Assembly (NCBI GenBank): GCA_000153145.1
Contig: CH672415.1
Coordinates: 1,732,767-1,796,766, forward strand
Reading direction: 5' to 3'
Length of the DNA: 64,000 bases
DNA from: a marine actinobacterium PHSC20C1
GTDB taxonomy: Bacteria; Actinomycetota; Actinomycetes; Actinomycetales; Microbacteriaceae
Positions 1 through 64,000 of this stretch are shown here, piece by piece. Position 1 is the first letter of the stretch, and every line of letters starts with the position of its first letter. The position numbers were made by a program, and so were the translations under genes. A model generated the notes under the pieces. That model saw only the letters and a program-made list of their open reading frames with translations. It was not told the DNA's origin and did not search any database.

Positions 1-98
1 CCAACCAAATCCGGGTAACGACCGCCGCGAAATAGCGCGAAGGTCGGTGTAGAAAAAAGTGCTTGCCAAAGCGAGTCTTGCGGCGCACACTGTTTTTC

Positions 99-473
99 GT
101 GGACGCCGATCCCGTAACAACTAATCCGGAACATTACTCCGTGGTGTTCGAGAATGACCGCGTACGAGTGCTTGAGTACACCGACGCGGCCGGCGACAAA
201 ACAACGCCGCACGAGCATCCCGATAGCGTCATGTACACGCTCAGTGATTTTCGCCGACGCCTCCACGCTGGAGACACCCATCGTGATGTCGAACTGCCCG
301 CGGGCAAAGCCGTCTGGTTACCCGCGCAGCGGCACAGTGGTGAAAACATCGGCAATACCGCGACGCATGTGATCTTCGTGGAGCTGAAAGGCGGTGCGAC
401 CGACGCTACCGGAGCGACGAGCGCAACAGACGCCACCGACGTTCAACCGGGCGACTGGATCGGCCCCGCCTAG
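99..473 (+). CDS. Small cupin-domain protein
   Basis: The 124-residue product has a single cupin barrel. A metal-binding HxH pair (H38, H40) follows a DKTTPHEHPD stretch, and a later GKAVWLPAQRHSGEN segment supplies the third likely His. Proteins of this size are usually stand-alone cupins of unknown substrate. I chose the GTG at 99 over an in-frame TTG at 63 because the leading MPKRVLRRTLFF residues do not look like part of the fold; neither start has a clear ribosome site. The tail is low-complexity (Ala/Thr/Asp/Gly). It converges on the serine hydrolase, 7 bases away. No signal peptide, so probably cytoplasmic. Specific function unknown. Confidence 0.7.
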   Translation: MDADPVTTNPEHYSVVFENDRVRVLEYTDAAGDKTTPHEHPDSVMYTLSDFRRRLHAGDTHRDVELPAGKAVWLPAQRHSGENIGNTATHVIFVELKGGATDATGATSATDATDVQPGDWIGPA

Positions 474-480
474 CCGATCG

Positions 481-1491
481 TTAGCCGCCGAGAAGCTCGT
501 CGATTTCGCGGATGATTGGCCACGCACACTCTTCTGAGTTTGAGAGAACAACAACGTCGAGATCCGCCTCGAGGTAGTGCCGAACGATTCCGGATGCTCC
601 GGGCCCGACTCCATCTGCGAAGTAGCTGCGCACACTGCCGTCTTCGTTCATGTCGAACTCGAGACCGAATCCGTACCAAGTCTCTTCGTCGTATTGCACC
701 TGCGGGGTAAGGAATTCCTCAGTGAACTCCGCATTGAGCAATTCACCGTTGCGAAGCGCCTGGATAAAGCGCACAAGATCCGCAGCAGTCACATGTGCTC
801 CGCCATCAGGCAGACCGATGGGCGGCGTGCTGTAAATGTTTGAAACCCAACGGCCGTTAACAAAGTCCCAGCCCTCAGCGACTCGAGGTGCGGCATCCCG
901 GCGGTCATAGAAGCCGGAATCTATCATCCCTGCTGGCGTGAATACTTCGTCGAAAACATACTGGCGATACTTCTCTTCAGTCACTTTCTCCAATGCGAGG
1001 CCCGCGAGAATATACCCAGCGTTGCTATAGACGCACTCGACTCCTGGCGCTGCCAGGGATTCCTTGTTGATGAACAGAGGCAACTGATCAGCAGGTTCCA
1101 TAATCGTGTAGCTGGGGAACTCTGCCCACAGTTCGGCATAGGTTTCACCCTCTTCTTCATCCACATCATCGGCAATGCCGCTCGTATGGGTGAGAACATG
1201 CAGGAGGGTCACGGCAGGATCGATTTCAGACTCGGCCAAGTCAACGTAGTGATGGATGGAGGTCTCAAGATCGAGCTCCCCCTTCGAAACCTGCTGCAAG
1301 ACGGCAACACTCGTGAAGAGCTTCGTAATCGAGCTCGAATCGAATCGAGTGTCTGCCGTATTGGGAATATCCCACCGGTGACTAGCTTTGCCTGTCACAG
1401 CTTCAAAAATTGTGGCGTTGCCTCGCTTGATTAAGACAGTGCCGGAGAAGTCGTTTTGCTCAAGAAATTCATCGAGCCCAGTGGTGTCCAT
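481..1491 (-). CDS. Serine hydrolase, beta-lactamase class C / PBP-like family
   Basis: The 336-residue product carries the SxxK nucleophile motif (S54-I-T-K57), the YxN motif (Y155-S-N157) and the LLxHTSGI signature near residues 97-106. Together these place it in the beta-lactamase/D-alanyl carboxypeptidase/esterase superfamily. There is no signal peptide, so it should act in the cytoplasm, which favours an esterase or peptidase over a drug-resistance enzyme. The usual third motif (H/KTG) is not obvious; a VGPGASG stretch near the C-terminus sits where it should be. The ATG at 1491 follows a TAGGCT box by exactly six bases, so the mRNA is probably leaderless. Substrate cannot be read from sequence. 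Confidence 0.85.
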   Translation of the reverse strand: MDTTGLDEFLEQNDFSGTVLIKRGNATIFEAVTGKASHRWDIPNTADTRFDSSSITKLFTSVAVLQQVSKGELDLETSIHHYVDLAESEIDPAVTLLHVLTHTSGIADDVDEEEGETYAELWAEFPSYTIMEPADQLPLFINKESLAAPGVECVYSNAGYILAGLALEKVTEEKYRQYVFDEVFTPAGMIDSGFYDRRDAAPRVAEGWDFVNGRWVSNIYSTPPIGLPDGGAHVTAADLVRFIQALRNGELLNAEFTEEFLTPQVQYDEETWYGFGLEFDMNEDGSVRSYFADGVGPGASGIVRHYLEADLDVVVLSNSEECAWPIIREIDELLGG

Positions 1492-1497
1492 AGTGCG

Positions 1498-1503
1498 AGC
1501 CTA
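1498..1503 (-). promoter_or_regulatory. -10 box of a leaderless promoter (serine hydrolase)
   Basis: TAGGCT on the minus strand lies six bases before the ATG at 1491, which would put the transcription start on the start codon. No convincing -35 hexamer is visible. Confidence 0.5.
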
Positions 1504-1629
1504 CCGACAGTCGCTGACCAATAGCAGCGCGAATACCGGGGCCGGCTCCAGGCGGTCGCCCGCTCACGCTCACAGCGAACAGCGCGCGTTTTCGGAATAG
1601 CTATCGACCCCCAATAGTTTCAGAAAAGC

Positions 1630-2187
1630 ATGACTACTTCTCTTGACACCCACACAAACTTTCTTGCCGGAACTTGGGACATCGACGCGATGCACTCAAC
1701 AATCTCATTCACAGTAAAGCACCTCATGATCAGCAAGGTTCGCGGCACCTTTGACGGCTTCAGCGGCACCATCGTCACCTCGGAGAACCCCGCCGAGAAC
1801 AAGGTAAACGCCACCATCGATATGGCGACGATCAACACCAACCAGGCCGACCGCGACGGCCACCTCCGCACCAACGACTTCTTCAAGGTCGACGAGTTCC
1901 CTACTGCGACCTTCAGCTCGACCTCGATCACCATCGACGGAGACGACCTCACAATCGTTGGCGACTTCACTCTCCGCGGTGTCACCAAGCCCATCACCCT
2001 CACGGGCGAATTCGGCGGGATCGCCACCGATGGCTACGGCCAGACCAAGGCCGCCGCGAGCGCCAGCACCGTCATCAACCGCACCGAATTCGGCGTCAAC
2101 TACAACGCTGCACTTGAGACCGGCGGCGTGCTCCTCGGCGAAGACATCTCCATTGCGGTCGACCTTCAGGCCACTCTTCAGAAATAA
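1630..2187 (+). CDS. YceI family protein
   Basis: The 185-residue product matches the YceI lipid-binding-like family. It opens with a GTWDIDAMHSTISFTVKHL segment, then has a long beta-rich body with FPTATFSSTSI and TLRGVTKPITL, which are typical landmarks. YceI proteins form a lipocalin-like barrel that binds isoprenoid-type molecules. This copy has no signal peptide, like many actinobacterial members, so it is probably cytoplasmic. An AGAAAAG stretch just upstream may serve as ribosome site. It is followed by a strong terminator shared with the converging MFS gene. Physiological role is unproven. Confidence 0.9.
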   Translation: MTTSLDTHTNFLAGTWDIDAMHSTISFTVKHLMISKVRGTFDGFSGTIVTSENPAENKVNATIDMATINTNQADRDGHLRTNDFFKVDEFPTATFSSTSITIDGDDLTIVGDFTLRGVTKPITLTGEFGGIATDGYGQTKAAASASTVINRTEFGVNYNAALETGGVLLGEDISIAVDLQATLQK

Positions 2188-2201
2188 CGTCAACTCGAAC
2201 T

Positions 2202-2240
2202 ACACAGGCCCCTCCGCGTATCGCGTTGAGGGGCCTGTGT
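2202..2240. terminator. Bidirectional intrinsic terminator
   Basis: A perfect 12-base stem (ACACAGGCCCCT with AGGGGCCTGTGT) closes a 15-base loop between the converging YceI and MFS genes. Confidence 0.85.
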
Positions 2241-2248
2241 TCGTGTAT

Positions 2249-3502
2249 CTACTTACTTTCGCTCCGCACGTTAGGTACCGGTAGCGAGTCGGCTGTCGAA
2301 AGCGGCTTGCTGCGCCAGACAACAAGTGCCGCAGCAGTGACTATGAGCACCAGCACACCGGCGCCCCACGCGAGTCCGGCATAACCCACGATCGCCAGGA
2401 TGGGTCCGGCGAAGCCTCCCCCTACCGCTCCCGCAAGACTCATGATGGTGTCGCTGCGACCCTGAATCCGCAGTCGCGTTGCACCGGTAGAGAGGTCGGC
2501 GACCAGCGCAGAACCGGCGACCGTTGATGCACTCCAGCCAAGCCCCAACAGGACCAGGCCGACGGTGACTGCTGCGTTGCTCAGTTGACCAAGCGCGACC
2601 ACGAGCACTGCGGCCGCGAAGAACGCTTGGCCGATGAGGATTGTTGGGATGCGACCGAAGCGGTCACTTGTCCAGCCAAACACTGGGGACAGCGAATACA
2701 TCCCGGCAATGTGAAGACTGATCGTGAAACCGATGATCGTAAGGCTCGCCCCGTGATTACTCAGATGAACCGGCGTCATCGCCATGATCGAGACCATCAC
2801 CGCATGACTGATCGCGATTGCCGCTACAGCGAACACCAGCGGGCCACGACCCCGCACTATTCCGGCATCCGCAGTGGTGGCTGGTTCAACCGGGCGACTG
2901 CCTGCAAGAGTGAGTGGATCTGGTCGGAGCATTACTAGGTAGAGCACCATGGCAGCCACTTGCGCCGCGATCGCAAAGACAAAGGAGCCCGTGTTCGTCG
3001 GCAGCGATAGCCACTGCGCGACGGCTTCGCCTGGTCCAATGAGGTTCGGTCCGGCGACGGCACCGATCGTCGTCGACCAGACCACAAGGGAGAGATCGCG
3101 CCCACGATGCTCGGGAGCCGCGACATCCGTTGCCGCAAAGCGTGCCTGCAGGCCGACCGCTGTGCCAACACCGAGCATGGCAAATCCGAGAATCAGTAGC
3201 GGGAAGAATGCGACACCAATCGCAACGACAGTAATGAGTGAGCCACCTGCGGCAACACCGGCGCCCAGTGCGAGTGCTGGACGTCGCCCCCAGCGCTGAG
3301 CAAGTCGCGCAAGGGGAATCGACACGAGCGCTGCACCGAGCGTGCTGGATGTCGCCGCCGCACCCGATAGTGTTTCGCCACCCAGATCGGCAGCCAGAAT
3401 CGCGCCGACGGCAACCGTTGCGCCCAGCCCGAGACCGGCAAGCACTTGGCCCGCTACCAGCGTGCGGACGATGCGGGATTGCACTGCGCGGTCGATGTCC
3501 AT
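2249..3502 (-). CDS. Major facilitator superfamily transporter
   Basis: The product is about 417 residues with roughly twelve hydrophobic segments in two halves. The loop between helices 2 and 3 has an ARLAQRWGRRPAL motif of the MFS type, and a related GWTSDRFGRIPT loop occurs in the second half. This is an inner-membrane secondary carrier, probably an effluxer, but the substrate is not evident. I prefer the ATG at 3502 over one six codons upstream because it lies exactly six bases after a CAGACT box, consistent with a leaderless message. It is divergent from purS and shares that 75-base intergenic region. Confidence 0.85.
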   Translation of the reverse strand: MDIDRAVQSRIVRTLVAGQVLAGLGLGATVAVGAILAADLGGETLSGAAATSSTLGAALVSIPLARLAQRWGRRPALALGAGVAAGGSLITVVAIGVAFFPLLILGFAMLGVGTAVGLQARFAATDVAAPEHRGRDLSLVVWSTTIGAVAGPNLIGPGEAVAQWLSLPTNTGSFVFAIAAQVAAMVLYLVMLRPDPLTLAGSRPVEPATTADAGIVRGRGPLVFAVAAIAISHAVMVSIMAMTPVHLSNHGASLTIIGFTISLHIAGMYSLSPVFGWTSDRFGRIPTILIGQAFFAAAVLVVALGQLSNAAVTVGLVLLGLGWSASTVAGSALVADLSTGATRLRIQGRSDTIMSLAGAVGGGFAGPILAIVGYAGLAWGAGVLVLIVTAAALVVWRSKPLSTADSLPVPNVRSESK

Positions 3503-3533
3503 GGCTACAGTCTGGCGCACTGCTGGCCTCCGC

Positions 3534-3543
3534 TAGACTGGAG
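3534..3543 (+). promoter_or_regulatory. Likely purS promoter -10 region (TAGACTGGAG)
   Basis: TAGACT fits the TAnnnT -10 form and is followed by GGAG. The same ten bases lie upstream of purL (27991-28000), and a near copy, TAGACTGAGG, lies upstream of purA. The -35 is weak. Confidence 0.5.
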
Positions 3544-3577
3544 ACAATCCGCCCGCGCGAAATCATGGAGTGATTCG

Positions 3578-3850
3578 GTGCCAATAATTGTCGTCGAGGT
3601 AATGCCTAAGGCTGAAATCCTCGATCCTCAGGGCAAGGCTGTAGCCGGCGCCCTCGTCCGTCTCGACAAGAGCGAGTTCACTGCGGTGCGCATCGGTAAG
3701 CGTTTCGAGCTCACCGTTGATGGCCCCGTCACTGATGAGTTGCTGGCAGAGGCCCGCGAGATCGCTAACGATCTCCTCGCCAACACGGTCATCGAAGACG
3801 TGATTTATGTCGGCGAGGCTCGCCCCGCCGATGACGCTCAGGGCGCATAG
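3578..3850 (+). CDS. purS: Phosphoribosylformylglycinamidine synthase subunit PurS
   Basis: This 90-residue protein is the small structural subunit that bridges PurQ and PurL in the three-part FGAM synthase (fourth step of purine synthesis). It has the PurS pattern: [15 protein letters not shown] at the N-terminus and a C-terminal [14 protein letters not shown] segment. The GTG at 3578 is preceded at seven bases by GGAG, and starting there gives the usual length; a longer open frame upstream lacks similarity to the family. The stop overlaps the purQ GTG by one base, so the two are translationally coupled. Confidence 0.95.
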
Positions 3851-4548
3851 TGCGCGTCGGAGTTATTACCTTTCCGGGTTCGCTCGACGACCGTGACGCC
3901 CAGCGTGCGGTCAAGCTGGGCGGCGGTGAGCCGGTAGCCCTGTGGCACGGCGACCACGACCTCAAGAATGTGGATGCCATCGTTCTGCCCGGTGGATTCA
4001 GCTACGGTGATTACCTCCGTGCTGGTGCGATCGCAGCGCACTCGCCCATCATGAGCGAAGTCATTGCTGCCGCGAACGGCGGAATGCCTGTACTGGGAAT
4101 CTGCAACGGGTTCCAGATTCTGGTGGAGTCGCACTTGCTACCTGGTGGCCTCGTGCGCAACGATCACGGCGACTTTGTGTGCCGTGACCAGAAGCTGCGC
4201 GTCGAAAACACGGCAACCGCGTGGAGTAATGGCTTCAAAGAAGACGAAGAGATCATCATCCCGCTCAAGAACGGTGAGGGCGGCTACATTGCCGACCAAG
4301 ACACTCTTGATCGCCTTGAGGGTGAAGGTCAAGTTGTGTTCCGCTATCTCGAGGTCAACCCCAACGGGTCGGCGAATGACATTGCTGGCATCTCGAATGC
4401 GCGCGGCAATGTTGTCGGCTTGATGCCGCATCCCGAGCACGCGACCGAGGCTGGCTTTGGCCCAGACACTCGTGCGGCAATGCGCTCGGGCACAGATGGC
4501 CTCACGTTCTTTACGAGCGCCATCAGCTCGTTGATGGCTAACGCCTAA
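3850..4548 (+). CDS. purQ: Phosphoribosylformylglycinamidine synthase subunit PurQ (glutaminase)
   Basis: This 232-residue class I glutamine amidotransferase makes ammonia from glutamine for PurL. The catalytic triad is visible: C85 in GICNGFQ, and H194 and E196 in LMPHPEH. The oxyanion-type [14 protein letters not shown] loop is intact. It begins at a GTG overlapping the purS stop. PurL, its partner, is 23.5 kb downstream and not in the same operon, which is unusual enough to note. A small membrane protein follows after 18 bases, perhaps cotranscribed. Confidence 0.97.
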
Positions 4549-4566
4549 TACTGAAAGTTCTGCCCC

Positions 4567-5028
4567 ATGTTTGCGACCCCGAAGTCACTTTTCCGCGTTC
4601 TCGCGTTTGCTGAAGCGGTCACCTGGACCCTGCTCATTGCCGGCCTCATCTTGCGCGCTACAGCAGGACTGGATGTCGCGGTGTCGATCGGTGGGGCCAT
4701 TCACGGTTTCGTCTTCCTCGCCTACGGTGCCACGGCCGTGTTGTTGACGGTGAACCAGCGTTGGAGTGTCGGTACGGCCATCCTCACCATTGGTAGCGCT
4801 GTCATCCCTTACGTCACGATTCCTGTTGAGTTGTGGCTTGCCCGTACTGGTCGTCTTGCTGGCGAATGGCGAACCGAGGTAAGCGATCATCCTCGCGACG
4901 CTGGCTGGGTTGACCGCACAATGCGCTGGTTCTTGAACCACCCATTCATTCTGGTTCTGCTCATTGCGGCTGCCGTTGTGCTGCTGTACGTCGTGCTCAT
5001 TACCGCGGGCCCTCCCGGCGGCGAGTAG
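4567..5028 (+). CDS. DUF3817 family integral membrane protein
   Basis: The 153-residue product has about four hydrophobic helices. The opening (SLFRVLAFAEAVTWTLLIAGL) and the GAIHGFVFLAYG segment are what I expect of DUF3817 proteins, common small membrane proteins of actinobacteria. A last helix lies near residues 120-147. Function is unknown. It lies 18 bases after purQ on the same strand and converges on the CPBP-like gene. Confidence 0.75.
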   Translation: MFATPKSLFRVLAFAEAVTWTLLIAGLILRATAGLDVAVSIGGAIHGFVFLAYGATAVLLTVNQRWSVGTAILTIGSAVIPYVTIPVELWLARTGRLAGEWRTEVSDHPRDAGWVDRTMRWFLNHPFILVLLIAAAVVLLYVVLITAGPPGGE

Positions 5029-5055
5029 CCTTCACGCACTTTCGATCTGGTGCGG

Positions 5056-5898
5056 CTAGAGCAGGAAGAACCCGATAGCTCCCGGGTTGCGGGCGTGCAC
5101 GATCACTAGGAACACGACTGCGTCGAACAGTAGGTGCACGCTCAGCACGTAGACGAGTGACTTAGTCGTGGAGTAGATCCAACCCTGAAGCAGCGCGAAT
5201 GGGATTGTTAGCAGTGGACCCCACGATTGGTAGCCGAGTTCCCACAGGAACGACACGAAGATCACCATCTGCAGCAGGTTCGCTTGCCACACCGGGAAGT
5301 GCCGTTTGAAGAGCACGAACACCGTGAGGATGAAGAACAACTCATCCCAGGTTCCGACAGCGTTCACACCAACGAAAAGCCGACCGATCTCGTCAGGGGT
5401 AGTAACGGCAGGCCAGTTGAGGTAGACCCCGCTCGTGATGAAGTAAAACGGCAGGATGAGCCAGCCGAGGAAGAGCACGAGAAACAAGTAGCCCCACTGA
5501 ACACGGTTCCACGGCCATCCGCCCCGCCACGGAAAGCGGATAAGGCGATCCTTGAAGACAAACCGTGACAGCGAGTACGGCACTGCTACGGCCGCCGCCA
5601 GCACGAACCCCATGAGAAAGAAGTTGCCCCAGCTGATGTCGGCGGCAACCGAAATGGTGGAGACGATGACCATGCCCGACGCGATCAGGAGCAGATCTTT
5701 TGCGAGGCCATCGCTGAGCTTGCGGCTGTCGGTAAGCCACGCAGCGGCGAGCGCAACCGCCACCACGACGTAGCCGATTAGCGGCAGTCGGAGCGAAAAC
5801 AGAAGTACTGCCGAGCCGCTCAACAGTGCTGCGGGCACAAGACCCCAACTGCGTGAGCTGAGAATTGGTGTCGGTGCAGCGCTAGTGAGCGATGGCAT
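5056..5898 (-). CDS. CPBP-like (ABI/CAAX protease-type) membrane protein
   Basis: The 280-residue product has about eight membrane segments. Near residue 190 a WDELFFILTVFVLFKRH stretch, and near residue 260 an SVHLLFDAVVF stretch, resemble the conserved motifs of CPBP intramembrane proteases. The usual EExxxR is altered to DELFF, so proteolytic activity is uncertain. The gene starts six bases after the MscS-type channel stop on the same strand, suggesting an operon, with AGAAGGA upstream as ribosome site. Alternative: a catalytically dead member with a structural role. Confidence 0.65.
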   Translation of the reverse strand: MPSLTSAAPTPILSSRSWGLVPAALLSGSAVLLFSLRLPLIGYVVVAVALAAAWLTDSRKLSDGLAKDLLLIASGMVIVSTISVAADISWGNFFLMGFVLAAAVAVPYSLSRFVFKDRLIRFPWRGGWPWNRVQWGYLFLVLFLGWLILPFYFITSGVYLNWPAVTTPDEIGRLFVGVNAVGTWDELFFILTVFVLFKRHFPVWQANLLQMVIFVSFLWELGYQSWGPLLTIPFALLQGWIYSTTKSLVYVLSVHLLFDAVVFLVIVHARNPGAIGFFLL

Positions 5899-5904
5899 GA
5901 GGGT

Positions 5905-7116
5905 TTAGTCCTTCTTCAGTGTGAGATCGGGCCCCTCAACTGGGGTGCCTTCGGGAACGTTTTCGTCGACCGGGATTGCGCCCGTGAATTCTTGACGGCG
6001 TGCATCCGCTTCGGCGCTGCCGCTGAAGAGTCCGCGATCTTGGGGCTCGGTCGAGGCTTTGGTGCGAGCACGGGCTTCGTTTTCGACCATGAGCACGCGC
6101 TGACGCGGAAGAGCGGCAGGGTTTTTGGACTGAAGCCAGTCGACCATCTCTTCGCGAACGTGAGTGCGGAGATCCCATTGGGCTCCGGAGTCTGCCGCAC
6201 TTATCAATACGCGAACGCGCACGAAGCCGCCGGTAGTGTCGACGACTTGGATGTTGGCTGTGCGCCCATCCCACAGTTCGGTTTCGGCAACAATTTTCTT
6301 CAGCTGCGTTCGCATCTGGTCGATGCTGACGCGCCAGTCGAGGTCAAAGTTGACCTCGCCGAGAAGCTCGGTGGCGTTGCGGGTCCAGTTCTGGAACGGG
6401 GTCGTTGTGAAGTAGGTGGAGGGAAGTACGAGTCGGCGCTGGTCCCAAATGCTCACGACAACATAGGTGAGCGTGATTTCTTCGATGCGGCCCCATTCGC
6501 CATCGGCGATCACTACGTCGTCGACGCGGATGGCGTCGCTGAAGGCGAGTTGCATTCCAGCGAACACGTTTCCGAGTGCGGACTGTGCAGCAATACCCGC
6601 GACAACGCTGACGACTCCGGCTGAGGCGAGCACGCTGGCGCCAACGGCTTGAGCACCGGGCAGTGTCATGAGAATCGCACCGACGGTAACGATAGTGATT
6701 ACGGCGGTGAGTACACGGCGCAGTACTTGCACTTGAGTACGCACTCGGCGGGCAACTCGGTTGTCGGGAACGTCGAGCGGGTATCGCACAAGCGCGCGGC
6801 CGAGCAGAAGGTTCATGACCGACACAAGCACCCATCCGGCTGCCGCGATGACGGAGACCCGGAAAATGTAGTTAATGATGTCGAGGATGCCCTCATCCGC
6901 GATGGGATTCGTTGCCGCTAGTGCAATCCAGACGGCAAACAGCGCCATGAGCACCCGGAGTCGCTGTCGAACCGGCGCCAACGTTTCATAGACTCCCGGC
7001 CGATGCCGCGAGATTCCCCGCACAACGAGAGAGACCACGCCAACGGCGATCACAACGGCAATTAGGGCAATGACGACGGCGATGATGAGCCCCAGCCACG
7101 ATTTCCATTCGAACAA
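5905..7116 (-). CDS. Small-conductance mechanosensitive channel, MscS family
   Basis: The 403-residue product has an N-terminal helix, two or three more membrane segments up to about residue 190, a pore-like stretch (AGVVSVVAGIAAQSALGNVFAGMQL) and then the MscS beta domain with VVIADGEWGRIEEITLTYVVV and LPSTYFTTTPFQNWTR. MscS channels release solutes on hypo-osmotic shock. The C-terminal 60 residues are charged and look disordered. It appears to be the first gene of an operon with the CPBP-like protein and is divergent from the DUF2254 gene. Confidence 0.9.
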   Translation of the reverse strand: MFEWKSWLGLIIAVVIALIAVVIAVGVVSLVVRGISRHRPGVYETLAPVRQRLRVLMALFAVWIALAATNPIADEGILDIINYIFRVSVIAAAGWVLVSVMNLLLGRALVRYPLDVPDNRVARRVRTQVQVLRRVLTAVITIVTVGAILMTLPGAQAVGASVLASAGVVSVVAGIAAQSALGNVFAGMQLAFSDAIRVDDVVIADGEWGRIEEITLTYVVVSIWDQRRLVLPSTYFTTTPFQNWTRNATELLGEVNFDLDWRVSIDQMRTQLKKIVAETELWDGRTANIQVVDTTGGFVRVRVLISAADSGAQWDLRTHVREEMVDWLQSKNPAALPRQRVLMVENEARARTKASTEPQDRGLFSGSAEADARRQEFTGAIPVDENVPEGTPVEGPDLTLKKD

Positions 7117-7212
7117 TCGAGTGTTTTCCTTCCATTGGCGTTGCTCCAGCCTACGGGCACTTACCGTGATGACCTCTGTCGTGATTAACTGGGGCGATTC
7201 GAGAGGGGTGCA

Positions 7213-8595
7213 ATGAGCGAGGCAGCAACTCAGAGTGCGCGACGCAGTTCCCTGCGCCGATGGACGGCAACCTTTCGCGAATCGATCGCCACAGAGTTAT
7301 GGCCCCTGCCGACTCTATTCATCACCATCGCGGTGGCCCTAGGGATTGTTCTGCCCCTCCTCGATCGCGCCGTCGATTCCTCGCTTGCTCCCGGCTTTGA
7401 GCGCGTTCTCTTCGCTGGCGGACCGGAGGCAGCCCGAGCGGTGCTTTCTGCCGTTGCTGGATCGCTCATCACGGCAACCTCGCTTACGTTCTCTCTGACG
7501 GTTGTTGCACTTCAGTTGGCTAGCAGCCAGGCCTCTCCACGCGTGCTGCGCACCTTCCTCAAAGACCCGACAGTGCATTGGACTCTCGCCGTCTTCGTAG
7601 GAACTTTTGCGTACTCCTTAACGGTGCTTCGCACGATTCAGGATGGTTCTGACAGTTTCGATCCCGTTGTGCCACGGCTGGCCGTCACGCTCGCTTCGTT
7701 ATTGACTCTGGCCAGCGTTGTCATGCTCGTACTGTTTTTGGCGCATCTGGCCCGGCAACTGCGCATTGAAACAACGATGCGTCAGGTCTATTTAGAGACC
7801 AGCAGCACAATCGAATTAGTGGCATCGACGATGGCGATCGGTCGAACTGAGCTGCCGGAGTGGCCGCCGGACGAACGCATCGTATTCAGCGTGGCCCCCC
7901 GGTCGGGATTCATTCGCTCTACCGACCGTTCGCGGCTGCTCACGACGGCAATCAGGTACGACATTGTGGTGCGCGAAGAGCACACGGTCGGCCACCATGT
8001 CGTTAGCAAAACTCCCATCGCACGATGGTGGCCCCGTGATCCAATGCGACACTTGGATGACGAAGAACGCGACACGATCGGCCGTGCGATCGCGGGTGCA
8101 GTCGATCTCGCTTATGAGCGTACGGCCAGCCAAGATATTGGTTTTGGCATCCGGCAACTCGTTGACATCACCGCCCGTGCGCTGTCGCCAGGGGTCAACG
8201 ACCCGACGACGGCGGTGCACACCCTCGGCCACATTTCCGCGACTTTGTGTTCGCTAGCCGAGCTGCCCATCCAATCGACGGGGCTCACTGACGACGACGA
8301 TCTCGTTCGGGTCATCATCAAGCCGCACGATTTCGTGAGCCTGCTCGATATCGCATTGACCCAACCACGACGGTATGGTGCGGGCGATCCTGGAGTCGTG
8401 GAGCGGCTTTACCAGCTGCTGCAAGAGGTGGGATACCGCGCTCAGCGATCCGAACAATCGGAGGCGATACTGCAGCAGATCGATCGGCTTGAGGCTTCGG
8501 TCGCGGCACAAGATTACGATTTCGTCGAGCGTGAGCGCTTCGCTAAATTCGCGCACGCGGCACGGCGGGCGACGACTAATCATGAGTGGTTATGA
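7213..8595 (+). CDS. DUF2254 family membrane protein
   Basis: The 460-residue product matches DUF2254. After a basic N-terminus there are about four membrane segments in residues 30-180. They include the family hallmark ITATSLTFSLTVVALQLASSQ and a following SPRVLRTFLKD stretch. The rest is a soluble domain containing GIRQLVDITARALSPGVNDPTTA, also characteristic. Function of the family is unknown. GAGAGGGG lies just before the ATG. It is divergent from the MscS-type gene, and both are membrane proteins, but no functional tie is shown. Confidence 0.85.
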   Translation: MSEAATQSARRSSLRRWTATFRESIATELWPLPTLFITIAVALGIVLPLLDRAVDSSLAPGFERVLFAGGPEAARAVLSAVAGSLITATSLTFSLTVVALQLASSQASPRVLRTFLKDPTVHWTLAVFVGTFAYSLTVLRTIQDGSDSFDPVVPRLAVTLASLLTLASVVMLVLFLAHLARQLRIETTMRQVYLETSSTIELVASTMAIGRTELPEWPPDERIVFSVAPRSGFIRSTDRSRLLTTAIRYDIVVREEHTVGHHVVSKTPIARWWPRDPMRHLDDEERDTIGRAIAGAVDLAYERTASQDIGFGIRQLVDITARALSPGVNDPTTAVHTLGHISATLCSLAELPIQSTGLTDDDDLVRVIIKPHDFVSLLDIALTQPRRYGAGDPGVVERLYQLLQEVGYRAQRSEQSEAILQQIDRLEASVAAQDYDFVERERFAKFAHAARRATTNHEWL

Positions 8596-8639
8596 CTGGC
8601 GCTTGCTCACTCTCGGTGCGTTCTCGGCAACTCGCAGAC

Positions 8640-8645
8640 TAAGCT
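8640..8645 (+). promoter_or_regulatory. -10 box of a leaderless promoter (GNAT gene)
   Basis: TAAGCT ends six bases before the GTG at 8652, with no ribosome site between. Confidence 0.45.
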
Positions 8646-8651
8646 TCTGAC

Positions 8652-9116
8652 GTGGAAGACACCTACGAACTTGAATTGCGGAGCGTTCCCTTCGAGCACG
8701 CAGACTCGGTGATGTTGCGGTCAGCGCAGCAAGCTGAGCTCGCTGCGCGCTACAACACTGAGAACAGCGAGCCCGGTGTTAAACCGAGCGCCGACAGTGT
8801 GACAGTGTTCCTGATCGCTTACGTTGATGGGGTTCCTGCCGGCTGCGGTGGGCTTCGTGAACTCGACAATGGTGGCTTCGAAATTAAGCGGATGTACGTT
8901 ACGCCTGCGCAGCGCGGAACGGGAATCGCTATTGCGGTACTCAAGGGACTCGAAGAGTGGGCCCGTGCGCAATCTGCGACCGAGCTCGTACTCGAGACCG
9001 GCACAGCACAGCCAGATGCGATGCGTTTCTATGAGCGCGAGGGGTACAGCCTCATCGAAAATTTCGGCGCTTACGCGGGAGAGCCTCTCAGCGTTTGCTA
9101 CTCCAAAGCGCTGTAG
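8652..9116 (+). CDS. GNAT family N-acetyltransferase
   Basis: The 154-residue product has the acetyl-CoA-binding motif A of GNAT enzymes: the beta-4 strand FEIKRMYVTP followed by the QRGTGIAIAVL loop and helix, then a LVLETGTAQPDAMRFYEREGY motif B. It transfers an acetyl group to an amine, but the acceptor is unknown. The GTG start lacks a Shine-Dalgarno and is probably leaderless. It stands alone between the DUF2254 and TauE genes on the same strand. Confidence 0.9.
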   Translation: MEDTYELELRSVPFEHADSVMLRSAQQAELAARYNTENSEPGVKPSADSVTVFLIAYVDGVPAGCGGLRELDNGGFEIKRMYVTPAQRGTGIAIAVLKGLEEWARAQSATELVLETGTAQPDAMRFYEREGYSLIENFGAYAGEPLSVCYSKAL

Positions 9117-9133
9117 GCCAACCCACCACGCTC

Positions 9134-9139
9134 TAAACT
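9134..9139 (+). promoter_or_regulatory. -10 box of a leaderless promoter (TauE gene)
   Basis: TAAACT lies six bases before the GTG at 9146; no ribosome site fits in between. Confidence 0.5.
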
Positions 9140-9145
9140 TGGTCG

Positions 9146-9886
9146 GTGCTCGCTCTCGTTGCTCTCTCCATTGTTGTCGGAGCACTCTCACAACGAATAA
9201 CGGGGATGGGCTTTGCACTCGTCGCTTCGCCTCTTGTGGTGATCCTGCTCGGTCCTTTTGATGGCGTGCTCGTTGTCAACCTGTGTGGCGTCGTTTCTTC
9301 GCTGCTCATCATCCCGCGAGTGTGGCGGCACATTGAGTGGCGCACACTGGCGTGGCTTGCAATCCCGGCAGTGGTCGCGATCGTTCCTGGCTCGCTGTTG
9401 GTGACGCGACTTCCCGGCGCTGTCATGCAGCTTGGTGTCGGTGTGCTTGTGATTGTGGCCCTCACGGCGACTTTGCTCATCAGGCGTGCCGAACATGTTG
9501 TTCCGGCACGGCCTGCAGCAATTGTGGCGGGAGCGGCATCCGGATTCATGAACACTGCTGCGGGCGTCGGCGGTCCAGCGCTCAGTATCTATGCGGTGAT
9601 TATGCGCTGGCCTCAAGTGAACTTTGCGGCGACGCTGCAACCCTATTTCGTGATCGTTGGCACGGCTTCGCTTGTCACGAAAGCCATTTTCTCTGGCGGG
9701 CAACTTCCTGACTTGGATGCTGTGAGCTGGATCATCATCGTGGGTGCTTTGCTGGCGGGGCTCGCCCTGGGCGAAGTACTCAACCGCCATGTGAGCCACG
9801 GGGTTGCACGGATCGCGGTCATCATTGTCGCCTACGTTGGCGGCACGGTTGCTGTGATCGATGGCGCCCTAGGCCTCGCAGCCTAG
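9146..9886 (+). CDS. TauE/SafE-type sulfite exporter / anion permease
   Basis: The 246-residue product has about eight hydrophobic segments and the TauE/SafE pattern: an early AGALSQRITGMGFALVASPLVV-like helix pair (QRITGMGFALVASP seen) and a central ASGFMNTAAGVGGPALSIYAV repeat of it. The family moves organosulfonates or other small organic anions across the inner membrane. Substrate is not evident; no sulfur genes are adjacent. The GTG start appears leaderless. A hairpin terminator follows, shared with the converging catalase gene. Confidence 0.85.
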   Translation: MLALVALSIVVGALSQRITGMGFALVASPLVVILLGPFDGVLVVNLCGVVSSLLIIPRVWRHIEWRTLAWLAIPAVVAIVPGSLLVTRLPGAVMQLGVGVLVIVALTATLLIRRAEHVVPARPAAIVAGAASGFMNTAAGVGGPALSIYAVIMRWPQVNFAATLQPYFVIVGTASLVTKAIFSGGQLPDLDAVSWIIIVGALLAGLALGEVLNRHVSHGVARIAVIIVAYVGGTVAVIDGALGLAA

Positions 9887-9897
9887 CCCTTAACGAA

Positions 9898-9936
9898 CGG
9901 ATGCCCGGCCCCCAACTTTCGGGGACCGGGCATCCG
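9898..9936. terminator. Bidirectional intrinsic terminator
   Basis: A stem of about 15 pairs (CGGATGCCCGG... with ...CCGGGCATCCG, one mismatch) lies between the converging TauE permease and catalase genes. Confidence 0.8.
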
Positions 9937-9986
9937 GAGTTCAGCGGTTCGCTCGCGCGAGCCGCTCTACTTCTTGCGAAGCGTTG

Positions 9987-11486
9987 CTAGTTGGCTGGAC
10001 CAACTCCGACGGGGTCGGCTTCTTCGTTGGCGGTGTCGCCGTTGCCGGGAACCGTCTGGCGAAGGGTGGCGCCGAGTTCGGCATCCACGCTGCCCCAGTA
10101 CCAGTAGAAACGCTCGAGGATCTCGGGGATCGTGATGCCACGGCCCTGTCCGGTGAGGGTTTCGATAAAGCGCTTCTTCGACTCTTCGGTGAAGACGTCA
10201 CGGTAGAGCGTGCCGGCCTGACCGAAGTCGTCGTCTTCAGAGTGCAGCGTCTGGGCGCTGCGCATGAGTTCACCGTCGCTGGCCCAGCCACCTTCGCCGG
10301 CAAGCTCGGGCTGAGCCGCAGGCCCACCGAAGGAGTTGGGCGTGTAGGTGCGATCGGCGGCATCACCGATCTTGTAGTTCATGGCGCCTTCGTGCTGGTA
10401 GTTGCGCGATTCGGAGGCGTGCGGCTGGTTGACCGGCAGCTGGTTGTAGTTGGCTCCGATGCGGTTGCGCTGGGCATCCGGGTAGGAGAACACACGCGCC
10501 ATCAGCATCTTGTCTGGGCTGATGTCGGTGCCGGGAACCATGTTCGACGGCGAGAACGCTGACTGCTCGATCTGCGCGAAGAAGCTTTCCGGGTTGCGGT
10601 TGAGCGTGAAGTGGCCAACCGGAATCAGCGGGTAGTCCTTGTGCGACCAGGTCTTGGTCATGTCGAACGGGTTGAAGCGGTAGGTCTTTGCTTCTTCGTA
10701 GGGCATGATCTGAACGGAAACATCCCAGGTGGGGTAGTCGCCGTTGGCGATGGCATTGAAGAGGTCGCGACGGTAATAGTCGGCGTCTTCACCGGCGATG
10801 CGTTCGGCATCCGCAGCTTCCATCAGTTCGACGCCCTGGCGGGAGTGGAAGTGGTACTGCACCCAGAAGCGTTCGCCTTCGGCGTTGATCCACTGGTAGG
10901 TGTGCGATCCGTAGCCGTTGATGTGGCGCCACGACTTGCTGAGGCCACGGTCACCCATGAGGTACGTGACCTGGTGGGCACTTTCGGGCGAGAGGGTCCA
11001 GAAGTCCCACTGCATGTCGCCGTTGCGCAGGCCGGAGTCGCCCATGCGCTTCTGCGAGTGGATGAAGTCGGGGAACTTCATTGCATCACGGAGGAAGAAC
11101 ACGGGGGTGTTGTTTCCGACGATGTCGTAGTTGCCCTCGGTGCTGTAGAAACGCAGTGCGAATCCGCGAACATCGCGCCAGGTGTCTGGCGAACCTTGCT
11201 CGCCGGCTACGGACGAGAAACGCAGAATGGTTTCGCTTGTTGCGCCCTTCTGGAAGACGGCAGCTTTGGTGTACTTCGATACGTCTTCAGTGACGACGAA
11301 TTCTCCAAATGCTCCACCACCCTTGGCGTGGGGGTTGCGCTCCGGCACACGCTCACGGTTGAACGAGGCAAGCTTCTCAACCAGGAAGCGGTCGTGGAGT
11401 GCAGTGATTCCATCGGGACCTGTGGTGAGCGAATGTTCGTCGCTCGCAATCGGTGCGCCGGCCTGGGTTGTCGTGGGTTTGGTCAC
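9987..11486 (-). CDS. katA: Monofunctional haem catalase
   Basis: The 499-residue product is a clade-type monofunctional catalase that removes hydrogen peroxide. The active-site His is H53 in [34 protein letters not shown] is intact, and the haem ligand Tyr lies in [20 protein letters not shown] chose the GTG at 11486 because AGGAGA lies four bases upstream and the length is then typical; an upstream ATG would add 82 unrelated residues that run back over the fur gene. The fur gene lies 80 bases upstream on the same strand, and a nine-base element is shared with the fur promoter, so peroxide or iron control is likely. The gene symbol is by family only. Confidence 0.95.
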
Positions 11487-11545
11487 GATGTCTCCTTTTT
11501 GTGTGGGGATTATTAGGGGCGAAAAGGGAAGTCGGTCGACAGCGT

Positions 11546-11554
11546 AGACAACTC
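11546..11554. promoter_or_regulatory. Candidate Fur half-site upstream of catalase
   Basis: AGACAACTC here is identical to 12051-12059 in the fur promoter. It lies about 60 bases before the catalase start. Operator function is inferred only from the repeat. Confidence 0.35.
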
Positions 11555-11566
11555 TGTCTGTGTTCT

Positions 11567-12016
11567 TTAGTCTGCGCTCTTTTGGTTGAGAGCGCTCTGG
11601 CAATCGGGGCATACTCCCCAAAAGTTCACTTCGGCAGTGTGCACGGTGAAACCACCAGCCTCGGATGGGGTGAGGCACGGCGCTGCGCCAACAACGCAAT
11701 CGACGTCGCGAACGGCACCACATTCGGTGCACACGAGGTGGTGGTGGTTGTCGCCGGTGCGGCGTTCATAGAGTGCGGATGACCCTGCCGATTCGATCTT
11801 GCGCAGCAAGCCCGCCGTCGTCAGCGCGGCGAGCACGCCGTACACCGCTTGGAGGGAGGTGCCCGGCAAACTCGGCAGTACCGCTCCGAAGATCGTGTCG
11901 GCGTTGGAGTGCGGGATGTCGGTGAGGGCGCTCAGCACCGCGATACGGGGCTCAGTCACTTTCAGACCGGCCTCTCGCAGAGTGTCGGCGAGCGCCGCAT
12001 CCGTCACTGTTTCCAT
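11567..12016 (-). CDS. Fur family transcriptional repressor (PerR/CatR-like)
   Basis: The 149-residue product has a winged helix domain in residues 1-85 and a C-terminal metal domain with [10 protein letters not shown] and a second Cys pair in GVCPDCQ, which form the structural zinc site. Fur-family repressors sense iron or peroxide. Its place 80 bases upstream of catalase and the operator in its own promoter suggest a peroxide sensor that controls catalase and itself. I chose the ATG at 12016; an earlier ATG at 12088 would start inside the operator. A TACCGT box seven bases upstream suggests a leaderless message. Confidence 0.9.
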
Positions 12017-12023
12017 GGATACG

Positions 12024-12048
12024 ACGGTATCAGTTGTTTTGAACAACT
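12024..12048 (-). promoter_or_regulatory. fur promoter and Fur-type operator
   Basis: A perfect inverted repeat, AGTTGTT-TTG-AACAACT (12032-12048), sits directly upstream of a TACCGT -10 box (12024-12029). A TTGAGT candidate -35 lies just beyond. The position between the promoter elements fits autorepression. Confidence 0.6.
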
Positions 12049-12115
12049 CAAGACAACTCGCGGTGAATTGCGAACTCCGGGCCCACAATCGTGTGACACC
12101 GCACCCACGAAAACG

Positions 12116-13300
12116 CTAGTGAACTAGTGGGAGCAAAGCGCCATACGCCGCCGCAAGCACCTTCGCTACGGCCTCAACACTTTCGTCGTCCGGCAAAAAA
12201 TCTGCGCTGTGCAGAGTGAGATCTGGCCGGAGCGCAGGCGTGCGTGTGCCCAGAAACATCATTAGTCCGGGATACACATCGCTGTAGAACGAGAAATCAT
12301 CCGATCCACACGAACGCATCGGCTCAACAACATCAAGGCCCTGGGCATGCAGTGCGGGGTCGACGAGACCGACGAGTTCAGGGTCATTGCTCAGCACAGG
12401 CTCACCCTGGGTGATCTCGACAGTGCCGGTGCAGTAATTAGCTTCAGCCACGAGCCTGACCGTGCGTTCCAGCTCTCGGGCAATCGTCAGCCGATCCTCA
12501 GATGTCGAACTTCGAATCGAGCCAGATGCACTGGCCACCGCCGGAATCACATTAGCTGCTTGGCCAGCGTGCACACTGCCGAAGCTCACAACCACGGGAT
12601 TCATGGGATCAATCTTGCGGCTCACAATTGTTTGTACCGACGAAACGATCTGAGCCATCGTGACAATGGGATCGGTGCTCTTGTGCGGATACGCCGAGTG
12701 CCCGCCAGCGCCCTCGACGACGATCCTGAATTCATCCGATGCCGCGTTGACGACTCCGGCACCAGTCGTGACCGAGCCCACCGGAACGTCAGGATGAACA
12801 TGAACACCGAGCACTGCGCGTACATCGTGCGCGTCGAGCAGCCCACTCTCCATGATGTCGCGCGCACCAGAAGGATAAGACTCTTCTCGCGGCTGGAAAA
12901 TGAAGACCAGAGCAACGGGAAGATCGACGGTCATTGCCGCTTTCGCGAGCGCTACCGCTCCCGCCATGTGCACGTCGTGACCACACGCATGCATACCGCC
13001 GTTGGTAGAGGCAAAAGGCGAACCCGTTTTTTCGTGCACGGGAAGAGCATCCAACTCAGCACGAATCGCGATGGATGGACCCGTCTTGGGCCCGATGCGC
13101 ACGATGCGTCCGGTGTCAGCAACCGTCTCGAAGTCAGAAACATCGAGCGCCGCAATGATGCGGTCGGCTGTTGGCCCTTCCTCGCCTGAGAGAGAAGGGT
13201 TGCGGTGAAGCTCATGGCGCAGTTCGATAGCAGCCGAAAGCTGCTCATCGAGCTTGGAGAGCAGCAACGACTGCTCTTCTACTGACTTAACACTGTGCAT
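12116..13300 (-). CDS. M20 family amidohydrolase (hippurate/N-acyl-amino-acid hydrolase type)
   Basis: The 394-residue product is an M20D-type metallo-amidohydrolase that cleaves N-acyl amino acids or aryl amides. Metal-site motifs are present: MHACGHDVHM around residue 105, FIFQPREES near 135, and the dimerisation-lid AGGHSAYPHKSTDP. The last metal His is in LTLHSADFLPD. It is the last gene of the liv-type operon, 40 bases after the glutamine-synthetase-like gene. This places deacylation in the same pathway as ligation and import, but the substrate is unknown. Confidence 0.9.
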   Translation of the reverse strand: MHSVKSVEEQSLLLSKLDEQLSAAIELRHELHRNPSLSGEEGPTADRIIAALDVSDFETVADTGRIVRIGPKTGPSIAIRAELDALPVHEKTGSPFASTNGGMHACGHDVHMAGAVALAKAAMTVDLPVALVFIFQPREESYPSGARDIMESGLLDAHDVRAVLGVHVHPDVPVGSVTTGAGVVNAASDEFRIVVEGAGGHSAYPHKSTDPIVTMAQIVSSVQTIVSRKIDPMNPVVVSFGSVHAGQAANVIPAVASASGSIRSSTSEDRLTIARELERTVRLVAEANYCTGTVEITQGEPVLSNDPELVGLVDPALHAQGLDVVEPMRSCGSDDFSFYSDVYPGLMMFLGTRTPALRPDLTLHSADFLPDDESVEAVAKVLAAAYGALLPLVH

Positions 13301-13340
13301 GGGAGACCTTTGTTCAATTCACGGACGACACGATGAACGC

Positions 13341-14684
13341 CTAGTACGCGTACGAGTACGCCGCATATTTCTCATCGTCGGACAGCCCGTTGACGTGCTC
13401 AATTTCTGCACGCTTCACGAGAACAAACGTCTCAAGAAGTCGCTCAGGGAACCAACCGGTGACGACGTCATCAGCGGCAAGAAGGTCGAGAGCGTTACCC
13501 AGCGAGTGCGGAAGATTACCAACGCCGTACTCGTCTAATTGCTCTTGAGTCAGCTCAGAAGTTTCGCCGGAGACCACCTTGGGCGCGGGAAGGTTGTTGC
13601 GGATTCCTTCAAGACCTGCGCGAATCAGAGTGCCTAGGGCGATCCACGGGTTGCTTGTCACATCAGCACCACGGAACTCCAAGTTGTACTGCCGTGCAGG
13701 GTTCGCGTTGGGGCGTTCGAACAGCGGGCAGATACGAAGGAGGGCTTCTCGGTTGTTCTCGCCCAAGAACACGCCACCAACGCTCCAGTGACCGGGAGCT
13801 AGTCGCTCGTAAGAGACAACGCCAGACGCGGCGAGGGCAGAAATCGCGGATGCGTGCTTGAGGATTCCCGCAGCGAACGATCCAGCGACGGCAGAAAGTC
13901 CGCCCTCTCGACTGGGGTCGTACGCGACAGGCTCGTTGTTGTCATCGAGAAGGCTGAGGTGAATATGAACACCAGAGCCGCTGCCGCTGGCTTCAACAAT
14001 CGGGCTGAAGCTGGCAGTGTGACCCAACTGGGTTGCGGTGTTGCGCACGATCTCGCGAAGAAGAATCGCTCGATCTGCTGCCGCCAGAGCATCCGCAGGA
14101 GCAACCGTGACCTCCCACTGGCGAGGAGCGTATTCGGGCAGCCACATTTCGGGCTCGAGACCCGCGTCTTCGAGTGCGGCCATGATGCTCGAACCCAGCG
14201 GCTCGAGCTCAAGAAGATTTCGTAGCGAGAACGCAATATTCGGAGCCTCTGGATCTTGATCGAGAAGCATGAACTCGTGTTCGAACGAGGAAAGCACTGA
14301 CAGCCCGGTCTCCGCTTTGAGATCGGCAATCGCGTCGCGCAAGAACGTGCGGGGACAGCAGTCCCAGGCGCTGCCATCCTGATTCACGATGTCAGAAAGC
14401 ACAACCTTCGTCGGCTCAGCATCAGGCAAGGGAATTTGCGAGAGACTCGTGACGTCTGGCTGCAGTCGAAGGTCGCCAACGGAGCCGAAAGGGTTTGGCG
14501 AAACGATTTCGCCGAACGGGTTGATCGCCAAGTTGGCGGGCACCCAGCCCGATCCATTCACGAGGTATTTGTCGAGTTCGCTCTGGCGCACCGACCGCCC
14601 CCGGCACTGACCAGAGAGATCGGAGGTCAAAATTACTGCCAATGGTTCTCTGCGCAACGTGTGCTCCCTGCCTAATGACGTCAT
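13341..14684 (-). CDS. Glutamine-synthetase-like gamma-glutamyl ligase
   Basis: The 447-residue product belongs to the glutamine synthetase superfamily but not to the nitrogen-assimilating GlnA type. It has FEHEFML, QWEVTVAPADALAAADRAIL, GSGVHIHLSL, NREALLRICP and NLEFRGADVTSNPW, which are the metal- and ATP-binding landmarks. Such relatives (PuuA, GlnA3-type, FluG C-domain) join glutamate to amines. Its ATG overlaps the RpiR regulator stop by four bases. It sits in an operon with a Liv-type importer and an M20 hydrolase, so it probably activates or detoxifies an imported amine. Acceptor unknown. Confidence 0.85.
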   Translation of the reverse strand: MTSLGREHTLRREPLAVILTSDLSGQCRGRSVRQSELDKYLVNGSGWVPANLAINPFGEIVSPNPFGSVGDLRLQPDVTSLSQIPLPDAEPTKVVLSDIVNQDGSAWDCCPRTFLRDAIADLKAETGLSVLSSFEHEFMLLDQDPEAPNIAFSLRNLLELEPLGSSIMAALEDAGLEPEMWLPEYAPRQWEVTVAPADALAAADRAILLREIVRNTATQLGHTASFSPIVEASGSGSGVHIHLSLLDDNNEPVAYDPSREGGLSAVAGSFAAGILKHASAISALAASGVVSYERLAPGHWSVGGVFLGENNREALLRICPLFERPNANPARQYNLEFRGADVTSNPWIALGTLIRAGLEGIRNNLPAPKVVSGETSELTQEQLDEYGVGNLPHSLGNALDLLAADDVVTGWFPERLLETFVLVKRAEIEHVNGLSDDEKYAAYSYAY

Positions 14685-15589
14685 GTGGTCTCTGCGTCGT
14701 CGCCCGGCCCGAAGCCAGGGATCTGCAATGTCTTTTCTTGCAACGCATCGAATGCTTGGATGCGTTGGGTGGGGCTATCGCCCAGTTCTTCAACGACGCC
14801 GGCGATCACGGTTTCCACTAGCGCGAAGCCTGAGGTCAGTGAGTCGAATGGTGACGGCGAGGTTACTGAGCTCGAAAGCAAGTAGTCCGCGTGTTTGGCG
14901 GCCGGCGACAACCACGGATCGGTGAAGAGCACCGTCGTCGCTTTTTTGTTCTTGGCGTTCTTGAGGAAGCTGACAGTGCCTCCCTGATAGCGCCGATAGT
15001 CGAAGGCGATGAGCACATCTCGAGAGGTGAAGTCGAGAAGCGTGAATGCCTTCTCTTGTTCGGTGGGGTCGACATGGTTCACGTCTTTGCGCAGTAGCCG
15101 CAAATGCAAGGTGAGGTACTGCGCCAGGAGATCGCTGAATCGGCCGCCGACTGTCCAGATGCGGTTGCGCGGGTTCGCGATGAGTTTTGCGATCTCAATG
15201 ATTTCGGTTTCGGGAATCGCGTTGAAAGTCGCGTCTAGTCCCTCTGCGAGTACTCGCTTGGAGTCGGCGACAAACTTGATCCCGCTCTGCGTTCCCGGCG
15301 TCGTGCTCGCCGATCGCTCGCCGTACATTTCCAGTGGTGACGACGTTCGAACAGAGATTTCTTGTCGAAGAAGCTTCTGCATTTGCGGGTACGAACCGAT
15401 TCCCAATTTGGAAATGAGGCGGAGCACCGTTGGCGCACTGACGTTCGCTCGCTCGGCAAGCCGGTGCACTGGCTCGAGCCCTGCTACTGGGTAGTCCGCG
15501 ATGAGTACGCGAGATACTCGGCGTTCGGCCGGGCTGAGGCTTTCGTGCTCTTTCTTGAGCTGTTCAGCAAGGGTGAGAGGACTTGTCAT
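14681..15589 (-). CDS. RpiR/MurR family regulator with SIS domain
   Basis: The 302-residue product has an N-terminal helix-turn-helix (PTVLRLISKLGIGSYPQMQKLL near residues 50-70, partly quoted) and a sugar-isomerase (SIS) domain in about 120-270 that binds phosphorylated or anionic effectors. It is embedded in the operon: its ATG overlaps the livM stop by four bases and its own stop overlaps the ligase start by four. It is therefore the obvious candidate local regulator of this locus, although SIS domains usually sense sugar phosphates, which is at odds with an amino-acid-type transporter. Confidence 0.88.
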   Translation of the reverse strand: MTSPLTLAEQLKKEHESLSPAERRVSRVLIADYPVAGLEPVHRLAERANVSAPTVLRLISKLGIGSYPQMQKLLRQEISVRTSSPLEMYGERSASTTPGTQSGIKFVADSKRVLAEGLDATFNAIPETEIIEIAKLIANPRNRIWTVGGRFSDLLAQYLTLHLRLLRKDVNHVDPTEQEKAFTLLDFTSRDVLIAFDYRRYQGGTVSFLKNAKNKKATTVLFTDPWLSPAAKHADYLLSSSVTSPSPFDSLTSGFALVETVIAGVVEELGDSPTQRIQAFDALQEKTLQIPGFGPGDDAETT

Positions 15590-16623
15590 GACGCACTACC
15601 TATCGATCGTTTACGAAAGAGGCGAAGCTCTCTCGTTCCCATTAGCCCGAGAGGCGCTTTCACCAGAACAAACAACAACACCGCTGCCAAGATCAGATCC
15701 GCAATACCGGCGGGCAGCGAAATACCACCGGTGAATGCTCCGTCTTGAAATCTTCTCAGAATTTCTTGGAGAACCGACACTCCTAGGGCCCCAATAACGG
15801 CACCGCTCAGCGAAAGGTAGCCTCCCAAGACAATCATCACGATGAACGAAAATGTGAGGCTCAAGAAGAAGGTCTGAGAGTTAAAGGTCGTAAAGAACCC
15901 GGCGTACAGAGCGCCGGCAAATCCGACAGGGATCGAACTCAGTACCCACGCGAAGACGCGGTGCCGGCCAACGGCGATTCCGGATGCTGTTGCCGCTAAG
16001 TAATCTTCTCGCGAGGCCTGCAATTGAAGCCCGCTCCGCGACTTCTTGTAAGCCCAAGCGATCACGATCACGAGCGCCGCGATTCCGGCAGCCCACCAGA
16101 TCGTCGTGGATTTCGGCAGGCCGATCATGCTGGATGAGCCGCGGGTAACGTCCGTCCAGCTGTTCAGCACGGTGAAGACGATCACGAGCAGTGCGAGCGT
16201 TGCGATTCCTGCCTGCAACCCTCCCAAACGCGCCATTATCGGCGCCGTGACGAGCGCGAGCACTGCTGCCGCGAGTCCGCCGACGAGAACCGCGATGGGA
16301 AACGGCGCGTGGATCGTCGCGAGGAAGCCGAGCGACTCTGGCAGATCCGAAAACATTGATGACTTGAGGTTGACGGGGATCGTGAGGTACGCGGTCGTGT
16401 ACGCCCCAATTGCCATGAAGCCAACGTGGCCGAACGACATGACGCCGGAGTTGCCCGAGAAGAGCGAGAGACCAGCAACGAACACTACAGCGATGAGCGC
16501 CTGAACAGTGACCCTAGTGATGGTGGGATCACCAAACACGGCGATAAGAGCTACTAGCCCCATGAGGGCGACAAGAAGAATCGGAGTTTCGAACAGTCGA
16601 CGAATGCGAGTTGAGTTGGTCAT
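15586..16623 (-). CDS. livM: Branched-chain-amino-acid-type ABC permease, LivM family
   Basis: The 345-residue product has about ten membrane segments and the LivM pattern: LFSGNSGVMSFGHVGFMAIGAY early on, and near the C-terminus GGYLSLSGAVIGALGVSVLQE. It forms half of the membrane channel with LivH. LivM-type systems carry hydrophobic amino acids but also urea, amides and other small nitrogenous solutes. The gene overlaps livH by four bases upstream and the RpiR gene by four bases downstream. Confidence 0.9.
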   Translation of the reverse strand: MTNSTRIRRLFETPILLVALMGLVALIAVFGDPTITRVTVQALIAVVFVAGLSLFSGNSGVMSFGHVGFMAIGAYTTAYLTIPVNLKSSMFSDLPESLGFLATIHAPFPIAVLVGGLAAAVLALVTAPIMARLGGLQAGIATLALLVIVFTVLNSWTDVTRGSSSMIGLPKSTTIWWAAGIAALVIVIAWAYKKSRSGLQLQASREDYLAATASGIAVGRHRVFAWVLSSIPVGFAGALYAGFFTTFNSQTFFLSLTFSFIVMIVLGGYLSLSGAVIGALGVSVLQEILRRFQDGAFTGGISLPAGIADLILAAVLLFVLVKAPLGLMGTRELRLFRKRSIGSAS

Positions 16624-17495
16624 GATGTGCGCACCTTCGTTCCCGAGAGAAGCCCTTGTGGGCGGATAACCAATACGACCATTACTGCCGAGTAGAGGAA
16701 GGCGTCTCGGAATGCAATGAGGTCTGTCGGCAGTGTTGCCTCAAGCAATCCAGTGCCCATTCCCAACAGAAGCCCTCCAAGAGCAGCGCCCTTGAGATTG
16801 CTCATTCCTCCAACGACGGCGCCGACAATGCCTATGAGCAGTGGTGTCAGCCCCATCTCTGCCGATACGGCACCCTGTCGAGCCACCAGGATGACTCCTG
16901 ATGCTGCAGCCATGACTCCGGCGATCGCAAAGGCGCTCATGATGACGAAGCTGCCTTTTACTCCCAGCGACTTGGCCACTTGAAAGTTTTCAGCGGATGC
17001 TCTGAGCTGCACGCCTAAGGGGGTTTTCTTCATTAGCAGCGCAAGCCCGCCGAGCAGCACGCCGCACAACACCAAGGTGACGATCTGAAGAACCGTGACC
17101 CGAATGCCGAAGACAGTAATCGATTCAGTCAAGAACGGCTGAGGGGGAACGCCCTGCGTACGGGGCAGGACGGTCATCCGCATCACGCTTTGGAGCGCCA
17201 GGCTCACCGCGAACGACGCAATCATCAACGTCACCGGGTCAGCGTTTCTTAGGGGCCTGAACGCTAGACGCTCAGTGAGCACCGAGACGACCACCGCAAA
17301 AACAACGGCAGCGAGCACCCCAACAAACCAGGGGTAGTCCTTGAACAGGTACATCGCGAAGGCACCGATCATGATGATCTCGCCGTAAGCGAAGTTCATC
17401 AGTCCCAAAATGCCGAAGAGCAGGGCGATGCCGATTGTGAGCAACGCGTAGGTGGCGCCGAGGCCCACCATGTCGACGATAATTTGTAAGATCAT
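16620..17495 (-). CDS. livH: Branched-chain-amino-acid-type ABC permease, LivH family
   Basis: The 291-residue product is hydrophobic throughout and opens with the LivH hallmark GLGATYALLTIGIALLFGILGLMNFAYGE (shortened motif GLMNFAYGEI). A GGMSNLKGAALGGLLLG stretch lies near the C-terminus. It pairs with LivM to form the channel. Its ATG overlaps the livF stop by four bases and its stop overlaps livM, so the five upstream genes are translationally linked. Confidence 0.92.
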   Translation of the reverse strand: MILQIIVDMVGLGATYALLTIGIALLFGILGLMNFAYGEIIMIGAFAMYLFKDYPWFVGVLAAVVFAVVVSVLTERLAFRPLRNADPVTLMIASFAVSLALQSVMRMTVLPRTQGVPPQPFLTESITVFGIRVTVLQIVTLVLCGVLLGGLALLMKKTPLGVQLRASAENFQVAKSLGVKGSFVIMSAFAIAGVMAAASGVILVARQGAVSAEMGLTPLLIGIVGAVVGGMSNLKGAALGGLLLGMGTGLLEATLPTDLIAFRDAFLYSAVMVVLVIRPQGLLSGTKVRTS

Positions 17496-18229
17496 TCTGA
17501 GTCACCCAGCAATCCGGTTGGCGAGAACCCGAGGTAATCGACGACGGCTTCATTGGCTGCGAGCTCTTTCGCGTCTCCACTGCCCAGAATCTTGCCCGGG
17601 GCTTGCATCACGTACGAGCGGTCCGATACTTCGATTGATCGCACAGCGTTTTGCTCGACGAGCAGGATTGTCACCCCTTCGTCGCGAAGTTGTTCGATGA
17701 CATCGAAGATCAAATCCACGATGATCGGGGCGAGCCCTAGCGTTGGCTCGTCAAGAAGCAGAAGTTTCGGGCGCAAGAGAAGCGCGCGGGCGATCGCAAG
17801 CTGCTGTTGTTCTCCTCCGGAGAGCAAGCTGGCTCCACGACTCCAGTACTCTCCAAGGATGGGAAACCGCGCAAGCTCCCGCTCGATGTCAGCGTCGATG
17901 TTTCGCGTGTCTTTTCGAGAAACCGCGCCAAGACGCAGGTTCTCGCCCACTGTGAGGCTCGAGAACACCCCTCGATCTTCGGGAACATAGGCTATGCGGT
18001 TCTTGATGACCGAGAATTTTTTGTCGGTCACGGCGGCACCGTCATAGGTGATCGACCCCGAGTGCACCGGCGCGATCCCCACAATTGACTTGAGAAGGGT
18101 CGATTTGCCGGCTCCGTTTTGGCCTATGAGGGAAACAAGTTCACCCTCGCCGACTTCGAGCGATGCCCCTTGAAGTGCCATTACGGACTTGCCGTAGCGA
18201 ACGAATAGCTCGTTGATCTCTAGAAGCAT
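17492..18229 (-). CDS. livF: ABC transporter ATPase, LivF family
   Basis: The 245-residue product has Walker A GQNGAGKST, signature LLSGGEQQQLAIARAL and Walker B LLLLDEPTLGLAP, followed by the LivF-typical VTILLVEQN. I chose the ATG at 18229, one base after the livG stop; the open frame extends upstream but the extra residues overlap livG and do not resemble the family. It energises import together with LivG. Confidence 0.93.
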   Translation of the reverse strand: MLLEINELFVRYGKSVMALQGASLEVGEGELVSLIGQNGAGKSTLLKSIVGIAPVHSGSITYDGAAVTDKKFSVIKNRIAYVPEDRGVFSSLTVGENLRLGAVSRKDTRNIDADIERELARFPILGEYWSRGASLLSGGEQQQLAIARALLLRPKLLLLDEPTLGLAPIIVDLIFDVIEQLRDEGVTILLVEQNAVRSIEVSDRSYVMQAPGKILGSGDAKELAANEAVVDYLGFSPTGLLGDSE

Positions 18230-18230
18230 T

Positions 18231-18977
18231 TCAGTGCCGCTTTCCGAAGTAGATTTCGACCACTTGTGGATCGTGCCGAATGTCCTGAGGCAACCCGGCA
18301 ATAACGGTGCGGCCGCTATCGAGGACGTGGAGCCGGTCGCACGTGCTCATGACAACCGACATGTCGTGCTCTACGAGCAATACCCCGCACGCACGTCGGC
18401 GCGAAATGTTACGGATGGCCTCAATGAGCTCGACCGCTTCCGACTCGTTTTGGCCAGCGGCAGGCTCGTCAAGCAGGAGAAATTTGGGGCGGGTTGCTAG
18501 CGCCCGCGCAATGCCGATTGTTCGGATGAGCCCAGCGGGCGAGGATTCTGCTGCCGTGTTCGCTACCGACTCAAGATTGAGTTCTTCGAGAAGTTCTTCT
18601 GTCAGCTCACGCGCTTCGTGGCGGCGCATGCCGCAGCCAAGAGCCGCTACCTCAATGTTCTCGGCGACGGTGAGTCGCCCAAAAACGCGAACGCTTTGGA
18701 ACGTACGAACGATTCCGATGCGCGCCCTCTTGCGCATTGACATCCGCGTCAGATCTTTGTCTCCGAGCATTACCCGGCCGGTGGTCGGGTGAAGCATCCC
18801 ACTGACGAGATTGAGTGTCGTGGTCTTGCCTGAACCGTTGGGTCCGATCAAGCCGACGACTTCTCCGCTTTTCACCGAGATTGAGACATCTTCGAGCGCC
18901 TGGACGCCATCGAAGTTCATCCCGCCGTCGACAAGTTGCAGCGTCTCCACCTGCGGGACTTCTGTTGTTGTCGTCAT
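18231..18977 (-). CDS. livG: ABC transporter ATPase, LivG family, with degenerate signature motif
   Basis: The product is about 248 residues. Walker A is GPNGSGKTT and Walker B is FLLLDEPAAGQNE, close to LivG. The ABC signature is odd: where LivG has LAYGQQRRLEIAR, this protein reads SPAGLIRTIGIAR, losing the Gln and changing the Ser-equivalent residue. Catalysis may be asymmetric, with LivF providing the intact signature. It is the first gene of the seven-gene operon. I favour the ATG at 18977 (MTTTTEVPQ) over one five codons upstream. The 171-base gap to the divergent amidohydrolase holds palindromic elements. Confidence 0.88.
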   Translation of the reverse strand: MTTTTEVPQVETLQLVDGGMNFDGVQALEDVSISVKSGEVVGLIGPNGSGKTTTLNLVSGMLHPTTGRVMLGDKDLTRMSMRKRARIGIVRTFQSVRVFGRLTVAENIEVAALGCGMRRHEARELTEELLEELNLESVANTAAESSPAGLIRTIGIARALATRPKFLLLDEPAAGQNESEAVELIEAIRNISRRRACGVLLVEHDMSVVMSTCDRLHVLDSGRTVIAGLPQDIRHDPQVVEIYFGKRH

Positions 18978-19021
18978 CGTCTTCGACCACACTCCGTTGT
19001 TGGGTCAATCCTTAATGCCTA

Positions 19022-19086
19022 TAACGAGCGATGTTACCATCATTAGGATTAGCTGCTCAAATATCCGTATGTAACGTAAGTTACGG
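19022..19086. promoter_or_regulatory. Palindromic operator region between liv operon and divergent amidohydrolase
   Basis: TAAC-N7-GTTA at 19022-19036 and an overlapping set at 19065-19086: CGTAA-G-TTACG (19075-19085), GTAAC-N4-GTTAC and CCGTA-N12-TACGG. These are probable regulator sites for both directions, perhaps for the RpiR protein. Identification of the regulator is inference. Confidence 0.5.
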
Positions 19087-19148
19087 TATCACCGGTGAAT
19101 CGCGCAACCCCGATACGCTGGTGCTTCACACAGGGACGAGTGATGTAA

Positions 19149-20309
19149 ATGAATGAAAACTCAGAGATGGCCGAGCACATCAGTGAGCTTGCGCTGATCG
19201 ACCACCACGTTCACGGAACGTTGATCCCTGATCTCAGCCGGAGCGAGTTCGAGTCCTACCTCACGGAATCATTCGAGCCGATACCGCCGTGGATGACCCA
19301 GTTCGACTCTCAAGTAGGCTTCGCCGTTCGCAAATACTGCGCACTGCACTTCGACCTCCCCGAACACGCTAGCGCCGACGCCTATTGGGCGGCACGATCG
19401 CTATGGGGGTCCGACGAGATCGCTCGCCGCCTTTTGCGGACTTCGGGCATTTCTGAGTCCATCGTTGACACTGGCGTTATCCAGACTGAGCGCTCAGAGC
19501 GGAGCCTCACCAACCTCGAAGAATTTGGCAAACTAGCCGCCCAACGCGTGCACGAGGTTGTTCGATTAGAAACGCTACTCGAAGGCCTCGTCACCGCCGG
19601 AGTGGAGGCAGATGCGCTGGAGGATGCCTTCGACGCCGCGCTGGACGCTGCTGCCACAACAGCGGTGGGATTCAAGAGCATCATGGCCTACCGCTACGGT
19701 TTCGATTTCGATCCAACCCGGCCCCACCGCGACGAATTCTCCGCAGCCGCCCAAGAATGGCTCACTAGCGCCACCGCTGGGCCGTTCCGCGTTTCCCATC
19801 CCGTGCTTCTTCGAGCGCTGCTCTGGAAGGCCGTGAGCACCGGGCTTCCCGTTCAGCTCCACGCCGGCTACGGCGACGCCGATATCGACCTGGAGCGCTG
19901 CAATCCGCTCCTGCTCACGCCGTGGCTCAGACTGCTTCCCGCCAACTACTCAGACGTCATGCTCTTGCACTGCTACCCGTACCATCGCGAAGCAGGCTAT
20001 CTTGCCCAAGTCTTCTCCCGCGTGTACTTCGACGTCGGGTTAGCCATCAACTACAGCGGAGCGGCCTCAGATCGCGTTATCGCCGAGAGCCTCGAGCTCG
20101 CACCTTTCAGTAAGGTGCTGTTCTCTACCGATGCGTGGGGATTGCCCGAACTGCACTCCATCGGCGCTGCCCTCTGGCGGCGAGGCATGACACGCGTGTT
20201 GTCTCAGCTCGTTGATGACGGAGACTGGTCTCTCGCCGACGCGAAGCGGGTTGCGTCAATGACCGGTCATGACAACGCGCAGCGCGTGTACCAGCTACCC
20301 AATAGCTGA
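19149..20309 (+). CDS. FluG-type amidohydrolase (amidohydrolase 2 family)
   Basis: The 386-residue product is a TIM-barrel metal-dependent hydrolase. It has LALIDHHVHG at the N-terminus for metal binding, PVQLHAGYGDAD in the middle, a VMLLHCYPYHREAGY His site and KVLFSTDAWGLPE with the last Asp. The overall layout resembles the N-terminal half of fungal FluG, in which this fold is fused to a glutamine-synthetase domain; here a separate GS-like ligase lies in the neighbouring operon. A purine-rich GGGACGAG lies upstream of the ATG. It is divergent from livG and ends at a strong terminator. Substrate unknown. Confidence 0.8.
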   Translation: MNENSEMAEHISELALIDHHVHGTLIPDLSRSEFESYLTESFEPIPPWMTQFDSQVGFAVRKYCALHFDLPEHASADAYWAARSLWGSDEIARRLLRTSGISESIVDTGVIQTERSERSLTNLEEFGKLAAQRVHEVVRLETLLEGLVTAGVEADALEDAFDAALDAAATTAVGFKSIMAYRYGFDFDPTRPHRDEFSAAAQEWLTSATAGPFRVSHPVLLRALLWKAVSTGLPVQLHAGYGDADIDLERCNPLLLTPWLRLLPANYSDVMLLHCYPYHREAGYLAQVFSRVYFDVGLAINYSGAASDRVIAESLELAPFSKVLFSTDAWGLPELHSIGAALWRRGMTRVLSQLVDDGDWSLADAKRVASMTGHDNAQRVYQLPNS

Positions 20310-20315
20310 TAACTG

Positions 20316-20360
20316 AGTTCGTCGTCTCGGTTGCGCGCTAGCGAACAGAGACGACGAACT
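20316..20360. terminator. Bidirectional intrinsic terminator
   Basis: A perfect 13-base stem (AGTTCGTCGTCTC with GAGACGACGAACT) and a 19-base loop separate the amidohydrolase from the converging aminotransferase operon. Confidence 0.85.
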
Positions 20361-20372
20361 AGTTCGCGACGT

Positions 20373-21611
20373 TTAGCCGCTCTCGGTCAACTCCAGCAAG
20401 ATGGCTCGAAGCTGCTCAATGCCGTAAAGCAGCTGCGTCTCGGAGATGACAAGTGGTGGGGAGAAGCGCACTGTCGAGCCATGCGTGTCTTTTGCTAGCA
20501 CTCCCTTGAGCATTAGGCGCTCGCAGATCTCGCGCCCGCTCGCGAGGGCTGGATCAATATCGATGCCAGCCCAGAGTCCGCGCACGCGCACCGCAATCAC
20601 TCCTGATCCAATAAGTGTTCGCAGTTCACGTTCAAGAACAACACCCAATGCGGCTGCACGCTCTTGATACTCGCCAGTATTCAGCAGATCAACGACCATG
20701 CTGCCGACCGCGGCGCCAAGAGGATTACCGCCGAACGTGCTGCCGTGTTCACCGGGCTTCAGCACTCCCAACACATCCTGATTGCCGACAACAGCCGACA
20801 CGGGCATTACTCCTCCGCCGAGAGCTTTGCCCAAAAGATAGAGATCCGGCTCAACTCCGACATGCTGCATCGCGAAGGTCTTTCCGGTGCGGCCGAGACC
20901 CGACTGGATTTCATCCGCAATAAAGAGGACATTGTGCTCGCTCGTGATCTCACGAACTCGAACAAGATACTGCTCGGGCGGAATCACCACACCTGCTTCG
21001 CCCTGGATGGGCTCGATGAGCACTGCAACCGTGTTCTCATCGATCGCTGCCTCGAGCGCAGCCTCATCGCCGAACGGCACAGATCGGAAGCCCGGGGTGA
21101 ATGGGCCGAATCCCTCGCGGGCTGACTCGTCATCAGAAAAAGAGACGACTGTGGTTGTGCGCCCGTGAAAGTTTCCATCGGCAACGATGATGTTGGCCAT
21201 CCCGGCCGGCACACCCTTGACGACGTAACCCCATTTGCGCGCTACCTTGATCGCCGACTCCACGGCCTCAACACCGGTGTTCATCGGCAAGACCATGTCT
21301 TTACCCACCAGCGTTGCCAGCTTCTCGGCAAACGGAGCGAGCTGATCGTGGTGGTAAGCCCGAGATGTCAGCGCAACTTTGCGCAACTGCGTTTCCATTG
21401 CGCTGACAATCTCAGGATGACCGTGCCCGAAGTTTGACGCGGAATAGCTGGCCAAAAAGTCCAGATACTCCTTGCCATTGACGTCGGTGAGAACCGCACC
21501 CTCGCCCGAAGCGATCACGACTTTCAAAGGATTGTAGTTGTGGGTAACCCACCGGTCTGAGAGCTCGAATAGTTCAGCTTCCGTGAACTCTGTGTGTGGT
21601 GAGGTACTCAT
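20373..21611 (-). CDS. rocD: Ornithine--oxo-acid aminotransferase-like class III transaminase
   Basis: The 412-residue product is a PLP-dependent class III aminotransferase close to ornithine aminotransferase: HNYNPLKVVIASGEGAVLTDVNG, then EYLDFLASYSASNFGHGHP, a LFIADEIQSGLGRTGK cofactor Asp site and the PLP Lys in LYLLGKALGGG. OAT moves the delta-amino group of ornithine to 2-oxoglutarate, giving glutamate semialdehyde. As the last gene of a five-gene operon with an oxidase, a dehydrogenase and another transaminase, it may act on a different omega-amine. AAAGGAAA lies before the ATG. Confidence 0.88.
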   Translation of the reverse strand: MSTSPHTEFTEAELFELSDRWVTHNYNPLKVVIASGEGAVLTDVNGKEYLDFLASYSASNFGHGHPEIVSAMETQLRKVALTSRAYHHDQLAPFAEKLATLVGKDMVLPMNTGVEAVESAIKVARKWGYVVKGVPAGMANIIVADGNFHGRTTTVVSFSDDESAREGFGPFTPGFRSVPFGDEAALEAAIDENTVAVLIEPIQGEAGVVIPPEQYLVRVREITSEHNVLFIADEIQSGLGRTGKTFAMQHVGVEPDLYLLGKALGGGVMPVSAVVGNQDVLGVLKPGEHGSTFGGNPLGAAVGSMVVDLLNTGEYQERAAALGVVLERELRTLIGSGVIAVRVRGLWAGIDIDPALASGREICERLMLKGVLAKDTHGSTVRFSPPLVISETQLLYGIEQLRAILLELTESG

Positions 21612-21657
21612 CTAATTTCCTTTTACCGTTGTGTCGAGCGGAGGTGCACTGCAATAT

Positions 21658-22905
21658 CTAGGCGGCGCAGGAGTTGCCGTCACCGAGGTCGGGGATTCCG
21701 TCGATGCTGTGTTGTTCGACGAACGTTACAGATCCCCCACTGACCTTCACCACTGACAAGGGCATGTCAGTGATCTTGTGGCAGGTTGCGGAGAAGTATG
21801 TAACAGGCCCAATCGGCGTTTCAACGGCGCTGCTGTTCTCCATCGCATCGCGCAGAACCGGGCCATCGAGCGAGTCAGCGCTCTCGAGTGAGGCGGCGAG
21901 CGCAGTCATCATGTTGTAGCCAAGCAGTGCGTAGCTCGTCGACGGCGGTGCGTCGAACTTCGCCGTGTAGTTAGTGACAAATGCGTCCAAGTCAGCGGAA
22001 TCCTGGCCAGAGCAGTACTCGTAGCACGCGAATGGCGTGTAATACACGTCCTCTACATCGCCAACAATGTCGAGCAACAGCTGACCGTCGAGAGCTGCTG
22101 GTCCGACAATCGGAGTGTCAATTCCCGCATCGCGGATCTGGCGGATTGCAGTAGCCGCTCCGGGATTCCAGCTCGCTACGTAAATGAAGTCAACGTTGCC
22201 GATGTCACTCTTCAACCGTGAAATCTGGCTGCTCACGTCAACATTGTCGCCGCCGGGGAAGCTGTCGTTGCCGACTACTGCTCCGCCGAGCTCTTCAAGC
22301 TTCGCCTGAAAGTATCGACCAGCCGACTTGGTGTACTCGATGCTTTCGTCTTGAAGCAGGTAAGCGGATGCCCAACCCTGCTCGTACGCCCAAGATGCCC
22401 CAGTGGAGCCCTCGACGTCGCTGCCGGCGTTGGCCGAGAAGACAAAGTCGCCCAGTGTTGTGGTGTCAGCCATCTTGGGGTCACCGGCGCAGATCGACAC
22501 CGCAGGAACTTCAGCTGCCTGAGCATTCAATGCGCCCTGAGCGCTGAGGTCGAAGTCACACGGTGTGACGAGCAAGTCAATGCCGGCCGAGATTAACTCC
22601 GTCGCGACGGTACCGACGGTGGCCTGATCTGAGCGGACGTCCTTGACGATCGCGCGAACTTGCATCCCGTTGATTCCACCGGCCGCATTGATCTCGTCGA
22701 TCTTCAGGAGTGCCGCGTTTCCTGGTTCGACATCAAAGGGGGCCATGTTGCCACTTTGCGAAAGGGCCATACCGATGACGATCTCGTCGGCGTCGTCGCC
22801 GGAGTCGCCACCTGCAGCACATGCGCTCAGCGCAAGGACGGCGATTGTGCCGATCGCGAGCAGAGAGCGCGTTGTGCCTGCACGCCGTGATTTCTGGGTA
22901 TTCAT
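21658..22905 (-). CDS. Liv-type substrate-binding lipoprotein
   Basis: The 415-residue product starts at the ATG at 22905 with a signal peptide ending in a lipobox (ALSACAAG), so it should be a membrane-anchored lipoprotein. The mature part is a type I periplasmic-binding fold: IVIGMALSQSGNMAPFDVEPGNAALLKIDEINAAGGING (family opening), then LLVTPCDFDLSAQGALNAQ. No permease lies in its own operon, so it most likely feeds the LivGFHM system in the neighbouring operon. The upstream open frame contains no family similarity. Confidence 0.9.
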   Translation of the reverse strand: MNTQKSRRAGTTRSLLAIGTIAVLALSACAAGGDSGDDADEIVIGMALSQSGNMAPFDVEPGNAALLKIDEINAAGGINGMQVRAIVKDVRSDQATVGTVATELISAGIDLLVTPCDFDLSAQGALNAQAAEVPAVSICAGDPKMADTTTLGDFVFSANAGSDVEGSTGASWAYEQGWASAYLLQDESIEYTKSAGRYFQAKLEELGGAVVGNDSFPGGDNVDVSSQISRLKSDIGNVDFIYVASWNPGAATAIRQIRDAGIDTPIVGPAALDGQLLLDIVGDVEDVYYTPFACYEYCSGQDSADLDAFVTNYTAKFDAPPSTSYALLGYNMMTALAASLESADSLDGPVLRDAMENSSAVETPIGPVTYFSATCHKITDMPLSVVKVSGGSVTFVEQHSIDGIPDLGDGNSCAA

Positions 22906-22951
22906 GTCATACCTATCTCTTAGTGTTGTGAATGGAACGTGCTGTGTCCTG

Positions 22952-24259
22952 TTAGAGCATTGCTGCCCGCAGGGCGACGCGGTTGGCGTCAATTGTGCGA
23001 TCGATGTCGTCGTGCGTCGTCGATGCATTGAGCCGCCGGTCACCAGTTGCGAAGGCGGGCTCCAGAATTCCCTGCGACAGCAAGGAACTGTGGTATTTGG
23101 CGTACTGTTCGGTGTTCGATTCCATGGCCTGGCGGAAGTTCGTCGGCAGTTCCTTACGGAAGTAGACGGTCCACTCAGATCCAATCCCCGAAACACACGC
23201 GTCGATGCCGGCATCCGCGATCGCATCCGAGATGCCGGCGCGAAGTCGATTTCCCAGGTCGTAGAGATGCGTGATCACGTCATCCGACTCCATGATTTCG
23301 AGAGTCTTGTTGGCAGCCGCCACCGAGTACGGGTTTCCGTTATAGGTACCGTCGATCGTCGCTTCGTTTTTTGAATAGGCACCCAAGTGCCCCATCAGAT
23401 CGTTCGAACCGGCGAGAGCCGCGATCGAGTATCCATTTGCCATCGCCTTAGCAAACGCAGTCAGATCGGGCATCACTCCAGCGATTGATTGGTACCCGCC
23501 GAGTGCAGCGCGAAAGCCCGTCTTGACTTCGTCGAAGACCAGCGCGGCCCCGTGCTTCGTGCACAGCTCGCGAAGTAATTCGAGAAAGCCGGGCGCGGCC
23601 GGAACACAACCGAAGCTGTGCACGTAGCCCTCTGAGAAAGCTGCGGCAAGTTCACTACCGTGCTGATCAAACGCAGCGCGGAGGCCATCGAAGTCATTCC
23701 ACTCAACAACAACCACATCAGCGACAGCGCCGGGGTGCAGTCCAGCGCTATTCGCCGTCGCAAGCGGGGACGTTTCGGTGAGGTCTGCCCGCGAGCTTCC
23801 CACGGCAAGAACATCACTCCAGCCGTGATACGAACCGTGGAACTTGAGAATCTTGACGCGGCCGGTCGCTGCACGGGCGATGTGAGCCGCGTGCATGGTG
23901 GCGTCAGTGCCCGAGGTGCAAAACGCAACCTTGTCGGCGGAGGGCACGAGGGAAGTGATTCGCTCTGCCAGTTCATACTCGCCAGACTGCGGGCCAACAC
24001 CGGTCAAGTCACACGTGCTAGCAGCGGCGAAAACAGCTTCGTTGACCCTCGCATCACAGTGACCGAGAATGATCGGCCCCCACGAGTTGATGTAATCGAT
24101 GTACTTGTTGCCCTGCTCATCCCACACGTAGGCGCCGGCAGCCTTCACGAAGACTTGATCCCACCCAACGCGGTGTCCTGAGGACACTCCGCGCGGAACG
24201 ACTTGGCGAGCACGCTCCCACGTGGCAAGGCTGTTTTCGGACTGTGTTGAAGCTGTCAT
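22952..24259 (-). CDS. Glutamate-1-semialdehyde-aminomutase-like class III aminotransferase
   Basis: The product is 435 residues. It has the GSA-type opening (VPRGVSSGHRVGWDQVFVKAAG), FCTSGTDATMHAAHIARAATGR for phosphate binding, LVFDEVKTGFR for the pyridine nitrogen and the PLP Lys in TAFAKAMANGYS. Sequences like this differ from true HemL and commonly act as omega-transaminases in catabolic clusters. AAAGGA lies ahead of the ATG at 24259. It is 41 bases from the GMC gene and 46 from the binding protein, within one operon. It is not expected to be the haem pathway enzyme. Confidence 0.85.
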   Translation of the reverse strand: MTASTQSENSLATWERARQVVPRGVSSGHRVGWDQVFVKAAGAYVWDEQGNKYIDYINSWGPIILGHCDARVNEAVFAAASTCDLTGVGPQSGEYELAERITSLVPSADKVAFCTSGTDATMHAAHIARAATGRVKILKFHGSYHGWSDVLAVGSSRADLTETSPLATANSAGLHPGAVADVVVVEWNDFDGLRAAFDQHGSELAAAFSEGYVHSFGCVPAAPGFLELLRELCTKHGAALVFDEVKTGFRAALGGYQSIAGVMPDLTAFAKAMANGYSIAALAGSNDLMGHLGAYSKNEATIDGTYNGNPYSVAAANKTLEIMESDDVITHLYDLGNRLRAGISDAIADAGIDACVSGIGSEWTVYFRKELPTNFRQAMESNTEQYAKYHSSLLSQGILEPAFATGDRRLNASTTHDDIDRTIDANRVALRAAML

Positions 24260-24300
24260 CAGCCGGGGTCCTTTCTGAACGATCACTGGGCAGTTATTGG

Positions 24301-25749
24301 TTACGCGTCTTGTGCTGCTGAAGTAGCCCGCATCGCTGCGCTGAGACGCTCAGCGATCAGGGCAGTGGGGAGGTGAGTATTCGCGCTCGGAACGTCAGGC
24401 ATGATTGACGCGTCGATTACGCGAATGTTGGCGAGGCCATAGAGGCGACCCTGCTGGTCAACAACCGCGTTAGGATTCCCCTCCTCACCCATGCGAACAG
24501 TGCCGCAGGCGTGAAAGTAGTCGCCAACGTAACTGCGAACCCAGCTCTCAAAAAACTCGTCATCGTGCAAGGCGCTGAGTGGCGTTCCGTGCTCGTCGAT
24601 GAAAACTCGCTCGATAATCCGCTGGAAACTTGGCGCGGCGATTACCTGCTCGAGATAAACGATCGCTTCTTTCATCGCCGCTCGGTCTTGCTCCGTTGAC
24701 AGCATTCGTTCGCGAACTATCGGCGGCGCGAGAGGGTTTTCCGGGTTGAGTTCGAGTTCACCGCTCGACGTCACTTTCATCAACGCCGCCATGATGAGGC
24801 CATGGTCAGCCTCTGTGCCGTTAAGCAGTGTGCCGTGAAGCGGAAGAAGATGGATGTCGCCGGCCCCGAAACTTGACGACAAGCGCATGACCGCACCAAT
24901 GCACGGTCCGATCGCATTGACCTCTCGGAATTCTGGCTTGAGCGTGAAGTAAACGCTAGCCGCCGGGTGGTCTTGCAGATTTTTTCCGATTGCCGGGTGC
25001 GTTAGTTGAGAGCGCAAGAGAATGGCGGGAGTTTCGAAGACCCCGGCGCACAGAACAACGTCATCGGCGCGCAGCTCCGTTCCATCGGCCAGCACGACAC
25101 CCACGACAACGTCGCCTTCGATGAGTAGGCGATCGGTTTGGCTATTCCCCTGAACCACGAGGTTGTCGCGACTGCGAGCCTCATCCAGGTAGCGCTCAAG
25201 GCTCGAAAAACGGCCTCTCGCGTTGGCGTTGCGCCACAACAGTCCGCTGCCGTCCTGCGGACCGTAAGTATCTACTCCGGTCGGAAGGTCAAGTCTCTCG
25301 GCTGCATCGAGCAGTGCCCGATCCACCGGGGTGAATTCTTCCTCGGTCGACACAATGAGGTCTGTTTTGAGGTCTTCAAGCCAGGGCTGAACCTTCTCCC
25401 ACGACCACTGGTCACAACCAAAGTCGCGGGCCCAGCGGTCGTAGTCTTCGGGTAGACCGGGAAGTGCCAACATAGCGTTGACCGCTCCCGAGCCTCCAAC
25501 ACCAGTGCCGCGGTTGTAGAGCTTGGGTTCTGAACCTTCGAGCTTGCTAGCGAAGAGATCAGGGTAAAACGCAGACGTCTCGCTCAACGCATCGATCCAA
25601 TTCAGCGAGCGCAACCCCGGCAGTTGAGCACCGGGCTCGTGGTCGGGGCCTGAGTCAAGAAGGAGCACAGAGGTACTCGCGTCTTCAGACAGGCGCGCGG
25701 CAACGATGCACCCGGCGGTTCCGGCTCCGACGACAATTACTCGACGCAT
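24301..25749 (-). CDS. GMC family FAD oxidoreductase
   Basis: The 482-residue product has the FAD dinucleotide motif GAGTAG at residues 8-13, the GMC signature region around YNRGTGVGGSGAVNAM, and the C-terminal active site with YFHACGTVRMGEEGNPN and DVPSANTHLPT. GMC enzymes oxidise alcohols or aldehydes. It is shorter than choline dehydrogenase and close in length to the mycofactocin-associated MftG. Its immediate upstream neighbour resembles MftD, so an MftG-like electron-transfer role is possible but unproven. GGAAGG lies seven bases before the ATG at 25749, which decides the start. Confidence 0.85.
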   Translation of the reverse strand: MRRVIVVGAGTAGCIVAARLSEDASTSVLLLDSGPDHEPGAQLPGLRSLNWIDALSETSAFYPDLFASKLEGSEPKLYNRGTGVGGSGAVNAMLALPGLPEDYDRWARDFGCDQWSWEKVQPWLEDLKTDLIVSTEEEFTPVDRALLDAAERLDLPTGVDTYGPQDGSGLLWRNANARGRFSSLERYLDEARSRDNLVVQGNSQTDRLLIEGDVVVGVVLADGTELRADDVVLCAGVFETPAILLRSQLTHPAIGKNLQDHPAASVYFTLKPEFREVNAIGPCIGAVMRLSSSFGAGDIHLLPLHGTLLNGTEADHGLIMAALMKVTSSGELELNPENPLAPPIVRERMLSTEQDRAAMKEAIVYLEQVIAAPSFQRIIERVFIDEHGTPLSALHDDEFFESWVRSYVGDYFHACGTVRMGEEGNPNAVVDQQGRLYGLANIRVIDASIMPDVPSANTHLPTALIAERLSAAMRATSAAQDA

Positions 25750-25814
25750 TCGACATCCTTCCAACGTTTCCGTTTGCAGTCCGCCGCGGGGCCAGATCTG
25801 CGCTGATCTTGTGC

Positions 25815-27002
25815 TTAGCGAGCTGGCGTGACCAAGAAGTCTCGGTTGAGGATGATCAGATCATCCATGGAGAGATCGTGAATTGAGTCACGCCCGATTC
25901 CGAACATCGTCTCGTCGATGCCGTCTCGCATGATCTCGAGCACCTTGTGCACTCCGTCTTCGCCCGACACCGCAAGCCCGTAGAGATAGGCGCGTCCGAT
26001 AAAGACTGCCTTCGCCCCCAAGGCCATCGCTTTCACAACGTCAGACCCTCGACGAATTCCGCCATCGACCATGACGTCGATGTCGCTTCCGACCGCGTCA
26101 ACGATGGAGGGGAGGAACCTGATCGGCGATGGCGTGCCGTCGATGTTGTTGCCGCCGTGGTTCGAGACTGAGATTGCGTCTGCCCCCATGTCGACCGCAA
26201 GCTTGGCGTCTTTGATGGTGGAGATTCCCTTGATCATGAACGGGCCGCCCCACAGCTCGCGCAACCACTTCACGTCTTCCCAGGTTGGAGTTGGAGTGTG
26301 CACGAACTCGTTCCACGCTGTGCCGAACGACGGTACATCGCCGGGCGTGATGAACAGGTTCGGAACCTTTAGCTCGGGGATGCGACCTCTTTTCAGGTAG
26401 CGGGAGAACCACTGCGGGCGTGAGAGCGCGTGCGGAGCGAGCTCCATCATCGTCTTGAGATCCATTTTCATGGGCGGTGCAGGCGGAACGCCCCAGTCAC
26501 GACGGGGTGTAAACGACCAGTCGAGAGTGACGATGAGGGCCTTAGCGCCAGAGCGGCGTGCTTCTTCGACACGAGCTTCGATGCGATCGCGGGTACCGAC
26601 CCAGTAGAGCTGGAAGAATGATTTGTCGTTTGCTGCGGTGACGTCCTTGATGGAACTCGACGCATACGAGCTGAGACCAATTGCCGTTCCCATGCGCTTT
26701 GCTGCACGCGCTGCGGCGACTTCAGCGTCAGGATGGATGGCCTGGGCGCCTACCGGCGACACGATGACAGGGAAGTCGATGTCGACACCCAAGATGTTCG
26801 TCTTAGTGTCGATCTTGCCGCGAGACGGGCGGTCGAAGATCGTCGGGCTGAAACCTAAGTCGTTATAGGCCCGAATGTTTTCGTCCAACGTCCAGCCCTG
26901 TTCATTGCCCGCCTTGAAGGCGAGCCACACCGCTTTTGGAAGACGCTTTTTCGCAAGCTTTTCCGCTTCGGCCAAATTGCTGAACGGTACTTTCTTCCCC
27001 AT
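25815..27002 (-). CDS. FMN-dependent alpha-hydroxy-acid dehydrogenase, MftD-like
   Basis: The product is about 395 residues from the ATG at 27002 (a GTG at 27038 would add 12). It is a TIM-barrel flavoprotein of the glycolate oxidase/lactate dehydrogenase superfamily. Key segments: DFPVIVSPVGAQAIHPDAEV, FFQLYWVGTRDR, ALIVTLDWSF, the catalytic His in ISVSNHGGNNIDGTP, and VDGGIRRGSDVVKA for phosphate binding. From memory it resembles M. tuberculosis Rv0694 (pre-mycofactocin synthase MftD) far more than LldD, including EDVKWLRELWGGPFM and GGNN in place of GGRQ. No mftA, B, C, E or F is in the window, so it may have another role. First gene of a five-gene operon. Confidence 0.85.
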   Translation of the reverse strand: MGKKVPFSNLAEAEKLAKKRLPKAVWLAFKAGNEQGWTLDENIRAYNDLGFSPTIFDRPSRGKIDTKTNILGVDIDFPVIVSPVGAQAIHPDAEVAAARAAKRMGTAIGLSSYASSSIKDVTAANDKSFFQLYWVGTRDRIEARVEEARRSGAKALIVTLDWSFTPRRDWGVPPAPPMKMDLKTMMELAPHALSRPQWFSRYLKRGRIPELKVPNLFITPGDVPSFGTAWNEFVHTPTPTWEDVKWLRELWGGPFMIKGISTIKDAKLAVDMGADAISVSNHGGNNIDGTPSPIRFLPSIVDAVGSDIDVMVDGGIRRGSDVVKAMALGAKAVFIGRAYLYGLAVSGEDGVHKVLEIMRDGIDETMFGIGRDSIHDLSMDDLIILNRDFLVTPAR

Positions 27003-27090
27003 GCGGTGCTGCCTAACTCTTCGGGAGACGTTGGTCACTTACTAGGCAGGTTGGTCGGCATTCTCGCCACCAACACCACTTTGTGCCTGA

Positions 27091-27140
27091 ATCGAGTCTA
27101 TTAACATTTGTTAGATTTAGGCTCGATCTTAACACTATGT
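27091..27140. promoter_or_regulatory. Operator-like palindromes upstream of the MftD-like operon
   Basis: The AT-rich gap 27039-27250 holds TAACA-TT-TGTTA (27102-27113), flanked by ATCGAG (27091-27096) and CTCGAT (27122-27127), then a second TTAACA-CTA-TGTT copy from about 27130. The rest of the gap shows nothing I can name. Confidence 0.45.
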
Positions 27141-27250
27141 TGCAGTTAGTTCAAAGAAAATTGCGTCAATTGCACGTGTTTAGTTGAACCAATTTTCTGA
27201 CAATGGCTCCGAATGTTGTTTTCATTACATTCATTTAGCGGCGGGGCAAA

Positions 27251-27496
27251 GTGACGATTGTCCAGCACCTGCGCGACCGTTACTCCGTCAACTGGAGCGA
27301 GAACTGCTCCTACGAGTCCTCGAAGAATTACTCTCTCACCGCCGGAACTCTCACCAGTGACGTGCACCTCGAGTTCGTGGTGCAGTCAGACGCTCTCGTG
27401 CTGTTCGGAGACGGCATCGAAGCAGATCATCTCACCGTCGGCTGGGGCCAGAAGCTCACAGTCGGCACGACCAGCCGCACTCTCACACTCGCGTAG
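27251..27496 (+). CDS. Small ORF containing a PurL active-site-like segment
   Basis: This 81-residue frame begins at a GTG. Residues 11-27 read YSVNWSENCSYESSKNY, against [17 protein letters not shown] in the PurL encoded 1 kb downstream (14 of 17 identical). At the DNA level 44 of 51 bases match. The catalytic His of the WSEHC motif is Asn here, so FGAM synthase activity is not expected. The remaining residues (VHLEFVVQSDALVLFGDGIEAD onward, shortened) look beta-rich and are not PurL; a faint likeness to the C-terminal strands of NAD kinases is only an impression. It could be a regulator that binds PurS/PurQ, or a relic. Confidence 0.5.
   Translation: MTIVQHLRDRYSVNWSENCSYESSKNYSLTAGTLTSDVHLEFVVQSDALVLFGDGIEADHLTVGWGQKLTVGTTSRTLTLA
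27281..27331 (+). repeat. Partial copy of purL active-site segment
   Basis: Aligns without gaps to 28223-28273 in purL, 44 of 51 bases identical by direct comparison. Differences mostly change codon third positions, but three change residues, including His to Asn. Confidence 0.8.
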
Positions 27497-27541
27497 CCGA
27501 CGACCGCGATCCCTGCATTTGGCAGCGGATAATATTGCACT

Positions 27542-27937
27542 ATGACCGGACCTGAAGGTGCCTTGGGCGTGGTGCTGGAAACGATGTCTTGGGTGGGACT
27601 TGTCCCCGGGATTCCGATGCTCATTTTAGGCTGGATCGTGGCTAAACGCCGGTGCAAATGGGCCAAAACCACTGCTGAGGTTTTTGAAGCCGGTGGATTC
27701 CAAGGCTTCCGTTGGTCCGGTGGCGATGGTAGTCAACACTCCACCCTTAACGACCCCTCAGAAGTGCCCATCATGGATGTGGGAGCCCAAGTCGAACTCT
27801 ATTACGACCAGTGCCACCCCTCTCGTTGGCGTCTAAAGCCGCCCCGTCATGACAATCACGCCCTCCTCATCGGCTGGATACTCACCGGAACCGGTCTACT
27901 GAGCACCGTCGCGGGATTCATGCTGATGATGTTCTGA
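27542..27937 (+). CDS. Small two-helix membrane protein (DUF3592-like layout)
   Basis: The 131-residue product has one hydrophobic helix near residues 16-34, a soluble middle with EVFEAGGFQGFRW and VGAQVELYYDQCHPSRWRL, and a second helix near residues 107-130. That layout, with a small beta domain between two helices and a VxVxYDPxxP-like segment, resembles DUF3592 proteins. Function unknown. It lies 114 bases before the purL start on the same strand but purL has its own promoter-like element. Confidence 0.6.
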   Translation: MTGPEGALGVVLETMSWVGLVPGIPMLILGWIVAKRRCKWAKTTAEVFEAGGFQGFRWSGGDGSQHSTLNDPSEVPIMDVGAQVELYYDQCHPSRWRLKPPRHDNHALLIGWILTGTGLLSTVAGFMLMMF

Positions 27938-27990
27938 CCCTTGGCCCTTGGCAGCGCGCTTATCCAGCGCGACACCCACCCACGGCTAGG

Positions 27991-28000
27991 TAGACTGGAG
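27991..28000 (+). promoter_or_regulatory. Likely purL promoter -10 region (TAGACTGGAG)
   Basis: Ten bases identical to those upstream of purS, about 60 bases before the purL GTG. The leader carries GGGAGA eight bases before the start. Confidence 0.5.
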
Positions 28001-28051
28001 CAGGCCGGCGTGAGCGCCCCGGCATCCATAATCTTCTGGGAGAAGCCCCTC

Positions 28052-30361
28052 GTGACTGACGTCTCAACCAATTCCCGCCAGCATGTTGCCGACACGGTAT
28101 CGAACGCCGCCGCAACCCCCGAGAAAGAGCAGCCCTACGGCGCGCTCGGCCTCAAACCAGACGAGTACGCGAAGATTCGCGAAATTCTGGGCCGCCGCCC
28201 CACCAGTGGCGAGCTCGCCATGTACTCCGTGATGTGGAGCGAGCACTGCTCCTACAAGTCCTCTAAGAACTACCTTCGCCAGTTTGGGAAGAAGGTCAGC
28301 GATAACATGACCAAGAACCTCATGGTTGGCATGGGCGAAAACGCGGGTGTCATTGACGTCGGCGAAGGCTGGGCTGTCACCTTCAAGATCGAAAGCCACA
28401 ACCACCCCAGCTACATCGAACCCTTCCAAGGTGCAGCAACCGGTGTTGGCGGAATCGTTCGCGACATCATCTCCATGGGTGCTCGCCCCGTCGCCGTCAT
28501 GGACGCCCTCCGCTTCGGCGCCATCGACAACCCAGACACCGCACGCGTCGCTCACGGCGTAGTTGCCGGCATCAGCTTCTACGGCAACTGCCTCGGCTTG
28601 CCAAACATCGGCGGCGAAACCTACTTCGACTCCGTCTACCAGGCCAACCCCCTCGTCAACGCCCTAGCCGTTGGAGTGCTGCGCCACGAAGACCTCCACC
28701 TGGCAAACGCTCGCGGCGTGGGCAACAAAGTTGTGCTGTTCGGTGCCCGCACCGGTGGCGATGGCATCGGCGGAGCATCCATCCTCGCGTCCGACTCATT
28801 CTCAGAAGGCGGCCCCACCAAGCGCCCAGCCGTTCAAGTCGGCGACCCGTTTGCCGAGAAAGTACTCATCGAGTGCTGCCTCGAACTGTTCCAAGGTGAC
28901 CTCGTTGAAGGCATCCAAGACCTCGGCGCTGCCGGCATCAGCTGTGCCACCAGCGAGCTCGCCTCCAACGGTGACGGTGGCATGTTCATCGAACTCGAGA
29001 AGGTTCTGCTGCGCGACCCCACCCTCACGGCAGAAGAAATTCTGATGTCTGAGAGCCAAGAACGAATGATGGCCATCGTGAAGCCGGAGAAGCTCGACGG
29101 CTTCCTCAAGGTCGTTGAGAAGTGGGATGTCGAAACCAGCGTGCTCGGAGAAGTCACCGACACCGGCCGCCTCATCATCAACTGGCACGACGAAGAAATC
29201 GTCAACGTCGAGCCCCGCACTGTCGCTATCGATGGCCCCGTCTACGACCGCCCCGTCGAATACCCGAAGTGGATCGACAAGCTACAAGCCGACAGCGCTT
29301 CCGGACTCGCCCGCCCCAAGGACGGCATCGAGTTGCGCGACCAAATGCTGCAACTTCTCGCGAGCCCCAACCTGGCCGACAAGAGCTGGATCACCAACCA
29401 GTACGACCGCTACGTCCTCGGCAACACTGCCCTGAGCTTCCCGGATGACGCCGGCATGGTGCGCATCGACGAAGAGAGTGGCCTCGGCTTCTCCGTCGCC
29501 ACTGACGCCAACGGCCGCTTCTGCCAACTCGACCCCTACGCCGGAGCCCAGATTGCTCTCGCCGAAGCGTTCCGCAACGTTGCCGCCACCGGCGCCAACC
29601 CCGTTGCCGTCAGCGACTGCCTCAACTTCGGCAGCCCCGAGAACCCCGAAGTGATGTGGCAATTCAGCCGCGCCGTCGAAGGCCTCGCCGATGGTTGCCT
29701 CGAAATGGAAATTCCCGTCACCGGCGGAAACGTCTCCTTCTACAACCAGACCGGAGATGTACCCATCCACCCGACCCCCGTGGTCGCCGTGCTCGGCCTG
29801 ATCCGTGACGTGGCTGAGCGCATCCCGAGCGGCTGGCAAGACGAAGGCAACAACATTTACCTGCTCGGCACCACCAAACTGGAACTCGACGGTTCAGCGT
29901 GGGCCGGCACCATCCACGATCACCTCGGTGGACTCCCGCCAACAGTTGACCTCGCCGCCGAGCGTCGCCTCGCCGACCTCATCAAAGCCGGAAACGAGCA
30001 AAACATCATCGCCAGCGCGCACGACCTCGCCGATGGTGGCCTCGCGCAAACCCTCGCCGAATCCGTCATGCGCTTCGGCGTTGGCGCTCGCATCTGGTTG
30101 GGCGAACTGCTCGAACGTGACGGCATTGATGCCGCAACAGCGCTCTTCAGCGAATCGACCGGTCGCATGATCGTCTCGATCCCCCGCGAAGACGACGTGA
30201 AATTCCAGGGACTCTGCGAAGGCCGCAACTACCCGGCCATCCGCATCGGAGTCACGGATGCTGCCGCCCCCGCCCTCGAAATCCAAGACCAGTTCACCCT
30301 CACCCTCGAAGAGCTGCTCACCGCACACCGCGGAACCCTCCAGGAAGCATTCGGCGCCTAA
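28052..30361 (+). CDS. purL: Phosphoribosylformylglycinamidine synthase subunit PurL
   Basis: The 769-residue product is the synthetase subunit that converts FGAR, ATP and ammonia to FGAM, working with PurS and PurQ. It has the catalytic His in [11 protein letters not shown] (H65), [14 protein letters not shown], a [13 protein letters not shown]-type loop and the duplicated AIRS-like halves, with [14 protein letters not shown] near the C-terminus. I chose the GTG at 28052, with GGGAGA eight bases upstream, over the upstream continuation of the frame. It is small-type PurL, as expected when PurS and PurQ are separate. Unusually, those two genes are 23.5 kb away. Confidence 0.97.
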
Positions 30362-30364
30362 TAG

Positions 30365-30392
30365 GCGTCGCCACAACGAGCCTGAGCGACGC
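30365..30392. terminator. Weak hairpin between purL and the ABC ATPase gene
   Basis: GCGTCGC pairs with GCGACGC across a 14-base loop between converging genes. There is no T tract, so this is a modest call. Confidence 0.35.
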
Positions 30393-30419
30393 GTCTCGCA
30401 CCAGCAAGATTCAGCAGCA

Positions 30420-32018
30420 CTACGCGATGGCGGCTGCTCTCGGCACAGAGTCGATGAGCAGCCGAGTGTACTCATGCTGCGGATTAGTGAGCAGGTCGGC
30501 AGTCGTGGCCGATTCGACGACCTCTCCCTCCCGCATCACCACACTGCGTTCACACACAGTGCGCACGACAGCGAGGTCATGGCTGATGAACAAAAGCGTC
30601 AGCCCACGCTCGCGTCGAATCTCAGAAATGACCTCCAACACCTGGGCCTGAACCGAAACATCGAGCGCACTCGTAGCCTCATCCATCACCAACAGGCTCG
30701 GCTCAATAGCCAGCGCGCGGGCAATCGCCACACGTTGCCGCTGACCGCCAGATAACGTGCGCGGCAGCGCCTCAGCCTGCGTACTTGCGAGTCCAACATT
30801 GTCGAGCAACGTCAACGCTCGAGAGCAAATGTCAGGTCGACGAAGCTCAGGATGATGCAGCCGCAACGCATCCTCGACTGCCTCGCCTGCCGTCATCCGC
30901 GGGTCAAGGGAGAGGTACGGATCTTGGAACACCATCTGCACTTTGCGTGCCCGGTCAAGTCTGTCTGCGCGCCGCCGCGGCCGGCCATGCCGTTCTTGGT
31001 CATCGATGATGACTTTGCCAAAGTCGGGCAGTTCTAGTCCAACGATCATGCGGGCCAGGGTCGACTTTCCCGACCCCGATTCGCCCACGATGCCCAGCGC
31101 CTCCCCCGCCGCAATCTCCAGAGTCACATTGGCGAGCGCGCGCACTGATTCGCGACCGCGCCCCGGATACGTTTTGGCGAGGTCGCGCACCTGCAAGACA
31201 GGCTGCCGCACAAGCTCAGTTGAGGCGCGTGGTTCATCCCCGGTGATTTCGATCGTCGGGGTCGCCGCCACAAGACGTCGGGTGTAGGCGGTGGCGGGAT
31301 GACGAAAAATCTGGCGCGCAGAACCCTCCTCCTCCACCCGGCCGTCACGCATGACGTAAACACGCTCGCACAATGACGCCGCCAAATTCAGGTCATGAGT
31401 GATGAAGAGCATCCCCATCGACCGTGCTTGTCGTTGCTCGATGAGAACCTGCAAAATCTGAGCCTGCGTGGTCACATCCAGTGCCGTCGTTGGTTCATCA
31501 CACACCAACAGTCGCGGCGAGCCCACCAGCGCTCCGGCAATCATTACCCGCTGCAGCATGCCTCCCGAAAGTTCGTGGGGATACTGCCGCAGATGTTCCT
31601 CCGGTCGCGGCATCTGCACGGCAGCGAGCATCTCAATCGCGCGTTCCCGCGCACGCCCGGCCGACCATCCCTCGCCAAGCCGAAGCGCTTCGGTGAGATG
31701 ATCACCGATCGTGCGCATCGGATTGATTCCGGCGCGCGGATCCTGAAAAACCATTGCCGCAGTCGAGCGCCGCAAGCCCAAGAGTTCCTTCGAACTCATC
31801 GTTGGCACGTTGTGCCCATCGACGAGCACCGTGCCGGTAACGACGGAGCGGGCGGGAAGCAGACCGAGTATCGACTGCGCGGTCAGAGACTTGCCGGACC
31901 CAGATTCACCAACCAGCGCGACAGTTTCTCCCTCATTGACGGAGAGATCGATGCCGTGCAACAGCCGCTCGCCTCCCGGCAGATCGAGGGTTAGCCCAGA
32001 AATCTCAAGCAACGTCAT
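30420..32018 (-). CDS. Duplicated ABC ATPase of an Opp/Dpp-type importer
   Basis: The 532-residue product is a fusion of two OppD/OppF-like ATPases. The first half has GESGSGKSLTAQ, ELSGGMLQRVMIAGAL and LLVCDEPTTALDV; the second has GESGSGKSTLARM, TLSGGQRQRVAIARAL and LLVMDEATSALDV. It energises uptake of peptides or similar solutes. Its start overlaps the DppC-like permease stop by four bases. The genes run binding protein, DppB, DppC, ATPase on the minus strand, in one tight operon with a YtcJ-like amidohydrolase at the head. Confidence 0.93.
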   Translation of the reverse strand: MTLLEISGLTLDLPGGERLLHGIDLSVNEGETVALVGESGSGKSLTAQSILGLLPARSVVTGTVLVDGHNVPTMSSKELLGLRRSTAAMVFQDPRAGINPMRTIGDHLTEALRLGEGWSAGRARERAIEMLAAVQMPRPEEHLRQYPHELSGGMLQRVMIAGALVGSPRLLVCDEPTTALDVTTQAQILQVLIEQRQARSMGMLFITHDLNLAASLCERVYVMRDGRVEEEGSARQIFRHPATAYTRRLVAATPTIEITGDEPRASTELVRQPVLQVRDLAKTYPGRGRESVRALANVTLEIAAGEALGIVGESGSGKSTLARMIVGLELPDFGKVIIDDQERHGRPRRRADRLDRARKVQMVFQDPYLSLDPRMTAGEAVEDALRLHHPELRRPDICSRALTLLDNVGLASTQAEALPRTLSGGQRQRVAIARALAIEPSLLVMDEATSALDVSVQAQVLEVISEIRRERGLTLLFISHDLAVVRTVCERSVVMREGEVVESATTADLLTNPQHEYTRLLIDSVPRAAAIA

Positions 32019-32881
32019 GTGGGTGTCCCTCCACCGATTCGGTCGGAGACTTCTTCGCCGATCACATTAACCGCCACCACCACGATGACGACGGCTACTG
32101 CCGGAATGATGGCGGGCAAGAAGTAGCCCCCGACGATTCCGGCCTGCGATTCGTTGATCATGGCGCCCCAGTCGGCAGTGGGCGCTTGCACCCCGAGTCC
32201 CAGAAAGGAGAGCCCTGCCAGCTCGGCGAGAACATAGCCAAAGTTCAAGGTGGATTGAGCGCCGACAGTCGGTGCGACGTTGGGCAGCACCCGACGCAGC
32301 GCGATCCAGCCACCCGCGAATCCCTGCACACGGTAGGCCGCGACATAGGGTCGCGCCCGTTCCGAGGCAACGAGAGAACGAGTAAGGCGGGCAACGAAGG
32401 GGGCATAGGCAATGCTCATGGCAATCACCGGCGCGACCAAACCTTTGCCAAACAGCGCGACCGCCATGATTGCGATCAGCAAGGCGGGGAAGGCCAAAAG
32501 AACATCGAGCAAGCGCCCGATCACGGCGTCAAGCCAACCTCCGCGCCAGCCAGCAACAAGCCCGAGTACAACCCCGAGAAATGTTGACGCGATCACCACG
32601 ACAAGAGGGGCGAGCAGTGCTGTTCGCGCACCGTAGATCATTCGGCTCAGGGTGTCGCGGCCGAGCGCATCTGCTCCGAGCCAGTGCGCCCAACCAGGGT
32701 TCGCGTAGATCGCAGTGAAGTCGATGTGGTCGGGGTCGTAGGGCGCGACGAGCGGCGCGAAGATTGCGGCAAGTGTGATCGCTGCGAGAACGATGATGCT
32801 GATCATCCAACTCGCATTCACGCGTCTGCGTCGGCTTGACCGCAAAACCTTGATCGCGAGTGTCGGTGTTGGCCGGCTCAT
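32015..32881 (-). CDS. ABC permease, DppC/OppC family
   Basis: The 288-residue product has about six membrane segments, an extracytoplasmic AHWLGADALGRDTLSRMIYGAR segment typical of DppC (shortened: LGADALGRDTLSR), and the EAA loop YRVQGFAGGWIALRRVLPN. It forms the channel with the DppB-like protein. Start and stop both overlap neighbours by four bases. Confidence 0.92.
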   Translation of the reverse strand: MSRPTPTLAIKVLRSSRRRRVNASWMISIIVLAAITLAAIFAPLVAPYDPDHIDFTAIYANPGWAHWLGADALGRDTLSRMIYGARTALLAPLVVVIASTFLGVVLGLVAGWRGGWLDAVIGRLLDVLLAFPALLIAIMAVALFGKGLVAPVIAMSIAYAPFVARLTRSLVASERARPYVAAYRVQGFAGGWIALRRVLPNVAPTVGAQSTLNFGYVLAELAGLSFLGLGVQAPTADWGAMINESQAGIVGGYFLPAIIPAVAVVIVVVAVNVIGEEVSDRIGGGTPT

Positions 32882-33831
32882 CGTCCTGCCTCCCCTGCTG
32901 CTGCCCTCGGGTCGATTATGGGTTCAAGCAAATCGACGATCGCGTTAGTAACGACGAACGATGTGACGACCAAAAGCACAATGGCTTGAACGACGGGAAA
33001 ATCTAGGCGGTTCACTGATTGCACCAGCAGGGAGCCAACGCCCGCGATGCCGAATGCCGACTCGACGATGGAAGTCGCAACCAGCAGCCCGGCAATCAAC
33101 ATTCCGCCCACCGTGAAGATTGGGCCGAGCGCATTACGAAACACATGCCGCCGGATGACGGTGAGTCGACCTAGGCCACGACTGGTGGCGACGTGCACGT
33201 GCTCGCGACTGAGTTGCTCCACCATCGACATTCGAGTGACCTTGCCAATCAAGACCATGAACGCAATAGCCATCGCGATGGACGGCAACGTGAGGTGGTA
33301 GATGGTGTCGAGAAACCCATCACCCGAACCAAAGGCGGGAAACCAGCGCAACTGAACCGCAAAAACAGCGATCAGCACAATCGAGCCAACGAAGGGTGGG
33401 ATGGCGCCGAAGGCAGTGAGAACGGTGAGGATCGCCCTGTCGGCGAATCGACCACGGTAGAGGGCAGCGATCGTGCCGGCGATCACCCCTACAACAACGA
33501 TGATGACGGCGGACATTATGACGAGGCCCGCGGTGACCGGCAGTCGATCACCGATCACCGTAGTCACGGCATCCCTGAACTGCAGCGAGCGCCCGAAGTC
33601 TCCGTGGAACATGCCGCCGATCCACCGAAAATATTGTTCCCACGGCGGGAGGTCTAAACCGAATTGTTCGACGACCGCCGCCTTCGCCTCCGGTGATGGC
33701 TTGCGCCCTCGTAAGAGAAAATTCACGGGGTCGCCCGGCACCAGAAACCGAGAGAAGAAGACCAGGGCAGAGGCAAGCACAAGGGTCAGTACGAGTGACC
33801 CCAACTTGCCTCCGACCCGGCGGATGGTCAT
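32878..33831 (-). CDS. ABC permease, DppB/OppB family
   Basis: The 317-residue product has about six membrane segments. It opens with LGSLVLTLVLASALVFF then RFLVPGDPVNFLL, the DppB-type opening, and has the EAA loop around ATSRGLGRLTVIRRHVFRNAL. The ATG at 33831 is one base after the binding protein stop; the longer frame upstream overlaps that gene. It pairs with the DppC-like permease. Confidence 0.92.
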   Translation of the reverse strand: MTIRRVGGKLGSLVLTLVLASALVFFSRFLVPGDPVNFLLRGRKPSPEAKAAVVEQFGLDLPPWEQYFRWIGGMFHGDFGRSLQFRDAVTTVIGDRLPVTAGLVIMSAVIIVVVGVIAGTIAALYRGRFADRAILTVLTAFGAIPPFVGSIVLIAVFAVQLRWFPAFGSGDGFLDTIYHLTLPSIAMAIAFMVLIGKVTRMSMVEQLSREHVHVATSRGLGRLTVIRRHVFRNALGPIFTVGGMLIAGLLVATSIVESAFGIAGVGSLLVQSVNRLDFPVVQAIVLLVVTSFVVTNAIVDLLEPIIDPRAAAGEAGR

Positions 33832-33832
33832 G

Positions 33833-35482
33833 CTATCGCTTGCCAATCGTCGCCGCCCAGGGGTAGTAGAGCATTGCGACCGACGGCGCCACACCGGTGA
33901 TGCGCCCCCCCAGATAGACCGTCATGGGAACTTCATACAGCGGGAGCCAGGGCAGCTGCTCACTGGCTATTTGTTGCAACTGAGCTGAGATCTCGGCGCT
34001 CTCTTGGGCATCTTGGGCGGCGACGCCCTCGTCCACGAGCGCATCGTACTGAGGGTCAGTCCAGTTGCCGTAGTTACTGAATTGCCCAGTCTGCAGGACC
34101 CCATACATTTCGAGCGGATTGGGGGTCGAAAGATACCAGGAGGTCAGGAACAGATCGACGCCCTCCCGGGCACTCGGGTCGGCGAACAGAGTCGTATACG
34201 CATCCGGGGTCATCGTTTCGATTGTCGCTTCGAGCCCGATTGACTTTGCGGCGGCCGCGGTCGCTTGGGCGACGATGGTGAACTCTGCTCCCATCGGCGC
34301 GGTGCGGATCACAATGGTTTCTCCGGCGACACCGGCATCCTCGATGAGTTTCTTCGCAGCATCGACGTCGTAGGGGTACTCCTCAAGACCGGCGAATGTC
34401 TCATCACGTGTTTCCGCGCTAACCCCTCCCCAGACGGACTCGGTCGTCAACGCGTTCGTCAACTGCGCGTAACCCTGCAGTCCGGCATCCACCACACCTT
34501 GACGATCGATCGCCATGAGGAGTGCTTTGCGTACGTTCACGTCGCCGAGCACGCCCTCCATGTTGCTGACGATCAGGCTGGCAACCGAACTGTTCAGCCC
34601 GAAGTAGAGATCGCCTGAAGACGCCTGCAACTTCTCGATCGCCTCGGACGGCACGAACCAGCCGCCGTCAACCTGACCAGAGGTAAGAGCGTTGACTCGG
34701 GCGTTGGGGTCGGCCATGAACAGCATCGTGACCTCCTCAGCCTTCGCCATCAGCTCGGGATTCCAGTACTGGTCGTAGCGGGTGAGTGTGATCGATTCGC
34801 CCGACTTCCACGAGCTCACCTCGAACGGGCCGGTGCAGTTAACCAGTGCCGTCGAGTTGCCGTATTCCCGGCCGGCATCCGCGAGCGTCTGGGCTGACTC
34901 GACAACTCCGGCAGCACCGCTCATTCCCTGGTTGAACAGAGAGTCAGGCTTCATCAGCGTGACAGTGACCTCCATAGGGCCGGTCTCGTCAATCGAAGCA
35001 ACATTTTGGTAGACGGAGTACCAAGACGACCCGATCTCAGGATTAATGTGGCGCTGCATCGAAGCAACGGCATCCGCTGCGGTGACGGGTGAACCATCGT
35101 GGAAGGTAACGCCTGAACGAAGTTCGTACACCCATGTCACGGGGTCTGGGTTATCGAAAGATTCAGCCAACGATGGCGAGATGCTGAAGTCGGGGTTGAG
35201 GCGCAGCAACGATTCGCACACGTTGGAGAGCACCTGATTGTCGGGGTAGTCGAACGCGTAAGCGTTATCGAGCGAGTACGGCTCGGCGTAGGTAACCCAC
35301 GTGAAGGAATCGATGTCTCCGGAGGGCGCGGGAGTTTGAGCGGTCAGCTCATAGGTGACCGGCCCCTCTGACGTTGGGCCCGTTCCGGCGGCCGTGCACG
35401 AAGTCAGCGCCAAGGCGGAGACAAGTGCGATCGCGGGAACAAAGGAAAACTGTGTTCGGGTTCGGGTTTGTGTTCGTGACAT
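33833..35482 (-). CDS. Substrate-binding lipoprotein of Opp/Dpp family (SBP family 5)
   Basis: The 549-residue product has a lipoprotein signal peptide (ALALTSCTAAG lipobox). The mature part is an SBP_bac_5 protein: YELRSGVTFHDGSPVTAADAV near residue 110 is the family signature. Such proteins capture peptides, nickel chelates or sugars for the DppBCDF channel. GAGGAG precedes the ATG at 35482, so I reject the 60-residue upstream extension, which runs into the amidohydrolase. It follows the amidohydrolase by 28 bases. Confidence 0.93.
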   Translation of the reverse strand: MSRTQTRTRTQFSFVPAIALVSALALTSCTAAGTGPTSEGPVTYELTAQTPAPSGDIDSFTWVTYAEPYSLDNAYAFDYPDNQVLSNVCESLLRLNPDFSISPSLAESFDNPDPVTWVYELRSGVTFHDGSPVTAADAVASMQRHINPEIGSSWYSVYQNVASIDETGPMEVTVTLMKPDSLFNQGMSGAAGVVESAQTLADAGREYGNSTALVNCTGPFEVSSWKSGESITLTRYDQYWNPELMAKAEEVTMLFMADPNARVNALTSGQVDGGWFVPSEAIEKLQASSGDLYFGLNSSVASLIVSNMEGVLGDVNVRKALLMAIDRQGVVDAGLQGYAQLTNALTTESVWGGVSAETRDETFAGLEEYPYDVDAAKKLIEDAGVAGETIVIRTAPMGAEFTIVAQATAAAAKSIGLEATIETMTPDAYTTLFADPSAREGVDLFLTSWYLSTPNPLEMYGVLQTGQFSNYGNWTDPQYDALVDEGVAAQDAQESAEISAQLQQIASEQLPWLPLYEVPMTVYLGGRITGVAPSVAMLYYPWAATIGKR

Positions 35483-35510
35483 TGCGTGCTCCTCAATTGG
35501 ATGCTGTGGG

Positions 35511-37172
35511 TCAGTTGCGGACGTAAACGGGCTTGCCGTCGATCCAGGTCGAGACGACAGTGCTCGAGTGGATTTCGTTGCTTGGCACAGTGAAAGGATC
35601 GGGTTCAATGACGACGAGGTCGGCGCGATAGCCTGGCGCGATAAAGCCGGTGTCGTGGTCACGATGGTTCACGTACGCCGAACCGGAGGTGTACGCCGCG
35701 AAGGCCGTCTCGAGGTCGAGGCACTGCTGCTCTCCGCCGAGGGGACGTTCATTCGTTTCTGGCGCGATGCGATTTACCGCGATATGGATGGCCGCAATCG
35801 GGTCTGGGCTTGATACGGGCCAGTCGCTTCCGGCGGCTAGCTTTGCATCGAGACGGTGCAGATCACCGAATGGGTACTGCCGTGCCGCCAAGCCTTCCTG
35901 CAAGAACGGCAGGGTCAACTCGTCGAGTTGTGCCTCATGGCAGGCCCACAGCGGTTGCAGGTTGGCAACCGCATCCAGCGGGGCAAAACGTGCTGCATCG
36001 TCTTCGGAGACAACCTGCAGATGCGCGAGGTGGTGACGGCCATCGGAGACCCCGTTGGTGACGCGTGCCGCCGCGAGCGCATCGAGAGCTTCTTTCACCG
36101 CGCGATCTCCGAGCGCATGGAAGTGCACCTGGAAGCCCTCGCTATCGAGTTCGGTCACATACTCAATCAATCGTTGCGGGTTGATGAAAGAGAGACCGGA
36201 ATTGTCAGTGGCATGCCCGTGACTATCGAGGTACGGATTCTTCATTGCTGCGGTGAAATTCTCCGCGACACCATCTACCATGATTTTTACGGTCCCGAGC
36301 TGCAATCGATCGCTGCCCAGCGCCTCGACTTCAGCACGACGCTGCACCATGCCCGGGATCTGCTCGGCACCACCGGTTCGCTCCCACCACTGCGCGCCCA
36401 CAACATGGGCAAGCAGCGTTCCCTCAGCGATGGCCCGGCGATAGGCGGGCAAGTTGCTGGGGAGGGTCGCGACGCTGTCGCCGATCATGGCATCCTGCCA
36501 GCCGGTAATACCCAGTTTCAGAAGCTCTTCTTGGGCCCGCAACAACCCTGCATACGCGAGGTCTGCTCCGACGCCGGGCTGCGCGTTGGCGAAGAGATCA
36601 CCGGCGCCTTCGTGGAAGGTTCCAGCGGGAGATCCGTCGGCCTCGCGTTCCATTCGACCGTCAATGGGATCGGGGGTGGATGCATCGATACCCGCGGCAC
36701 GAATGGCGGCAGAGCTTGCCCAAACGCTGTGGTGATCACGGCTGCTCAGCAGCACCGGGCGGTCACCAATGATGTCATCCAGTAGCTGGCGCCCGGGAGC
36801 ACCACCGGGGAAGTGGTCCATTGACCAGCCTCCGCCGCTGATCCAGCCTTCGGGATTCTCAGCGGCATACGTCGCGATCATTGCGAGGGCGTCTGCTGCA
36901 TCTACTGCCTCTGTCAGCGAACACTGCAGCAGTTCCACCCCACCGCCGACCGGATGGATGTGCGCATCCTGGAATCCGGGAGCTAGGAGACCGCCGTGCA
37001 GATCAATGATCTGTGTCGCGTCGCTGCGATGGAGGTCGATCGACTCCGCCGGCACGATGTCGATGATGAACCCATCGGCGATCACCACCGCGTGGTCAAT
37101 CAGTGGTTGACCAGTGCCTGTGAAGACCTGGCCGCCAATAAAGATCACGTCTGCTTGCGCCACCGTGTACAT
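35511..37172 (-). CDS. YtcJ/NfdA-like amidohydrolase (amidohydrolase 3 family)
   Basis: The 553-residue product is a TIM-barrel metal amidohydrolase. DLHGGLLAPGFQDAHIHP carries the first metal His pair; later come VHFHALGDRAV, HHLAHLQVV and LAAGSDWPVSSPDP with the final Asp. The family includes N-substituted formamide deformylase. Co-transcription with an Opp-type importer suggests the imported solute is an amide or a precursor of one. Start: ATG at 37172; a GTG three codons later has better spacing (eight bases) from GAAGGG and may be the true start. A GTG at 37214 is excluded because it lies upstream of the -10. Confidence 0.85.
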   Translation of the reverse strand: MYTVAQADVIFIGGQVFTGTGQPLIDHAVVIADGFIIDIVPAESIDLHRSDATQIIDLHGGLLAPGFQDAHIHPVGGGVELLQCSLTEAVDAADALAMIATYAAENPEGWISGGGWSMDHFPGGAPGRQLLDDIIGDRPVLLSSRDHHSVWASSAAIRAAGIDASTPDPIDGRMEREADGSPAGTFHEGAGDLFANAQPGVGADLAYAGLLRAQEELLKLGITGWQDAMIGDSVATLPSNLPAYRRAIAEGTLLAHVVGAQWWERTGGAEQIPGMVQRRAEVEALGSDRLQLGTVKIMVDGVAENFTAAMKNPYLDSHGHATDNSGLSFINPQRLIEYVTELDSEGFQVHFHALGDRAVKEALDALAAARVTNGVSDGRHHLAHLQVVSEDDAARFAPLDAVANLQPLWACHEAQLDELTLPFLQEGLAARQYPFGDLHRLDAKLAAGSDWPVSSPDPIAAIHIAVNRIAPETNERPLGGEQQCLDLETAFAAYTSGSAYVNHRDHDTGFIAPGYRADLVVIEPDPFTVPSNEIHSSTVVSTWIDGKPVYVRN

Positions 37173-37198
37173 CCCTTCGTCGTCGAACGGTTGTGGCG

Positions 37199-37228
37199 AT
37201 GTTAGGGCGAACACAACGCCGTTGTCAA
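37199..37228 (-). promoter_or_regulatory. Promoter of the amidohydrolase/Opp operon
   Basis: TTGACA (-35, 37223-37228) and TAACAT (-10, 37199-37204) are separated by 18 bases on the minus strand. The palindrome ACAACG-C-CGTTGT (37213-37225) overlaps the -35 and spacer and is a likely operator for the divergent TetR-type regulator. Confidence 0.7.
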
Positions 37229-37233
37229 CAGTG

Positions 37234-37262
37234 ATGACATTGTTGTTGGTGCTCGCTATGAT
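37234..37262 (+). promoter_or_regulatory. Leaderless promoter of the TetR-type operon
   Basis: ATGACA (-35, 37234-37239), a 17-base spacer and TATGAT (-10, 37257-37262) end six bases before the GTG at 37269. An inverted repeat, TGTCA-N7-TGACA (37223-37239), overlaps the -35. Confidence 0.7.
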
Positions 37263-37268
37263 GAAGAC

Positions 37269-37958
37269 GTGGACGCAAAAACTTCAGCAAAAGAGCAGAC
37301 ATCAAAGCGACTAGATCGAGCCAGCATCGTGCGAGCAGGTCTCGAAATTGCGTCGCGCCCCCACAACACCGCTGTCTCGGTGCGTGCCCTAGGAACAGAA
37401 CTCGGTGTCGACCCGACCGCGGTTTATCGACACTTTAAAAGCAAAGATGACCTCATGCGGGCCCTCCTCGATGAGCTTCAAGCGACCGCGTTGGGCCACA
37501 TCACGACAGGCTCCGGATGGCGCGAACGACTGCGCCAGCTCGCGGCGGCCACGCTAGAGACCTACGTCGAGCATCCAGCGATCGCAATAGAAGCAACAGT
37601 GCTCACAACGAATGGGCCGGCAGAAGTCGCGACCATCGAGTTCATCCTTGCCGCACTGTCCGAGGCCGGACTCAGTGGCACTAAGCTCGTCCACCACTAC
37701 GCGCTCTACTCCTCGTACATTCTCTCGGAGGTCGCCGGCATCGCTCGGGGACGCACAACATCCGACATCGAAACAGAGCTGGACACGTGGTTCGACGGCC
37801 CGCTTCTCGTTGACCCGCTGAAACACGTGCACATCGCTTCTGTAGCCGCTGAGCTTCGCAGTTTGCGCGACACGGATATCTTTCGGTTTGGCGTCGATCT
37901 CATTCTCGACTCGGCCGCCCGCACCGCCCAACCCGCGGCGGAAGATGCTCCCCAATGA
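37269..37958 (+). CDS. TetR family transcriptional regulator
   Basis: The 229-residue product has an N-terminal TetR helix-turn-helix (VSVRALGTELGVDPTAVYRHFKSKDDLMRAL region, residues 37-67) and a helical ligand domain of the TetR_C_1 kind. It should repress its own operon and the divergent amidohydrolase/Opp operon, since palindromes lie in the 96-base region between them. Its stop overlaps the monooxygenase ATG by four bases. GTG start, leaderless. Ligand unknown; likely the transported or hydroxylated compound. Confidence 0.9.
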   Translation: MDAKTSAKEQTSKRLDRASIVRAGLEIASRPHNTAVSVRALGTELGVDPTAVYRHFKSKDDLMRALLDELQATALGHITTGSGWRERLRQLAAATLETYVEHPAIAIEATVLTTNGPAEVATIEFILAALSEAGLSGTKLVHHYALYSSYILSEVAGIARGRTTSDIETELDTWFDGPLLVDPLKHVHIASVAAELRSLRDTDIFRFGVDLILDSAARTAQPAAEDAPQ

Positions 37959-39232
37959 AAGCGATCATTGCCGGTGCAGGAATTGGCGGCCTCGCCACGG
38001 CACTCTCGCTACACGCCGTCGGGATCACCGACATCACCATCTACGAGTCCGTGAGCGAACTTCGCCCGCTCGGCGTCGGCATCAATCTCTTGCCCCACGC
38101 GGTGCGCGAGCTGACCGAACTGGGCCTCAGCGATGAGCTCGCAGCGCTTGGCGTTCCGACAAGCACCCTGAGCTACTTCAACTGTTTTGGCGATCTCATT
38201 TGGTCCGAGCCTCGTGGGCTGGCCGCTGGCTACGCGTGGCCGCAATACTCCGTGCACCGTGGAGAGCTGCAGATGCTTCTTCGAGATGCCGTCGAAGCAC
38301 GGCTTCCCGGTGCAATCGTGCTCGGCTCGCCCGTCATCAGCACAGAAACGAAAGGTGCCCGCCAGCTCGTTCGCATCCGCACTCGCACTGGCGCTGGCAC
38401 CGGAACCGGCGCTGAGCGTGAAGAGGAAGCCGACGTGGTCATCGCCGCCGACGGCATCCACAGTGCTATTCGCAAGCAGCACTATCCGGACGAAGGCGAC
38501 CCGGTGTGGAACGGGCTCATGCTCTGGCGGGGCACGGCACGCGTGAAGCCATTTCTCGACGGACGTTCAATGTTAATGGCAGGGGACGGGCGACAAAAAT
38601 TTGTCGCTTATCCGCTCACAGAAGCCGATGACGACGGACTAGCGCGCATCAACTTCATCGCCGAAAAGCGAGTCGAGGATGATGAACCACGCCCCAATAA
38701 CTGGAATCTCGCCGTCGACAAACAACGCATCGTCGACCTCTTTCAGGATTGGCAATTTGAGTGGATCGACATTCCCTCCGTCATTGCCGCTGCCGACGAA
38801 GTGCTCGAATATCCCATGGTCGATCGCAACCCGGTCGAACGCTGGACCTTTGACCAGCAAACGCTTCTTGGCGATGCCGCTCACGCGATGTATCCGATCG
38901 GCTCAAACGGTGCGTCTCAAGCAATCATTGATGCTCGTACGATCGCCAACCAACTCGCCACTGCGGATTCCATCGGTGCGGCGCTCGGCGAGTACGAACG
39001 CATTCGCCTTCCCATCACCGCCCAACTCACCCTCAGCAATCGGTCGCTTGGTCCAGAACGGGTCATGCAACTCGCCTACGAGCGCGCCCCCGAAGGCTTC
39101 GCCGACATCAACGACGTTGTTTCCGCCGAAGAGTTGACCGCAATCGCCGACCAGTACAAGCGCGCGGCAGGGTTCAACCCCCAGCTACTGAACGAGCGTC
39201 CAACACTCTCCGTCGTGCGAGCAGCGAGCTGA
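37955..39232 (+). CDS. FAD-dependent monooxygenase (PHBH fold)
   Basis: The 425-residue product has the FAD motif GAGIGGLATALSL at residues 6-18, the DG motif VIAADGIHSAIR and the GD motif LLGDAAHAMYPIGSNGASQAI. This is the aromatic hydroxylase group (salicylate and 6-hydroxynicotinate types). It hydroxylates an aromatic or similar ring with NAD(P)H and oxygen. It is coupled to the TetR gene upstream by a four-base overlap and to the DUF3237 gene two bases downstream. Substrate unknown. Confidence 0.9.
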   Translation: MKAIIAGAGIGGLATALSLHAVGITDITIYESVSELRPLGVGINLLPHAVRELTELGLSDELAALGVPTSTLSYFNCFGDLIWSEPRGLAAGYAWPQYSVHRGELQMLLRDAVEARLPGAIVLGSPVISTETKGARQLVRIRTRTGAGTGTGAEREEEADVVIAADGIHSAIRKQHYPDEGDPVWNGLMLWRGTARVKPFLDGRSMLMAGDGRQKFVAYPLTEADDDGLARINFIAEKRVEDDEPRPNNWNLAVDKQRIVDLFQDWQFEWIDIPSVIAAADEVLEYPMVDRNPVERWTFDQQTLLGDAAHAMYPIGSNGASQAIIDARTIANQLATADSIGAALGEYERIRLPITAQLTLSNRSLGPERVMQLAYERAPEGFADINDVVSAEELTAIADQYKRAAGFNPQLLNERPTLSVVRAAS

Positions 39233-39234
39233 CG

Positions 39235-39702
39235 ATGACCCTCACTCCGGCGATTCCTGGTCTGGAGGCCACCTTTGATGTCACCGTTCGAGTCGGCACC
39301 GTTTCGGACTATGGATTGACGCGCGCTGGGCACCGGCGAGTGATTGACATTGTCGGCGGGCAGATCACAGGGTCGCTTAACGCGACAATCCTGCCCGGCG
39401 GCGCCGACTGGCAACTCGTGCGGCCCGATGGAGCCATCGACATTGACGGACGCTACTCGGCCAAAACGCCAGAGGGCGAACTGATCTACATCGAAGTTTC
39501 GGGCGTGCGCAGTGGTTCGCCTGACGTTCTCGAAGCCCTCCTCCGCGGCGAGGAGGTCGATCCCACCCAGTACTATTTCCGCACCACCCTCAGGATCGAA
39601 ACATCGGCCCCCGGGCTGGCACACCTCGAGCACTCGCTCTTTGTCGCCTCGTGCGTGCGAGAAGTAGACACCGTGCGTTACCGCGCCTATCGCGTCACGT
39701 AG
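39235..39702 (+). CDS. DUF3237 family protein
   Basis: The 155-residue product matches DUF3237 (UPF0311): FDVTVRVGTVSDYGLTRAGHRRVIDIVGG, then ILPGGADWQLVRPDGAIDIDGRY and QYYFRTTLRIET (shortened landmarks). The fold is a beta barrel. Members often lie next to aromatic or antibiotic-modifying oxygenases, and a binding or isomerase role has been guessed. It starts two bases after the monooxygenase stop, so the three genes form one operon. Confidence 0.85.
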   Translation: MTLTPAIPGLEATFDVTVRVGTVSDYGLTRAGHRRVIDIVGGQITGSLNATILPGGADWQLVRPDGAIDIDGRYSAKTPEGELIYIEVSGVRSGSPDVLEALLRGEEVDPTQYYFRTTLRIETSAPGLAHLEHSLFVASCVREVDTVRYRAYRVT

Positions 39703-39790
39703 AGCGCCAGCGTGAGGTGAGGGTTCACACTGCGTGCTAACGTCGCTACCCAAACTCTGCGGCAACACCACGAAGGAACTCGGCACCCCC

Positions 39791-40627
39791 ATGCAGCTCA
39801 TCAAACGGGTCTACGGCGAAGCGACCGGAGCAATCGCCGCTGTCGTAATAGCCCTAGTGATCATTCACGCAATCAGTACTGCGCAACCGTGGTGGCTCGC
39901 CGCCGCTCTACCGTGGGCTGCGTACGCACTCTATTTGGGGCTCCTCATGACACGCCTCGTTGTCGTGCAACGCCGGCATCCATGGGTGCAGCTCGCTGTC
40001 GCCATCGTCGGGATTTTCGCGTCGACCATTGCCGGGCCTCTCGCTGTGCTTGTTGCCGTGCTCGGCCTCGCGATCATCCTGGGTTACAACTACTGGTACT
40101 CGGTGCAGCACGTCTCCGCACGACCGGTGCGCGTCGATGAGCCCCTGCCGCTCTTTCCCCTCACGACAGTGGATGGCGACGTTGTCGACAGCAGCGTACT
40201 CACTCACCAACCACACGTGATTATGTTCATTCGCGGCAACTGGTGCCCGTTCTGCATGGCCCAGGTGGCCCAGATCGCCGACCAGTATCGCGAACTCGAT
40301 CGACGCGGTGTCGCCGTTGCGATCGTTAGCCCGCAAAAGCCAGAAGACACTGTTGAGCTTTCGCAACGCTTCGACATCCCCGTGAACTTCTACATCGATG
40401 CGGATGGCGCGGCTGCGGCAGCACTCGACCTCGTGCAGTCGGGCGGCACCCCGATCATTTTCAGTGCCGGGACGCCAGCCGGTGGCGACACCGTTGTTCC
40501 GACGGTGATCATCACCGACCGCACCGGAATGGTGCTGTGGGCGGAGCAAACCGACAACCATCGCGTGCGACCCGAACCGACAACGTTCCTTGAGGTACTC
40601 GACCAGCACGGCATCCGCGCACGCTAG
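39791..40627 (+). CDS. Membrane-anchored thioredoxin-fold (AhpC/TSA-like) protein
   Basis: The 278-residue product has an N-terminal membrane region of about four helices (residues 10-110) and a soluble peroxiredoxin-like domain with FIRGNWCPFCMAQVAQI, giving a CxxC active site. The later part, QSGGTPIIFSAGTPAGGD and VVPTVIITDRTG, fits the AhpC/TSA class. A CxxC rather than a single peroxidatic Cys suggests thiol-disulfide exchange at the membrane as an alternative to peroxide reduction. I chose the ATG at 39791. It converges on the chorismate mutase gene, sharing the four bases CTAG across both stops. Confidence 0.75.
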   Translation: MQLIKRVYGEATGAIAAVVIALVIIHAISTAQPWWLAAALPWAAYALYLGLLMTRLVVVQRRHPWVQLAVAIVGIFASTIAGPLAVLVAVLGLAIILGYNYWYSVQHVSARPVRVDEPLPLFPLTTVDGDVVDSSVLTHQPHVIMFIRGNWCPFCMAQVAQIADQYRELDRRGVAVAIVSPQKPEDTVELSQRFDIPVNFYIDADGAAAAALDLVQSGGTPIIFSAGTPAGGDTVVPTVIITDRTGMVLWAEQTDNHRVRPEPTTFLEVLDQHGIRAR

Positions 40628-41010
40628 CTCAAGTCGTGGCTGCGGCTCTCGGGCTCAGGCTCGCTGCCTGACGCAAACTGCTCATGGTGGTGAATCACTT
40701 CGGCGACGACGAAGTTGAACCATTTCTCGGCAAACCCCGGGTCGAGGTGTGACTCTTCGGCCAGTGAGCGCAGTCGCGAAATCTGGTCGCGTTCGCGATT
40801 GGGATCGGATGCCGGCAGGCCTTTGGTCGCTTTCAGCCGACCGACCTGCTGAGTGTATTTGAAGCGCTCGGCAAGCAAGTGGATGAGCGCTGCATCAATG
40901 TTGTCGATGCTGCGTCGCGCGCCCAACAGTTGCTCCCGCACTTCGGGATCAATTTCGGTGGGGGTGCTGTCGGCGCCGGTGTTTTCGGGGGCCTGATCTC
41001 CTGCTGCCAT
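40624..41010 (-). CDS. Chorismate mutase, AroQ class
   Basis: The 128-residue product is a stand-alone all-helical chorismate mutase converting chorismate to prephenate for Phe/Tyr synthesis. It has LLGARRSIDNIDAALIHLLAERF with the first active-site Arg, then VGRLKATKGLPASDPNRE with the Lys and Arg. No signal peptide, so it acts in the cytoplasm. Both ends look disordered. The ATG lies six bases after a TAAAGT box and is probably leaderless. Confidence 0.93.
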   Translation of the reverse strand: MAAGDQAPENTGADSTPTEIDPEVREQLLGARRSIDNIDAALIHLLAERFKYTQQVGRLKATKGLPASDPNRERDQISRLRSLAEESHLDPGFAEKWFNFVVAEVIHHHEQFASGSEPEPESRSHDLS

Positions 41011-41016
41011 ACAACG

Positions 41017-41022
41017 ACTTTA
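41017..41022 (-). promoter_or_regulatory. -10 box of a leaderless promoter (chorismate mutase)
   Basis: TAAAGT on the minus strand lies six bases before the ATG at 41010. No good -35 seen. Confidence 0.5.
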
Positions 41023-41111
41023 GAGCGTACGGGGCGCACACGTTGGCCATGGCAGTCGGTCGCAGGCGAGAAGCACCCGTGATCACAACCGAGGGTGCCA
41101 GACTGGAGCGC

Positions 41112-42749
41112 ATGAATGATCGCGCAGGCACCCCAGCCCAGCCATCCGACCTCATCGACGTGCCCGAGCTGGTGCGGGCGTATTACGCGCTGATTCCGGA
41201 TGTTTCGATCCCCGAGCAGCGCGTAGTTTTCGGCACGAGTGGCCACCGCGGGTCCTCACTCGACACCGCGTTCAACGAGGTGCACATTGCTGCAATCACG
41301 CAGGCGATCGTCGAATATCGGGCATCGCAGTCGATCACGGGACCGCTGTTCATTGGCCGTGACACCCACGCGCTGTCGCAACCGGCGGAGACAACAGCGC
41401 TCGAAGTGCTCGCCGCTAACGGCGTGCAGGCGCTGAAAGACGAGTTCGACGACTTTGTGCCAACCCCGGCTCTCAGCCACGCGATTATCACCTACAACGC
41501 CGCTGGCCATGCTGACCAAGCCGACGGCATCATCATCACTCCGAGCCACAATCCTCCTCGCGACGGTGGATTCAAGTACAACCCGCCCCACGGTGGGCCA
41601 GCGGATAGTGACGCGACCGGCTGGATCGCCGATCGGGCGAATGAAATCATTGCCGACGGCAGCGGCGACGTGAAGCGCGGTAACGCGGCAACCTCAGCGG
41701 AGAGCATTCCTGCTGGCACCTTCGACTTTCGAGGAAGCTATGTAGCCGACCTCAAGAACATCATCGACATTGATGCGATCCGGGCCGCCGGGATTCGAAT
41801 CGGTGCCGACCCGCTTGGTGGAGCAAGCGTTAACTATTGGAAGCTCATTGCTGAGAAATACGACCTCGACCTGACAGTCGTGAACCCTGTCGTCGACCCG
41901 ACGTGGTCGTTTATGACGCTCGACTGGGATGGCAAGATCCGCATGGATCCGTCCTCAAAATTCGCGATGGCGACTGTCGTTGCTCGACGCGACGAGTACG
42001 ACATCCTCACTGGCAACGATGCAGACGCCGACCGCCACGGGATCGTCACTCCAGACGGTGGCCTCATGAACCCCAACCACTACCTCGCTGTCGCCATCCA
42101 GTACCTTTACACGCACCGTGATGGCTGGCGTCAGGATGCCGCAATCGGCAAGACTCTCGTTTCCAGCTCGATGATCGACAGAGTTGCCGCATCGTTGGGC
42201 CGCGCACTCCGGGAGGTGCCGGTCGGCTTCAAGTGGTTCGTTCCCGGCCTCATCGATGGCTCTGTCGGCTTCGGTGGTGAGGAGAGTGCAGGCGCGAGTT
42301 TCTTGCGCACAGACGGCACAGCGTGGACGACCGATAAAGACGGCATTCTGCTTGCCCTTCTCGCGAGCGAGATTCTCGCCGTCACAGGCAAAACACCGTC
42401 CGTGCTCTATTCCGAACTTGTCGAGAAGTTCGGTGACCCCGCCTACGAGCGAGTGGATGCCGTGGCATCCAAGCAACAGAAAGCGAAACTTGGCAAGCTA
42501 AGCGGGTCCGCAATTCCGGCCACCGAACTTGCTGGTGACCCGATCACCGCCACACTCTCGGAGGCACCAGGAAACGGGGCATCCATTGGCGGGGTGAAGG
42601 TGACAACCGAGTTTGCCTGGTTTGCCGCCCGTCCAAGCGGCACCGAGGACGTCTACAAGATTTATGGCGAATCATTCAAGGGAACTGAGCACTTGCGGCT
42701 CGTGCAAGCCGAAGCCAAGGCAATCGTCGATGCGGCTCTGAACAGCTGA
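41112..42749 (+). CDS. pgm: Phosphoglucomutase, alpha-D-glucose specific
   Basis: The 545-residue product interconverts glucose 1- and 6-phosphate. It has FGTSGHRGSS at the N-terminus, the phosphoserine loop IITPSHNPPRDGGFKYNPPHGG, the metal loop TGNDADADRHG, the sugar loop GFGGEESAG and the phosphate-binding AARPSGTED. The ATG at 41112 is preceded by GGAG and gives the length of known Pgm; upstream in-frame starts add unrelated residues. It converges on the EamA gene with a three-base gap. Confidence 0.96.
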   Translation: MNDRAGTPAQPSDLIDVPELVRAYYALIPDVSIPEQRVVFGTSGHRGSSLDTAFNEVHIAAITQAIVEYRASQSITGPLFIGRDTHALSQPAETTALEVLAANGVQALKDEFDDFVPTPALSHAIITYNAAGHADQADGIIITPSHNPPRDGGFKYNPPHGGPADSDATGWIADRANEIIADGSGDVKRGNAATSAESIPAGTFDFRGSYVADLKNIIDIDAIRAAGIRIGADPLGGASVNYWKLIAEKYDLDLTVVNPVVDPTWSFMTLDWDGKIRMDPSSKFAMATVVARRDEYDILTGNDADADRHGIVTPDGGLMNPNHYLAVAIQYLYTHRDGWRQDAAIGKTLVSSSMIDRVAASLGRALREVPVGFKWFVPGLIDGSVGFGGEESAGASFLRTDGTAWTTDKDGILLALLASEILAVTGKTPSVLYSELVEKFGDPAYERVDAVASKQQKAKLGKLSGSAIPATELAGDPITATLSEAPGNGASIGGVKVTTEFAWFAARPSGTEDVYKIYGESFKGTEHLRLVQAEAKAIVDAALNS

Positions 42750-42752
42750 GGG

Positions 42753-43718
42753 TTATTGCGGTCGTGAGAGCGCGCGTTCCTTGCCCAGGGGCAACTTGAG
42801 CCGACCCTGCGCGAGCAGCACCCCGATGAGCACGAGTACTGCGCCTACCGGTTCGTGCCACGACATGGTTTCCTTCAAAATCACGGCACCCAGGATTACC
42901 CCGACGACGGGCGTGATGTAGGTGACGGTGGAGGTTCGTGTTGGTCCCCATTCTGCGAGCACCCGGTAGTTCCAGACATAGGCCAAGCCTGTGCCGAGCA
43001 CACCAACAGCAAGCAGGCTAGCCACGACAGGAAGCGTGAGGGTGACTGGACCGGTCGCGACAACCGGGGTCAAAATCAGATAGACGACAGCGGCAAGCCC
43101 AATAGTCATCGTTGCGGAGGTAACACCGGCGACTCGGTAAGGAGCGACGAAGCGACGCTGGTAACTCATGGCTGCGCCATAACAGACGGCAGCACCAAGG
43201 CACGCGAGTTGACCGAGCAAACTGCCGCTAATGTCGCCAGCCTGCCACGGGGAGATGATTACGAGTACGCCGAAAATGCCGAGCGTAACGCCCGCGATCT
43301 GCGAGCGCGTGAGCTTCTCGACCCGAAACACGAGGGTCGCAAAGATCGCCGTCATGATGGGTGTCGTGGCGTTATAGATGCTCGCAAGACCTGAACTCAC
43401 GTACTGTTCGGCCCACGCAAACAGGAGATACGGGATCACGGCAAACAGGAATGCCAACACCGTGAAGTGAGCCCACACGATCGGCTGTCGCGGCAACCTA
43501 CGGCGACTTAGCGCGAACACCACAATGAGGGTGAGAGCACCGAGAACTGCGCGAGTCCAGGCGACCTGCCCAAAGCTCACCCCATCCAACGCCACTTTCA
43601 TGAAGAGAAAGCTTGAGCCCCAGACCAGTCCGGCTCCCGCAAATCGCAGCGTTGTGCCGAGAGAGGACGAGTGGTCATGCTTCTCGTCCCGACCGGGAGA
43701 GATCACCGGGGCGCTCAC
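42753..43718 (-). CDS. EamA/DMT family transporter
   Basis: The 321-residue product has ten hydrophobic segments in two repeated EamA halves, with GLVWGSSFLFMKVALDGVSF at the start and a matching LGTGLAYVWNYRVLAEWGPTRTSTVTYITPVVGV segment in the second half (shortened). These carry amino acids or metabolites outward. The GTG at 43718 overlaps the stop of the GNAT gene by four bases, so the two are coupled. Substrate unknown. Confidence 0.88.
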   Translation of the reverse strand: MSAPVISPGRDEKHDHSSSLGTTLRFAGAGLVWGSSFLFMKVALDGVSFGQVAWTRAVLGALTLIVVFALSRRRLPRQPIVWAHFTVLAFLFAVIPYLLFAWAEQYVSSGLASIYNATTPIMTAIFATLVFRVEKLTRSQIAGVTLGIFGVLVIISPWQAGDISGSLLGQLACLGAAVCYGAAMSYQRRFVAPYRVAGVTSATMTIGLAAVVYLILTPVVATGPVTLTLPVVASLLAVGVLGTGLAYVWNYRVLAEWGPTRTSTVTYITPVVGVILGAVILKETMSWHEPVGAVLVLIGVLLAQGRLKLPLGKERALSRPQ

Positions 43719-44380
43719 GAACGGGGCTCCTGAGCAGACGCCGAGATGGTTGCGGCAGCGAACGGTGCCGTCGCGGTGTCGAGGCGCGAACGCAACGCAG
43801 TCTGCACCGCTGGCCATTCAGTGTCGAGCACAGAGTAGACGGCGGTGTCACGCCAGGATCCGTCAGCTCGGATGCGGTGCTTACGTTGGATGCCTTCGAA
43901 CGTCGCACCAAGCTTCAGGATCGCAGCGCGCGATCGGTCGTTGATCGCATCCGCCTGGATGGTGACGCGGTTGTAGCCGCTCTCAAAGGCAAAGCCAAGC
44001 AGCAGGAGCTTCGTTTCTGGGTTCACCGCCGTGCCCCAGACCCGCGGGTCGTAGGCTGTCCAGCCGAGCTGAACGTTGGCGTTGAACTCGTCGAGGTCGC
44101 CAAGGGTGCTCGCGCCCACGAGTAGGCCAGCGTGCGGGCCCGAGTTGAGCCGCACTGCGAATGGGAAGCGGTCGTGATAACCGAGGTAGGAGCCGCGCAT
44201 CCATTCAATAAAGGATGCTTCGTCGGCAGGCAAACCAGCGGGGCCCCCGCCGTACCCACCAGCGAAGACGTCGGGCACGCCGAGCGCCGGCCAGAGTTCG
44301 GCAAGGTGCTTTTCGGTCATCGGCTCGACCGACACGAGGGTCCCGTGAAGGGTGCGGGGCTGCGGGCGCGTTACGGTCAC
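43715..44380 (-). CDS. GNAT family N-acetyltransferase, RimJ/RimL-like
   Basis: The 221-residue product has the RimJ/RimL layout: LVSVEPMTEKHLAELWPAL at the N-terminus, NVQLGWTAYDPRVWGTAVNPETKLLLLGFAFE for acetyl-CoA binding, and RVTIQADAINDRSRAAILKLGATFEG for the C-terminal motif. It acetylates an amine, often a protein N-terminus or an antibiotic-like amine. Coupled with the EamA exporter, which might remove the same compound. GTG start; no clear ribosome site. Confidence 0.88.
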   Translation of the reverse strand: MTVTRPQPRTLHGTLVSVEPMTEKHLAELWPALGVPDVFAGGYGGGPAGLPADEASFIEWMRGSYLGYHDRFPFAVRLNSGPHAGLLVGASTLGDLDEFNANVQLGWTAYDPRVWGTAVNPETKLLLLGFAFESGYNRVTIQADAINDRSRAAILKLGATFEGIQRKHRIRADGSWRDTAVYSVLDTEWPAVQTALRSRLDTATAPFAAATISASAQEPRS

Positions 44381-44412
44381 TCACAAATACTCCCACCCTG
44401 CAGCGGTTGCGC

Positions 44413-44454
44413 ACCCGCAGATTTCGGACTTTCACCCACGGATTTCGGACGTTC
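44413..44454. repeat. Two tandem 21-base units
   Basis: Two head-to-tail copies of a 21-base unit (ACCC..GATTTCGGAC.TTC) differ at three positions. They lie in the 180-base gap between the GNAT gene and purA, before the purA terminator. Confidence 0.6.
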
Positions 44455-44503
44455 AGTCCAGCAATCCCTGATTGGCTACCCCGCACACGCACCGCCAACG
44501 CAG

Positions 44504-44541
44504 AAGCGGCACGCCCCGGATCTCTCCGGTGCGTGCCGCTT
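44504..44541. terminator. Intrinsic terminator of purA
   Basis: AAGCGGCACGC pairs perfectly with GCGTGCCGCTT, and the stem extends inward to about 17 positions with one mismatch and a four-base loop. It lies 25 bases past the purA stop. Confidence 0.85.
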
Positions 44542-44565
44542 GAGTGCGAACTAGGGTGTCGAGTG

Positions 44566-47123
<2,558 letters not shown>

Positions 47124-47146
47124 CATGCAGGTGTGAGGACTCAGGA

Positions 47147-47518
47147 ATGAAGATTCTGGTGTGGCGCAGTGGCGGTCTCCTCGGCAGACGCGTCGAATGG
47201 GATGTCGTCGTCGACGAGCAACCCGACCCCGACAAGTGGTACCTACTCATCGCTGAGTTGCCCTGGGATGAGCGTCCGGCAGTGATTGCGACTCCCGACC
47301 GGTACATTTACCGAATTCGCTGCGACCCCCACGAAGTGGTGATTCCGGAGCAAGAACTCACGGGGCCGTGGCGAGAGCTCGTCGACCGGGTGCGCGACGC
47401 CGATTCCCACGATCGTGCACAGGAGCAACACCCAAAACCTGACAGCTCGTGCGACCCCGATCAGCAAGATGGGACCGACGTATCGGGCAGATCAGACGAG
47501 CCTGCTAGCGAGCGCTAA
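47147..47518 (+). CDS. Emfourin-like M4 protease inhibitor
   Basis: The 123-residue product opens MKILVWRSGGLLGRRVEWDV, then has ATPDRYIYRIRCDPHEVVIPEQEL and GPWRELVDRV, matching my recollection of the emfourin (protealysin inhibitor) family. The last 30 residues are acidic and probably disordered. GAGG lies upstream of the ATG. Directly following an M4 protease gene of the protealysin type is the arrangement expected for an enzyme-inhibitor pair. Its 3' end overlaps the convergent DadA-like gene by four bases. Confidence 0.8.
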   Translation: MKILVWRSGGLLGRRVEWDVVVDEQPDPDKWYLLIAELPWDERPAVIATPDRYIYRIRCDPHEVVIPEQELTGPWRELVDRVRDADSHDRAQEQHPKPDSSCDPDQQDGTDVSGRSDEPASER

Positions 47519-48762
47519 CGCAGCGGGTCGAAAGCGTCGAGCAGTGGATGCTTGTCGCCACCGGTGATGGAGTCTGCGAGCATCCGCCCAGTCAATGGGC
47601 CGAGGGCGATTCCCCACATGCCGTGACCGCCAGCTACGTGCACTCGCGGTGAGCGGGTGCGGCCGACGAGTGGCAAACCGTCGGCGGTGCATGGGCGAGA
47701 ACCGACCCACTCTTCTTCACGGGCTTCCCAATCGACACCGTCGAACATGGGGCTCGCAGCATTCACGATCGTCTGGATGCGACGGGGATCTGCTGGAGCG
47801 TCGGCGCGACGGAATTCCATCATTCCTCCCACTCGCAGTCGATCGCCGAGGGGCGTGCAGGCAACGCGCTGCGCCGCCAAGTAGATGGGGTGCGTTGGAA
47901 TCACGGGCGGCTTCACGCTAAAGCTGTAGCCGCGACCGGCCTGCACCACTTGCCGAACACCGAACTGGCGGGCGAGCCCGGCAAGCCAAGTTCCGGTAGC
48001 AATCACGAGTTGGTCGCTCTGGACGGCGTCCTGACCCTCGACGTCAACGACTACCCCTTCAGTGCCGAGATCGCGCACACCGGTGACGTTTGCGCCCTCA
48101 ATGATGCGTGCTCCTCGCGCCCGAACGGATGCCGCAAGCACGTCCATGAATTCTGGCGGGTTGATGAAGCGTTGGCCATCTACCCGCAGCCCGTGGGTTA
48201 CTACACCCGAGATGCTCGGTTCAATCTCGCGCAATTCGTCGCCGGAAAGTTTCTGGAAGCTCACGTGGCCTCCGCGAGCTGCCACCTCATCAAATTCGTG
48301 CACAATTGTTTGCTGGTCGCGCTCGTTGACGAAGGCTGCAAGGAACGGGTCGGCCTGAGTGAGCGCCGCCGCAACCCCACCGTCTTCCATTCGGTCGAAG
48401 GACTCGAGGCCCCACTTGTTTATCTCGGCGAACGTTGCCATGTTCTTGCGCCAGGCACTAGGAAGCGAGTGACGGGCGAAGCCCGCAAGAAAGCGCAACA
48501 GTGTCGCGTTGGCGGCGAGCGGTACATAAACGGGCGAGGAGGAGCTGACGATCGCCTTCAGTCCGTATCGGAAGATAGACGGCTCCGGCAGGGGCAGCGT
48601 CAGTGCGGGAGCAATCCATCCGGCATTGCCCCACGACGATCCGGCAGCGACTCCGCTGCGGTCAAGAACTGTGACCTCAACGCCACGTTCTTGCAGGAAC
48701 CAGGCAGTGCAGAGCCCAACCATTCCGGCGCCAACAATCGTGACACGGCTAGGTTGCGACAT
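47515..48762 (-). CDS. dadA: D-amino-acid dehydrogenase-like FAD oxidoreductase
   Basis: The 415-residue product is a DAO-superfamily flavoprotein: VTIVGAGMVGLCTAWFLQERG (FAD motif), SSWGNAGWIAPALTLPLPEP as in DadA, then INPPEFMDVLAASVRARGA and a C-terminal GGHGMWGIALGPLTGRMLAD. DadA oxidises D-amino acids, feeding electrons to the respiratory chain. No alanine racemase is adjacent, so the substrate is uncertain. GAGGAG lies before the ATG. The symbol is by family only. Confidence 0.85.
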   Translation of the reverse strand: MSQPSRVTIVGAGMVGLCTAWFLQERGVEVTVLDRSGVAAGSSWGNAGWIAPALTLPLPEPSIFRYGLKAIVSSSSPVYVPLAANATLLRFLAGFARHSLPSAWRKNMATFAEINKWGLESFDRMEDGGVAAALTQADPFLAAFVNERDQQTIVHEFDEVAARGGHVSFQKLSGDELREIEPSISGVVTHGLRVDGQRFINPPEFMDVLAASVRARGARIIEGANVTGVRDLGTEGVVVDVEGQDAVQSDQLVIATGTWLAGLARQFGVRQVVQAGRGYSFSVKPPVIPTHPIYLAAQRVACTPLGDRLRVGGMMEFRRADAPADPRRIQTIVNAASPMFDGVDWEAREEEWVGSRPCTADGLPLVGRTRSPRVHVAGGHGMWGIALGPLTGRMLADSITGGDKHPLLDAFDPLR

Positions 48763-48821
48763 GGCTCACTCCTCATCGGGTCGAACCTTCAGACTAGTGC
48801 CCGACGAAGCTGCACCGTTTC

Positions 48822-49454
48822 TTAAGAGAAGTTGACGTGCTGGGTAATCCAGTTGTGCATCGCTACGGCGGCCGCGGCTGAAGCGTTGATCGAGCGAGTC
48901 GAACCGAACTGGCTGATCTCCACGACATCCGTCGCTGCTTCAATGGCTTCTGGCGACAACCCTGGGCCCTCTTGACCGAACAGCAGCACGCAACGCTTAG
49001 GGATGTCGAAGGTCTCGATGATGACGCTGCCTGGCACGTTGTCGATCGCGATGATGGGCAGATCGTTGGCGGCAGTCCATTCAAGGAATGCCGCAACATC
49101 CGGATGATGGAGCACGTGCTGGTAGCGGTCAGTAACCATGGCACCGCGTTTGTTCCAGCGCCGACGCCCAATGATGTGCACCGTGTCGGCACCGAAGGCG
49201 TTTGCGCTGCGCACGATGGAGCCGATGTTCATGTCGTGCTGCCAGTTCTCGATGGCGACATGGAACGGATGCCGCGTCACGTCGAGATCGGCAACGATGG
49301 CTTCCATCGTCCAGTAGCGATACCGGTCGATGACATTGCGGCTATCGCCACGTTCGAGCAGAGCAGGGTCGTAGTGGGGTTCGGTGGGCATTTCGCCCTG
49401 CCACGGCCCCACCCCGTTTGTCGACAGCTCGACGCTGGGGTTCGGTTCAGTCAC
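48822..49454 (-). CDS. TrmH/SpoU-type RNA 2'-O-methyltransferase
   Basis: The 210-residue product has the SPOUT knot motifs: NIGSIVRSANAFGADTVHIIG (motif 1), VLLFGQEGPGLSPEAIEA (motif 2) and VEISQFGSTRSINASAAAAVAMH (motif 3). It methylates ribose in tRNA or rRNA; the exact site cannot be read. The GTG start lies six bases after a TATCGT box (49461-49466) with an ACGACA -35 at 17 bases, so the message is probably leaderless and separate from the lipoprotein gene upstream. Confidence 0.92.
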   Translation of the reverse strand: MTEPNPSVELSTNGVGPWQGEMPTEPHYDPALLERGDSRNVIDRYRYWTMEAIVADLDVTRHPFHVAIENWQHDMNIGSIVRSANAFGADTVHIIGRRRWNKRGAMVTDRYQHVLHHPDVAAFLEWTAANDLPIIAIDNVPGSVIIETFDIPKRCVLLFGQEGPGLSPEAIEAATDVVEISQFGSTRSINASAAAAVAMHNWITQHVNFS

Positions 49455-49460
49455 CGTTCC

Positions 49461-49489
49461 ACGATAGTCGTCGTCAGGACCGGTGTCGT
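49461..49489 (-). promoter_or_regulatory. Leaderless promoter of the methyltransferase gene
   Basis: Minus strand ACGACA (49484-49489), a 17-base spacer and TATCGT (49461-49466), six bases before the GTG at 49454. Confidence 0.55.
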
Positions 49490-49511
49490 ACCGATCTTGC
49501 GTGAGTGCAGG

Positions 49512-49964
49512 CTAGCCCTCGTAGCGCTCCACCCGCAGTACGCAGCTGAGGTCGTCTTCAGCGACAGGAATCGAAATCTTCCAGTCGGCGGTTGCTCCAG
49601 GTTCTGTCGCGTCTACGTCTACCTGAGTGAGTGCGCGGGTGTCGTTAGCACCGTTGAGCAGCGAGACGTAGATGCGATAGGTCACGCTTGCGGCTGTCGA
49701 GTTGGTGACAGTGCCTGACACGGTCCACTCGTCGCCGGAGCGCTTGCATTCCTCAACGGTTGAGTCCGCGAGGGCGCCTTGAAGGTTCTCCCCGGTTCCC
49801 GGAGCGTCTGTGATGTCGGTGATGCCGGGAGTCTGCTCTGACGCGGCAGAGCTTTCGGTCGGCTCAGGCTGACCTTCGGTTCCGTTGTTGGTGCAACCGG
49901 CAAGCGTGAGCGCCAGAATCGCAAAGGGTACGGCGGTGACGGTCAGTCGTGTGCGGAGGTTCAT
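49512..49964 (-). CDS. Small secreted lipoprotein, FxLYD-like domain
   Basis: The 150-residue product has a lipoprotein signal peptide (LALTLAGCTNNG), a Ser/Thr/Glu-rich linker and a small beta domain from about residue 70 (EWTVSGTVTNSTAASVTYRIYVSLL), like the FxLYD-type domains of actinobacterial surface lipoproteins. A Cys pair (EECKRS and LSCVLRV) may form a disulfide. Its ATG overlaps the stop of the giant surface protein by four bases, so they are coupled. Function unknown; a surface partner of the giant protein is a fair inference. Confidence 0.8.
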   Translation of the reverse strand: MNLRTRLTVTAVPFAILALTLAGCTNNGTEGQPEPTESSAASEQTPGITDITDAPGTGENLQGALADSTVEECKRSGDEWTVSGTVTNSTAASVTYRIYVSLLNGANDTRALTQVDVDATEPGATADWKISIPVAEDDLSCVLRVERYEG

Positions 49965-52900
49965 GATGTTTCCTGTCGTTGTTTTCTGCGTGCGAGCAGG
50001 ATCAGTGCGAGGCCGGCGAGCAGTGTGCCGAGCCCGGTTGCGAGCGTTCCTCGTGGATCTGATCCAGTGTAAGAGAGTGCCTTGGTAGGTAGCTGCAAGC
50101 TTGTTTGTGCTGTGGCAAACACGGGATCGCCCGAGTTGAGCTCGGTGCTGGTGACGGTTGCGGTCTCAAGGAGAACGGTTCCCGCATCACTTTCACGGAT
50201 GACGTAGGTTGCTGTTGCCGTAATCGATTCGCCCGGCTCCAGCTGGCCTACGGTTCCCGGCCAGGTGCCATAGCTCATCACTGAGAGTCCCGAGCGCGGG
50301 TCGGCGATCGTGACGTTCGTGAGGGGCAGCGTTCCCGTGTTCGTTGCGATGTACGTGAATGTCACGACGTCTCCAGGGAAGCCCTTTTGGCCTGCTCCCA
50401 GCACTCCCGATAACCGCAGCGCGATGCTGGGCAGGTTGGGGATTGCGAGAGTGTTCGTTGCTGATTCTGGTGCGATCGCACCAGAGGGCGCGTTCGCGTC
50501 GACGATCGCTTCATTCACGGTCTGTTCGACATCCACATCATCCTGCGTGATGACGTAGGTGGCTGTCGCGACCAGCTTCTGGCCTGGGGTAAGTTCGCCT
50601 GCGGTTCCGGGCCACGTGTAGTTGAGTGGCGAAAGGCCAACCTTGATGTCGGTGATCGCCACTGACGTGAGCGTCACGTTTCCGGTATTGACAACCTCGA
50701 TGCGGTAGTTGATTGTCGCGCCCTGTTGAGCGAAGGTCGCGAAGGAACTTGTCTTTGCGATCGTCATCGACGGGTTCTCAGCAATCGGCGTCGATCCCGA
50801 GGCCGAGTCGATTACGACGGGTCCAACAACGGGTGCGCCCGAAGTCGAAGCGCCGGAACTGATCGCGCCAGCATCCACATCATCCTGGGTGAGCACGTAC
50901 TTCGCAGTCGCTATTGCAACCTGTCCCGGAGCGAGCACACGAAGCGTTCCCGGCCAAGTGATCTTCACCACACTCAGATCGATCTGGTCGTCGGAGATCG
51001 TCACCCCGTTGAGAGTGACATCGCCGGTGTTAGTGACTTCGAAGCGGTACTCGACTGTGTCTCCAGCGCGACCAGTTGCCGCAGCCGCGAGCGCTTGAGT
51101 TTTAGTGATCTGGATGTCTGCACTGCCAGCAGCGGTCGGCGTCACTACCGTATTTGAGGTGTTGCTTACAGCTCCACCGCCCGGGTTCGTACCCGAGCCC
51201 CGTGCCGTGTTCGACGCGGAACCGGCATCAAATTCTGACTGCCTTACCTGATAGCTCGCCGTCGCCGTCACAGACTCGTTAGGAGCCAGCACACCAACGA
51301 CGCCAGGCCACGTTCCGTATACAACGGCTGTGGTGCCGACCTTGGGGTCGGAGACAGTGACGCCCCTGAGAGTCGTCTCGCCATCGTTGAGCACCGTGAA
51401 GGTGTAATCGATCCAGGAGCCAACAACCACAGGGTTGAGCGCATCGCGAACCTCAGCGACCTTGTCAATGTCGAGGCTCGAGGATGCTGCCACGAGAGGC
51501 ACTACCGACACTGCCGAATCGGCATCTACGGCGATCGCGGTCGGAGAATTTCCCGCCCCTGTCGCAATGTTGCGCACTTCTCCAGCGTCAACATCCGCCT
51601 GGGTTACCAGTCGAGTTGCCGTGACCGTGACACTTTCGCCTGGCGCGAGAACGCCGGGAGCTGCGACATCTGGCCACGTGTACACGAAGCTGGTGAGGCC
51701 AGGAATCGTGTTCGCAAGTGTGACGCCGTCGAGGGTGACGTTGCCGCTATTGCTGATCTGGAAGGTGTAGTCCATGCTGTCGCCGAGCACACCCGTTTGC
51801 CCGTCAGCGAGTGCTGCAGTGTGAGTGGTCACGATGGATGGAACAGCAGGCTCGGTCGGATTGTTCACCGTGTTTGAGACTCCGCGAACTTCGTCACCGT
51901 TGGGGGCTGTTCCGACCGCAACCGCGGTGTTCTCGACAGTGCCATCGTCAACGTTCTGCTGGGTCACCGTGTAGATGACAGATCCAACAGCTCGTTCGCC
52001 AGGGCCGAGGATACCGGTGGCCGAGGGGAAGGTCAGGTCAGACGGTACGACTGCGATAAGCGGGTCGATGACCCCCACGAGTCGCAGCGTAACGTTGCCG
52101 GTGTTCTTCACGATGAAGCTGTACGTGATCTCAGATCCAACCCCGCCGTCACCGGCTGTCATTACTCCGGACTTTTCCGCTGTGATGCTGGGGTCGGATG
52201 CTTCAGTCACTTCACGGTCAACGTTCGAGTTGGCCGTTACGGCGGTGCGTTCAGGAGTCTCGCCGCGAGCAGATGCTGTGTTGTCGACGTAACCGCGGTC
52301 AACATCGTCTTGCTCGAGAACGTAGGTTGCGCTTGCTGTTGCGGTTTGGCCCGGTGCAAGAACACCGCTGGCTGCTGGCCAGACGATCGAGTTGATCGTG
52401 ACGTGTTCAATGCTGTCGCTGATCGTTACCGAGCGCAGCGTCACGTTTCCCGTGTTCTCGACGACGATCGTGTAGTTGATGGTGTCGCCTGGACCGTTCT
52501 CTCCTGCAACAGCGAGTTCACTCGATTTGCGTACGTCGAGCAGTCCGTTGGCGGCCAGAGTGACTGTGGCTGGAGCGCTGGCGATTGCCGCGGCTCCGAT
52601 GGAAGGCGTTCCTTCACCGGTCACGATGCTGGATACAGCACCGGAGTCAATGTCGGCCTGTGTCAGGGTCTGCACGCGAACCGCAGTCACTGCCTCACCG
52701 GGTGCGAGCACTCCAATCGTTCCAGGCCAGGTGTAGTCGCCTGCCGGAAGTGATCCGATGAAGTCGCTGAGCTCAACACCAGAGAGTGTGACATTGCTGT
52801 TGTTGGTGAAGTTGTAGTCCCAAGTGACCGTGTCACCCTCTACTGCGGGACCTGGGTTCGTCAATGCCCCGGAGTTTGTTACAGCGACGACGACGTTTGG

Positions 52901-55900
52901 CGCCTCAGTGGGAACCTCTTCTGTGTTGGAAATCGCTGAGATTGCGTCACCACGTACAGGAACCGCGGCAGCATTCGCCGTGTTCTCAACGTAACCGCGA
53001 TCGACATCCGACTGGCGGATGACATAGCTCGCGGTTGCGCTTACCGTTTCGGTCGGTGCGAGAGTTTCCGTCGCGGTTGGCCAGTTCACGGTAGGCGTCG
53101 TCATTCCAGGAAGTAGATCAGTGACAACAATCGAACCGATTGTCACGTTGCCCGTGTTGCGTACGACGAATGTGAAGTCGACGGTGTCACCGATTGCTCC
53201 AACACCCGGAGATCGCGCGTCACCAGACTTGACGACGGTCATACTCGGCTGGGCCTGAACCGTTGGAGTTCTGACCCGGTTTGGCGTAGCGAACACGTAG
53301 ACGCCGTTCGGGTCAGTTGCTCTCACGGACGCGGAGCTCTCTACGTAGCCGCGGTCGATGTCCGCCTGCGTGAGCTGAACCGAAGCTGTTCCGGTCACCT
53401 TTTCGCCGGGCAGTATGGTTCCCGGTTGTGCAGGGTTTGGCCACTCAATAACGGGAGTCGTGAGCCCACCAGAGGCGCTGACGAGCGTGCCGTCAGTGAG
53501 GGTCACATTCCCAATGTTGACGACTTCGAGGAGGTAGTCGACCCAGTCGCCTACCTTGCCAATGTCACCATCGCGGAGGTCTCCCCAGAGGAACGGGTCA
53601 AGAGCTCCGGCAGCAACGATCGCTACTGTCGCGGGAGCTGACTCGCTAAATTCGACACCCGAGGGTGGGGTCGCGTCACCGCGCACCGTGTTCACCACTG
53701 ACCCGGAATCGATGTCATCTTGAGTGAGCATGTAGGTTGCCGTCGCGGTCACCGTTTGTCCTGGCGCGAGCGTGCCTGCGCTAGCGGTGGGCCACGAGTA
53801 GGTCAGTGCCGAGACACCAGAGAGCCCGTCAACAAGATCAACCCCAGTCACAGTCTGGTTTCCGGTGTTCTTGAGCGAGAAACTGAAGTTAACAAGGTCG
53901 CCCTCGAAGCCTGTTGAACCAGGAGCCAGAGCACCACTCTTCGTGACGAGGATGCTCGGGGCTGCAACATCCGTCGGCGTCGACTTCGAGGCAGTGTTGC
54001 TCGGTACGGGAGCATCGTTCGGCGAGGTTCCATTGGCGATCGCCGAGTTATCGACGCGGCCACGGTTCACATCAGCCTGCGTGATCGCGTACGTTGCCGT
54101 TGCTGTCGCGGTCTCAGTCGGAGCGAGCACACCATTCGTGTCTGGCCAGTCGACGACTGGGGTGCTTAGCCCTGGCAGCGGGTCACTGATTACGATGGCA
54201 TCGACCGTGACATTTCCGGTGTTCTCGACCAGGAATGTGTAAGTGATGATGTCGCCGACGCCAGCGCTTGTTCCTGTCGTCGAAGACTTGGCGAGCGTGA
54301 GCGCAGCAGCAGCGGGAGCGACTGTCGTCTCGGTTACTGTGGTGCTGACCGAAATGGTGTCACCGACTGGCGGCTTTCCGCTGGCGGTGGCCACGTTCGA
54401 TACCGAGCCGCGATCGACATCATTCTGCGTGATGGTGTAGTTCGCAGTAGCGGTAACCGTCTGACCTGGTTCCAGTTCTCCAACAGTGCCCGGCCACGTG
54501 AACACCGGGCTGCTGACGCCTGCGAGAGCATCGACGAGGTTGACCAGCGTGAGTGTGACGTTGCCGGTGTTGGTGATTCCGAAGCTGTAATCGATCGTGT
54601 CTCCGGAGTTGCCCGTGTTGCCGACGCCGTTGAGGGCGCCAGCCTTGGTAACAGTCATGCCAGCCTGCGCTGCGAGAACTACGCCCGCTGTCGCTAGGTC
54701 GCTTACGTTATCGCCGCGAGGCGGTGTTCCCGAACCGGTCGCCTGGCTCGACACGGATCCCGCATTGATCTGCGCCTGAGTAATGGCGGATGTCGCCGTC
54801 GCTGTCACCGATTGGCCGGGTTCGAGAACGCCAGCCGTTCCGGGCCAAACGTAAGTCATTCCAGAGATCAGCGGTAGCGCATCCACGATTTCCACAACCG
54901 TTAGCGTGACGTTTCCCGTGTTGGTCAGTTCGTACGACCAGTTGACGATGTCGCCTTCGTCGGCACGAGCTAGATCAGCGAGCACACCGCTTTTGGTGAG
55001 CTCGACGACCGCACGAATCGTTTCTGTGGGAACCGTATTGGCTGCCGAGTCGTCGGTGACGGGAGTGCTGTTGGGGTCGATTCCGTTAGCCGTCGCGATA
55101 TTGAGCACCGCGCCAGCATCCACATCGTCCTGAGTTACGGCATAGGTCGCAGTTGCCGTGGCAACCTCTCCAGGAGCGAGTATGCCGGGGCTGGCCGGAG
55201 TAGGCCATGTGATGGTGATTGCCGACAGGTTTGGCAGCGGGTCACTGAGCGTCACGGAGTTGAGCGTGACGTTTCCAGAGTTGAGAATCTCAAATTCATA
55301 ATCGATCGTGTCAGCTACATCAGCGGAACCGCGCGGTGTTCCCGCTTTCGTGACCCTAATATTCGGCGACGGGAGCACCATGGGCACGATGACCTCGTTG
55401 GATGCCTCAACAATCACAACACCCTTGGGCGTCTCTGCGGACATATCTGCAGTGTTGGGGATATAGCCGCGGTCAACGTCTGCCTGCGTTATCTCGTACG
55501 TCGCAACACCCAGTACAGACTGGCCAACCGGGATCTCACCTGGCTTGTCGTTGTCCGGCCAAGTGATCACGGGAACAGATAGTCCTGGCAAGGGGTCGAG
55601 AAGCATGCCGTTGTAGAGCGTTACGTTTCCATCGTTGGTAACCGTAAGGCGGTACTCGACGGTGTCTCCAACAGCACCGATACCACCGTTCAGGATGGTG
55701 CCCGACTTGAACGGGGTCAGCACAGGAACAGGTGTGATCGTGACAGTCTCGTCTGCGGCGTGCTGCACTGCGCCGCCAGCGGGAGTGTCGCCGTCGGCGG
55801 TGACGGTGTTGTCAATCTGGCCTGCATCCACATCAGCTTGAGTAAGGGTGTACGTCGCCACCGCTGTCGCACTCTGGCCGGGAGCAAGCTTGCCGTCAGT

Positions 55901-58900
55901 TGCGGTCGGCCAGGTGTACGTCAGCACGTTCAATTCGGGTAGCGGATCGGTCAGCGTGACATTCGTCAGCGTGACGTTTCCGGTGTTACGCACAGTGAAT
56001 GAGTAGTTGACAGTGTCGCCTGCGAAACCAGTTGCGCCGGCCTCAAGCGCGCCATTCTTGGTGACATTTATGGCGGGAGCTGCGGTGTTGGTCGGAACGT
56101 CAACCGGCCCAACGGACGAGGTGACAGCGCCGATGGGCGAGGTGCCATCTACGTCAGCAGTGTTCCGCACATAGCCGCGGTCAACATCGGCCTGCTTTAT
56201 CTCGTAGGTTGCGGTCGCGGTCGCGGATTCTGCCGGAGCTAGCTCGCCGGCCGCGCCAGGCCACGAGTACACAAGTGTGGAGATTCCAACGAGCGGATCG
56301 GTAATGGCGACGCCGGTCAACGTCGTGTTGCCCGTGTTCTTGATAGTGAAACTGAAGTGTGCGAGATCGCCTAGAGCGGCGCCGTCCGGAGTTGTCCCGA
56401 CCTTGTCGATCGTGGCAGAGGAGGTGCGAGTGACCGTGGTGTTGACGGCGGGGTCTGAGAACTCGAAGTATTCGGTTCCTGCAGGAGTCACGCCAAGCGC
56501 TTCGGCAGTGTTCGTGACCGAGCCCGCATCGACATCATCTTGAGTGATTGTGTACTTAGCGGTCGCGGTAGCAATCTCGCCCGGAGCGAGAACCCGGGCT
56601 GCCCCCGGCCATGTAAGAACCGGGGCACTCACACCGGCAAGCGAATCGAGAAGCACAACGCCAGAAAGCGTGACATTACCAGAGTTGGTGATGCTGAATT
56701 CGTAGTCGATTACGTCGCCGACTACTCCGAGTTGTGCGTCGAGAGAACCGGTCTTGACGACCGTGAAATTGGGTGCTGCCGTCAACGGCAGCGTCGCCGA
56801 AGCAGGCTCGGTAACCCCGGAACCTGTGGGCGGAAGGCCTGTCGCGTTGATGCTGTTCGCTACTGATCCGGCGTCGATATCACTTTGCAACAGTGTGTAC
56901 GTCGCTGTTGCAGAAACGGTGTCACCCGGGTTGAGTCGACCGGCGGTTCCGCTTGCCCACGCGCCGAAGGTGACAGCGGTGAGTCCCGGCAGTTGATCAA
57001 TAATGTCTACAGCTGTCAGCGAAACGTTTCCGTCGTTCGTGACCGTGAAGCTGTAGTTGACAGTGTCGCCCGCAACACCGGTAGCTCCCGGAGCGAGGGC
57101 GGCAGCCTTAGTCGCTACGAGAGACGAGTCCGCAGCCACAGTCTCGGTGACGACTTCGGGTGAATTGCCACTGACCGGAGTGCCCTGGGCTCCCGTTCCG
57201 TTGGCGGTAGCGGTGTTCACTACCTCCCCGTTGTCCACGTCGGACTGTCTGATCAAGTAGGTTGCCGTTGCCGTAACACTTTCGCCCGGTGCGAGGGATT
57301 GAGTGGTATTCGCCGCATCCCAGCCAATGACCGGAGTGCTGAGCCCTGGCAGCGGGTCACTGAGCGTGATTCCGGAAGTCGTGACGTTGCCATTATTCGT
57401 AATGACAAACGTGTACGTGATCTCGTCGCCGTATTCGCCCGCACCGGCGACGCTGGCTGTCTTAGCAACAGTGAGCACCGGCGTTGGACGTTCTGTGGCT
57501 ATCACGACGGTATTGGTCAGTGCTGGCACGACCACGTTGTTCGGCGTCAACGCCTGGACTTTTGCAGTGTTCTCGATGTAACCGCGGTCGATGTCAACCT
57601 GCGTTAGTAGGTACTCGGCAGTGCCGGTGACTGACTCGTTAACTTTCAGAACACCGGGGTTCGCTGGGTCTGGCCACACAATGTTCGGGTCGCTGATGCC
57701 CGGTAGTGGGTCGACAAGCTGGCCGTTGTGCAGCGTGACGTTACCCGTATTAGTTGCCGTTACGGAGTAGTCAATGATGTCGCCAACCGCACCGATTCCG
57801 GGGGCGCGCAGGCTTCCACTCTTGATCGCGCTAAGGCTCGCATCAGGCTCGACCACGACGGTTGATGTGTCATCGTCGGTGACGTTGGCCGCACCGCCGG
57901 GAGGCGTCGCGGTTCCGGTTACGGTGTTCATTACAGCACCAGAGTCAATATCTGGTTGCGTGAGTGTGTAGGTCGCTTCTGCGGTCACTGCCTGCCCGGG
58001 AGCAAGTTCGCCCGCGGTTGCTCCCGCTGGCCAGGTGTAGGTGATCCCGGAGATGTTCGGGAGGTCGTCTGTCAGGTTGACCGCGGTCAGAGTGACGTTT
58101 CCCGTGTTCTTCAGTGTGAAAGAGTAGAGGATTTTGTCGCCATTGCGGCCTGTTGATCCCGGCTCTAGCGCACCGACCTTGTTGACCACGATGGTTGGAC
58201 TCTGCGCGACCAGCGGAGTTACGGCCGCCGGTGAATCATCGCTGACATCAGCGCTATCGCGCACTGACTTGGCTGCACCAGTAGCTGTGTTGCTCACAGA
58301 TCCGGCATCGACATCAGCCTGCGTGACCGTGTAATTCGCGGTGGCGGTGATCGTGTCACCGGGAGAAAGTTCACCGTCAATGCCTGAAGGCCACGTGCCG
58401 AAAGCGAGCGGGCTGAGTCCAACGAGGGTGTCACTGATCGCGGCATTGGTAACCGTGACGTTGCTGCCGTTGGTCAAGGTGATCGAGTAGCTGATTGTGT
58501 CGCCGACAACTCCGGTGCCGTTGAGCACGGCATCCTTCGTAGTAGTCACAAGCAGAGTAGCCGCCTCGGTCGCAACGGTGGCGGTGTTTGAATCTTCGTT
58601 CAGGATCACGCCGGCAGGGGTCCAACCAGCGACGGAAGAGTCGTTTTCGACGAAGCCACGGTCGATATCTTCTTGACTAAGGACGTAGGTCGCGGTTGCC
58701 GTCAGTACATCGTTCGGGCCCAGCGTTCCTGCAGTGTTTCCGTCCCAGTCGTTGTAGCTAATAACCGAGACGCCATCGAGCTCATCAGTGATACTCACTC
58801 CAGTAAGAGTGACGTTTCCGGTGTTAGTGACAGTGAACGTAAAGCCAACGGTGTCGCCCACACCGCGAGCGGCCGGAGTGGCATCTTCAGATTTCACGAT

Positions 58901-61900
58901 CGTGATACCTGCGTCGGCGACGAGCGGCACAGTAGCTGCGGTAGTTGCCCTAGCTACAGCACCGCGCGTTGGAGTTCCCGATGCCGTCACTGAGTTCACG
59001 ACAGATCCAGAGTCGACATCTGACTGAGTCACAACGTAACCGTTTGCCGTGGCCGAAACAGTGTCGCCGGGATTGAGCTGGCCCGAGATTCCGCTGGGCC
59101 AAGCACCAAAGACGGGAGTGACTCCCGCTAGGGCATCGCTGAGGTTGACGCCACTAAGAGTTACGTTTCCGGTGTTCGTGACGGTGAAGGACCAGTCGAT
59201 CAAGTCGCCAGCTTTACTAGCCGCAGTGCCCGACTTCGTGACCGAGATCCCTGGCGCAGCGGCTACCGTGCGTGTTGATACCGAGGAAACCGGGCTGGCG
59301 ACGGGGTCACCGGCGACCGCAGTGGTACCGGACGCAGTTACGGTGTTCAATACGGAGCCAGCATCGACGTCGTTTTGAGTAATCGTGTAGTCGACAGCCA
59401 CTGAGGTGGAGTCTCCGGGGTCAAGGGTCGTCACCGGCAGCACTGGTGTCGAGGCACCCAGCATCGGATCGTTGAGCACCGCGTTCTCGACTGTGACGTT
59501 TCCGGTGTTTGTCACCACGAACGAATAGGTAATCGTCGATCCGACAATCGCGGGGTTGGGCACCACGCTGGTTGTCTTCACAACTTTGAGCTCGGGGCGG
59601 CTAGCACCGGTAGCAACAACCACGTCGCCAGAACTATCGGAGACCTGTGCGGCTCCGCCCGGCGGGTTCGCCGTGACGGATGCTTCGTTCGTTACACTCC
59701 CGAAGTTAACGTCGTCCTGATCAATTGTGTAGGTCGCGACTGCGACCGCGCTTTCACCCGGTGCCAATTCGTTTGGCGTTCCCGGCCAAGTGAAGACGGG
59801 GGTCGTTAGTCCGGGAAGGCTGTCGACCAGTGTGACAACGGTGAGGGTTTGGTTTCCCGTGTTGCGAATCGTCATCGTGAACGTAATGTCGTCGCCGACC
59901 GAACCAGTTCCGCCAACTGTCGCGGTCTTATCTACGGCAATTCGCGGTGCGGCTGCGATCGACACCGTCTCAGGGTCAGTCAGCGAGAGCGCCGTTCCCG
60001 ACGGCGGAGTTGCCGCGAGGGTTGCCTCGTTCGCGACACTGCCTGCATCCACATCGGACTGTTTGACGGTGTACTCGGCTTTCGCCGTGACCGTCTGTCC
60101 CGGCGCTAGGCGACCGGCGGTTCCTGGCCACGTGTAAGTGATGGAACCAAGGTCGGGCAATGGGTCTGTGACGCCGACGCTAGTGAGCGTGACGTTTCCG
60201 GTGTTCTTTGCAGTGAAGGTGTACGTAATCGTTTCGCCGGCAATACCGACTGAGCCGGGGTTCAGCGAGCCCGACTTCGTAAAGGTTGCGGCGGCATTTG
60301 TTGCAACCGTCGACGTGAGCAGTTCGTCAGAAGGATCACTAATGACACCGGCTGCTGGCGCTGTACCCTGACCGCTCGCGGTGTTGCTCACGACTGTGGC
60401 ATCAACATCCGCTTGCTTGATCGTGTACTTTGCGGTCGCAACGACTTGAGTGTTTGGCTGCAGCGTGCCGGTTACTCCCCCCGGCCACGCGCCATACGTG
60501 AGTGCGCCGAGACCCGGCAGCGGATCGCTTGCCGTTACCGAGGTGAGCGTGACGTTACCCGTGTTGCGCACGGTAATCGAGTACGTGATGACATCGCCAA
60601 CAGCGCCGGTGCCCGAGACGGTCGACGACTTGGTGGTGAGGATGCCGGGGGCCCGTGTTGCGGTGGAGATCGACACGGCGGGCGATGATGCGGTCGCGTT
60701 GGGCCCCGTCGGTGGCTTTCCTGAGACGGAAGCCGTATTCGTTACGGTTCCTGCGTTTTGGTCTGATTGGCGGATGACATAGTCAGCGGTTGCCGTGATC
60801 GTCTGCCCTGGTGCCAGGCGGCCCGCTGTTCCGCTAGCCCAGGTCCCATAAGAAATAGCGCTGAGGCCGGAGTGAGTGTCAGTGATCGTCACACCGGTGA
60901 GAGTGACGTTTCCCGTGTTCTCAGCGGTGAACGTGTAACGAACAGTGTCGCCAACAGCTCCCGTGCCGGGAGTCACGATTGCTGCAGCCTTATCGAGCGT
61001 GAGGCTTGAGTTTGAGGCTAGTGCGAGAGTTGCAGGAGCCGTTGCCGAAGCGGGCGATCCGCGCGGCGGGGTTCCTGCGCCGGTCGCTGTGTTCGACACC
61101 GCACCGGCGTCAATATCTGCCTGCGTAAGAACGTAGGTCGCGGTGGCAGTAACACTCTGTGCTGGGGCAAGCGTTCCTGCTGTGGACGGCCAGGTGCCGT
61201 AGGTCACTGCCGAAATTCCCGGCAGTGAGTCCGTGACGTTCACTGAGTTGAGAGTTACATTTCCCGTGTTGGTGAGCGTCATGCTCCACGTGACGGTATC
61301 GCCGGCCTTGCCCTGCGCTCCCGGGGCGAGAGCGCCAGACTTTGTCACGCCGATTTTGGGGGCAGAGGCAACCGTCGGAGTGACGAGCTGCGACGACACG
61401 TCGGTGACAACAGCTCGGGTGGGTGGAGTTCCCGACGATGTCGCTGTGTTCTTGACCGAGCCGGCATCGACATCCGCCTGGGTGATTGTGTACGTCGCCG
61501 TACCCGTCACAGTTTCATTCGGGTTGAGCTGGCCGGATACCCCGCCCGACCACACGTACGTCGGAGCCGAGAGGCCGGGGAGCGGGTCGGTGAGGGTGAC
61601 CTCGGAGAGGGTTACGTTGCCCGTGTTGCGCGAAGTGAGGGTGTACGTGATGACATCACCGACGACTCCAGTACCGCTGACCGAGGCGCTCTTCAGAGTT
61701 CTAATCGCCGGTGCCGCCGGAACAACCTGAACTACTGCTTCGGCAGAGGTTGCTGTCGCAGCTGGCCCTGACGGTGGGGTTCCGGATGCTGTTGCCGTGT
61801 TGCGCACGTCTCTGGCATTCACATCGGACTGCTTAATGATGTAGGACGCGGTAGCGGTGACCTGAGTGTTTGGCGCGAGCGTGCCGGCTGTCCCGCCCGG

Positions 61901-64000
61901 CCACGTACCAAAATTCACCGTGCCGAGATCGGGAAGCGTGTCTGTGATCCCAACGCTCGACAGCGTGACGTTACCCGTGTTCTTGACGACGAAGGAGAAG
62001 GTGATGGTGTCGCCAACGCTGCCGTTTCCCGACGTCACTGCGCCAGACTTCGAGACCGTCAGTTTTGCGCTCGCTACGAGCGGTACGGTTGCGCTGCTGC
62101 TAGCGGATGCTGAACCACCGAGCGCCCCGGTGCCTGTTGCATTTGCGGTGTTCGCGATCGAACCCGCATCTACGTCGGGCTGCTTCACCGTATAGTTCGC
62201 GGTTGCCGTTACCTGAGTGCCCGGCGCCAAAGTTCCGGCGGTGCCTGACGGCCACGTTCCAAACGTGATTGCGGAAAGATCAGGGAGCGGATCGGTGATC
62301 GCAGCGCCCGAAATGGTGACGTTGCCGGTGTTGCGCAGTACGAAGCTGTAGGTGATGACCTCGCCAGCCCGCGCGGTCGAGCCAGAAGGCAGAGCACCGG
62401 ACTTTGCGAGCGAGAGTGTGGGAGCTGCGGTAACCGTTGTCGTCACTACGTTGTCGGAGTCGTCAGTGACAGGTATTGCGCCTGGAGCTGTAGCGTCAGC
62501 CGTCGCGCGGTTAGTGATCGAACCGAAGTCGACATCCGCTTGCTTGACCGTGTAGTTAGCCTTGGCGGTGGCTGACTGTCCGGGTGATAGACGCCCGGAA
62601 ACGCCTGGCCACGTGATGACCGGTGTCGACAGTCCAGCAAGCGAGTCAGTGAGCGTGATGCCAGTGAGCGTCTGGTTTCCGCTGTTAGCAATCGTGATCG
62701 AGTAGGTAATCACGTCGCCGACTTTGGCACCAGAAGTTACGCTGGCCGATTTGGTTGTCGTCAGTTCCGGCGCCGCCGCTGAAGTTGGAACAACTGCGGT
62801 GGACGTCGGCGAGGTCACTGTGGCATTCGTCGGGGTCTTGCCCGCTACCGTCGCGGTGTTTGAGACGGATCCCGCGTCGACATCAGCCTGCTTCACGGTA
62901 TAGGTTGCGGTCGCCGTTGCTGTCTCGCCCGGGGCGATACGACCCGCAGTAGCGGTCGGCCACGTGTACACCGGTGCTGAAAGTCCTGACAGTGAGTCCG
63001 AAATTGCGACACCCGTCATCGTCACGTTGCCGGGGTTAGTGATGCTGAACGTGAACGTCATTGTGCTTCCGACTCCGCCAGCGCCCGACGTAACCGAACC
63101 GGACTTCGCAACCGCGAGCGACGCGTTCGACGCGACGACAACAGTAGCGGGGTCCGATGCCGTAACCGCCGCGCCAGTAGGAGGCGTGCCACGCGTGGTC
63201 GCACTGTTGGCGACCGAGCCCGCATCGACATCCGACTGCTTCAGAATGTAAGTCGCTGTAGCGGCGACCTGAGTGTTCGGCAAAAGCTTTCCCGCGGTTC
63301 CGCTCGGCCAGGTGCCGAACGTGATCGCCGAAAGCCCGGAAAGTGGATCGGTGACTCCGACACCGGTGAGGGTGACGTTTCCCGTGTTGCGAACTACGAA
63401 ATCGTAATTGACAGCGTCGCCAGCTTTTCCGGTAGCGCCAGTCTCGAGGGCACCATCCTTTGCGAGCCAAATGGTGCGAACGGCGGCGACTGTTGGCGTT
63501 GTCACCGGGGGCGAAGGATCCGTAACTGTCGTACCGCCGTAGCTGCCCTGTGAGCTTGCGGTGTTCTTGACCGAGCCGGCGTCCACGTCGGATTGAACGA
63601 TCGTGTACGTCGCCGTTGCCGTAATTTCAGCGCCAGGTGCAAGGGTTCCAGAAACCCCACCGGGCCATGTGCCATACGACACGGCACTCAAGCCAACAAG
63701 CGGGTCAGTGATCTGGACACCTGTGAGGGACACGTTTCCGATGTTCTTCGCGGTGAGGGTGTAAGTAATGACGTCGCCAACCGCACCGGTGCCCGAGACG
63801 CCTGCCGACTTGGTCGTGTCGATTGCGGGAGAAGCAGCAACAGTTGGCACGACAGCCTGCGTCGAAGTCGCCGAGATCGCGGCGCCCGTAGGCGGAGTCC
63901 CCGATGCCGTGGCCGTGTTTTTCACCGAACCTGCGTTGACGTCTTTCTGCAGGATTGTGTAGGTGGCCGTAGCGGTCACCTGAGTGTTGGGAGCAAGGGT
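49961..64000 (-). CDS. Giant DUF7507-repeat cell-wall surface protein (5' end beyond window)
   Basis: One uninterrupted frame fills the last 14 kb and runs off the window edge, so the N-terminus is missing; at least 4,679 residues are encoded. I count 39 complete repeats and one partial one, each about 118 residues. Consensus parts are VGDTITYSFTVTNTGNVTLTGV, then DPLPGLS, TWPGTAGxLAPGQTVTATATYT and QADVDAGSVxNTA. This fits DUF7507 (conserved repeat domain, TIGR01451-like), an Ig-like surface fold. The C-terminus has LSYTGSDP, a hydrophobic helix and RRKQRQETS: a sortase signal with an unusual LSYTG motif. It should form a long stalk on the cell wall, perhaps an adhesin. No sortase gene is in the window. 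Confidence 0.93.
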   Translation of the reverse strand, partial: TLAPNTQVTATATYTILQKDVNAGSVKNTATASGTPPTGAAISATSTQAVVPTVAASPAIDTTKSAGVSGTGAVGDVITYTLTAKNIGNVSLTGVQITDPLVGLSAVSYGTWPGGVSGTLAPGAEITATATYTIVQSDVDAGSVKNTASSQGSYGGTTVTDPSPPVTTPTVAAVRTIWLAKDGALETGATGKAGDAVNYDFVVRNTGNVTLTGVGVTDPLSGLSAITFGTWPSGTAGKLLPNTQVAATATYILKQSDVDAGSVANSATTRGTPPTGAAVTASDPATVVVASNASLAVAKSGSVTSGAGGVGSTMTFTFSITNPGNVTMTGVAISDSLSGLSAPVYTWPTATAGRIAPGETATATATYTVKQADVDAGSVSNTATVAGKTPTNATVTSPTSTAVVPTSAAAPELTTTKSASVTSGAKVGDVITYSITIANSGNQTLTGITLTDSLAGLSTPVITWPGVSGRLSPGQSATAKANYTVKQADVDFGSITNRATADATAPGAIPVTDDSDNVVTTTVTAAPTLSLAKSGALPSGSTARAGEVITYSFVLRNTGNVTISGAAITDPLPDLSAITFGTWPSGTAGTLAPGTQVTATANYTVKQPDVDAGSIANTANATGTGALGGSASASSSATVPLVASAKLTVSKSGAVTSGNGSVGDTITFSFVVKNTGNVTLSSVGITDTLPDLGTVNFGTWPGGTAGTLAPNTQVTATASYIIKQSDVNARDVRNTATASGTPPSGPAATATSAEAVVQVVPAAPAIRTLKSASVSGTGVVGDVITYTLTSRNTGNVTLSEVTLTDPLPGLSAPTYVWSGGVSGQLNPNETVTGTATYTITQADVDAGSVKNTATSSGTPPTRAVVTDVSSQLVTPTVASAPKIGVTKSGALAPGAQGKAGDTVTWSMTLTNTGNVTLNSVNVTDSLPGISAVTYGTWPSTAGTLAPAQSVTATATYVLTQADIDAGAVSNTATGAGTPPRGSPASATAPATLALASNSSLTLDKAAAIVTPGTGAVGDTVRYTFTAENTGNVTLTGVTITDTHSGLSAISYGTWASGTAGRLAPGQTITATADYVIRQSDQNAGTVTNTASVSGKPPTGPNATASSPAVSISTATRAPGILTTKSSTVSGTGAVGDVITYSITVRNTGNVTLTSVTASDPLPGLGALTYGAWPGGVTGTLQPNTQVVATAKYTIKQADVDATVVSNTASGQGTAPAAGVISDPSDELLTSTVATNAAATFTKSGSLNPGSVGIAGETITYTFTAKNTGNVTLTSVGVTDPLPDLGSITYTWPGTAGRLAPGQTVTAKAEYTVKQSDVDAGSVANEATLAATPPSGTALSLTDPETVSIAAAPRIAVDKTATVGGTGSVGDDITFTMTIRNTGNQTLTVVTLVDSLPGLTTPVFTWPGTPNELAPGESAVAVATYTIDQDDVNFGSVTNEASVTANPPGGAAQVSDSSGDVVVATGASRPELKVVKTTSVVPNPAIVGSTITYSFVVTNTGNVTVENAVLNDPMLGASTPVLPVTTLDPGDSTSVAVDYTITQNDVDAGSVLNTVTASGTTAVAGDPVASPVSSVSTRTVAAAPGISVTKSGTAASKAGDLIDWSFTVTNTGNVTLSGVNLSDALAGVTPVFGAWPSGISGQLNPGDTVSATANGYVVTQSDVDSGSVVNSVTASGTPTRGAVARATTAATVPLVADAGITIVKSEDATPAARGVGDTVGFTFTVTNTGNVTLTGVSITDELDGVSVISYNDWDGNTAGTLGPNDVLTATATYVLSQEDIDRGFVENDSSVAGWTPAGVILNEDSNTATVATEAATLLVTTTKDAVLNGTGVVGDTISYSITLTNGSNVTVTNAAISDTLVGLSPLAFGTWPSGIDGELSPGDTITATANYTVTQADVDAGSVSNTATGAAKSVRDSADVSDDSPAAVTPLVAQSPTIVVNKVGALEPGSTGRNGDKILYSFTLKNTGNVTLTAVNLTDDLPNISGITYTWPAGATAGELAPGQAVTAEATYTLTQPDIDSGAVMNTVTGTATPPGGAANVTDDDTSTVVVEPDASLSAIKSGSLRAPGIGAVGDIIDYSVTATNTGNVTLHNGQLVDPLPGISDPNIVWPDPANPGVLKVNESVTGTAEYLLTQVDIDRGYIENTAKVQALTPNNVVVPALTNTVVIATERPTPVLTVAKTASVAGAGEYGDEITYTFVITNNGNVTTSGITLSDPLPGLSTPVIGWDAANTTQSLAPGESVTATATYLIRQSDVDNGEVVNTATANGTGAQGTPVSGNSPEVVTETVAADSSLVATKAAALAPGATGVAGDTVNYSFTVTNDGNVSLTAVDIIDQLPGLTAVTFGAWASGTAGRLNPGDTVSATATYTLLQSDIDAGSVANSINATGLPPTGSGVTEPASATLPLTAAPNFTVVKTGSLDAQLGVVGDVIDYEFSITNSGNVTLSGVVLLDSLAGVSAPVLTWPGAARVLAPGEIATATAKYTITQDDVDAGSVTNTAEALGVTPAGTEYFEFSDPAVNTTVTRTSSATIDKVGTTPDGAALGDLAHFSFTIKNTGNTTLTGVAITDPLVGISTLVYSWPGAAGELAPAESATATATYEIKQADVDRGYVRNTADVDGTSPIGAVTSSVGPVDVPTNTAAPAINVTKNGALEAGATGFAGDTVNYSFTVRNTGNVTLTNVTLTDPLPELNVLTYTWPTATDGKLAPGQSATAVATYTLTQADVDAGQIDNTVTADGDTPAGGAVQHAADETVTITPVPVLTPFKSGTILNGGIGAVGDTVEYRLTVTNDGNVTLYNGMLLDPLPGLSVPVITWPDNDKPGEIPVGQSVLGVATYEITQADVDRGYIPNTADMSAETPKGVVIVEASNEVIVPMVLPSPNIRVTKAGTPRGSADVADTIDYEFEILNSGNVTLNSVTLSDPLPNLSAITITWPTPASPGILAPGEVATATATYAVTQDDVDAGAVLNIATANGIDPNSTPVTDDSAANTVPTETIRAVVELTKSGVLADLARADEGDIVNWSYELTNTGNVTLTVVEIVDALPLISGMTYVWPGTAGVLEPGQSVTATATSAITQAQINAGSVSSQATGSGTPPRGDNVSDLATAGVVLAAQAGMTVTKAGALNGVGNTGNSGDTIDYSFGITNTGNVTLTLVNLVDALAGVSSPVFTWPGTVGELEPGQTVTATANYTITQNDVDRGSVSNVATASGKPPVGDTISVSTTVTETTVAPAAAALTLAKSSTTGTSAGVGDIITYTFLVENTGNVTVDAIVISDPLPGLSTPVVDWPDTNGVLAPTETATATATYAITQADVNRGRVDNSAIANGTSPNDAPVPSNTASKSTPTDVAAPSILVTKSGALAPGSTGFEGDLVNFSFSLKNTGNQTVTGVDLVDGLSGVSALTYSWPTASAGTLAPGQTVTATATYMLTQDDIDSGSVVNTVRGDATPPSGVEFSESAPATVAIVAAGALDPFLWGDLRDGDIGKVGDWVDYLLEVVNIGNVTLTDGTLVSASGGLTTPVIEWPNPAQPGTILPGEKVTGTASVQLTQADIDRGYVESSASVRATDPNGVYVFATPNRVRTPTVQAQPSMTVVKSGDARSPGVGAIGDTVDFTFVVRNTGNVTIGSIVVTDLLPGMTTPTVNWPTATETLAPTETVSATASYVIRQSDVDRGYVENTANAAAVPVRGDAISAISNTEEVPTEAPNVVVAVTNSGALTNPGPAVEGDTVTWDYNFTNNSNVTLSGVELSDFIGSLPAGDYTWPGTIGVLAPGEAVTAVRVQTLTQADIDSGAVSSIVTGEGTPSIGAAAIASAPATVTLAANGLLDVRKSSELAVAGENGPGDTINYTIVVENTGNVTLRSVTISDSIEHVTINSIVWPAASGVLAPGQTATASATYVLEQDDVDRGYVDNTASARGETPERTAVTANSNVDREVTEASDPSITAEKSGVMTAGDGGVGSEITYSFIVKNTGNVTLRLVGVIDPLIAVVPSDLTFPSATGILGPGERAVGSVIYTVTQQNVDDGTVENTAVAVGTAPNGDEVRGVSNTVNNPTEPAVPSIVTTHTAALADGQTGVLGDSMDYTFQISNSGNVTLDGVTLANTIPGLTSFVYTWPDVAAPGVLAPGESVTVTATRLVTQADVDAGEVRNIATGAGNSPTAIAVDADSAVSVVPLVAASSSLDIDKVAEVRDALNPVVVGSWIDYTFTVLNDGETTLRGVTVSDPKVGTTAVVYGTWPGVVGVLAPNESVTATASYQVRQSEFDAGSASNTARGSGTNPGGGAVSNTSNTVVTPTAAGSADIQITKTQALAAAATGRAGDTVEYRFEVTNTGDVTLNGVTISDDQIDLSVVKITWPGTLRVLAPGQVAIATAKYVLTQDDVDAGAISSGASTSGAPVVGPVVIDSASGSTPIAENPSMTIAKTSSFATFAQQGATINYRIEVVNTGNVTLTSVAITDIKVGLSPLNYTWPGTAGELTPGQKLVATATYVITQDDVDVEQTVNEAIVDANAPSGAIAPESATNTLAIPNLPSIALRLSGVLGAGQKGFPGDVVTFTYIATNTGTLPLTNVTIADPRSGLSVMSYGTWPGTVGQLEPGESITATATYVIRESDAGTVLLETATVTSTELNSGDPVFATAQTSLQLPTKALSYTGSDPRGTLATGLGTLLAGLALILLARRKQRQETS
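50063..50077 (-). other. Sortase-type sorting motif LSYTG
   Basis: LSYTG is followed by about 12 residues, a hydrophobic stretch of some 15 residues and a positively charged tail. The layout fits sortase anchoring although the first two motif residues differ from LPxTG. Confidence 0.6.
50093..64000 (-). repeat. Hierarchical tandem repeat array (118-residue units in groups of three and six)
   Basis: Units are about 352 bases. Every third unit shares subtype features; for example units starting near 63829, 62770, 61710 and 60648 share a SGxGxVGDVITY opening, a 1.06 kb period. In the middle, units starting near 57848, 55730 and 53615 share insertions (WPDPANPG-type, DRGYIEN) with a 2.1 kb period. 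This points to expansion by duplicating blocks of three and then six units. Confidence 0.85.

Follow-up and report, generated by a model that had tools for sequence, protein, structure and literature searches.

The long reverse-strand frame that closes the window (the whole 64,000-nucleotide stretch of DNA analysed here) raises the question of whether the order of the domains in a giant bacterial surface protein matters, and whether such an order is kept by selection or is left over from the way the array was built. The long stalks of bacterial adhesins are usually regarded as strings of interchangeable beads that differ in number. The first-pass annotation of this locus had described a surface stalk of DUF7507 units in a nested three-unit and six-unit order, with three subtypes in strict alternation.

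The giant gene, its product and its neighbours

The source genus of the window is Salinibacterium. The frame makes up the last 77% of a giant gene whose GTG start lies outside the window. Extension to the missing N-terminus, as had been proposed, gave the complete gene of 6,077 codons in a single-contig genome of 2.77 Mb. Cutting the protein (6,077 aa) at a conserved NxGNxT-like motif gave 48 units, each about 117 aa long, of which the window covers units 10-48 (Table 1); unit n of the earlier numbering is unit n+8 here. These 48 units comprise one DUF11-like and 47 DUF7507 (CLIPPER_2) Ig-like domains. Pfam PF24346 (DUF7507) matches the part in the window with 3452 bits (cut-off 27) in 40 stretches, and 47 matches above the cut-off are present in the complete gene. 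The units have the characters of an Ig-like (CnaA-like) beta sandwich, and a structure model of units 41-43 has a pLDDT of 93.1. A profile search with 12 window units against solved chains gave no match at E 0.1. One further DUF7507 match in the same genome is weak (22.2 bits, below the cut-off) and is located inside another frame of 2,488 codons (G000:C1:2375905-2376024).

Ahead of the 48 units, the GTG start is followed by a hydrophobic stretch ending in PAEA (judged by eye) and by an N-terminal domain of about 365 aa. DUF3344 gave no match in this domain and matches weakly in 4 of 23 relatives; no NCBIfam family and no solved chain matched it, and its structure model is poor and unusable (pLDDT 37.8). 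The C-terminal tail carries LSYTG, which differs from exact LPxTG and LAxTG and scores just below the cut-off of the NCBIfam model LPXTG_anchor (Table 1). Most relatives outside Salinibacterium have LAxTG or LPxTG in their tails, and the genome contains one match to the sortase family PF04203, elsewhere on the chromosome. The protein is probably a secreted stalk anchored to the wall.

Table 1. Features of the giant gene and its downstream neighbour, in window positions.
Feature	Position	Strand	Evidence
C-terminal 4,679 codons of the giant surface protein	49961..64000	-	complete gene G000:C1:1782727-1800960
39 complete Ig-like DUF7507 (CLIPPER_2) units, nos. 10-48 of 48	50099..63838	-	PF24346, unit split, model of units 41-43
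Unit 9, partial, cut by window edge	63839..64000	-	unit split
Unit 11, class A (index 2 mod 3)	63131..63481	-	unit split, lag matrix, junction columns
Unit 14, class A	62075..62425	-	unit split, lag matrix, junction columns
Unit 17, class A	61013..61363	-	unit split, lag matrix, junction columns
Unit 20, class A	59957..60298	-	unit split, lag matrix, junction columns
Unit 23, class A, opening diverged	58919..59269	-	unit split, lag matrix
Unit 26, class A	57845..58201	-	unit split, lag matrix, junction columns
Unit 27, class B, six-unit signature WPDPANPG / TQVDIDRGY	57491..57844	-	unit split, motif scan
Unit 29, class A	56780..57130	-	unit split, lag matrix, junction columns
Unit 32, class A	55730..56080	-	unit split, lag matrix, junction columns
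Unit 33, class B, six-unit signature WPDNDKPG / TQADVDRGY	55376..55729	-	unit split, lag matrix, motif scan
Unit 35, class A, predicted cross-link Asn lost (K-D-S)	54665..55015	-	triad columns
Unit 38, class A	53612..53962	-	unit split, lag matrix, junction columns
Unit 39, class B, six-unit signature, triad lost (L-S-S)	53252..53611	-	unit split, triad columns, motif scan
Unit 41, class A, triad lost (N-D-S); lost in 15/15 arrays compared	52550..52897	-	triad columns
Unit 44, class A, triad lost (H-N-N); lost in 15/15 arrays compared	51482..51844	-	triad columns
Sorting-like signal LSYTG, hydrophobic stretch, basic tail	49964..50077	-	LPXTG_anchor 15.3 bits vs 15.9; relatives' tails
Lipoprotein-like partner, 150 aa, LAGC lipobox	49512..49964	-	ATGA overlap with the giant gene's stop

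The lipoprotein-like gene lies directly downstream, and its start is located inside the stop codon of the giant gene (ATGA). Of the arrays of 36 to 48 units with the gene end covered, all 25 share this four-base overlap, G016 and G010 among them; the count excludes G175, where the frame breaks inside the array, G664, G097 and G176, where the gene runs off the stretch, and G497. G028 has a similar lipoprotein with an overlap of eight bases. No such lipoprotein gene is found downstream in G043 and G546, and by eye the gene that comes next in G367, G213, G030 and G454 does not resemble the lipoprotein. The protein ends in CVLRVERY/F or CVPRVERY in 14 of 15 aligned proteins, G089 having an extension. 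A family search gave nothing above cut-off, the best Pfam match being DUF7927 (E 0.0025, 18.5 bits vs 31). The product of this overlapping gene may be a partner of the stalk at the membrane or at the stalk base. Upstream of the giant gene, on the other strand, lies an N6/N4 DNA methylase gene (L009:19190-19999), which is conserved in the Salinibacterium genomes G020, G006, G011, G001, G005, G040, G041, G016 and G010 and in G151.

Periodic order of the units and the domain junctions

The order was analysed with an all-by-all identity matrix of units 2-48 (47 of the 48; unit 1 was omitted as too diverged). Mean unit identity is 0.454 at lag 3 (z 5.6) and 0.470 at lag 6 (z 7.4), in agreement with the maxima expected earlier, and is also raised at lag 9 (z 3.8) and lag 12 (z 3.7), while z stays between -0.9 and 0.7 at lags 1, 2, 4, 5, 7 and 8. 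None of 5,000 shuffled unit orders reached the observed identity at lag 3 or lag 6. Together with the PF24346 matches, these peaks bear out a surface stalk of DUF7507 units with nested order. Units 2-20 follow period 3 (identity 0.56 vs 0.49). From unit 21 to unit 44 lag 6 is highest (0.44), followed by lag 3 (0.405) and the other lags (0.38-0.39), which is the six-unit period that had been placed in the middle of the array.

The nearest unit belongs to the same mod-3 class (A, B or C) for 34 of the 43 units from 2 to 44; 2,000 shuffled orders gave 13.5 on average and 25 at most. The order of three classes therefore stands, but their alternation is not strict: the nearest match of nine of the 43 falls in another class, and the order slips near units 45-46, leaving the final units out of phase and unit 46 closest to class A. 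The insertions described earlier do mark units 27, 33 and 39 but are not unique to them. WPxPxxPG, said to be shared by all three, is exact in units 27 and 39 and in unit 34 as well, whereas unit 33 carries WPDNDKPG; unit 44 has WPDVAAPG. QxDxDRGY/F is found also in units 24, 31, 40 and 42.

Such an order could serve to keep neighbouring Ig domains unlike and thereby to avoid strand swapping and misfolding, a role of neighbour dissimilarity that the accessible parts of PMC4660218 and PMC6863430 propose for other multidomain proteins. Neighbours in the array are only about 42% identical, as this would require, yet their similarity does not fall below that of random pairs (z 0.67 at lag 1 and 0.45 at lag 2), and we consider this explanation improbable.

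At the DNA level, TRF found no tandem repeat in the array. Nucleotide identity between units at lags 1, 2, 3 and 6 has means of 0.505-0.531, and the longest common exact stretch is 21 bases. The fraction of four-fold third bases that agree is 0.316 overall, 0.320 for lag 3 and 0.311 for lag 6. Since the excess at these two lags is present in the protein but not at four-fold sites, the signal resides in the protein, and the lack of a silent-site excess at lag 3 or 6 implies that the unit order is ancient. At every lag examined, silent third bases agree slightly more often than composition predicts, with the largest difference at lags 9 and 12 (0.338 and 0.336 vs 0.284). Two other processes were considered and rejected. 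Recent gene conversion between units of the same class does not fit four-fold sites that show no excess at lags 3 and 6; at lags 9 and 12 there is a small one. A scrambling of codons by which DNA repeats would be avoided does not fit the GC3 (0.652) and codon entropy (1.90) of the array, which are within the range of 35 window genes examined (median GC3 0.68, entropy up to 1.91).

The gene is under constraint. Its dN/dS is 0.08-0.12 in five species pairs, and for single units (mean of three pairs) the values range from 0.03 to 0.21 in 48 of 48 units, which upholds the earlier view that the intact frame reflects selection and not decay.

Within the unit, the classes differ at particular places. 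A test for class-distinguishing columns, in which four divergent arrays (G000, G151, G062 and G158) were pooled and the threshold was set at z above 4, gave 16 columns, all of them within columns 1-22 or 91-119, that is, at the junctions. None of the 68 columns between the junctions has z above 4, some of these columns being invariant and hence without a z value. Column 116, among the strongest, is mostly L, I or V in class A and mostly T in classes B and C; column 119, also among the strongest, is mostly missing in class A. We measured junction length from the Asn position of the predicted cross-link triad (see below) in one unit to the Lys position in the next. In the protein studied here, A-B junctions have 34 residues in 12 of 14 cases and 35 in two, B-C junctions 36 in 13 of 14, and C-A junctions 36 in 9 of 14 (35 or 37 in the rest). 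A-to-B junctions are thus usually two residues shorter (34 vs 36). The 34-residue A-B junction occurs in 10-13 of 14 cases in each of seven tabulated arrays of 47 or 48 units, and the three junction lengths tend the same way in the rest of the arrays as in this protein. For the arrays of 39 units, G252 and G206, odd units have mostly 34 and even units mostly 35 residues. At the level of sequence, these columns and lengths show that the A-B-C order is written mainly in the domain junctions.

This localization bears on the main rival to selection, namely that the order is a passive scar of block duplication in steps of three and six units (two and four in a sister lineage), that the units are generic spacers whose order is idle, and that copy number was frozen once the units had diverged at the DNA level. 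The nucleotide divergence described above agrees with such a scar, as it is too high for ordinary recombination. However, a scar should fade evenly over the columns, and the confinement of class information above z 4 to the junctions is the strongest evidence against it. The 34-residue A-B junction retained despite an identity of about 0.5 between genera, and an excess at lags 3 and 6 seen in the protein but not at silent sites, also speak against a scar. We regard it as quite possible, though with a chance clearly short of even.

Distribution, register and predicted cross-links

A scan of named genomes with the N-terminal domain, covering close relatives only, gave five loci of 79-81% identity, all in Salinibacterium (S. 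amurskyense DSM 16400, SWN248, NG253, SWN167 and PAMC 21357). The gene is patchily distributed: at least 48 DUF7507 matches are present in 10 of 27 genomes of the genus, and the N-terminal domain is matched, in a few cases weakly, in 30 of 398 genomes of the family (16 of 85 genera). Each of the eight intact genus members (G000, G020, G006, G011, G001, G040, G041 and G005) has 48 units and 6,025-6,032 aa counted from the VQWG motif, with identities of 73-93%. In G010 and G016 the frame is split, and 48 units were detected in each.

Misassembly of the array, raised as a danger in the first-pass annotation, is very unlikely given a single-contig genome and the same 48 units in the seven other intact orthologues of the genus. 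A very long repeat gene, and split frames in G010, G016 and the relatives G362 and G175, are what a recombination product or an assembly artefact without biological meaning might look like, but for the array as a whole this is refuted by the eight intact members with their units in register and by dN/dS far below 1, and we find it scarcely credible. The four split genes are L037 (G016), L038 (G010), L079 (G362) and L081 (G175). The break is located in or near the N-terminal part, in G175 inside the array, and phase switching, decay or sequencing error may each be the cause.

Arrays of 48 units are also found outside the genus, in G151, G062, G158, G260 and G212 (five arrays in three other genera), and G256 has 47. 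Between genera the arrays are only about 0.5 identical, and their best register is at offset 0, which implies that the order predates the split of those genes. The 48-unit array is therefore old, stands in one register across genera and, within the genus, is under purifying selection in each unit. Two trees were made, one of the N-terminal part with 29 frames (omitting G016, G010, G175, G097, G362, G546, G454 and G497) and an unrooted one of 15 arrays (omitting G016, which is split, and arrays of other lengths except G256). A frame of 8,199 aa in G497 (L113, L114), from another family of the same order, has 63 detected units, 57 of them with the K-D-N triad.

Among 30 arrays tested for period, 16 have period 3/6 (z at least 5.4 at lag 6), and they are joined by G089, with z 4.7 at lag 6, and by G175 in its first frame, with z 4.2 at lag 3. 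Four have period 2/4, as do G213 and the short second frame of G175. Period 2 is seen in the 39-unit sister arrays and in the distant 34-unit array of G213 (z 5.1 at lag 2). Six tandem relatives (G367, G176, G028, G030, G097 and G043) are without clear order, the top z being 2.6 (G030, lag 1). G089 has 36 units in phase, which fits the loss of 12 from a 48-unit ancestor, best as two blocks of six: losses of 6+6 fit best against G158 and G260, 6+6 or a single block of 12 against G062, and a single block of about 12 against G000. A rule by which copy number changes only in threes is ruled out by G256 with its 47 units and by G820 and G821, in which one of 39 is missing. The in-phase block losses of G089 are as expected from a scar, and it is because relatives differ in period (3/6 or 2/4) and some lack order that the passive scar remains the main rival.

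The accessible text of PMC12617251, a 2025 survey, predicts for DUF7507, there renamed CLIPPER_2, a Lys-Asn isopeptide bond with Asp as catalyst. From their position and spacing, we assigned the three residues to one column each in the alignment of the units, a mapping based on sequence. The predicted triad is present in 41 of the 48 units and missing in 1, 35, 39, 41, 44, 46 and 48. K, D and N are invariant in the 12 of 39 window units that were aligned, and these 12 include no unit with triad loss. We infer that most units are locked by an internal isopeptide bond.

Loss of the triad was compared with unit order by permutation in 19 arrays. The losses in the array studied here (6 of 47) are not periodic, as 4,304 of 5,000 shuffles reach the period-3 value; the same holds for G151 (3,232 of 5,000) and, over the whole array, for G256 (1,088 shuffles), G089 (622) and G158 (434). 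In the clade of G062, G256, G158, G260 and G212 the triad is lost in all five arrays at units 20, 26, 29, 32, 35, 38, 41, 44 and 46, all of class A except 46. Over units 26-44, a table drawn up post hoc (like the hypergeometric test, and for five arrays of common ancestry), G062 has lost the triad in 7 of 7 class A, 1 of 6 class B and 0 of 6 class C units; the figures for our array are 3 of 7, 1 of 6 and 0 of 6, and in G158 class C loses it as well (5 of 6). In eight arrays, six of 39 units and two of 38, the odd units are without a full triad from unit 13 onwards, bar the last one or two, and most even units retain it (permutation tests on G252, G821 and G206); most of the triad-less odd units classify as A. 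The unordered arrays mostly retain the triad (28 of 29 units in G028, 27 of 29 in G367, 23 of 25 in G176, 13 of 13 in G097, 9 of 9 in G043 and 14 of 19 in G030). The very distant ten-unit homologue G546 (L115) has the triad in 0 of 10 units, where the alignment may be unreliable.

In some relatives, class A is where the predicted lock is dropped in the wall-near half of the stalk. In two lineages the triad is lost mainly in class A, which speaks against an idle scar, whereas the six unordered relatives and G213, an ordered array with 32 to 34 of its 34 units still carrying the triad, agree with one. Since G213 combines period 2 with retained triads, order does not imply loss of the lock. The class-A losses may be ancestral, with locks regained in Salinibacterium, or they may have occurred in the other clade. 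For unit 35, the triad may have been regained in six Salinibacterium species, because it is absent from G000, G005, G010 and G151 as well as from the other clade.

The reading that we prefer, at a chance not far below even, is that of a wall-anchored stalk of fixed order, selected through the geometry of its junctions and, where present, through its unlocked A domains. Block duplications of three and six units would have built the array, and selection would afterwards have kept the order at the junctions, whose cycle would set the geometry of the stalk. Three fixed inter-domain geometries would then be expected to repeat along a stalk of perhaps 200 nm, at about 4 nm per domain. Class A may be the position at which an unlocked, extensible domain is tolerated, and wherever A lacks the lock, such domains among locked neighbours would form regularly spaced extensible elements; the species studied here retains the junction pattern and most of the predicted locks. 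A stronger version, a mechanical programme in which three cycling junction types give a superhelical geometry, one class per cycle can lose its lock, and wall-near elasticity is tuned at one unit in three (or two) over a length fixed at 48 or 39 units, seems to us rather doubtful.

Comparison with known stalks

The fibrillar adhesins of PMC12617251, the one paper in the searched literature that names DUF7507, share, as described in its accessible text, with our protein the Pfam DUF7507 family, the Lys-Asp-Asn triad and the tandem stalk. According to the same text, DUF11 (CLIPPER) and DUF7507 often alternate in tandem and some DUF11 domains have no bond; in contrast, one family is arranged here in ordered triplets with a pattern of junction lengths, and the loss of triads tracks that order in some relatives. 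The novelty claimed earlier for triplet order in DUF7507 proteins holds as far as that text, which reports DUF11/DUF7507 alternation, does not mention it. Within the accessible parts of the literature found on DUF7507, isopeptide stalks and bacterial super-repeats, there is no description of ordered triplets, of the pattern at the junctions or of triad loss linked to order, and a search for surface proteins in Salinibacterium found no study. What appears to be new here is that the classes differ mainly at the junctions, that A-B junctions are shorter and that class A is the site of predicted triad loss in some relatives.

The giant cross-linked adhesin of Mobiluncus mulieris (7,651 aa, 51 Ig-like domains), as given in the accessible part of PMC10619420, is likewise a single-chain Ig-domain stalk with internal cross-links, which in our case are predicted. 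It has two bond types, in ester and isopeptide domains, whereas here a periodic order exists within one family. Two Mobiluncus species differ by 21 isopeptide domains (PMC10619420), and the unit count is constant in Salinibacterium. Our array also resembles the titin A-band, an ordered super-repeat of Ig-like domains in a giant chain.

The super-repeats of the titin A-band have been proposed to act as a ruler. Titin is a eukaryotic muscle protein with two domain families and super-repeats of 7 and 11 domains, and it is not known to carry isopeptide bonds. Periscope Proteins are, like our protein, bacterial surface stalks of tandem domains, and they have highly alike DNA repeats and a variable copy number and gene length. 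Here, on the contrary, DNA identity between units is about 0.5 without a tandem DNA repeat, and 48 units are present in 8 of 8 intact members, compared across a genus and not among strains of one species. The A-band super-repeats are treated in PMC10665226 and PMC7427331, and Periscope Proteins in PMC8201768, as far as the accessible parts of these papers go.

Order and junction length are coupled in this protein and conserved across genera, and in some relatives the predicted cross-link state follows the order, which suggests that domain order is useful beyond domain number. The relatives offer natural variants with period 2 and lock alternation, with period 3 and class-A loss, and with period 2 without loss, in arrays of 36, 38, 39, 47 and 48 units. 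This series is suited to testing whether domain order encodes the stiffness and geometry of a stalk; such a stalk would be a bacterial counterpart of titin's super-repeats.
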